Of a stretch of DNA of 34,006 nucleotides, positions 1 to 34,006 are shown in pieces. The position numbers and the translations under genes are program-made. Within the stretch, counting starts at the first letter, position 1. Each line of letters opens with the position of its first letter. Source of the stretch: Candidatus Poseidoniales archaeon (lineage in GTDB: Archaea; Thermoplasmatota; Poseidoniia; Poseidoniales; Poseidoniaceae); assembly GCA_009887195.1 (NCBI GenBank), contig QXXX01000031.1:1-34006 (forward strand), read 5' to 3'. Below the pieces are notes generated by a model that had not been told where the DNA came from, made no database searches, and was given only the letters and a program-made list of their open reading frames with translations.

Positions 1-74
1 TCATTGAGGCTAGTCAATGGAGCAATAAACATAATTGAAATTAGAAGTATAGCCAAGCAGCGTTGCTTAAACAT
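1..74 (-). CDS. Partial secreted protein, N-terminal 24 codons only
   Basis: This gene leaves the window at the left edge and is too short for the ORF track. An ATG on the minus strand at position 74 opens a frame reading MFKQRCLAILLISIMFIAPL and then TSLN, with no stop before the edge. That is a textbook Sec signal peptide: basic n-region (K, R), about 13 hydrophobic residues, then a polar exit. It lies 54 nt beyond the end of the PKD-repeat surface protein on the same strand, so it may be a further secreted protein in the same run. Nothing can be said about the mature protein. A chance frame is possible but unlikely given the signal-peptide pattern and position. Confidence 0.5.
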   Translation of the reverse strand, partial: MFKQRCLAILLISIMFIAPLTSLN

Positions 75-128
75 GACTATCCCATATCGTTCTATTACTT
101 GAGAGAGTCGATTTGTTGAACATTTTAC

Positions 129-3100
129 TTATTTTTGGGAATTTAACCATTCATGGCCGTAATAATTCCACTGTTCCATTGACCAGCCGTCGGGGAGCCC
201 TGCTTCTGGTAATTTTGGCCCTTCGAGTAATTCATCGATAGATAGGTCTCCGTTGTCAACCGATGTAGGAGCGACCTGCAATGCCTGCTCAAAGACAAAG
301 CCAGGAGGAGGGGAGGCTGGTTTTCTATGAGTAGATTCTAAATTACTCTCACTGTCAAATGCATCATCCAATTCATCTCGTTGCCAGTCTTTAGCCTTTG
401 AAGAATTTTCACGACGTCTTGCAACGAGAACCAACAACAGAATCAGGATTAGCACCAAACCCACTTGTGCGATTGGGCTGGCTTCCTCACCTGCTAACAG
501 AGCACCGGCTTCTTGGACAATATTCCGATCTGCAGCGCCAACATTAATGATTAATATTGCTGAGCCAGGTTTTTCTGGATTTTCATCCCAGGCAATAGCT
601 TTAACGCTAACTTTACCTTCTTTCTTGAACATATGTTCAACCCTAGCCCCAGTTAGGTCTGCATCGTTATCTTTGACACCATCCCCGTTACTATCAAAAG
701 AGATGTCTAAATCCCAAACGTAATTTAAGTCGGCTATGTCATTGAGTGAATCAATAGTGGTTCTAGCATCCAAAACACACTCCTCATAGGCACGACAGTT
801 AACATTTTTAACTCTGACAATCGGTGGAATATTAACCACTTCAACAACTACAACTTCGCTTGTTGTCGCACTGTCATCATCGGTTACATGGTAAACCACT
901 GTGTGGGAACCACTTCTATTCCAAGCATAATTTAGCTCATCACCAACAATGTCACAGTCATCACTTGCTCCACCAACCCCATCACTGTCAATGCCAGGGT
1001 CAATGTCCCAGCACTTGACTAACGATGGGATGTCACTTGGTGTATCTGTAGAGTTGCCGGTTATGGTAATTGATTGGCCCTCAGCAATTGGCAGTATGCT
1101 ATTGAGTGGTTGAACTACTGGAGGTACATTTCTAATGTTGACCCAGCGTTCATTAGTGGTGCTTTTAGCACCATCATCATCTGTTACATCCAAGCGAATA
1201 GTGTGGAGGCCAGAGGTGGTCCAACTCATGTCAAATTGAGTGACTCTGCCGGTTAGGAAATAAATCAAGGAACTCTGTTGGTCATCAGGCCACCAAGTAT
1301 GAGCTAATTGGTCGATATCATCGACAGAATCCTCGGCTTGGCCTTTGATAGTGACGAGTTGGTCCTCATCTAATTGCCATATTTGCTGTTCATCAGAGGC
1401 GATTATACCTGCTCGGTCGTATAGGTTGATTATCGTACTATAAGGTGCTATGTTAGTGAATAGAATGTCGATAGTTGCTTCGGTTTGCGCACTATCGTCG
1501 TCAACGCCGACTGCTTTGAATGAATGATATCCTTCTGTGGCGGCAGTAGTTGTACAAGTTTTGGTGTAGTAGCCTTCCATACACTGAGCATCGGGCCAGA
1601 ATACATCAACAACTCCTGGGAATGGGTCTTCTGAATCTGAATCATTAGAAAATGCGTAAAGGGTGATTGGGTGTTCAACCCTTGCCTCATTTCTCATGCT
1701 TCTAATTTCCAATTTCGGAGCACGATTACTGATGTTGGCATACAGGATTCCCTCAACCTCATCACGTTCTTCATCAACCACAGTAACAGAGATTGGATAG
1801 TTGCCATCATCAGTCCAAGTCCAATTGGTCTGGCAACTTTGGGAAATTACCTTCATGTAAGCCCATGAACGTGAACCATCATCATAAGGGATCTCAAAGA
1901 TACATGAAACACTGCCACCATCATCGTCATAACTCCCACTGGCATTGATGAACACTTCTTCTAAGGTTAAGGAGTCTTCATTGTTCAGTACCGGTGTTGG
2001 CAGACGGCCAACAAATAGGCTAATTATCGCATAATCATTGTCGGGGTTGGCATCAGCAGAATTAATTTCATCGGGGTCTGATTCCCAAGCGATTGGTACT
2101 TGTCCAACAGGCTGATTGTCAGGTACACTCCAGGTGAAGTTAGTTTTGTAAATCTCATAGGTTGAAAGTGAAGGTACTGGCAGATTGAAATCGTTACCTG
2201 ATGGTGGATAAATTCTCAAATCAGTCGGTAAACTAGCCGATATACCATTATTTTGAATTGCCACTTCGATAATTAGTTGGTCACCTGGTAAGACGTTATA
2301 CCCTGACAAGGTATTGAGTTCTTTTTCAACGCCGTCTCGACTTCTAGTAATCACTGCACGTTCAGCGTCGGCGAATAAATCTAACACCACAAGGTTGTCA
2401 TCAAGAGTTATGGTTTTGGTGCCGACCAGATTGCTTCCATCAGTTGTTCTAGCAACCAAACCGTGACTTGCCCAGTCAATGGAAGTGGTTGATCCGTCCT
2501 CGGCATTGCCGATATTCATAGTCGTCCAAGCGCTACCGTTAGCAGCAGTAGTTAGTGCTTGAATCTCTCCAGTTGCTTCATTACGGATTTCTAAGGCAAC
2601 ACCGGCGGGATTAGACTGGCAGCCACTGGCAGAAGTGGCATTGACCCACAAATCAATAGTCGTATCCAAAGCAGTCACGTCGTTTACTGTTGAGATTTGT
2701 AAACAATCATCCCTAACTCCGGGATTATTGTAGATGTTAACTCCTGAGGAGTCTTTTGGAATATACTCTTTCAATCTAAAATCAATAGTCAACCCAACAT
2801 CATCATCAGAATGCTTCCAAGCAAAATTTCGGGCTGCTGGACAATACCATGAATATCCTTCTTCATCTCCAGCAGAGTTGAATGAGGTGATTTCATACGA
2901 ATCATCACAGCCACCATAATTGATTGTCTGGCCGTATTGATTGATTGGTTTGCCGACAGTAGTCACCTCATATGTGGTACTGTTAGTGTCGGAAGATGGC
3001 GGCGGGAATGGCGTGATATAATCACTAGACCCCGACCATTGCGAGCCAGAAGTCACTGTAGTTGTCCATCGTTCGCCAGACCGCAGAGGAAAGTCATAGT

Positions 3101-3656
3101 TCTCACTTGGTGGGGAATATGTGCTGGAAATCGTGATATCACCAACTGTTTGTTTGAGGAAACTAATCCCACTGGGAGTGAATTCAATAAACAAATCTAA
3201 GTCATTACGCAATGATGCTAAATCACTGACTCGCAGGACCTCAGTTTGAGTAAATACAATTTCTGCAGTACCGGTAAAACTGTCAAGAGAAACTCCAGAT
3301 TTATCAAAATTGGCAGAGGTTCTCACAGTGTAAACCAAGGTCGGTACGCCGCCAACATTTTCTTCAGTAATCGATAACACTTCGGTAATTGAATCACCAT
3401 AGATTTCCCCGACCGTTGCCGATACCCCCGAGTCGACAACAAGTTGAGTGGGATCAAAAGTCCCAGCATATTTCCACTTGTCGCCAACACGCCATACAGG
3501 TACATCGACTGCACTATTTGTTGACTTGCTAGACTGGAATATTTCGTTGTCTAATTCAAGAGTTTCATTGGGGGCTTCATAGGTCAAGGTGGTTGAAATA
3601 AGCATTATTAGGACCAATGCGGCTGCTTTGAAACCTTGCCCATTTGAGCCCCGCAT
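129..3656 (-). CDS. Large surface protein: signal peptide, CARDB-like and PKD/Ig-like repeats, C-terminal TM, Trp-rich tail
   Basis: No enzymatic domain is recognised; it looks like a cell-surface structural or adhesive protein. The track start at 3701 is a TTG; I prefer the ATG at 3656, which puts a clean signal peptide (MRGSNGQGFKAAALVLIMLI) at the N-terminus and gives 1175 aa. The middle has a CARDB-like segment (around residues 440-560), then about four PKD/Ig-like repeats with motifs such as VTVVDEERDE, LDVTDDDGAKS and YHVTDDDSATT. Asp-rich runs such as DSDGVGGASDDCD and DSNGDGVKDNDAD look like calcium-binding loops. One helix at about 1060-1080 (VGLVLILILLLVLVARRR) is followed by Arg, so the last 95 residues should be cytosolic. 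They end in the aromatic motif DGWSMEQWNYYGHEWL. The gene lies downstream of tbp on the same strand. Secretion and anchoring are well supported; the function is not known. Confidence 0.85.
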   Translation of the reverse strand: MRGSNGQGFKAAALVLIMLISTTLTYEAPNETLELDNEIFQSSKSTNSAVDVPVWRVGDKWKYAGTFDPTQLVVDSGVSATVGEIYGDSITEVLSITEENVGGVPTLVYTVRTSANFDKSGVSLDSFTGTAEIVFTQTEVLRVSDLASLRNDLDLFIEFTPSGISFLKQTVGDITISSTYSPPSENYDFPLRSGERWTTTVTSGSQWSGSSDYITPFPPPSSDTNSTTYEVTTVGKPINQYGQTINYGGCDDSYEITSFNSAGDEEGYSWYCPAARNFAWKHSDDDVGLTIDFRLKEYIPKDSSGVNIYNNPGVRDDCLQISTVNDVTALDTTIDLWVNATSASGCQSNPAGVALEIRNEATGEIQALTTAANGSAWTTMNIGNAEDGSTTSIDWASHGLVARTTDGSNLVGTKTITLDDNLVVLDLFADAERAVITRSRDGVEKELNTLSGYNVLPGDQLIIEVAIQNNGISASLPTDLRIYPPSGNDFNLPVPSLSTYEIYKTNFTWSVPDNQPVGQVPIAWESDPDEINSADANPDNDYAIISLFVGRLPTPVLNNEDSLTLEEVFINASGSYDDDGGSVSCIFEIPYDDGSRSWAYMKVISQSCQTNWTWTDDGNYPISVTVVDEERDEVEGILYANISNRAPKLEIRSMRNEARVEHPITLYAFSNDSDSEDPFPGVVDVFWPDAQCMEGYYTKTCTTTAATEGYHSFKAVGVDDDSAQTEATIDILFTNIAPYSTIINLYDRAGIIASDEQQIWQLDEDQLVTIKGQAEDSVDDIDQLAHTWWPDDQQSSLIYFLTGRVTQFDMSWTTSGLHTIRLDVTDDDGAKSTTNERWVNIRNVPPVVQPLNSILPIAEGQSITITGNSTDTPSDIPSLVKCWDIDPGIDSDGVGGASDDCDIVGDELNYAWNRSGSHTVVYHVTDDDSATTSEVVVVEVVNIPPIVRVKNVNCRAYEECVLDARTTIDSLNDIADLNYVWDLDISFDSNGDGVKDNDADLTGARVEHMFKKEGKVSVKAIAWDENPEKPGSAILIINVGAADRNIVQEAGALLAGEEASPIAQVGLVLILILLLVLVARRRENSSKAKDWQRDELDDAFDSESNLESTHRKPASPPPGFVFEQALQVAPTSVDNGDLSIDELLEGPKLPEAGLPDGWSMEQWNYYGHEWLNSQK

Positions 3657-3722
3657 GGGTAAACCACGCTGCACATAGGAAATGAACGCTTCTCCTGCCA
3701 AGGGGCGGAAGGTTCAGTTGTT

Positions 3723-4337
3723 TCACAGCAAGTCGGCTAATTCGTCTTTGATGATTTCTACAGCTTCTAGAATCTCATCTTTGTGACGGGCACCAGTAAT
3801 TACCATTTTTCCGCTACCGAAGATCAAGCATACAACCTTCGGATAGTCAAGTCGGTAGATTAGACCTGGGAATTGTTCTGGCTCATATTCTACTTTGTCG
3901 AACGGCAAGTGGAATGTTAAGTTGTTTAGATTCAACTTTCTTGGTACTCCTGCTTGAGGTTCGCCGGTGAACTTGTCATTCCCGTCATAATCTTCAGGAT
4001 AATGAAGAGCGTAGGTTGCGACCATGTTTTGGACTTCAATCTCGACATCCTTTACATCCCATGTTGAGATTCCAGCACCTCTAAGGTCGGAAATCATTCT
4101 TTCGATACCAGTGTGGATATTATCTTCATTTTTACCACCAGTGCACACTGCACGGCCGGAGCGGAACATTAGGATGGCTAGTTTTGGATCTGTGACACGG
4201 TAAACAACACCAGGGAATTGTTCAGGTTCATATTCACAATTTAATTGAATTGCGATGTCTGGAAGATCAAGTTCTTCAGCGACCCTTGTGCTTGCTACTA
4301 CATTTACTACTGTTAGACGTTCTTCATCGGTTGTCAT
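3723..4337 (-). CDS. tbp: TATA-box-binding protein (TBP)
   Basis: General transcription factor that binds the promoter TATA box and, with TFB, recruits archaeal RNA polymerase. Both direct repeats are visible. The first (about residues 8-92) has EYEPEQFPGVVYR and LMFRSGRAVCTGGK. The second (about 100-200) has EYEPEQFPGLIYR and LIFGSGKMVITGA. The four phenylalanines expected to intercalate into DNA are present (QFPG and M/I-F-x-SG in each repeat). At 204 aa it is longer than the usual 180-190 because the second repeat carries roughly 18-20 extra residues (after VATYAL: HYPEDYDGNDKFTGEPQAG) before LNLNNLTF; the first repeat lacks them. It is downstream of mevalonate kinase on the same strand but has its own strong TATA box in the 69-nt gap. 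The identity is secure. Confidence 0.97.
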   Translation of the reverse strand: MTTDEERLTVVNVVASTRVAEELDLPDIAIQLNCEYEPEQFPGVVYRVTDPKLAILMFRSGRAVCTGGKNEDNIHTGIERMISDLRGAGISTWDVKDVEIEVQNMVATYALHYPEDYDGNDKFTGEPQAGVPRKLNLNNLTFHLPFDKVEYEPEQFPGLIYRLDYPKVVCLIFGSGKMVITGARHKDEILEAVEIIKDELADLL

Positions 4338-4347
4338 GCTCGAAGCG

Positions 4348-4367
4348 ACTTATAAGTGGTATATAAA
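4348..4367 (-). promoter_or_regulatory. TATA promoter of tbp with an adjoining 10-bp palindrome
   Basis: Read on the minus strand, TTTATATA (4367-4360) is centred about 26 nt before the tbp ATG at 4337, the spacing expected for a leaderless archaeal transcript starting at the A of the ATG. Between TATA box and start lies the perfect palindrome ACTTATAAGT (4357-4348), which could be a second TATA-like element or an operator over the initiation region. TBP binding its own promoter is an inference. Confidence 0.7.
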
Positions 4368-4406
4368 TGGCCGCTTTTCCCTTTGGGCGTTTGGAACTCC
4401 GCAGCA

Positions 4407-5570
4407 TCACGCTTTTGTCCAAAATGGGGCGTTTTGAGAGTTATCGATTGATAAACCGGAACTTCCTAAACGAGAAATCAATGTTCTTCCTCCAGCAAGC
4501 TCAATAGCATCGCTAGTTTCTTTGGGTTTTTTGGTCAATGCGACCATACAACCGCCACCTCCTGCACCAGTCAATTTTGCTCCCAAGGAACTGGGTGAGG
4601 CTGCTTTGATCAAGTTGTCTAATTCAGGACTAGATACACCGATGCTGCTCAACATCAGTTGATTCTCAGTCATCGTTCGGCCAACTTTGGCAAAATCTCC
4701 GTCTTTCAAAGCTTGTATGCCTCTTCTGGCGATTTGGCCAATTGTATCGATTTCTTTCATGCGTGACGGGTCTTGCAGTAACATATCGGCAACTTTAGCA
4801 ACTTGTTTTCCTGTTGGAGCATGAATACCAGTGTTGCCAATAACTAGGAAAATATCCTCAGAGTTACTAGGTGGTGTCATTTCATGAATGTACCACTGTC
4901 TAGTTGCATCTGTCATTGCTAAAGTTCGCTGGTAGAGGTAATCAACACCTTGTTCAATCACATCTGAAATTATTATCATTCCACCATGTGAGCAGGTAGA
5001 AGAATCCATCGGTGAGGCTCTACCATGTTGTGCTGCGGCTTCAACACCGTGTGCCAAGATAGCGCACTCATCGTAATCAACTGAATCCTCATCGGTAATG
5101 TGATGAATATTTTGCTGTGATTGTGAGGGGAAAAATCCAACTGAGTTGTCATACGGTTCAGTATTGGTGATTGTAGAGCCAAAACCCTCCAACCAGTATT
5201 GTTGCTGTGTCTTTCCACTTTTGCTGACAAAGCGGCCTCTAGCCATGCGGAGCGCAGCAGCAGTGGCCACCGATAATGCAGCGGAAGAACCTAAGCCTGA
5301 TGCTCTTGGAATATTGCCCTTGATGTGAATTGATAATGGTGGTGCACCAAATTGTTCAGGCCATAACTTTTCTATTAGTCCTTTAATGTGTGGATTCCTG
5401 TTCATGTTCAGGCTGCTGCCATCCAGTAACCAGAGATTATTTGGCGACGGTTGAATCTTGATAGATATGCGTTGATCAATAGCTACCGCAACTGCGGGAT
5501 GCCCGTACACTACCGCATGTTCACCAAATAGGATACATTTTCCTGGAGCGCTGGCGGTGACAAATTCCAT
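4407..5570 (-). CDS. mvk: Mevalonate kinase (GHMP family)
   Basis: Phosphorylates mevalonate to mevalonate 5-phosphate, the first kinase step of isoprenoid synthesis and hence of archaeal ether lipids. All three GHMP motifs are present: APGKCILFGEHAVVYGHPAV near residues 8-26 (the GEHAVVYGHPAVA form is typical of mevalonate kinase), the ATP-binding loop RASGLGSSAALSVA at about 90-103, and KLTGAGGGGCMVAL at about 332-345. At 387 aa it is slightly longer than many archaeal homologues. The ATG at 5570 leads directly into motif 1, so the start is solid. It is the first gene of a minus-strand run with tbp. A likely later-step enzyme, aconitase X, is at the right end of the window. Galactokinase or another mevalonate-pathway kinase fits less well. 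Confidence 0.93.
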   Translation of the reverse strand: MEFVTASAPGKCILFGEHAVVYGHPAVAVAIDQRISIKIQPSPNNLWLLDGSSLNMNRNPHIKGLIEKLWPEQFGAPPLSIHIKGNIPRASGLGSSAALSVATAAALRMARGRFVSKSGKTQQQYWLEGFGSTITNTEPYDNSVGFFPSQSQQNIHHITDEDSVDYDECAILAHGVEAAAQHGRASPMDSSTCSHGGMIIISDVIEQGVDYLYQRTLAMTDATRQWYIHEMTPPSNSEDIFLVIGNTGIHAPTGKQVAKVADMLLQDPSRMKEIDTIGQIARRGIQALKDGDFAKVGRTMTENQLMLSSIGVSSPELDNLIKAASPSSLGAKLTGAGGGGCMVALTKKPKETSDAIELAGGRTLISRLGSSGLSIDNSQNAPFWTKA

Positions 5571-5692
5571 TAAAAACGCCTCTTGTTGAATGCTTGTAGA
5601 TATTGCTTATGTTATTGTTTTATGCATGATTCTAGACGGTGACTTCAATAGATGTCCCATTATCCGATAGATAGTACAGGATAGTCGATAAC
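5571..5692. promoter_or_regulatory. Divergent intergenic region between mvk and the Hdr-like oxidoreductase
   Basis: A 122-nt gap between divergent start codons must hold both promoters. For mvk, the minus-strand sequence GCATAAAAC (about 5617-5625) is a reasonable TATA box about 50 nt before the ATG, giving a short leader. For the plus-strand gene no clear TATA box is visible; CATTATCC near 5659 is the best weak candidate. No RNA gene is seen. Confidence 0.4.
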
Positions 5693-7741
5693 ATGGAACA
5701 CCCACTCACGATGAATTATGGACCAATTCCAGGCTGGGCTATTCTCGGGGTTATTGGTTTAGTTTCAATCACCTTTTTTGGCTATCAAGTTGCCAAGGCA
5801 ACTAGGCTTGTCATGATTGGAAAACCGGACAATCGGTTTGATAATTGGCCTGCTAGAATCAAAGAGGTCGCCACTGGTTGGCTTGGTCAAAAAAAGGTAC
5901 TTGAAGACAAAGTTGCTGGTGGTATTCACGTTCTAATGTTCTGGGGCTTCCTAATGCTTTCTTCTGATATGCTAGACCTTGCTACAGCAAATTGGTTTTC
6001 TCATAATGTACTGCCTGAATTATTACGCGGTCCATGGAATTTAATGGTAGAAACCGGTTATACAATAGCGTTAATTGGTTGTATGGCGGCATTAACCCGA
6101 AGAGTAGTATTTACTCCTGAAAAACTCAAGGGCAAATCTCAAGTTGAAGGCAATGCAATTCTGCTACTCATCATGACAATAACGGTCACTTCATTTTTCG
6201 TTGAAGCCGGTGAAGCAGGAGTCTCTTCAACCTACGAGCCAATCGGCGCATGGGTCGCTGATACATTTGACCCTTCGACAAACTTGGTAGTTGGTTCGTA
6301 CTGGGCACACATGTTAGCCATTGCGACATTCATGTTCTTGATACCACTCTCAAAGCACATGCATTTGGTCATGGCTTTTCCTAATGTATTCTTCCACGAC
6401 ATGCGACCTATGGCGACAATGGAGCCATTGCAAACCAACGATGAGGGTAAGGCTGTCCTCTTGGATGAATTAGATTTAGAGTCGTTTGGAACAGCAAATT
6501 ACACTGATTTAACTTGGCGTAACCTAATCGATGGATGGGCTTGTACTTCATGTGCTCGTTGTCAAGATGTGTGTCCTGCTTATGCTTCTGGAAAGGCACT
6601 TAATCCAATGGAAATAATCCATGATGTCCGACACTATGCTAATGATAATTACACTACGTTGATGGCAGGGGAAACTCCAGAAGAAGATATTATCGCACGT
6701 TTCGGTGAAGATGCAATTTGGGCTTGCACAACTTGTCATGCTTGTGTAGAAGCCTGTCCAATTTACATTGACCACGTGCCCAAATTGACTGACGCACGAC
6801 GCCACTTGATGATGGAGAGAATGGAGTTTGATGAAAAAGTCGAACCAACTATCATGCCACTAATGGCAACAATCGAAAACCTTGAATCCGATTCAAACCC
6901 ATACGGCTTACCATCACATGAAAGAGGTGATTGGGCTGCAGATCTTGATGTTAAAGTCGCCGAACCTGCAGAATATATCTACTTTGCAGGATGTGCAGCG
7001 TCCTTTGATGAACGTAACAAGAAGGTGGCCAGAGATACCATTAGTATCATGAAAGAAGCAGGCTTAGATGTTGGTATTTTAGGGATGCAAGAAGGTTGTA
7101 CTGGTGATGCTGCCCGTCGAGCAGGTAACGAATATTTGTTCCAAATGCTAGCCGAAACAAATTTGGCCACATTCGAAGAAATCGGAGTCAAGAAAATAGT
7201 AGCATCTTGTCCACACTGTTTCCATACATTGGGCAAGGAATACAAAGACTATGGTGGCGAAGACATCGAGGTTATGCATCACTCCCAACTAATCAACCAT
7301 TTACAAATTGAAGGTAAGTTGCCTGAACCTAAGCACGACGGTTCGGTTACCTATCACGACCCTTGTTATTTGGGCCGTATTGGTGGCGAGTTAGATGCAC
7401 CAAGAAACGCTATTGGCGGTGTTGATATTGAAACCGAAAGAACCGGTAAATCGTCATTTTGTTGTGGTGCTGGTGGTGCTCAGATGTGGATGGAAGAGCA
7501 TGTTGATGAAGGCTATGATCGAGTCAACGTAATTCGCTCTAAGGAACTGGCAGAAACAGGAGCAGATACGGTTGCTGTTGGCTGTCCGTTCTGCTCGACT
7601 ATGGTTACCGACGGCTTATCTGCGATAGGCTCACAAATGGAAGTCAAAGACATTGCTGAGATTGTTTGGGAACAAATCAAAGCCAACGATGCGGCCATTG
7701 AAGCAAAGAAAACCGACATACCAGAAACGGCTGAAGCATGA
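5693..7741 (+). CDS. Membrane Fe-S oxidoreductase: NarI-like N-terminus fused to HdrD-like domain
   Basis: Probable electron carrier between a soluble donor and membrane quinone. Residues 10-235 hold about five membrane helices, with His79, His206, His222 and His224 in or next to helices as possible heme b ligands. Two 4Fe-4S motifs follow: CTSCARCQDVCP (Cys284, 287, 290, 294) and CTTCHACVEACP (Cys345, 348, 351, 355). Two cysteine-rich CCG domains complete it: FAGCAAS (about 430) with CPHC (about 504), and YHDPCYLG (about 553) with CCGAGG (about 589) and CPFC (about 633). This is the architecture of heterodisulfide-reductase-like proteins, including the ETF:menaquinone oxidoreductases of fatty-acid-oxidising bacteria, so reoxidation of reduced ETF is a good guess. 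True heterodisulfide reduction is unlikely outside methanogens. No etfAB is in the window. It overlaps the next gene by 4 nt. Confidence 0.88.
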   Translation: MEHPLTMNYGPIPGWAILGVIGLVSITFFGYQVAKATRLVMIGKPDNRFDNWPARIKEVATGWLGQKKVLEDKVAGGIHVLMFWGFLMLSSDMLDLATANWFSHNVLPELLRGPWNLMVETGYTIALIGCMAALTRRVVFTPEKLKGKSQVEGNAILLLIMTITVTSFFVEAGEAGVSSTYEPIGAWVADTFDPSTNLVVGSYWAHMLAIATFMFLIPLSKHMHLVMAFPNVFFHDMRPMATMEPLQTNDEGKAVLLDELDLESFGTANYTDLTWRNLIDGWACTSCARCQDVCPAYASGKALNPMEIIHDVRHYANDNYTTLMAGETPEEDIIARFGEDAIWACTTCHACVEACPIYIDHVPKLTDARRHLMMERMEFDEKVEPTIMPLMATIENLESDSNPYGLPSHERGDWAADLDVKVAEPAEYIYFAGCAASFDERNKKVARDTISIMKEAGLDVGILGMQEGCTGDAARRAGNEYLFQMLAETNLATFEEIGVKKIVASCPHCFHTLGKEYKDYGGEDIEVMHHSQLINHLQIEGKLPEPKHDGSVTYHDPCYLGRIGGELDAPRNAIGGVDIETERTGKSSFCCGAGGAQMWMEEHVDEGYDRVNVIRSKELAETGADTVAVGCPFCSTMVTDGLSAIGSQMEVKDIAEIVWEQIKANDAAIEAKKTDIPETAEA

Positions 7742-8385
7742 TTGACATGCGTCTATTAGTTGTTGACCTACTGGCTGAACGGCAATCATTCGGCAAAGAA
7801 GGTGTTAGAGAAATAGTCTCACACTTTGACAATCCAGAGATATTTTTGTGGGCACCTCATACCAAACAAAGAACCGATTATGGCTTTGGTACGGTAATAG
7901 AGGAACCAGTCGAATGTGATTTTATTGTGGTTACTGGTTCGAGAAGTAATGTCAGCGACTGGCAACCATGGATGGATGAAGTTGCTGATTTGATAACAAG
8001 TGCAGAAGTTCCAATAATTGGTATTTGTTTTGGCCACCAAATTATTGCTGCTGCATTTGGCGGTAAAGTAATGCGAGCTAAAGAGGGCAGTCATTTCGTA
8101 TCATCAGTGACTTACCTTGACGGTAAACAGGTAAATGCAGTATTTACTCATCAAGACCACGTTATTGATGCAGGAGAACTAGAAGTAATAGCCTCAGCAG
8201 AACATTGTCCAATTGCGGCTTGTGTTCACCCCACACGGCCAATCACCACAGTTCAGTATCATCCTGAAGCAACACCAAGAATTATCCTTGAGGCCATAAA
8301 GTCAGGCGATATGACTAGGCAGGAAGCTGAGGTTTTTGATATGTCAAAACCGTTAATCAATGTGAGCGATTCACTCCTCGTTTGA
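7738..8385 (+). CDS. Class I glutamine amidotransferase-like protein (GATase1)
   Basis: Stand-alone GATase1-fold protein of 215 aa. The nucleophile elbow is GICFGHQIIAAAFGG with Cys97. The His-Glu partner is QYHPEAT with His175 and Glu177, so the triad of a glutamine amidotransferase is complete. The match is to GMP-synthase-like GATase1 proteins that stand alone, which hydrolyse glutamine or gamma-glutamyl compounds; no synthase domain is fused. Its ATG overlaps the stop of the oxidoreductase gene (ATGA), so the two are probably translationally coupled, although no metabolic link is known to me. Its last 15 nt overlap the 3' end of the convergent membrane-protein gene. The substrate is unknown. 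The start could also be the ATG three codons later (MRLLVVD). Confidence 0.85.
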   Translation: MIDMRLLVVDLLAERQSFGKEGVREIVSHFDNPEIFLWAPHTKQRTDYGFGTVIEEPVECDFIVVTGSRSNVSDWQPWMDEVADLITSAEVPIIGICFGHQIIAAAFGGKVMRAKEGSHFVSSVTYLDGKQVNAVFTHQDHVIDAGELEVIASAEHCPIAACVHPTRPITTVQYHPEATPRIILEAIKSGDMTRQEAEVFDMSKPLINVSDSLLV

Positions 8386-9129
8386 AGAATTAAACGATAA
8401 TAAATCCCGCTCGAAAGAGTATAGGCAAATTATCAATCCAGCAAAAAGTGCGTATTCTGCATACGCTGCCACATCAACTGCATACTGGATTCTATCAAGA
8501 GTGAACATAGTATCATCCTCTAGGCCGAAGGAATCTAAATCTCTAATCGCTCTAACAATGGCCTGTGACATGACAATGTAAGAGATGAATGAAACTAGAA
8601 TGCCAATAACTCTCAATCGACGTCCAGATTTGTCAGCATTAGGTAATGCTAAATGGGCAAGTATCGCCCATAAGATTCCAACCTGAAATACTAATGATGC
8701 TGTTAGTACATGTAATTCTATGTGGTCGTACATGTCAGCAAATGACATTACAAACAGATTTGCCCCAGTAAAAAGTCCTGATAACATTGCAGCAAACAAT
8801 AGCTTTGGGCGTCCAATGTCGCGCATTTTATGCCACATGCGATAAGCAAAAATCATCTGAAATAAGCCACTTAACGCCAAACCAATAGTAAATACCCAAC
8901 GTTCAACACCCGGATAATCAGCCTCAGAAATAAAGAATGGAAAGTCCCGGGAATTGCCATTAAGCAAGTGGATAACCATGGCTAATGGGGCAATTGTGGC
9001 CGGCAATAACCAACTTATGCGAACACTGAATTCATCACTGATGTAGGTGTTGCCAATTTTATACCCTTGACTCATGTCTCTCATAGGCACACTAAGCCGT
9101 CCCAAAGCCATCGTATCTATAACCTTCAA
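8371..9129 (-). CDS. Six-helix membrane protein, Frag1/DRAM/Sfk1-like
   Basis: Integral membrane protein of up to 252 aa with six predicted helices at about residues 37-57, 77-97, 110-130, 138-160, 172-192 and 217-237. The loop after helix 1, FPFFISEADYPGVERWVF, resembles the signature of the Frag1/DRAM/Sfk1 family (PFISxxGxxxPE followed by a helix). Members in eukaryotes act in GPI-lipid remodelling, autophagy or membrane-lipid sensing; the archaeal role is unknown. The start is uncertain: ATGs at 9129, 9111 and 9081 are in frame, and a shared TATA-like element at 9116-9123 would favour 9081 (MRDMSQGY). It is divergent from cysS and overlaps the GATase1 gene tail-to-tail by 15 nt. Family assignment is moderate; membrane topology is clear. 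Confidence 0.75.
   Translation of the reverse strand: MKVIDTMALGRLSVPMRDMSQGYKIGNTYISDEFSVRISWLLPATIAPLAMVIHLLNGNSRDFPFFISEADYPGVERWVFTIGLALSGLFQMIFAYRMWHKMRDIGRPKLLFAAMLSGLFTGANLFVMSFADMYDHIELHVLTASLVFQVGILWAILAHLALPNADKSGRRLRVIGILVSFISYIVMSQAIVRAIRDLDSFGLEDDTMFTLDRIQYAVDVAAYAEYALFAGLIICLYSFERDLLSFNSSNEE
9116..9123. promoter_or_regulatory. Candidate TATA element serving cysS and possibly the divergent membrane gene
   Basis: TCTATAAC on the plus strand lies about 42 nt before the preferred cysS ATG (9161), allowing a leader of roughly 15 nt. Read on the other strand it is GTTATAGA, about 35 nt before the in-frame ATG at 9081 of the divergent gene. No Shine-Dalgarno sequence precedes cysS. 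Confidence 0.35.
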
Positions 9130-9160
9130 GTGTGAGAGCCAACACCGGCAGTTGTTTCCA

Positions 9161-10648
9161 ATGGCTCTAAGGGTGCATGATACTAGACGCAGAGAGAAGG
9201 TTGCCTTCTCGACAATGCATCCAGGTAAAGTATCGATGTATGTCTGTGGGGTAACCGTTTACGATAGTTGTCACTTAGGCCACGCAAGATGTTATCTTGC
9301 GTTTGACTTGATTCACCGCTGGCTAGAGGCTTCTGGTTTTGATGTTCATTATGTGCAAAATTTCACCGATATTGATGATAAAATAATCACTCGAGCCAAT
9401 GAGATTGGCGGTGATTGGCGGAAATTAGTTGACGATAATATCGCTGGATACTACGAAGATATGGATGCCCTCAACATTTTGCGTGCCGATGATTATCCTA
9501 GATGTACAGATTATGTTGATGATATGATTCGAATCACTCAAGACCTTATCGACAAAGAAAATGCCTATGTAGCCGATGATGGAGTTTATTTCCATGTCGA
9601 TTCAGCACCGGAAAAGTATGGTGTATTGACAGGTCAAAACATCGACGCAGTACGTTCAGGAGCGGGTGGAAGAGTCCAAGGAACTGGTTCGTCAAAACGA
9701 GATCACAAAGATTTCGCATTGTGGAAAGCAGCCAAACCTGGAGAGCCGACTTGGGACTCTCCATGGGGTCCAGGCAGGCCCGGTTGGCACATCGAATGTA
9801 CCGCAATGTCCATGGATTACTTTGGTGAACAATTCGATATTCACGGTGGCGGGCATGACTTGAGGTTCCCTCATCATGAAGCAGAGATTTTCCAAGGTGA
9901 ATGTCATACTGGCTGTTCTCCAGTTGTCCATCATTGGCTGCATAATGGATTTGTCAATATTGATGGAGAGAAGATGAGTAAATCACTTGGTAACTTTTGG
10001 ACCATCAAAGACATTCTTCAACAAGTTGATGCAATGGTGCTAAGGTTTGCGTTAATCAATGCCCACTACCGGTCACCAATCGACATGAATGAGGTTCTGC
10101 TCAAAGATGCAGAACGAAATTACAACAGAGTGCTTGAATGTTATATTACTGCCTTGAAAGGCATGGTTACCGAATCACCAGTGACATTACCGCACCCAGA
10201 TATCACTTCCAAACAGACTCTGATAAAATCACTAGCAATGCTTGAGAAAATGGGCGAAGGTTTCGCCATGGCAATGGATGATGATTTCAACTCCAGAAAT
10301 GCCGTCGCTAAAGTTCTTGGAGCAGTCCGTGAGATTTCCAAAACTTTGGCTAGTGGACTTGATGAAGCAGATAAGGATGCTTTTTCGCATTACGCTGTTG
10401 ATTGGCTGGAAGAAACCGCTGGTAAAGTGTTGGGGATTTTACCTACTCGTGAATTTGCTTTGCTAGAGCCTGAAGAAGACCCTCGCAGGGCAGAAATAGC
10501 GCCTCGTGTAGAAGAACTGTTAGTCAAAAGAGCAGAAGCTAGAGCCAACAAAGATTGGCCTACAGCCGATTTAATCCGTGATGAATTGAAGTCAATGGGT
10601 GTAGTAGTAACCGATTCTGCTGACGGCCCGGTTTGGGACTTAGAATAA
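9161..10648 (+). CDS. cysS: Cysteinyl-tRNA synthetase
   Basis: Class I synthetase charging tRNA-Cys. I start at the ATG at 9161 (MALRVHDT), not the track start at 9074, because the family begins just before the catalytic fold and the longer version would run through the divergent gene's start. From this start it is 495 aa, normal for CysRS. Cys29 (YVCGVTVYD) is the first zinc ligand and the HIGH-type motif is HLGH at 38-41. [14 protein letters not shown] and [13 protein letters not shown] give the remaining zinc site and active-site residues. KMSKSLGN starts at Lys271. The C-terminal helical region ends with the family's usual ADLIRDEL ... GPVWDLE pattern. The 3' end faces the amidohydrolase gene with a 50-nt gap. 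Confidence 0.97.
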
Positions 10649-10666
10649 TTGATTATTTTAACAGCA

Positions 10667-10678
10667 GGCAATATTGCC
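10667..10678. other. 12-bp perfect palindrome in a convergent gap
   Basis: GGCAATATTGCC lies in the 50-nt gap between the 3' ends of cysS and the amidohydrolase gene, flanked by two copies of TAATTGAT. It could help end transcription from both sides, but it is short, has no spaced loop, and only moderately T-rich sequence follows. The palindrome is certain; the role is a guess. Confidence 0.3.
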
Positions 10679-10698
10679 ACTTTGCTAATTGATCAACT

Positions 10699-13644
10699 TT
10701 ATTTCTTCTTACCAGGCGGTTTAAGATCAGGTAATACCGGGACGAATTGTTTAGGTTCGTGCTCTTCCATTACGTTGAGGAATTCATCAAGACTGATTAC
10801 TCCATCTCCATTAGCATCAAAGGTTTCTAGCATTGCGTCAATATCTGAAACTTTGACAGAATCTTTGAGTAGCGTGTTAACCGCAGTTCTAATCTCTCTC
10901 CTTGAGACATAGCCATCGTCGGTTTGGTCAATCGCGGTAAATAGTCTAACAGCTGATAATCCAGACGACTTCATGGCACTAGCAACTTTATCCTTGATAT
11001 CAATGGATTTTGCATCACTAGACTCATTCTCAGTTTCTTCAGTTTCTAGCATGGCGGTTTCATTGAGTTCATCATCATCCCATATCTTGTCAACAACTGA
11101 ATTCTGCGAGGTTAATAGCTCATCATCATCACTAGTTTTACTGATTACATATAATCCGAACATTAGCGCAACTACGATAATTAGTAAAATCAATTTCAAT
11201 TGATTCTTAGTGCCTTCATCAGCCTCGGCGTCATCGGCAAAATCATCTTCAGGTAAGTCGGTAAACATGTCATCCTGATCATCGGTATTATTCTCATCAG
11301 TAGGGCCAGGCAAGGTGGTAGTGTCACCAGTGTTATCGGTGCTGCCGCTATTATCGCCAGTGTTGTCATTATTGTTATCGGTATTACCACCGTTGTTATT
11401 GCCGGAATTATCATCACCAGGTAATACAACATTGACGTTTGTTCTATCGCCATTTACCATCTCAACGGTGTAATAGTCATCATATAGTTTGGTCATGTCA
11501 ATGTGGTAATTGGCATGAGTAGACCGGTTAATTACGTCAAAATAACGTGCATCACCAGAAGTAAAAATTGGATCTAGTGTCATATTCTTCAAGTGAGAAA
11601 CATCGTCACGGTAATCACCGTCAAAAGTTGAATTTAGCCAAGCATTGATTTCACTATCAGTCATATCACTGAATTCATTCCAGTTTTCTTTCATGTCATT
11701 AAATTCGTGGCGCATTGCCATTGCGAGTCCCGCTTCGATTTCCGCAAAGGTTTGACTGCCATCAACTTCAGTCATTGATGTTACATCAACCGCTTTTTGA
11801 AAATCATGGCCATTGACGTATTCCCAGTCATCACCTTGTAATTGCTGCATCAAATCGATGTCGCCAAATACCGCTTTACCTTGCACAACAGTTAGTGCAA
11901 CATCCGCATCAATTGCCTCGATTAAGTTACGATATGGGTCTTCATGGAAGGTGTCTATCACGACTAAATCAGCAAATAAGTCTGCTTTAACTCGACCAAC
12001 GAAAGGCGTCCACCCTGTAGCATCAGCCGGGTTTGAGGTGACCATTTCTACCAGCTCATAGTTGCTGAAGTGTCCGTTCATGTTGTTACTATTCCACAGG
12101 TCAGCGACCTTCAGTTCATGGAAGTTGTTTTTTGAACCACTAGGTCCCCAATCAGGCGAGATGGAGATGCTAACTCCTGCTTGGTCAGCAGCGACCACAT
12201 CAGTAGTGTCGCCGTACAAGAGAAGATTAGATAGTGGCGACCAAACCAGTTCAGAGCCAACGCTGGCCATCTTACTAAACTGTGAGGAATCAAGCGCAGT
12301 GCCGTGGATGACAACGGTTTCATCCATGATCAAACCCTTATCCCAAAGCGCATCGAATTCTGCTTTGCTGGATGAATCGACACCTTCTGCAAGATGAACA
12401 AACCAAGCATTGAGGGTGCCAGATTCACTTTGGCTGATTAGGTGGCTACCAGTATAATCACTATCAGCAGCACCGCAAACAGCACATGTTGAGATTCCGT
12501 CTTGACCGAAGTTGTATAATTCAACATTTCGTGAAAGTATGCTGTCCCATGCTTGAGTACCAGAACTTGGTGAGCCTTGCATTGCTGTTACGCCACCTGA
12601 AACCGCTTGGACTTCAGCGTACTTCATCTGTTCACTTGCCATGTCCCAGCGGTAATTAGATTGGATATTGGTCTTCATCCAAGTGATACTTGGACCATAA
12701 TCCCAATTATTACCCCATTGGTACCTGTTGGTGTAACCGCCTTCTTCGGATTGTTGTGCATCACTCAGATGCACATCAAAGTCCCAAAGCGGGATGTGGT
12801 TGTAATGTACGTGATTATGTAAATCAATTAGACCAGGATAGATTGTCCCATCAGTATTGACAATTGGTACATCAGAGAAATCTACTCCTGCCGGTGGGTT
12901 TGCATTTGACGCCCAAACACCAGTGATTTTGCCATCTCGAATCATCACATTACCGTCATTGATGACGTTAGTTTCGCCGTCCATAGTAACGACTCGTCCT
13001 TTGAGTAAGAATGCTCTAGAGGAATCAGTATTGCTTAATTTGTAACACTTGACGATGTTATCAGGTACAGTATAGTCACCAGAAAAGTCAGCAGCTCTGC
13101 CCGGAGTCGGGTCATCTTTAGTCAGTACGCCATTTTCTTCAATATATGACTGACCATAACTAGAGTCTCCAGCCGGGAATGACATACTATCTACAATAGT
13201 TGAGGAAGTATCGCTAATGGATACAGTCTCGCCGTCAAAATAGCTTAGGTCAAGGTCAGAGTCAGCACGGAATACAACGATTCGCGCATCAGCATTTAGC
13301 ATTGTATCGTAAGCCAACTGACACGGAGGACTACCGCTAGTAGTTGACAAAATCCAGCTGGAGATATCTTCTGCCGAATCTCCAGAGTTCCAAATTTCAA
13401 TGAATTGGTCGCTATATTTGCCATAATCTTGGTCGCCGTTCCAATCTACTGCCCCGTAAAGGTTAGTACTATTTTCGTTAGAAACTAGATTATTTGGACT
13501 GATAAATAATTCCGAAATAACGATGTCAGCAGCCCGACCAGAAGCATTACTTTCACTGTTTTCTTCAAGGTTGTCAGTAGCATAAGTCCAAGGGCTTAGA
13601 ACCATGAGCAGAAGGATTGTAGAGGCAATGAGCATCCGTCGCAT
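10699..13644 (-). CDS. Anchored surface amidohydrolase: lamin-tail domain, amidohydrolase, TM, EF-hand pair
   Basis: A 981-aa mosaic. Residues 1-22 are a signal peptide (MRRMLIASTILLLMVLSPW). About 38-182 is a lamin-tail-like domain (IVISELFISP ... DQFIEIWNSGDSAEDISSW). About 210-600 is a metal-dependent amidohydrolase of the deaminase/imidazolonepropionase type. Its ligands appear complete: His276 and His278 in LHNHVH, a His-x-x-Glu in VHLAEG, His in VIHGTAL, and Asp in ISPDWGPS. An Asn/Gly/Thr/Asp-rich linker leads to one membrane helix (about 816-837, LKLILLIIVVALMFGLYVIS). After it come two canonical EF-hand loops, DQTDDGYVSRRE and DANGDGVISLDE, and a basic end (PPGKKK). The likely topology is amidohydrolase outside and EF-hands inside. 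The substrate is unknown; cyclic amides, nucleobases or peptides are possible. Its promoter is probably shared with divergent trxA. Confidence 0.88.
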   Translation of the reverse strand: MRRMLIASTILLLMVLSPWTYATDNLEENSESNASGRAADIVISELFISPNNLVSNENSTNLYGAVDWNGDQDYGKYSDQFIEIWNSGDSAEDISSWILSTTSGSPPCQLAYDTMLNADARIVVFRADSDLDLSYFDGETVSISDTSSTIVDSMSFPAGDSSYGQSYIEENGVLTKDDPTPGRAADFSGDYTVPDNIVKCYKLSNTDSSRAFLLKGRVVTMDGETNVINDGNVMIRDGKITGVWASNANPPAGVDFSDVPIVNTDGTIYPGLIDLHNHVHYNHIPLWDFDVHLSDAQQSEEGGYTNRYQWGNNWDYGPSITWMKTNIQSNYRWDMASEQMKYAEVQAVSGGVTAMQGSPSSGTQAWDSILSRNVELYNFGQDGISTCAVCGAADSDYTGSHLISQSESGTLNAWFVHLAEGVDSSSKAEFDALWDKGLIMDETVVIHGTALDSSQFSKMASVGSELVWSPLSNLLLYGDTTDVVAADQAGVSISISPDWGPSGSKNNFHELKVADLWNSNNMNGHFSNYELVEMVTSNPADATGWTPFVGRVKADLFADLVVIDTFHEDPYRNLIEAIDADVALTVVQGKAVFGDIDLMQQLQGDDWEYVNGHDFQKAVDVTSMTEVDGSQTFAEIEAGLAMAMRHEFNDMKENWNEFSDMTDSEINAWLNSTFDGDYRDDVSHLKNMTLDPIFTSGDARYFDVINRSTHANYHIDMTKLYDDYYTVEMVNGDRTNVNVVLPGDDNSGNNNGGNTDNNNDNTGDNSGSTDNTGDTTTLPGPTDENNTDDQDDMFTDLPEDDFADDAEADEGTKNQLKLILLIIVVALMFGLYVISKTSDDDELLTSQNSVVDKIWDDDELNETAMLETEETENESSDAKSIDIKDKVASAMKSSGLSAVRLFTAIDQTDDGYVSRREIRTAVNTLLKDSVKVSDIDAMLETFDANGDGVISLDEFLNVMEEHEPKQFVPVLPDLKPPGKKK
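11311..11418 (-). repeat. Low-complexity Asn/Gly/Asp/Thr linker within the amidohydrolase gene
   Basis: This stretch encodes a degenerate run such as GNNNGGNTDNNNDNTGDNSG followed by more D, T and N. It reads as an extended hydrophilic stalk between the extracellular enzyme and the membrane helix. The DNA is built from irregular GTTATC/GTTGTT-like units and is a likely site of length variation between strains. It is not a CRISPR array. Confidence 0.6.
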
Positions 13645-13697
13645 GTGTTGACCTTACAGACCAAGGACATTAACTCAGCGGTCAAGTGTTAGCGACG

Positions 13698-13706
13698 ATT
13701 ATATCA
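13698..13706. promoter_or_regulatory. TATA element between divergent trxA and amidohydrolase genes
   Basis: ATTATATCA is centred about 30 nt before the trxA ATG (13732), consistent with a leaderless or very short-leader transcript. On the opposite strand it reads TGATATAAT and lies about 57 nt before the amidohydrolase ATG (13644), allowing a leader of about 30 nt. It is the only good TATA element in the 87-nt gap, so both genes may use it. Confidence 0.5.
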
Positions 13707-13731
13707 TAGACCCCTTCAAAATGGAAATGCC

Positions 13732-14106
13732 ATGGCTACTGTAGAACTTAGTGAACCAGTCTTTGCTGAAACTATCGACAACAATGAAATTGTAATACTA
13801 GATTTTTGGGCTGAATGGTGCGGTCCATGCAAAGCCTACGGGCCAGTCTATGAGCGAGTTTCAGAAGAATTCCCCAACGTTTTATTCGCCAAAATAAATA
13901 CCGAGGAACAACCAGAACTTGGCCGTATGTTCAATATTAGATCGATTCCAACAACTATTGCTTTCAAACAACAAATTGGCGTTTTCATGCAGCCCGGTGC
14001 ACTACCAGAAGATGCGCTTCGTGATTTGGTTAAGATGCTGGAGACTCTTGACATGGACGAAGTTAGGGAAGAGATGAAAAAGATCAATGATGCAGACTCA
14101 GAGTGA
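13732..14106 (+). CDS. trxA: Thioredoxin
   Basis: Small cytosolic dithiol-disulfide oxidoreductase of 124 aa. The active site is [14 protein letters not shown] with Cys30 and Cys33, and the cis-proline loop is IRSIPTT. No signal peptide is present, so it acts in the cytoplasm. It is slightly longer than a minimal thioredoxin (about 105 aa) because of an acidic C-terminal helix ([18 protein letters not shown]). Its stop overlaps a possible GTG start of the S15-like hydrolase gene (GTGA), suggesting cotranscription. The start is well placed about 30 nt after a TATA element. A generic reductant role is most likely; no partner is indicated by the context. Confidence 0.95.
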
Positions 14107-15962
14107 GTACAACTCATGCGATGATTTCAATAATACCAGCCATAGGGTTGTACATGGACTGGAAGCCTTGGCTGATGATGACCTTGATGGTTAGTCTTAG
14201 TTTATCGGGGTGTTTTGGTGAAAATTCCGAAGACACGGTTATGGTTGGGGATGGTGAATACTATCTTGAGCCATGGAATAGAGCCGAAATGCAATATGAT
14301 AATTCAGATGTATTTAGCAGAGTAAGTGTTAACGGGACTTACAATATTTCAAGCCCAGAGTCAGTGTATGTGGCTGTCCCTTCAATAACCGCTGCTGACG
14401 GTGGTGCAGGACTCACCGGCGGGGCTGAAGTTCATCTTGGCCTGTGGTTGCCTGAAATTGATGGTTGCGATTACACTGCAGCTAATGTTTCTGATGAGTG
14501 TCGAGTCCCGGTTATTGCCGATGTCGGTCCCTACTATGATGACGGTGATGTTTCAGCCACTACTCCAGCAGACCGTTTGGGTCGCTTTCTAATCGAAAAT
14601 TATGTTCCCCATGGTTATGGAGTTGCGCAAGTCTCAGTATTTGGTACCGGTAATTCTAACCATTGCATGGACTTAATGGGTACTGACGAGCAACGCGGTA
14701 TCGATGCAGCAGTTACTTGGTTAGGGGAAGCCGGTTGGTCAAACGGTAAAGTTGGCTTAATTGGTAAATCATACGATGGCTCAACTCCATGGCAAGCTGC
14801 GACTTTTGGTAATCCATATTTAGCGACAATTGTGCCGATGTCTGGATTGATTGGTGTTCACGAATTAATGTGGCGTAATGGAAGTATGGAGGCTAGAGGT
14901 GCAATAATGCATAATGGCGTTTATGGTACATTTGGCGTCGATGGTGATACGGGAGATGCTGAAAATTTCTGTGAAGGTTATATCGAAGGCTACATCAATG
15001 GCCCTGCAGCATACCAAACAGGCGGGATGGTTGATTTTGCCGGCAATACCTATTGGACAGAGCGTTCGTTTATTGGCAGAGTACTGGAAAATTATCAAGG
15101 TTCAGTTTACATCATTCAAGGAATGCAAGACTGGAACGTTGACCCACACATGGCTTTTCCAATCCATCAACAAATTGCCGATGCCGGCATCGAAGTAAAG
15201 ACCCTTGCTGGGCAATGGGCGCATGATTATCCCGATAGATTAAGCGGACACAGTTCACAAAGTAGCGGAAGAGGGGCAGAAGCATATCCATACACTCTGA
15301 GGTGGGATTGGGCTGATGAGATGCTGTATTGGTTTGATTGGTATCTAAGAGATGAAGGCAGAGCGCCCACTCTAGGGGTAGAAATGCAAGATAATCGAGG
15401 TGGATGGAGATTTGAATCAACATATCCAGCACCAGACACACAATATCTAGAAATCAATGGTGCAGATTTAGGTCCAGATGGTGTCTCAATCTCAGCCTCA
15501 TCGACAATTACCATGACTTACGGTCCATTTGAAAATAATACCTACATCGCCGGTATGCCTACTTTTCATTTACCAGTCACTCCTAGTACTCTTAATGGTG
15601 CTCATGGATTTTTAGAAATGACTGATGAATCGGGCATGCACCTTGGACATGCAGTTATGGACTTTAGATTCCATGCAGGTGGCCGTGATGGGCAACTAAA
15701 CATGGTGCCGTTTGTTCAGGTAATGGGCTTAATGGAATTTATGCCAATGGATGTATATCTAGAAGCAGGTGAATCAATTATCATCACTCTAACTCAAACA
15801 GGTGAAGATTATGTCCCTTCATCTTCTTCAATTGGTGGCTACTCTGTTGATTGGACATCTTCAACTCTAACGTTACCAATAGTCGACCGAAATTGTGATG
15901 ATTTGTTTAAAGTTCCAATGATTGAATATGATGATGAGATGTATTACAACACAGTTTGCTAA
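14103..15962 (+). CDS. Lipoprotein hydrolase, X-Pro dipeptidyl-peptidase (S15)/CocE-like
   Basis: Secreted alpha/beta hydrolase that probably cleaves peptides or acyl esters outside the cell. The catalytic triad is visible (GTG-start numbering): Ser223 in the nucleophile elbow GKSYDGS, Asp343 in IIQGMQDWN, and His374 in GQWAHDYPD. GxSYxG is the form typical of S15/CocE enzymes. After about residue 440 the sequence is beta-rich, as in the jelly-roll domain of this family. The N-terminus has a lipobox (SLSLSGC), so the protein should be lipid-anchored. The GTG at 14103 overlaps trxA by 4 nt, but the ATG at 14154 gives a neater lipoprotein signal ([20 protein letters not shown]) and is at least as likely. 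The exact substrate, proline peptides or esters, cannot be told from sequence. Confidence 0.87.
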
Positions 15963-16023
15963 TACGTTCCAATAGTATCTTTCTTGCGCTATTCTCTTAA
16001 GCCGATGGCAAACAAAATAGCAT

Positions 16024-18012
16024 ATGGTTCTCAGTGCGCTACCAGGAGTTGGCGAAAGATTAGCCCAAAAAATGACTGACCATTTCGGTTCAGAAGATGC
16101 TGTGATCAAATCACTTAAATCAGGTGACATCGGTCAAATTGCGGAAATCGATGGTGTTTCACCTAAGCGTGCCTTGGCAATGGCACGGAGCATTGCTGGG
16201 GATAATGGACAATTCCTAGCCACTAAAGAAGCAGCCAAATTACATCAAAAACTAATCGACCAAATAACCCAGTTTATCGCATCACCAGCAACCAAGGGCC
16301 GTCTTCAACTTCTCACACCGGTTCAACAACCGGAAACTAGGCGAGAAAAAATATCGACAGCAATGGATTTCTTATCCAAACACAACAGACTTGAATTGGA
16401 ACTGAATAGTAAATTGAGCCACATTACTGGCACCAAAAATACTACGCAGCGTTATCAACGAGTCGTTGTTAGTAAAACACCAATAGATCACTTGAAGCGC
16501 TTTTGCCGAGTATTAACACCAGGAGAAAGTGAAACTTGGAAAGATTATACCGTATTTGACCAAGTAACATGGGTTGGATCTGGTGCACCTAGTGAGGTGC
16601 CTGAAGGCTGGATTGTGCTAGGAAATAATCCACAAAACGAGGTTATCGTTCCTGAAATGACTCTTGATTGGTTCAGAAAGAATCGTAAGGCACTCGAGGC
16701 AATTGCAGATATGGTTCAAATAATCAATAACCAAGAAAGCAATCATGAGTTTATGTTGAATTTTAGTGAATCGCTAAGTGGATTAAATGAACTACCGGAT
16801 TTACTGCACACGCTATATGATGAAGGCGACACAGAAAAGGCCGAACAAGTAAAAGATGAACTTTGGGCATTTGTTAAATCCTTAGAGAGTGGCGTAAACG
16901 TCGAAGTGGAGAAAACCATGAATGACGCAAAAATGGCGTTATCTGGGGCAGAATTACTTGACGCACTGGCAGACGGAACCGGTTTTCAAAGAAAGCTAAA
17001 AGAAGCCACAGGTCATGTTATTGACAATGCTATGCAACAAGCTGTCAATAAGTTAAGTGAATTTATGGAAGGCTCAGGAGTAAAAAATCCCCCAGTAATT
17101 TTCACATCAGACTGGCCAGCAAAAATAGACCGGCAAGTTATCGATAAAATTGATAGTGCACTAGAGAAGCGAATAAATGCTCAAAAAAGCGACCATGTTT
17201 ACACTATGGCTAGGAAACTTGGGCCGTTAAAACAATCTTGTGAAGATGCAGTAAGGTCTTTGATAATAATAGACCAATGGTTGTCCATTGCTCGTTGGGC
17301 AAAGCATAATTCATGCACCATGCCAGAATTAGTGCAGCACGGAATCTGGGTAAAGGAAGGTCGTCATTTACTACTTGGTATAGCAGCAGACCCAGTGACT
17401 TATGGCCTAGGGAAGGCAGCGGAAAAAGACGACAGGCAACCTCTTGCATTGCTTACTGGCGCTAATTCTGGTGGTAAAACTACATTATTAGAATTACTCG
17501 CTCATACCTGCATATTAACCCATATGGGTTTGCCAGTTCCGGCTAAACAGGCTAGAGTCGGGCGTGTAGATGCTCTACACATTCTTGCCAAGGCCGGAGG
17601 TACACAGAGTGCTGGAGCGCTTGAACAAACCTTAGTTGAACTAGCCAATGTAGTCAGCGATCCGACACCGAAGTTGATTTTGGCAGATGAATTGGAAGCC
17701 ATTACTGAACCTGGTGCCGGTGCTAGGATTATCGCCGGTATGCTAATCGCTGCCCGTTCACAACCAGACACTAGTATGATGTTGGTTACTCATCTTGCAC
17801 CTGCTATAATCAAGGCTTCTGGATGTGACGATTTTAGAGTCGATGGAATTGAAGCAAGAGGTCTAGATTCTAATTTAGAATTGATTGTAGATAGGACACC
17901 AATCAGAAATCATCTAGCTAGGTCAACTCCGGAACTAATTGTCAAGCGATTAGTAGAGCGTAGTGATGGACATGCTAAGTCTTTATTTGCTGATATATTG
18001 AATATGTTCTAG
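16024..18012 (+). CDS. MutS5/MutS2-like ATPase with N-terminal helix-hairpin-helix
   Basis: DNA-binding ATPase of the MutS superfamily, 662 aa. Residues about 3-58 form tandem helix-hairpin-helix motifs (LSALPGVGERLAQKM and IAEIDGVSPKRALAMAR). The middle is a helical lever/clamp region with a charged segment around 260-340. The C-terminal ATPase has Walker A GANSGGKTT at 479-487, Walker B LILADELE at about 550, and MMLVTHLAP as the switch region. The mismatch-recognition domain I of true MutS, with its Phe-x-Glu, is absent, and no C-terminal Smr nuclease is seen. It therefore resembles the archaeal MutS5-type proteins, whose role is more likely in recombination or branched DNA than mismatch repair. 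It ends directly against the convergent lipoprotein gene with no spacer. Confidence 0.85.
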   Translation: MVLSALPGVGERLAQKMTDHFGSEDAVIKSLKSGDIGQIAEIDGVSPKRALAMARSIAGDNGQFLATKEAAKLHQKLIDQITQFIASPATKGRLQLLTPVQQPETRREKISTAMDFLSKHNRLELELNSKLSHITGTKNTTQRYQRVVVSKTPIDHLKRFCRVLTPGESETWKDYTVFDQVTWVGSGAPSEVPEGWIVLGNNPQNEVIVPEMTLDWFRKNRKALEAIADMVQIINNQESNHEFMLNFSESLSGLNELPDLLHTLYDEGDTEKAEQVKDELWAFVKSLESGVNVEVEKTMNDAKMALSGAELLDALADGTGFQRKLKEATGHVIDNAMQQAVNKLSEFMEGSGVKNPPVIFTSDWPAKIDRQVIDKIDSALEKRINAQKSDHVYTMARKLGPLKQSCEDAVRSLIIIDQWLSIARWAKHNSCTMPELVQHGIWVKEGRHLLLGIAADPVTYGLGKAAEKDDRQPLALLTGANSGGKTTLLELLAHTCILTHMGLPVPAKQARVGRVDALHILAKAGGTQSAGALEQTLVELANVVSDPTPKLILADELEAITEPGAGARIIAGMLIAARSQPDTSMMLVTHLAPAIIKASGCDDFRVDGIEARGLDSNLELIVDRTPIRNHLARSTPELIVKRLVERSDGHAKSLFADILNMF

Positions 18013-19413
18013 TTAATATTCTGGTATCATCATCTCAACCGCAAAAAGCGGGTCAGGGTCTGTTGAATCATGATATGCAACAACAACTCCACCATCATTG
18101 AGGATGGCTAAGGAAGCAAAATCAAACCGTATATCGTTGCCTGCTCCCGAGGTTGAATCAAGGTCACCTTGTCCAATGTAAGTCAGAGTATCAGGTGACA
18201 TATCTTCTGAATAACCTCTGACGTGGTAAACAGTGTCAACGTCGGGACCAGTGGAACTTTGATAGCGGACATTCAAAACAAATAGGTCTAACTCACCATT
18301 GGCTTGGAATTCCCATTCTTCAATTTGAGTGGATTGATTACTAAGTTCGTAGGTGTAGTTAGTCCAATTGACTGCCCCATCATTAGACATGTAATGAGTA
18401 AATGAGGTCCCGCTATTCTTTACGCAATGGATGATTCCTGCTGAATCGATTTGGCAGTATTCGCTGGGGAATTGAACGTACAATTCATTCCAAGAAAGCG
18501 ATGTGTCCATGTAGGCAGCATTGCCGTTATCATAGTAAGAAGGGAATAGTAAACCACCGCTTGGGACCGGGAATGCGCGCATTTCTTTGTGCGGTTTGTT
18601 AACATCATAGTACGGGGATAGTCCCGCTTCTGTAAAGTCAAGGTCTAGCTCAACTTCTGGGTCTCCGCCGCTACGGTCTGGGAATTGGAATGGATAGTAA
18701 TTTAATCCGTCAACACTAATTTGGCCACCAGCATTCAAACTTTGGTGCCAAAAATTCGATACCACTATACTAGCCCAATCGCCACTTCCCATAGAAGATT
18801 GGATTGGCCCAATAACTTCTACTTGCCAAGAACGATCATAGAATGGCTCAGTAATTCTGTTGTAACACCATTTCCATTCATCTTCAGATTCGTCGTATAG
18901 GATTGCATAAAATTTGTCTAATTTCAAATCGCCACCAGCATAGGGGTACCACGACATCGAAATGATGTCCCCGTTGGTGGCTTGGACGATACTGCCTTCA
19001 CCAAGCCCCTCTTGTCCAGGATTGGTAGGGACTGCTGTTACACATTGCCCAAGTGCAGGTAAGACGCCAGGGATGTAGGTGTCCCAACTGTGACCACGGT
19101 CAAGACTCCAAACAGGATATTCTCCACCAATATTGAGAATTTGACCTTCAATAGTGGTGGCAAGATAATGTTCACAACAATTTCCACCTTTTGAGGCATC
19201 AAAAACAGCCCAAGACATATTGGTTGATTGATTGGTGTTGAGGTCAACAGTGGTGAATGGTCTTGGGTCCTCATGTTGTTGGTCATCAATCAATACGTAC
19301 TGGGTCCAAATATTATCAATGGCTTCTTCTTCAACCAATGATTCTCCATTGCTAAAACATCCTGCAAGTATTGTTGATAGTGCCAACAAAACCGACAAAG
19401 CCATTCTTCGCAT
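18013..19413 (-). CDS. Lipoprotein with Asp-box (BNR) motifs, sialidase-like propeller
   Basis: Secreted lipoprotein of 466 aa. The N-terminus is a lipoprotein signal with lipobox (MRRMALSVLLALSTILAGC). Two Asp-box motifs are visible: SLDRGHSWD at about residue 105 and SNDGAVNWT at about 348. Such motifs mark beta-hairpins in sialidase/BNR-type propellers. The catalytic arginine triad and Tyr/Glu pair of true sialidases cannot be identified, so I do not call an enzyme; glycan or surface binding is equally possible. A Cys pair (GGNCCEHY) may be disulfide-bonded. It follows ileS on the same strand by 48 nt. It abuts the MutS5-like gene 3' end to 3' end with no spacer. Confidence 0.75.
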   Translation of the reverse strand: MRRMALSVLLALSTILAGCFSNGESLVEEEAIDNIWTQYVLIDDQQHEDPRPFTTVDLNTNQSTNMSWAVFDASKGGNCCEHYLATTIEGQILNIGGEYPVWSLDRGHSWDTYIPGVLPALGQCVTAVPTNPGQEGLGEGSIVQATNGDIISMSWYPYAGGDLKLDKFYAILYDESEDEWKWCYNRITEPFYDRSWQVEVIGPIQSSMGSGDWASIVVSNFWHQSLNAGGQISVDGLNYYPFQFPDRSGGDPEVELDLDFTEAGLSPYYDVNKPHKEMRAFPVPSGGLLFPSYYDNGNAAYMDTSLSWNELYVQFPSEYCQIDSAGIIHCVKNSGTSFTHYMSNDGAVNWTNYTYELSNQSTQIEEWEFQANGELDLFVLNVRYQSSTGPDVDTVYHVRGYSEDMSPDTLTYIGQGDLDSTSGAGNDIRFDFASLAILNDGGVVVAYHDSTDPDPLFAVEMMIPEY

Positions 19414-19461
19414 GTGATGGTGGAGTCAATCCTTATCTTTGAATCCGTCGTTGCCAAGATT

Positions 19462-22400
19462 TCACTTGACAGTAAAGTGGATTTTGGCTCCATCCACTTC
19501 AAACGACTCAGCGTTTTGGCTGGGCTTGGCATCACTTGGATGGAATACTGCGGCACTTGCTCGGGTTTCTGTAACAATCCACTGGCGGTCAACTTCAAAC
19601 AATTCAGGAGCATTTTCGGTCCACACCTCAAGATCGATAGTTGCTTCAATATCTAAGTCAAGGTCCTTACGCTTGGCTTGAATTCTACGGGTGATGTCTC
19701 TAGCAAGACCTTTGGACAACAATTCAGGTGTATCATTCATATCGAGTACTAAACTGACTTGATATGCTTCATCACCTTGCCCAATTTGGATTGTCGAGGC
19801 GGCAAATCCGGATTTCTCAATCCGTTTTACCTCGACATCAGATTCTTCGATTTTAATGCCCATTATTGTCAAGTCACCAGCTTTTATTTGTTGATGCATT
19901 GCTACAGGGTCTGCCGCATTACGGATTTCTCCTGCAATAGCATTGACATCGCCTCTTGCTCTTGGCGCAAGGGCGCGGAAGTTAGGGGCTAGTTCGATTT
20001 GTTGGAAGCGGTCTAAGTCAGTTTCCACAGAGATGTTTTCGACATTCAACTCTTCGGCTAATATTTCATGAAACTGCGCAAGGTCAGGTCCGGAAACAAT
20101 CCAACCATCGCCACAAGGAAGTCGTTGCCTGCGTCCTGCATCAATGCGGATGCGGCGGCCGGTTTCGGCTAATTCTCTAACCAAAGCCATGGCTTCTTCC
20201 AAATTCAAATCTTGTGGTGGTAGAGTTGCTGTTGCTTCAGCAGCAGCCTCATCCCAGTTGTCAGCAGTTGCGCCTTCTAGGCTACCTGGTGTCCCAAGGG
20301 GCCATGCGGCTTGGTGAACCCCTGTTCCAGCAAGATTTCGATAAATTACATCCACCATGAATGGGCTTACCGGTGCAACTAATCTGCAGACAGTTGTCAG
20401 AACCTCATGCAGGGTATTTTGACAAGATAATTTGTCCTCATTAGCTGCCTCATCCCACAATCTTCTCCTGCTTCTTCTGACATACCAATTTGACAGGTCG
20501 TTGACAACGAAGTCTTCTAGATCACGGCAAGCCTTGTGGAAGTTCCAAGTGGTAAAATCATGATGGTAACTCTTAGCAACAGAGGCAAGTCGAGACAAAA
20601 TCCACCGGTCAAGCGGTGGTCGCTTTGCGGTATCAATGCCGTTGGCCTCTGGGTCAAATCCATCAAGTGCAGCATAATCCGCATGGAATTTGTAAATATT
20701 CCACAGTGTTAAGAACATTTTAGCATAAGTCTCTCGAACGCCATTAGGGTCAAACTTTAGCGGGCTCCAAGGTGCTCCCGCAGTAACCATGTACCAGCGA
20801 GTAGCATCTGCGCCCTCTCGGTTAAAGTGATCCCATGGGTCGACAATATTGCCACGAGATTTGGACATTTTCTTACCTTCAGCATCAAGAATTAGTCCTA
20901 GTGATAGACAGCGTTTGTAAGCAGGAGAGTCAAAGACAGTAGTTGATACCGCTAGCAAGGTGTAGAACCAACCTCTAGTTTGGTCGACACCTTCACAGAT
21001 GTAATCAACTGGGAATGAGGCGTCAAATGTCTCTCCACCATCAAATGGATGGTGCCATTGAGCAAAAGGCGCACAACCTGAATCAAACCAGCAATCCATG
21101 ACAAATGGTTCTCGATGCATTGGTTTACCATTATCACTGACTAGCGTGAATCCATCAACAATCGGTCTGTGTAAGTCAACATCGCTGGGGCATTCTGGAT
21201 TGTCATAGCCAGCAGCATTGGCTTTAGCAACTTCAGCCTGTAATTCCTCAATCGAGCCGATACATTTCATTTGCCCGTCTTCGCTGCGCCATACAGGTAG
21301 GGGGGTGCCCCAATAACGCTCACGAGAAATGGCCCAATCTTTGACATTTCTAAGCCATTCACCAAACCGTCCTTCGCCAACCCAATCAGGTGCCCATTCC
21401 ACATCGTCATTAAATTTCAATAATTGTTCTTTAACCGCAGTCATACGAACAAACCACGAATCCATGGCGTAGTAAAGCAACGGATGGTCAGTTCTCCAAC
21501 AATGTGGATAATCGTGCAAATATGCTTTTTCGCGATATAGTAAACCACTATCTGGACCTTTACCATTGCTGCCTTTGGGGCTGGATAGTAATTCGATAAT
21601 GGTTTGATCACATTCTTTGACATAGCGCCCGTCTAATTGTTGATGTATTCCTTCTACAAAGGCACCGTCCATGCCAACGGTATGGTATGCTGGTAATCCA
21701 ACCTCCATTCCTAAATTATAGTCATCCTCACCATACATTACCGCAGTATGAACTACACCAGTACCGTCAGTAGTGGTGACCCAATCAGCAGACAAAACAG
21801 TCCATGCAGTAGTTGAATCACCCCTAGGGACTGCATCAGGGAATAATGGTTCATAGGCCCGTCCAACTAGGTCGCTGCCTTGGAACTCTTCAATTATCTC
21901 GACGTTATGGCGCAGCACTTCTTTCATCAAATCCTTGGCTAGAATCATTGTCTCACCAACTTCAGCCCCACCTGCACCAGACCAATTTGCTGCTATTTCG
22001 GAAACTTTGACTTTGACATAAGTCACGTCAGGACCAACCGCTAGACCAACATTGCCAGGGAGTGTCCAAGGTGTTGTTGTCCAAGCCAGGATTGACGAGT
22101 CATCATCGGTGAGTTTGAATTTTACATATACTGATGGTTCCTCAACTTCTTTGTATCCCAGTGCAACTTCGTGACTTGAGTAAGAGGTGCCAGTTTGAGG
22201 GCAATATGGTAAAACTTTGTGACCACGATAAAGCAGCCCTTTGTCAAACATTTGCTTCAATGCCCACCAACATGATTCAACGTAATTGTTGTCCAAGGTA
22301 ACGTATGGATTGTCCAAGTCCACCCAATATGCCATACGCTCAGTCATCTCACGCCACGCACTTTCATAGGTCCAAACAGATTCTCGACAAGCTTGATTGA

Positions 22401-22749
22401 AATTATCCATTCCATATGCTTCAATGGCTTCATTTGACATTAAGTCCATGCGTTTTTGCACTTCGATTTCAACTGGCAAACCGTGAGTATCCCAGCCACC
22501 TTTTCGCTCGACTAGGAAACCTTCCATGGACTTCCATCGGCAAACTAGATCTTTGTATGCTCTAGCAACAACGTGGTGGATTCCAGGTTTGCCATTGGCT
22601 GTTGGCGGCCCTTCCAAGAAGATGAATGGAGCTCCGTCTCGTCGGGAATCTATTGAATTCTGGAACGCATTTTCTTCACTCCATGTGTTCAGCAGGTCGG
22701 TTTCAAGGGAAACCGCGTCAAGTTCACCGGCGGGTTTTGGCTTAGCCAT
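19462..22749 (-). CDS. ileS: Isoleucyl-tRNA synthetase with GIHH in place of HIGH
   Basis: Class I synthetase charging tRNA-Ile. I start at the ATG at 22749 (MAKPKPAGELDAV), giving 1095 aa; the track start at 22869 adds 40 residues that run through the divergent promoter region. The first signature reads EGPPTANGKPGIHHVVARAYKD, with GIHH at 56-59 where the family normally has HIGH or HYGH. KMSKSRGN is intact near 627-634. The CP1 editing domain is present (TTTPWTLPGNVGLAVGP and GTGVVHTAVMYGEDDY). WDTHGLPVEIEVQ and WFDSGCAPFAQWH are standard for the family. The motif and length fit the IleRS2 type. The C-terminal anticodon-binding and tail region extends to the end without zinc-type Cys clusters that I can see. 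It is the only ileS in the window. Confidence 0.95.
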   Translation of the reverse strand: MAKPKPAGELDAVSLETDLLNTWSEENAFQNSIDSRRDGAPFIFLEGPPTANGKPGIHHVVARAYKDLVCRWKSMEGFLVERKGGWDTHGLPVEIEVQKRMDLMSNEAIEAYGMDNFNQACRESVWTYESAWREMTERMAYWVDLDNPYVTLDNNYVESCWWALKQMFDKGLLYRGHKVLPYCPQTGTSYSSHEVALGYKEVEEPSVYVKFKLTDDDSSILAWTTTPWTLPGNVGLAVGPDVTYVKVKVSEIAANWSGAGGAEVGETMILAKDLMKEVLRHNVEIIEEFQGSDLVGRAYEPLFPDAVPRGDSTTAWTVLSADWVTTTDGTGVVHTAVMYGEDDYNLGMEVGLPAYHTVGMDGAFVEGIHQQLDGRYVKECDQTIIELLSSPKGSNGKGPDSGLLYREKAYLHDYPHCWRTDHPLLYYAMDSWFVRMTAVKEQLLKFNDDVEWAPDWVGEGRFGEWLRNVKDWAISRERYWGTPLPVWRSEDGQMKCIGSIEELQAEVAKANAAGYDNPECPSDVDLHRPIVDGFTLVSDNGKPMHREPFVMDCWFDSGCAPFAQWHHPFDGGETFDASFPVDYICEGVDQTRGWFYTLLAVSTTVFDSPAYKRCLSLGLILDAEGKKMSKSRGNIVDPWDHFNREGADATRWYMVTAGAPWSPLKFDPNGVRETYAKMFLTLWNIYKFHADYAALDGFDPEANGIDTAKRPPLDRWILSRLASVAKSYHHDFTTWNFHKACRDLEDFVVNDLSNWYVRRSRRRLWDEAANEDKLSCQNTLHEVLTTVCRLVAPVSPFMVDVIYRNLAGTGVHQAAWPLGTPGSLEGATADNWDEAAAEATATLPPQDLNLEEAMALVRELAETGRRIRIDAGRRQRLPCGDGWIVSGPDLAQFHEILAEELNVENISVETDLDRFQQIELAPNFRALAPRARGDVNAIAGEIRNAADPVAMHQQIKAGDLTIMGIKIEESDVEVKRIEKSGFAASTIQIGQGDEAYQVSLVLDMNDTPELLSKGLARDITRRIQAKRKDLDLDIEATIDLEVWTENAPELFEVDRQWIVTETRASAAVFHPSDAKPSQNAESFEVDGAKIHFTVK

Positions 22750-22893
22750 GATGTTGCGAAATCGGTTTTTCTCTTGAACCTCTCCCTTAGAACCAAACAT
22801 GAGAGGGAAATTAACGCCTATATTGGTCTTTTTTTCATTCTGGAAATTATTTTTGAGGGTATGTTTCAAGTCCTTACAGGTCTACGGGGGTGC
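22750..22893. promoter_or_regulatory. Divergent promoter region between ileS and the 1731-aa surface protein
   Basis: At 144 nt this is the largest gap in the window. On the minus strand CCAATATAGG (22826-22817) is a plausible TATA box for ileS, implying a leader of about 45 nt before the ATG at 22749. On the plus strand AAATTATTTTT (about 22844-22854) could serve the surface-protein gene with a leader of under 25 nt. I see no T-box-like or other structured leader, but I cannot fold it. Confidence 0.4.
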
Positions 22894-25800
22894 ATGTCCG
22901 CAGTGACCACGTGGCGCAGTGCACTCTTTTTGGCGATTTTAATGGCTATAATTGGGCCATTACAGATGACCGGTAATTTGTCGGCATCTTCGGTAGAAAT
23001 AGATTCGCTAAAAGATTCTAAAACAATCAGTCATTCAAGTATCGGAAACGCAGAATTTCTTGGGCTTTTGAGCGATAATGTTGCTAACAAAGCCTTCACC
23101 GTGGATGTGCCAAGTGACTCACCAATCACAGATTTGCAATTAACCGTCGAGCCATCGGCAATGCAAACTCATTATGGCTTCAACTGGCAAGGCGATATTT
23201 CCTGGTCAAATTCTGACGCTTCAAAAAACGGAACAGTTGTTGAAGGAACATCGCTAACCGGGTCTACTGCAGGAACACTGTGGGACTTTAATTCGGGACT
23301 CCAAGGATGGACCGTTTCAGACCCAACCTTTGTTAGTAGATGGACAACTGCCTGTGGATTTAACGGAACTTCAGGGGGCTCAATAAAGACTCAGGCGAAC
23401 TTTAACGCGCCCCATCATGCAACTTCTCCAGTAGTGAATTTAGCTGGAGCCCCAAGTATGCCACTAACTGCTTGGATTTTACAGGGCTCATCGACGTTTT
23501 CTGGTGCAGGCTGCGGTGAAGAACCTGATAGTGGTGAAGACTTACAAATTCAATATGCCGATACCAACCGAAATTGGGTGACTTTGAACACCTGGCTGGG
23601 CTCTACTGCTGGTGGTACTGCACAACAATGGAGTACTAATTTACCTGCTGCAGCCTTACACGCCAATAGCCAGATTAGAATCACTCAAATTAGCGGTAGT
23701 GGCAGCGGAGCAACATGTTGTGATTTTTGGTTCGTTGATGATGTTAATTTAGCATCACCGCCTGAATCTCATTGGATTAGTCCAACCATAGGTTGGGGTA
23801 ATGGGGCAACCCAGCCAGTGTCTAGAAGCACATATGCACCACTTCACCTAGATCTAGATATTCCGTCAGGTGCCTTCTTGAATTGGACTATCTTAGATGA
23901 TGCTGGAAACGAAATAATGGGCGCTCATGGTAGCAATGATGTGACAATTCCACTTAACATGGTGGACCATGAAATGTACCCTCTAGTACGCTTGAAACTA
24001 GAATTTAGAGGTTCTCCTTCAGGGGCAGGAATTCCGTATGTACATTCCATAAGCGGTGACGGTCAAATCATGACTTCGTTTAGAGGTGGATTAGCAGATC
24101 TAGGTTGGGATCAAGGATGCATGCAAGGAGGTGCCGTGACGTTTAGTAAGGGTGCCGTGGCAACAGTAGATTGTAATTTAACCTCGCCATGGATGATTGC
24201 ATCATCACCAACAAAGGTGATTTCTGGCAGCTCAGATATTACTAATGGCCAGTTGCAAATTCGCTATGACTCATTTGATAACTGGACAAATGTTTCGGCA
24301 ACAACTTTCACCGAATCGTCGGGGGATACAATTTATCGTTACCAATTTAGGATTATTCACGATGGAAGTAATACTAGCCAATGGAGCAGCAAGATGCTAT
24401 CGTGGACTCTGCTTGGGGGAAAACATCCAGCCCAGCCGGCAATAGATTTCAACGAGGATGGGTTTACTGAATGGGGTGGTAGCGACGACCGTGTAGGCTC
24501 ATGGGGTTGGCAAGACCGCTTTGAAAATGGTGCAGACAGGATTTCTGTGAATCCGGGAATATCTGGGACAGCATCAACTACTGCTTGGATGCCTCGAGAT
24601 GGGGCAGAGAGTTTCTCAGTTGGTGTATTTGCTGAAACAGGAGTGTTGACAGGATTATACATTAGAGTAGGTAGCCAATTGATTGCTAACTATTCCTATG
24701 ATTCAGTTGATAGTGCATATGTAACATTAAACGAATCGCAACTCTATGCGCTAAGTTACGCCGCTTCCACCGCCTCTAGTGTTGGATTTTTAGGAGCCAA
24801 TTTCGTCGAGGTTGATTTTGAAGTAACTGGCTCAGGTGGGATGAAAATGGCAGGATTGTCGATACCATATTCAATATCGATGAGTATAGATTCAAACCAA
24901 CAATCACCAATGGTTTTGGGCATAAATGACGCAAGGTCATCACTATCAACAGTCGGTGGACAACACCAAATTCCTATTCCGTTTATTGCTGATTCCGCAG
25001 GCGGTCTCCTGGTAACTTTAGATGGAGTAAACTATTCTTCAGATGTTGAGATAGTTTCTACCTATATGGAAGATGAAGTCGAAGTTTTGACTCCTAGTCA
25101 ACAATGGCACACAATGCATACATCGTTCAAAGTAACCTCCTCTACTGCCGGACTAGTTCGTCTTGATGTAGTGGGCAGCAACCACCACGCAACTTGGTTA
25201 ATTCCAACCGGCGGCGGCAGCCCTGTTGGTCAAGGGGAAAGCGAATTTATTGAATTACATCCAACTAATTGGTTAGATTTTACCCAAAACGGCGACGCTG
25301 TTGATGTGGCGGTCAAATACCGTATCGAGCCTGGATGGGATGATGAAAATTATGTGACTGCATCAACAAGGCTAGTACTTGCTAACGGTGTTGTTTCTAT
25401 TCCCGCATCCCACTCATGGGGTAGTCTCAATGGTGCTACTAAGGCACTAGAAAATGATTTAGAAATCAAATCGGTAACTTTCATTACTGACCTTGGAGAA
25501 TTACCTGCAGATGAATATTATTTGCCAGCAGGACAAGAAATCGATATTTCTATCGATGTCGGATTTGAAGGTGTTAACAGTATAGATTCATTTGCCCCTA
25601 GTGACGCTATAGTGAGCTTGTACCACGGATCATCTGAAATTGCTAATACCACTTCTTTGGATGATGATACATGGAATTTGACCGATGTTGTACCATTTAC
25701 CAACGGTGTGTTGGATTGGAAGATCGAAGTAAGCCCGCTAACTGGCGCTGGTGTTACTGAAGATGCCTTGTTTGAACGGTCATTCTTTGCCGATTCGGTT

Positions 25801-28089
25801 TCCCCATCGGTTTACTGGTCAAGCGTTGCAGCATACGATCATCGCGTCCCTTCCTCGAGCCAAACAATCCAAGTTCAAATCACCGATCAACCAGTATTAC
25901 CTTCCAACATTGAAGCAATGGTTTGGCGTGAGTGGGTTAACGATTATGACATGAACGGCCAACCAAGTCCAGATGAATATTCATCCTTTTCTTCAGTACT
26001 ACTGCCCAATGATCTCACTGCATTTGTTGGGCAATACACAATTTTGCTGGATGATAGTGGTGGTGCAATTGGCGATAAAGTAGCAGTATATTTGACTGGT
26101 AACGATGCCGCAGGCCATCCATTAGAGGATAATGGTACTGGTGAGGAAGGCGATCATTTGTTCATGTATCAACTGAAAGCAGACGGTCCTCCAACCATAC
26201 CAACAGCCGCTTTTTCATGGGATGGAGGCAGACAAACCTGGCTTCACCCAATGATTGAGTACGAATTTGACGTCATGATGTCAGAACCGAATGGTGGTTC
26301 GGATTTGTCAAATGTCGAAGTACAACTCGCATCTCAACAAAACAGTGACCCATTGCCAATATCTTGGGACTTCATTACCGGAAATTGTACTACGACAAGT
26401 CCTCATTTAGTGATTGATGATTGTGATATGATTGGCCAAAATGGACTTGCTGGGCCGTATGAAGTTGATTTGACATTGAATGTTAAGTTCCATTTATTGT
26501 GGACTATTCCAGATTTGGGTGATACTAAACGTGAACCCAAATTAATCGTTATGGACCGTGCTGGTAACACTGACCAACAAGCATTCCCAACCCTACGTTG
26601 GCGATCTTCTGGCGATATGTACATACCAGATGAAACAATTCAATTATTCATCAATCAAGGTACAGTAGTAGATGATGGGGCAAGAATTGCCCCTAGCAGT
26701 TCATTTGAAGTGTCAGGTGATGTGTTATTTAGTGAAACCAACACTCGTCCTGATTTTGATTGTCCTATCACCGTGATGTTTGATGGTGTTTCTTATCCAG
26801 TAACTGCACTTGATGGTGCTTGGACAGCAGTCGTGACTGCGTCGGAAAATTCGGGCAAGAAGGCCTTGACTTGGGGTGTTGATTGTTACTCAGGCCAAGG
26901 TGATGACGTAACTGATGAGTCAGATAATCGGTGGATATTAGTCGATGGGACAGGTCCAAACCCAGTTGAAGTAATCAATCCTAGACCTAATACAATTCTC
27001 GATACCGATGTGTATGAAGTAAGAGTAGCAATCGATGAAGAAGGGGGTCTAGACATAGATTCCTTGCAACTTGAGTGGTGGGTCGAGGATGCACTTACTG
27101 GAGATAGACTGTCTACAGGTTTCGAGGCAATGACTCTTGAAGGAACCGATATTTCAGGTACTCAGTTAGAGGTCTATGGAGAAATCGACCTGTCTGGAAT
27201 TACCGACACTATGATTCAAAACCGATTAATCTTATTCATCAAAATAAACGGCAGAGATCTTGCCGATAATTCAATTCAAGGAATGAATGGGGCGCCTGCA
27301 GGTAGCGAAATTGCTCAATGGGACTTAGAATGGTTAAGACCAGAATTTAACATTGGTCCCTTAGATATCTCATATACTCGATTAATAATTGAAGTTGGTC
27401 AATCCACTTCGGTTCAAGCATTAGTGGACAATACAGGGTCACTAGATGGGACAGTTGACGCTACTGTCTATGTAGTCAAACTAAATGGTACAAAGGAAGT
27501 TCTACAACGCCCAAGCATTGATATTCCTGCACAAGGAAAAGGCCTGATTACAGTTGACTGGGCTCCTACCTCACAAGGTATACAGTGGATTGAGGTCGAA
27601 CTTGATAACGGTCAAACTTCCAAAGGCCCAACAGTAGATGTAAGGCCTGCTAGAGATCAAGGGTTTGTCGAGAATCTATTTGGTGATGTCAATCCAGTCA
27701 TCGGTTCAATTGTCGCACTTATCTTCGTTTCAATCATCGCTACAGGATTACTGTGGGCGCGTAAAGCAACCAGAGGCAAAGGCGCTCGTTCAGAATATGA
27801 TTGGGATGAATATTCCTCAGAAATGGAAGAAGATGACTATGATGACTATGAAGATGAAGATGCTGTCGATTATGTAGCAGCAGAATCATCAGCAAAGAGT
27901 AAAGAAATCCAACCTGCATCTTCACTTGCTGCTGCTTCAGCAGCACTTGGCGTGGCACAATCTACTCCATCAGCAGAAGCTGAAACAGATTGGGTAATGG
28001 GTGCTGACGGCTACTGGTGGTATCATGACAAAGCTACTAATGAGTGGTGGTACAAGGATGAGAATGGCGATATTGTCCAATTCAATTGA
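22894..28089 (+). CDS. Very large surface protein: signal peptide, jelly-roll and CARDB-like regions, C-terminal TM, acidic and Trp-rich tail
   Basis: No enzyme domain is recognised in this 1731-aa protein. I start at the ATG at 22894, where a signal peptide follows (MSAVTTWRSALFLAILMAII); the track start at 22774 lacks one. Near residues 125-290 is a jelly-roll-like segment (LWDFNSGLQGWTV ... CCDFWFVDDVNLA) resembling MAM/reelin-type domains. Long beta-rich repeats follow, and a CARDB-like domain lies near 1490-1580. One helix at about 1600-1622 (PVIGSIVALIFVSIIATGLL) is followed by basic residues, so the last 110 residues should be cytosolic. That tail has a strongly acidic stretch (EMEEDDYDDYEDEDAVDY), an Ala/Ser linker, and an aromatic end (DGYWWYHDKATNEWWYKDENG). 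Adhesion, sensing or cell-envelope structure is inferred only from architecture. Its stop overlaps the TTG start of nadE. Confidence 0.85.
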   Translation: MSAVTTWRSALFLAILMAIIGPLQMTGNLSASSVEIDSLKDSKTISHSSIGNAEFLGLLSDNVANKAFTVDVPSDSPITDLQLTVEPSAMQTHYGFNWQGDISWSNSDASKNGTVVEGTSLTGSTAGTLWDFNSGLQGWTVSDPTFVSRWTTACGFNGTSGGSIKTQANFNAPHHATSPVVNLAGAPSMPLTAWILQGSSTFSGAGCGEEPDSGEDLQIQYADTNRNWVTLNTWLGSTAGGTAQQWSTNLPAAALHANSQIRITQISGSGSGATCCDFWFVDDVNLASPPESHWISPTIGWGNGATQPVSRSTYAPLHLDLDIPSGAFLNWTILDDAGNEIMGAHGSNDVTIPLNMVDHEMYPLVRLKLEFRGSPSGAGIPYVHSISGDGQIMTSFRGGLADLGWDQGCMQGGAVTFSKGAVATVDCNLTSPWMIASSPTKVISGSSDITNGQLQIRYDSFDNWTNVSATTFTESSGDTIYRYQFRIIHDGSNTSQWSSKMLSWTLLGGKHPAQPAIDFNEDGFTEWGGSDDRVGSWGWQDRFENGADRISVNPGISGTASTTAWMPRDGAESFSVGVFAETGVLTGLYIRVGSQLIANYSYDSVDSAYVTLNESQLYALSYAASTASSVGFLGANFVEVDFEVTGSGGMKMAGLSIPYSISMSIDSNQQSPMVLGINDARSSLSTVGGQHQIPIPFIADSAGGLLVTLDGVNYSSDVEIVSTYMEDEVEVLTPSQQWHTMHTSFKVTSSTAGLVRLDVVGSNHHATWLIPTGGGSPVGQGESEFIELHPTNWLDFTQNGDAVDVAVKYRIEPGWDDENYVTASTRLVLANGVVSIPASHSWGSLNGATKALENDLEIKSVTFITDLGELPADEYYLPAGQEIDISIDVGFEGVNSIDSFAPSDAIVSLYHGSSEIANTTSLDDDTWNLTDVVPFTNGVLDWKIEVSPLTGAGVTEDALFERSFFADSVSPSVYWSSVAAYDHRVPSSSQTIQVQITDQPVLPSNIEAMVWREWVNDYDMNGQPSPDEYSSFSSVLLPNDLTAFVGQYTILLDDSGGAIGDKVAVYLTGNDAAGHPLEDNGTGEEGDHLFMYQLKADGPPTIPTAAFSWDGGRQTWLHPMIEYEFDVMMSEPNGGSDLSNVEVQLASQQNSDPLPISWDFITGNCTTTSPHLVIDDCDMIGQNGLAGPYEVDLTLNVKFHLLWTIPDLGDTKREPKLIVMDRAGNTDQQAFPTLRWRSSGDMYIPDETIQLFINQGTVVDDGARIAPSSSFEVSGDVLFSETNTRPDFDCPITVMFDGVSYPVTALDGAWTAVVTASENSGKKALTWGVDCYSGQGDDVTDESDNRWILVDGTGPNPVEVINPRPNTILDTDVYEVRVAIDEEGGLDIDSLQLEWWVEDALTGDRLSTGFEAMTLEGTDISGTQLEVYGEIDLSGITDTMIQNRLILFIKINGRDLADNSIQGMNGAPAGSEIAQWDLEWLRPEFNIGPLDISYTRLIIEVGQSTSVQALVDNTGSLDGTVDATVYVVKLNGTKEVLQRPSIDIPAQGKGLITVDWAPTSQGIQWIEVELDNGQTSKGPTVDVRPARDQGFVENLFGDVNPVIGSIVALIFVSIIATGLLWARKATRGKGARSEYDWDEYSSEMEEDDYDDYEDEDAVDYVAAESSAKSKEIQPASSLAAASAALGVAQSTPSAEAETDWVMGADGYWWYHDKATNEWWYKDENGDIVQFN

Positions 28090-29870
28090 CTACGGTGAGA
28101 ACTTTGTCCAAACTTATCGGATTACTACAAGTTGATTCAACCGTTGGTAATCTGATTGGTAATGCTAATCGTATTGAGCGCTTGGCGAGTATCGCCAAGG
28201 ATAATGGTGCTCTAATGGCGGTCAGCACAGAATTAGCAATTAGTGGATATCCTCCAAGAGATTTGTTATTACAACCCGATTTCATCAATATGTCATTTGA
28301 TAAAGCAGCATCACTCAATGTTGAGATTCCAGTACTAGTCGGTACTCCGGTGCCAACTGAAGATAGCCGTAGCCTACCTGCCAATGGTGTGGTTAGGTCT
28401 GGTGTACTAAATGCCCAACCAAACGGAGAAAACACCAATCGGATTGTCGCCAAAAAGCAATTACTACCCTCTTATGATGTATTTGACGAGACGCGTTATT
28501 TTCACCCCTCTAATCGGTCAGGGATTTGTCGAGCGATTGGCGGTATGGATCTTGGTGTGACGGTTTGTGAAGATGCTTGGCAAATTGCAGGTTTGACACC
28601 ATCATCATATGGTCAAGATCCGATTCAAAATCTGGCCGAATGGGGCCGACAAGGAGTAAAACTTGATGCCACAGTCAACCTTTCTGCCTCCCCGTATCAT
28701 GCCGATAAAGTCGGCTCTAGAATCAAGGTGTGTCGCATTGCTGCCTCAACACTGCAGCACCCGTTTTTGCTAGCCAATCAAGTTGGTGGCAATGATGACT
28801 TGTTGTTTGATGGTTGTTCACTTGTCGCATGGCCAAATGGCGTGGTTGTTGTCGCACCATCATGGCAAGAAGGAGTATTGATGGTCGATTTAGACCAGCC
28901 AGAAAATTGCCAATGGATTGGCATGGATGGCGAAGATGCCCTGTCAATTGGTAATGACCAGTTGAAAATAATACCAAGTAGTTCCAACGGGCATGAAGAA
29001 TCTGCTGAATTGATTGAAGATATTACTGATGCAGTCATTACCGGGCTGGCAGATTATTGTCGTAAATCAGGTATCAAATCGATAGTTCTTGGTCTATCAG
29101 GCGGTATTGATTCTGCAGTTGCCGCCTGCGTGGCTTGTGCTGCGGTGGGTGCGGAAAATGTCCTTGGTATTGCCATGCCAAGCAGATATTCATCAAAGCA
29201 TTCGCTTGATGATGCCAAGTATACTGCACAAGCCCTAGGCATGCAGTTCAAGATTGAATCAATTGATGAGATGCATTCGACTTTAGAGACTCAAATTGGT
29301 TCAGTTCTGTCAAATGGCAGCCCAGTGGCTAGTGAAAATATCCAATCAAGGCTACGTGGTATTATTGTCATGGCTCACGCTAATGCAGAAGGCAGAATGG
29401 CAGTTGCTACTGGCAATAAGTCTGAGTTGGCTCAAGGTTATTGCACCCTTTACGGCGACATGGCTGGCGGCTACACACCGCTTGGAGATTTATACAAGAT
29501 GCAAGTTTATGCTCTAGCTGAAGTATTCAACTCAAGAGCATCACAATCAGCGCTCCAGCCGCCGGTTAATTCCTCGACAATGAGTAAGCCACCTTCGGCT
29601 GAATTAGCACCTGATCAAAAGGACGAAGATTCACTACCGCCCTATCAAACCTTAGATGAAATACTCCGCCTCCATATCGAACATACTATGGATGCTGATG
29701 ACATAGTGCAAGCCGGTTTTACCCGTGAGGTAGTGCTTGATGTACTGTCAAGATTGGAACGTAATGAACACAAGCGATGGCAAATGTCGCCAGCACCCAG
29801 AGTCACCAGTAAAGCATTTGGTCAGGGTTGGAGAAGACCATTAGCATCTAGGCATGATTGGCGTGATTGA
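28086..29870 (+). CDS. nadE: Glutamine-dependent NAD+ synthetase
   Basis: Makes NAD+ from nicotinic acid adenine dinucleotide with ATP and glutamine, the last step of NAD synthesis. The N-terminal half is a nitrilase-fold glutaminase with the Glu-Lys-Cys triad: Glu49 in STELAISGYPP, Lys in AKKQLLPSYDVFDE (about 123), and Cys in TVCEDAW (about 161). The C-terminal half is the ATP-pyrophosphatase domain with PP-loop LGLSGGIDSAVA at about 334-345 and TGNKSELAQGYCTLYGDMAGG. At 594 aa it is the full two-domain enzyme, so it should use glutamine directly. The start is a TTG overlapping the upstream stop (TTGA); a GTG three codons later is the alternative. The overlap suggests cotranslation with a surface-protein gene, an odd partner. 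Confidence 0.95.
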   Translation: MTTVRTLSKLIGLLQVDSTVGNLIGNANRIERLASIAKDNGALMAVSTELAISGYPPRDLLLQPDFINMSFDKAASLNVEIPVLVGTPVPTEDSRSLPANGVVRSGVLNAQPNGENTNRIVAKKQLLPSYDVFDETRYFHPSNRSGICRAIGGMDLGVTVCEDAWQIAGLTPSSYGQDPIQNLAEWGRQGVKLDATVNLSASPYHADKVGSRIKVCRIAASTLQHPFLLANQVGGNDDLLFDGCSLVAWPNGVVVVAPSWQEGVLMVDLDQPENCQWIGMDGEDALSIGNDQLKIIPSSSNGHEESAELIEDITDAVITGLADYCRKSGIKSIVLGLSGGIDSAVAACVACAAVGAENVLGIAMPSRYSSKHSLDDAKYTAQALGMQFKIESIDEMHSTLETQIGSVLSNGSPVASENIQSRLRGIIVMAHANAEGRMAVATGNKSELAQGYCTLYGDMAGGYTPLGDLYKMQVYALAEVFNSRASQSALQPPVNSSTMSKPPSAELAPDQKDEDSLPPYQTLDEILRLHIEHTMDADDIVQAGFTREVVLDVLSRLERNEHKRWQMSPAPRVTSKAFGQGWRRPLASRHDWRD

Positions 29871-29880
29871 CTTCGATGGT

Positions 29881-29889
29881 CATAAAAAT
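29881..29889 (+). promoter_or_regulatory. TATA element before trhO
   Basis: CATAAAAAT is centred about 25 nt before the trhO ATG at 29910, inside the 39-nt gap after nadE. This spacing fits a leaderless transcript, so trhO probably has its own promoter in addition to any read-through. Confidence 0.5.
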
Positions 29890-29909
29890 CCAATCCTTCA
29901 CGACCAAAC

Positions 29910-30734
29910 ATGAGCGGCTCAATTGTCAACATAGCAGGTTATCGTTTCGTCGATATTCCTGACCGTGATGAATTGCGCCAACCATTCCGTGATATATGTC
30001 AGAAATTGAACCTAAAAGGGACTATTTTAATCGCCAATGAAGGAATTAATTTCTTTTTGTCAGGAACTCAAGAATCAGTTGATGACTACCTCGCTTTTAT
30101 CGAGGAAGATGCTAGATTTCACAACATTCCACTAAAAATCTCTTACTCGGACTACCAGCCATTCCGTCGAATGAATGTCAGGTTGAAAAATGAAATAATT
30201 TCAATTGGCCTTGACCATATCAAACCAGCAGACAAGACCGGTGAGGAAATTACGCCAACAGACTTCAAGAAATTATTGGATGATGGTGAAGATATTTTGG
30301 TGCTAGACACTCGTAATGACTACGAAATTAGGATTGGTACTTTCCAGATGGCCACGGAACTAAACATCAAGACATTTCGGGATTTTCCCCGTGCAGTTGA
30401 TGAGATGTCTGATGATTTGAAAGATAAGCCAGTAGTTATGTTTTGTACCGGTGGTATACGCTGCGAAAAAGCCAGTGCAGTAATGATGGATGCTGGCTTT
30501 TCAAACGTTAAACAACTCAAAGGCGGTGTACTTGGATACTTCGAAGAAGTCGGTGGCGATTATTGGAATGGTGATTGCTTTGTCTTTGATCGTCGTGTTG
30601 CACTCAATGCTGAATTGAAGGAAACCGAGGTGGTGCAATGTTATGCTTGTCGTGAACCTCTGTTGATGGAAGACCAGGTCACTGGCGATTATGTTATTGC
30701 CCAATCCTGTCCTTATTGCATTGAAAACAAGTGA
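29910..30734 (+). CDS. trhO: tRNA uridine(34) hydroxylase, rhodanese family (TrhO/YceA)
   Basis: Oxygen-dependent hydroxylation of U34 in the tRNA wobble position, giving 5-hydroxyuridine. The N-terminal domain has the family pattern NIAGYRFVDIPD ... LKGTILIANEGINFFLSG. The rhodanese domain follows (about 130-215) with LDTRNDYEIRIGTF and the active-site loop MFCTGGIRCEKAS, where Cys179 is the catalytic thiol. The C-terminus carries two CxxC pairs, Cys244/Cys247 and Cys267/Cys270, as in the Rhodanese_C extension, probably a zinc site. At 274 aa it has the common compact length. The enzyme needs O2, which fits a surface-ocean aerobe. It is convergent with the next gene with a 1-nt gap. A generic sulfurtransferase role is the alternative, but the N-terminal domain argues for TrhO. 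Confidence 0.92.
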   Translation: MSGSIVNIAGYRFVDIPDRDELRQPFRDICQKLNLKGTILIANEGINFFLSGTQESVDDYLAFIEEDARFHNIPLKISYSDYQPFRRMNVRLKNEIISIGLDHIKPADKTGEEITPTDFKKLLDDGEDILVLDTRNDYEIRIGTFQMATELNIKTFRDFPRAVDEMSDDLKDKPVVMFCTGGIRCEKASAVMMDAGFSNVKQLKGGVLGYFEEVGGDYWNGDCFVFDRRVALNAELKETEVVQCYACREPLLMEDQVTGDYVIAQSCPYCIENK

Positions 30735-30735
30735 T

Positions 30736-32946
30736 TCACCATATCAGCCAATCCTCACCCAACATTAGCGGGCTGTAAATGTGCAATTCATGACCAGTCT
30801 GGCCATCATCGGCAACAAAGATCACCAATTCACTAGTCGCAACCAGTTGTCCATATACTCCCGCATTGGAGTTATTTCCTGTGCCAGTCCATGGGTCATA
30901 AGCTAATTCTGCTGTTAAGGAATTAGTGTCAAAACTCCACAGGCTGTGGCCAGTATCGCTTGAATCAACTTCCCCGTTGACTATAATCATCAAATGCTGG
31001 CCATGGCTAACCATAGCACGAATCTCTGATGAAGCCATACCTGGTTGGAATTCATGAATCATTTTGGTACCATCTTGGGTACCATCACTGGTGCATAATT
31101 CGCCAGCTGTTGTGCCGGTTATACAATCAAACCACAATTTTCCGTTAAGTTGTACAGGCTGCGTTCGAAGGCCCGGAGCAATAACTAAACTGGATAACTC
31201 AGTTACACTAGAGGTTGTCAAGTCGTAACTCCACAAGGTTGGGTCTACCGCACTAGTTTGAGCATCAAAGATAATTTGGTTATTTAGTAAATTAAGCCCC
31301 ATTCCCTCGCCAACGCTAGTTGTGGGATTGCCGTTACTCTGTAATGTCAAACTGGTCAACCATTGATGGGTGCCATCTAACTCTAGATTGACTAATTGAC
31401 GACCATCAATGCCGTTATCGGCAATAACAACGGCACTATCGGTCATGCTTAAGATTGAATCAGGCATACTATCCTCAAAATCATTTAGATTCCAAATGGT
31501 TAAGTTGCCTTGATTATTAAGATGAAACATTTCAAACCCAATGTCGTTACTTACCGCACTAAACCACAGTCCCGATGAATCGACTACCATTGATGAAGTT
31601 GTATGGGCTGCAATATCTGCAGTGATTGTGTCTAACACTAATTGTTGTTGCTGGCTAATAAACGGGCTGTCAAACAACTCAGTTACATTAATTCCATCAG
31701 TCCACATGAATGAATTTGAGGAATCAGAAAATACCAATCCGTTCATCCATAAAGCCGCTATTGACTCCGAGTTTATCCCATCTCCACTATAGCCAGTTAA
31801 TTGATAGGTGCCTGAACTACTTAGATTACTAACCCATAATTCACGACCATTACTACCACTATTGGCATCAAATAACCACAGTTCTTGATCGTTGGAAATT
31901 ATTTGGTTAAAGCCGAGATATAATCCCGGATTTGAATCACCAACTCCAGCGTTTATGTCGATTAGTTGCTCAGTTGAAGAGGCGACGCCCGAAGAGATAT
32001 ACAATTCACATCCACTGGAGCTATCGCTACCAGAAGTGATTATTTTACTATGTGAATCAGACCAAGCGAACTCAGCACATTGACTCGAATATCCATCTGA
32101 AACCCCCGCAAACATATCAGAGATTGGTCCATGGTTGAGCGGGTTTTGACAAACTTTCAACGAATCAATGACTTCATCTGCGTGCATTATCCCATCCTCA
32201 GCAAACCCCATACCGTGGCCATTATCAACTCCGAAATTGATTATGAATCCAGATGAGCAGAGGTATTGCGGTGGCTGTACTTGTTCTACTAGGGCAGAAT
32301 ATCCCTCATTACCGTTTATTCCATTACTGCCTATAGCGCCATTGCAAACAAAGTCTTGACTAATTACCTCGCTGTCCTCAAGGTTGCCACTATTGTTGAG
32401 ATCTAATCCTGATTCAATCAACAGCCCGCCAAAAAAGCAGGTCTCATTACCATAATTGATTGCCGAAGTATTGACTAAACTAGGAATTCCATTACCCCCA
32501 TTAGGTCCAGTAGCACCCTGCGGCCCAGATAATCCAGTTTTCCCATGACACAACCTAGTGGTAGCAGTCACCTCATTTTCTTCTAAAATACCGTTGGTAT
32601 TGAGGTCATTGCCGATGAATATGTCAGCACCTCCTTCCTCACATAGGTGGTCAGCATTGCGTCCTTCAGTTCTAACTAATACCTCGTTAGCATCTGCTCC
32701 AGATTGCCCTGCTTCATCAGGCAATGACTGGATTATAGTGAAGGAGTAAGCAGATAATATCAAGGCAATAATGATAGTCAAAATCTGGATTACTTGCAAG
32801 ACCTTACGTCGCTTTTTGGCAGGGGTTTCTACTGCGCCTTGTGATGTTGCTTGATGGCCATTTATTGGTGGGACTGGTTTTGTTTGACTGCCTGCAGGTT
32901 CTCCTGCAATATGTTCTTGGTTTTGATGTCCGATATCTAAAGACAT
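30736..32946 (-). CDS. Signal-anchor surface protein with DUF7151-like repeats and ELWxxDGT-type propeller
   Basis: 736 aa from the ATG at 32946, chosen over 32994 because AGGAG sits 7 nt upstream. About 46 cytosolic residues ending KKRRK precede one helix (about 50-72, VIQILTIIIALILSAYSF). Outside come three cysteine-containing repeats (about 89-135, 156-205, 213-260) of the form G-D-N-x-NG-x-L-x-x-x-E ... VCNG, like DUF7151. Between the first two is a short collagen-like run (GKTGLSGPQGATGPNGGNG). The rest is beta-rich with ELWxxDGT-type motifs (GRELWVSN, GELCTSDGTQDGTKMI, GHELHIYS) typical of a propeller. No catalytic motif is seen; adhesion or binding is inferred. The acidic D/N loops may hold calcium. 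It is convergent with trhO. Confidence 0.82.
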   Translation of the reverse strand: MSLDIGHQNQEHIAGEPAGSQTKPVPPINGHQATSQGAVETPAKKRRKVLQVIQILTIIIALILSAYSFTIIQSLPDEAGQSGADANEVLVRTEGRNADHLCEEGGADIFIGNDLNTNGILEENEVTATTRLCHGKTGLSGPQGATGPNGGNGIPSLVNTSAINYGNETCFFGGLLIESGLDLNNSGNLEDSEVISQDFVCNGAIGSNGINGNEGYSALVEQVQPPQYLCSSGFIINFGVDNGHGMGFAEDGIMHADEVIDSLKVCQNPLNHGPISDMFAGVSDGYSSQCAEFAWSDSHSKIITSGSDSSSGCELYISSGVASSTEQLIDINAGVGDSNPGLYLGFNQIISNDQELWLFDANSGSNGRELWVSNLSSSGTYQLTGYSGDGINSESIAALWMNGLVFSDSSNSFMWTDGINVTELFDSPFISQQQQLVLDTITADIAAHTTSSMVVDSSGLWFSAVSNDIGFEMFHLNNQGNLTIWNLNDFEDSMPDSILSMTDSAVVIADNGIDGRQLVNLELDGTHQWLTSLTLQSNGNPTTSVGEGMGLNLLNNQIIFDAQTSAVDPTLWSYDLTTSSVTELSSLVIAPGLRTQPVQLNGKLWFDCITGTTAGELCTSDGTQDGTKMIHEFQPGMASSEIRAMVSHGQHLMIIVNGEVDSSDTGHSLWSFDTNSLTAELAYDPWTGTGNNSNAGVYGQLVATSELVIFVADDGQTGHELHIYSPLMLGEDWLIW

Positions 32947-32953
32947 GATTAAT

Positions 32954-32958
32954 CTCCT
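32954..32958 (-). promoter_or_regulatory. Shine-Dalgarno site deciding the start of the DUF7151-like gene
   Basis: AGGAG on the minus strand is followed by the 7-nt spacer ATTAATC and the ATG at 32946. It supports this start over the upstream in-frame ATG at 32994. A clear ribosome binding site is unusual in this window, where most gene starts look leaderless or overlap the previous gene. Confidence 0.65.
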
Positions 32959-33024
32959 GTACTTCAATGGTATCAAAACTTTCGCCGATTCCATATTTCT
33001 TATGTAAAAATAAGGGTTTACTTC
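32959..33024. promoter_or_regulatory. Divergent promoter between the DUF7151-like gene and aconitase X
   Basis: The minus strand has CTTATTTTTACATAAG (33015-33000), whose centre is about 60 nt before the ATG at 32946 and would give a leader of about 35 nt carrying the AGGAG site. The plus strand has CCATATTTC (32992-33000), about 29 nt before the aconitase-X ATG, consistent with a leaderless transcript. The two promoters would overlap. Confidence 0.4.
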
Positions 33025-34006
33025 ATGAGAGAGTTAGTTGTGCGAGATAATATGGACTTGCCAAAGCGCCTTGCACAACAATTAGCCGGGCAAGAAGGGG
33101 AGACTAGGCAAAAGGCAGCCCGTTTGGTTGTTGATCTTGCTGAAATTGCCAAGGCAGACGGTTTTGTCGAGGTTGACAATGCTCACGTTTCAGGTGTTTC
33201 AGTAATCACCGGCGGGCACGGACTTCGCCGGTTTTTATCGGATTTATCGGGTGATGAAGGTGGTCGCGTAGCCATTACAACTACCTTGAATTCAGCCGGA
33301 TGCGACAAAGAAAAAATGAAGGAAATGGATATTGACTGGCCAGATTTTTTAGAACAACAATTTGAAATTATTGCAGCATATGATCGCCTAGGGATCGAAT
33401 CAACATTATCCTGTACGCCTTATGATCGGGGTATTGAATTAGAATCAGGTATTGCTTCTTGGGCAGAATCTAATGCGGTATGTTTCTCCAATTCGTGGAC
33501 TTCCCTAATCACCAATCGAGAATCCGGGCTCTCAGCACTAGCCACAGGGCTAACTGGTTTTGCGCCAAAATGGGGTTTGCATTTGAGTGAAAACCGAATG
33601 CCAAACATCTTTGTTACTCTAGATTGCGCAATGAATGACTTGTCAGATTGGTCGATTTTTGGCGACTGGATTGGTAAACAAGTAAGGCCAGATTGGGATT
33701 TGTCCTGGGGTCCCATGCCACTTATTTGTGGAATGCCAGAGTATCTTTCATTCGCCGCTAAAAAAGCGTTAACTGCGGCTGCTGCTAACTATGGCTGTCC
33801 AATGTTGTGGGCTGAAGGTCACAGTGCAGACCCGCCATTAAGTAAAGATGCGAATGGAAATTGGTTGCCGCCACAAGATGGTTGGAAAGGAGTGCTGAAG
33901 TTCACTAAGGCCGATTTGTCTGCTAGATATGCAGAATTGGCTCCACGCGGGCAAGTCGATTTAGTAGTCATTGGCTGTCCACAAGCTAGTATTGAAGAAA
34001 TCCGCC
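33025..34006 (+). CDS. Aconitase X (DUF521), probable phosphomevalonate dehydratase large subunit; partial
   Basis: The frame is open from the ATG at 33025 to the right edge (327 codons, no stop), so the ORF track missed it. The translation matches the aconitase X catalytic domain: TTTLNSAGCD, CTPYDRGIELE (Cys130), WAESNAVCFSNSWTSLITNRESG at about 146-168, and LVVIGCPQASIEEIR at the edge. In archaea aconitase X plus a DUF126 small subunit dehydrates mevalonate 5-phosphate to trans-anhydromevalonate 5-phosphate in the modified mevalonate pathway; some bacterial homologues dehydrate cis-3-hydroxyproline. Mevalonate kinase elsewhere in the window favours the first role. The small subunit is not upstream, where the neighbour is divergent, so it must be downstream or fused beyond the edge. 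Family identity is strong; the substrate is inferred. Confidence 0.88.
   Translation, partial: MRELVVRDNMDLPKRLAQQLAGQEGETRQKAARLVVDLAEIAKADGFVEVDNAHVSGVSVITGGHGLRRFLSDLSGDEGGRVAITTTLNSAGCDKEKMKEMDIDWPDFLEQQFEIIAAYDRLGIESTLSCTPYDRGIELESGIASWAESNAVCFSNSWTSLITNRESGLSALATGLTGFAPKWGLHLSENRMPNIFVTLDCAMNDLSDWSIFGDWIGKQVRPDWDLSWGPMPLICGMPEYLSFAAKKALTAAAANYGCPMLWAEGHSADPPLSKDANGNWLPPQDGWKGVLKFTKADLSARYAELAPRGQVDLVVIGCPQASIEEIR

What the first reader, a model, noticed from the sequence alone, without database searches (positions are those of the whole stretch)
10699..13644. Lamin-tail, amidohydrolase, membrane helix and EF-hand pair in one protein
Signal peptide, lamin-tail domain, an amidohydrolase with an apparently complete metal-ligand set, a flexible Asn-rich stalk, one membrane helix and two canonical EF-hand loops occur in one chain. 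The topology puts the enzyme outside and the calcium-binding pair inside, which suggests a transmembrane link between an external hydrolase and internal calcium. I know of no characterised protein with this order.
Basis: partly seen in the sequence, partly recalled or inferred. Interest (0 to 1): 0.65.

Follow-up and report, generated by a model that had tools for sequence, protein, structure and literature searches.

The report
Surface amidohydrolase with calcium-binding inner tail
This gene of an uncultured ocean archaeon makes an enzyme anchored on the outside of the cell; in one young branch its inner end gained a conserved calcium-binding pair, one of several such pairs on the inner side of these cells' membranes, but whether calcium controls the enzyme is untested.

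Summary
The 981-aa chain (10699-13644, minus strand; Ca. Poseidoniaceae, Marine Group II) has a signal peptide, a lamin-tail domain, a subtype-III (AtzA/MTA-deaminase-like) amidohydrolase with every active-site residue invariant in about 80 orthologues, a disordered stalk, one membrane helix and an EF-hand pair. Two corrections. First, only loop 2 is strictly canonical: loop 1 has Thr at ligand position 3 in all 18 members. Second, the EF pair is not part of the basic design. LTD, amidohydrolase and C-terminal anchor form a conserved order-wide family (LTD and amidohydrolase in 36 of 36 scanned, EF in 12). The EF pair entered once, in one clade, between a juxtamembrane E/D-K-[IM]-W-D-[DE] element and a C-terminal F-[VI]-P-x-[LP]-P motif that relatives without EF also keep. 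Its ligands are invariant and it is under strong purifying selection. Topology puts it inside, though charge in this clade is uninformative. Direct transmembrane allostery is unlikely, because a roughly 75-residue floppy stalk and a variable linker flank one helix. The most likely role is a cytosolic Ca2+ (or Mg2+) module governing tail docking. The wider context is more striking: EF pairs also sit in the A-type ATPase subunit I, a permease and other membrane proteins here.

The parts
10699..13644 (-). Whole gene: LTD - amidohydrolase - stalk - TM - EF pair, 981 aa
13579..13644 (-). Signal peptide, residues 1-22 (MRRMLIASTILLLMVLSPWTYA), cleavage site inferred
   Evidence: hydropathy script; an N-terminal hydrophobic segment in 60 of 68 non-fragment orthologues; cleavage site by eye
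13075..13524 (-). Lamin-tail domain, about residues 41-190
   Evidence: PF00932 at 69-155, 25.8 bits (sub-cut-off); 36 of 36 orthologues match, best E=1.4e-22; beta-rich, pLDDT mostly about 75-86
11845..13032 (-). Amidohydrolase domain, residues 205-600
   Evidence: PF01979/PF07969; Foldseek best hits 4f0r, AtzA, TrzN (models of low confidence)
12811..12819 (-). H276-x-H278 metal ligands
   Evidence: 79 of 79 rows with residues there
12385..12396 (-). H417-x-x-E420 (metal ligand and catalytic Glu)
   Evidence: 80 of 80 rows; aligned to HMAE of AtzA
12304..12306 (-). H447, catalytic His
   Evidence: 80 of 80 rows; aligned to AHC of AtzA
12151..12153 (-). D498, metal ligand
   Evidence: 80 of 80 rows; aligned to GTD of AtzA and 4f0r
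11455..11844 (-). Conserved extension of unknown fold, residues 601-730
   Evidence: 82.5% mean identity within the EF clade; no Pfam match
11221..11454 (-). Asn/Asp/Gly-rich stalk, residues 731-808
   Evidence: sequence; pLDDT about 22-31
11137..11199 (-). Single membrane helix, about residues 816-836
   Evidence: hydropathy 2.86; helix 810-837 in the model; C-terminal TM in nearly all full-length orthologues
11065..11091 (-). Juxtamembrane DKIWDDDEL, residues 852-860
   Evidence: shared by the EF clade and its EF-less sister clade
10762..11004 (-). EF-hand pair domain, residues 881-961
   Evidence: PF13499 43.9 bits; helix-strand-helix pattern; dN/dS about 0.03-0.05 against 0.15-0.48 in the adjacent linker
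10894..10929 (-). EF loop 1, residues 906-917, DQTDDGYVSRRE (Thr at position 3)
   Evidence: ligand positions 1,3,5,9,12 invariant in 18 of 18
10783..10818 (-). EF loop 2, residues 943-954, DANGDGVISLDE (canonical)
   Evidence: ligand positions 1,3,5,9,12 invariant in 18 of 18
10714..10746 (-). C-terminal motif FVPVLPDLKPP, residues 967-977
   Evidence: F967, P969, P972 at least 90% conserved in 36 orthologues with and without EF hands; the strict DNA pattern hits only this gene in the 4 of 21 genomes where it occurs

Best explanation
It is a cell-surface enzyme of Marine Group II archaea. The signal peptide exports an LTD plus a metal-dependent subtype-III amidohydrolase, held outside the membrane on a long flexible stalk by one C-terminal helix. 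The enzyme hydrolyses (probably deaminates or de-amidates) a small extracellular substrate, identity unknown. On the inner face the short tail carries a conserved Pro-rich docking motif. In one clade an EF-hand pair was inserted just before that motif. The likely mechanism: cytosolic Ca2+ (or Mg2+) binding changes the pair's conformation or dimer state, and so changes how the tail motif docks to a cytosolic partner, affecting clustering, placement or turnover of the enzyme rather than its catalysis. Shown here: domains, active-site conservation, single gain, ligand conservation, purifying selection. Inferred: inside location (about 0.9), metal binding (about 0.8), hydrolase activity (about 0.85), regulation of docking (about 0.45).
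For: LTD and amidohydrolase in 36 of 36 orthologues, EF in 12. All catalytic residues invariant and aligned to AtzA/4f0r; Foldseek agrees despite weak models. The EF label needs one change on the orthologue tree, SH-aLRT 99. Insertion lies between elements kept in the EF-less sister clade; synteny with cysS in almost all loci shows true orthologues. EF ligands 18 of 18, variation only at non-ligand positions 2, 4 and 7. dN/dS of EF far below the adjacent linker. Closest non-orthologous EF modules lie in a Poseidoniaceae zinc-ribbon/four-EF/two-TM protein, in its N-terminal part before the first TM, so presumably cytosolic. EF pairs also occur in cytosolic parts of the A-ATPase subunit I and a permease. 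PF01699 (Na_Ca_ex) exchangers in all 21 genomes searched.
Against: No experimental data at all. Structure models are poor (pLDDT about 50). The positive-inside rule is uninformative in the EF clade. Loop 1 has a weaker Thr at position 3. Most orthologues do without the EF pair. No partner of the tail motif is known, and PF01699 exchangers are widespread in prokaryotes (11 of 14 control genomes).
Confidence: 0.5

Rival explanations
1. Structural module: the EF pair is permanently filled with Mg2+ or Ca2+ and merely folds, dimerises or stabilises the tail; there is no signalling.
For: Thr at ligand position 3 of loop 1, invariant; a single late gain; no known partner; enzyme conserved without it.
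Against: Strong conservation of the whole pair including surface residues (mean column identity 86%) and its place between two conserved tail elements suggest a more specific role.
Confidence: 0.3
2. Direct transmembrane coupling as first proposed: internal calcium changes activity of the external amidohydrolase through the helix.
For: Enzyme and EF pair are in one chain on opposite sides.
Against: About 75 disordered residues outside (pLDDT 22-31), one helix, and a hypervariable linker inside (30% identity in the clade); the enzyme is conserved in EF-less orthologues.
Confidence: 0.06
3. Inverted or unusual topology: the EF pair faces sea water (about 10 mM Ca2+) and is a structural calcium site outside.
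For: K/R flank charges do not favour either side in the EF clade (4 against 6 of 17); one orthologue (L167) has D-x-D-x-D-G repeats like thrombospondin type 3 in its outer stalk.
Against: Signal peptide and single C-terminal helix give C-in; EF-less orthologues show positive-inside 44 to 2; homologue L165 ends with KRKRKEKK; the closest EF modules precede the first TM of a zinc-ribbon protein.
Confidence: 0.07
4. The EF-like tail is a neutral relic with no function.
For: Present in only one clade.
Against: Ligands invariant 18 of 18; dN/dS 0.03-0.05.
Confidence: 0.03

Closest known systems
Amidohydrolase superfamily subtype III (AtzA, TrzN, TM0936 / MTA-SAH deaminase 4f0r)
   Same: HxH, HxxE, H, D set; profile hits to 4f0r, 4dzh, AtzA, TM0936; Foldseek to the same set
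   Different: About 15-19% identity in the structural alignments; exported and membrane-anchored; Asp sits in a P-D-W-G-P motif where the relatives have G-T-D; long conserved insertions and a 130-aa extension; LTD in front
Lamin-tail-domain surface proteins of prokaryotes
   Same: N-terminal LTD in an exported protein; the same genome has an exported protein of at least 1108 aa with repeated LTDs
   Different: No report found of LTD joined to an amidohydrolase or EF hands
EF-hand pairs of the calmodulin superfamily (PF13499)
   Same: Helix-loop-helix pair, canonical loop 2, matches calmodulin at E about 1e-9
   Different: Thr at position 3 of loop 1; fused to the tail of a single-pass surface enzyme
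Zinc-ribbon / four-EF / two-TM protein of Poseidoniaceae (L126, L206)
   Same: Its EF pairs are the closest non-orthologous matches to this module (E about 1e-12)
   Different: Not a hydrolase; EF pairs lie N-terminal to the membrane helices

Membership tests
Subtype-III amidohydrolase | HxH on strand 1 | tested here: met
   H276-N-H278, 79 of 79 rows
Subtype-III amidohydrolase | HxxE on strand 5 | tested here: met
   H417-L-A-E420, 80 of 80; aligned to AtzA HMAE
Subtype-III amidohydrolase | catalytic His on strand 6 and metal Asp on strand 8 | tested here: met
   H447 and D498, 80 of 80; aligned to AtzA H/D with the same 51-residue spacing (AtzA residue roles from memory)
Subtype-III amidohydrolase | (beta/alpha)8 barrel plus beta-sandwich fold | tested here: inconclusive
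   Foldseek top hits are all of this fold, but model confidence is low (pLDDT 49-50)
Subtype-III amidohydrolase | metal-dependent hydrolysis | not testable with these tools
   needs a purified enzyme
EF-hand pair (PF13499) | score above curated cut-off | tested here: met
   43.9 against 30 bits
EF-hand pair (PF13499) | two loops with the classical ligand pattern D-x-[DNS]-x-[DENSTG]-G...[DE] | tested here: inconclusive
   loop 2 meets it; loop 1 has Thr at position 3 in 18 of 18
EF-hand pair (PF13499) | binds Ca2+ | not testable with these tools
   needs ITC or NMR
Lamin tail domain (PF00932) | score above curated cut-off of 34.3 bits | tested here: not met
   25.8 bits in this chain; 30.8 in the genome search. 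Orthologues match to E=1.4e-22 and 36 of 36 match, so it is filed as a divergent LTD at family level only
Type I membrane protein (N-out, C-in) | signal peptide, single stop-transfer helix, positive-inside | tested here: inconclusive
   first two met; positive-inside met in EF-less orthologues, uninformative in the EF clade

The most novel reading that the evidence does not exclude
In Poseidoniaceae, EF-hand modules have been added repeatedly to the cytosolic sides of membrane proteins (A-type ATPase subunit I, an amino-acid permease, other multi-TM proteins, and this surface amidohydrolase), forming a real cytosolic calcium-signalling layer in an archaeon; this protein is a calcium-gated inner-face dock for an outer-surface enzyme.
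Probability: 0.25. Interest if true: 0.8.

Novelty: new variant of a known kind. Interest (0 to 1): 0.45.

Why it matters
Calcium signalling through cytosolic EF hands is thought of as mainly eukaryotic. A very abundant ocean archaeal lineage carries about 2-17 EF-pair matches per genome, several on the inner face of membrane proteins. This gene, with its datable single insertion into an otherwise conserved surface enzyme, and the A-ATPase subunit I are clean, testable cases. It also defines an order-wide surface amidohydrolase family of unknown substrate.

Tried and rejected
AlphaFold2 on the full chain (A1, pLDDT 50) and on the enzyme domain alone (A2, pLDDT 49) gave low-confidence models, so no active-site geometry is claimed. 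The C-terminal motif as a genome-wide sorting signal: the strict DNA pattern hits only this gene, in 4 of 21 genomes, though a related tail (ENFVPNLPTGPPPKNG) ends a different LTD protein in G185 (L168). Substrate from neighbours: cysS is housekeeping and S15 peptidase, thioredoxin and a secreted 466-aa protein vary with lineage, so no pathway could be named. The peptidase-like amidohydrolase subgroup (Xaa-Pro dipeptidase, arginine carboxypeptidase) was considered; profile hits favour the deaminase/chlorohydrolase group and the ligands match subtype III, so I prefer that, without a substrate. LTD+amidohydrolase outside the Thermoplasmatota was not searched beyond the first genome-collection scan, which returned only Poseidoniales-type records.

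Full report
OBSERVATION. The ORF at 10699-13644 on the minus strand codes for 981 aa. Pfam places an amidohydrolase (52.3 bits, cut-off 25) and an EF-hand pair at 900-959 (43.9, cut-off 30), and a lamin-tail domain below its cut-off at 69-155 (25.8 against 34.3). Scanning 36 orthologues shows that the LTD is genuine at family level: 36 of 36 match, best E=1.4e-22; the amidohydrolase is in 36 of 36 and EF hands in 12. Hydropathy finds only an N-terminal segment (4-22) and one at 816-834. No dedicated topology predictor was available; this is a Kyte-Doolittle script.

ORGANISM. The window is a contig of a metagenome-assembled genome. Its closest named relatives are Candidatus Poseidoniaceae, Marine Group II; one member of the EF-bearing clade is titled MGIIa-L1 (L048).

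ENZYME. H276, H278, H417, E420, H447 and D498 are invariant in every row that covers them, 79-80 of 83. A profile of the domain finds 4f0r (MTA/SAH deaminase), 4dzh, AtzA and TM0936. In the AtzA alignment H417/E420 fall on HMAE, H447 on the His of AHC and D498 on the Asp of GTD, with the same 51-residue spacing between the last two (roles of the AtzA residues are from memory). Foldseek on both models returns the same families first. Both models are weak (pLDDT 50 and 49), so the fold is supported by sequence and only weakly by structure. In this family the Asp sits in P-D-W-G/S-P where the relatives have G-T-D; a homologue outside the order (L165) reads G-T-D-W-S-P, an intermediate. The substrate is unknown.

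TAIL. Reading the C-termini of all orthologues shows an ancestral plan: TM, then a short cytosolic tail, which in Poseidoniaceae ends in F-[VI]-P-x-[LP]-P-x. The window's clade has a tail of 137-156 residues after the TM, against mostly 3-62 elsewhere. The additional stretch is the EF pair, placed between [ED]-K-[IM]-W-D-[DE] (shared with the EF-less sister clade) and the terminal motif. On a tree of the ectodomains the EF label needs one change, SH-aLRT 99, and the outgroups lack it, so it is a single gain. Gene order around the locus is kept: cysS is adjacent in almost all loci long enough to show it, an S15 peptidase on the other side in Poseidoniaceae, a thioredoxin only in the window's genus. 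These are therefore orthologues changed in place.

IS THE EF PAIR FUNCTIONAL? In 18 sequences the ligand positions 1, 3, 5, 9 and 12 of both loops never vary; changes fall on positions 2, 4 and 7, including one Gly-to-Ala at loop-2 position 4. Loop 2 is canonical; loop 1 has Thr at position 3 throughout, which departs from the strict pattern and probably weakens binding. In the closest four sequences dN/dS is 0.027 for the EF domain against 0.148 for the linker before it; over the whole clade 0.05 against 0.48, with synonymous sites near saturation. The pair is kept by selection. The closest non-orthologous matches are EF pairs of a Poseidoniaceae protein with zinc ribbons, four EF loops and two TMs (E about 1e-12), lying before its first TM, a plausible donor by domain copying.

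TOPOLOGY. A signal peptide followed by a single C-terminal helix gives enzyme out, tail in. In 56 EF-less orthologues K+R are more frequent on the C-side in 44 and less in 2; in the 17 EF-bearing ones the counts are 4 and 6, uninformative. The homologue L165 ends with KRKRKEKK. I put inside at about 0.9.

MECHANISM. Direct mechanical coupling from EF pair to enzyme is unlikely: a roughly 75-residue disordered stalk (pLDDT 22-31), one helix, and a linker with 30% identity within the clade. A better-supported view is that the pair acts on its immediate neighbour, the conserved terminal motif, hence on docking to a cytosolic partner, clustering or turnover. The main rival is a constitutively metal-filled structural module. 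I cannot separate these computationally.

CONTEXT. Genomes of the order carry from 2 to 17 EF-pair matches; of 14 control genomes only Caulobacter rang. In the window's genome one pair is inserted in the A/V-type ATPase subunit I (V_ATPase_I 105.6 bits, EF pair at 341-396); full-length matches with the insert are found in most genomes of the genus, while G001, G007 and the other family have versions lacking it. The same stretch is 40-52% identical to a module in a different multi-TM protein. An amino-acid permease carries one at its C-terminus. PF01699 exchangers occur in all 21 genomes searched. PMC9258230 reported modules of lineage-specific families with calcium-binding domains in Poseidoniaceae and Thalassarchaeaceae and suggested signalling, without architectures. 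Searches for lamin-tail, EF-hand and Marine Group II / Poseidoniales papers found no description of this protein.

VERDICT. A real and well-conserved protein; a new variant of known domain kinds, not a new kind of system. The architecture as such has moderate interest; the repeated use of EF modules on the inner face of membrane proteins in this lineage is the more surprising point and is testable.

Noticed in passing
L145:857-3205 (G000:C55:19356-21704, own genome): A/V-type ATPase subunit I (PF01496, 105.6 bits) with an EF-hand pair inserted at about 341-396 in its N-terminal part; full-length matches in most same-genus genomes, insert lacking in G001, G007 and the other family.
   Followed up: partly
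L144:384-2567 and L129:512-2476: Multi-TM protein without a Pfam match for its membrane part; C-terminal EF pair 40-52% identical to the module in the ATPase subunit, in one case followed by a SAP-like tail. Looks like a shared, copied module.
   Followed up: partly
L109:1-1692, L127, L138: Amino-acid permease (PF13520) with a C-terminal EF pair in both families of the order.
   Followed up: no
window 157-188 (minus strand), end of the 1190-aa ORF 129-3701: Recurrent motif G-W-x-x-E-Q-W-x-x-Y-G near the C-terminus of a TM protein: 5-9 DNA-pattern hits per genome in the genus, 1-4 in the other family, none for the reversed control pattern. Function unknown.
   Followed up: partly
window 22774-28089, last about 35 residues: Large TM protein ending in a Trp-rich stretch GADGYWWYHDKATNEWWYKDENGDIVQFN, like a short WW-type repeat.
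   Followed up: no
L146, L147 (genus g13): Orthologues whose N-terminal LTD region matches the profile twice (tandem LTD).
   Followed up: no
L056 and L071, C-terminal tails: Thalassarchaeaceae orthologues whose tail has a Cys-rich C-x-C...C-x-C stretch, a different accessory tail from EF. These rows are 60-63% identical to the window while other members of that family are near 40-48%, possibly a transferred copy.
   Followed up: no
L167 (G185), stalk: Orthologue with many D-x-D-x-D-G repeats, resembling thrombospondin type 3 calcium repeats, in the outer stalk.
   Followed up: no
L168 (G185), 672 aa: Different LTD protein, without amidohydrolase, that ends in ENFVPNLPTGPPPKNG, close to this family's tail motif; the motif may be a shared inner-face docking signal.
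   Followed up: no
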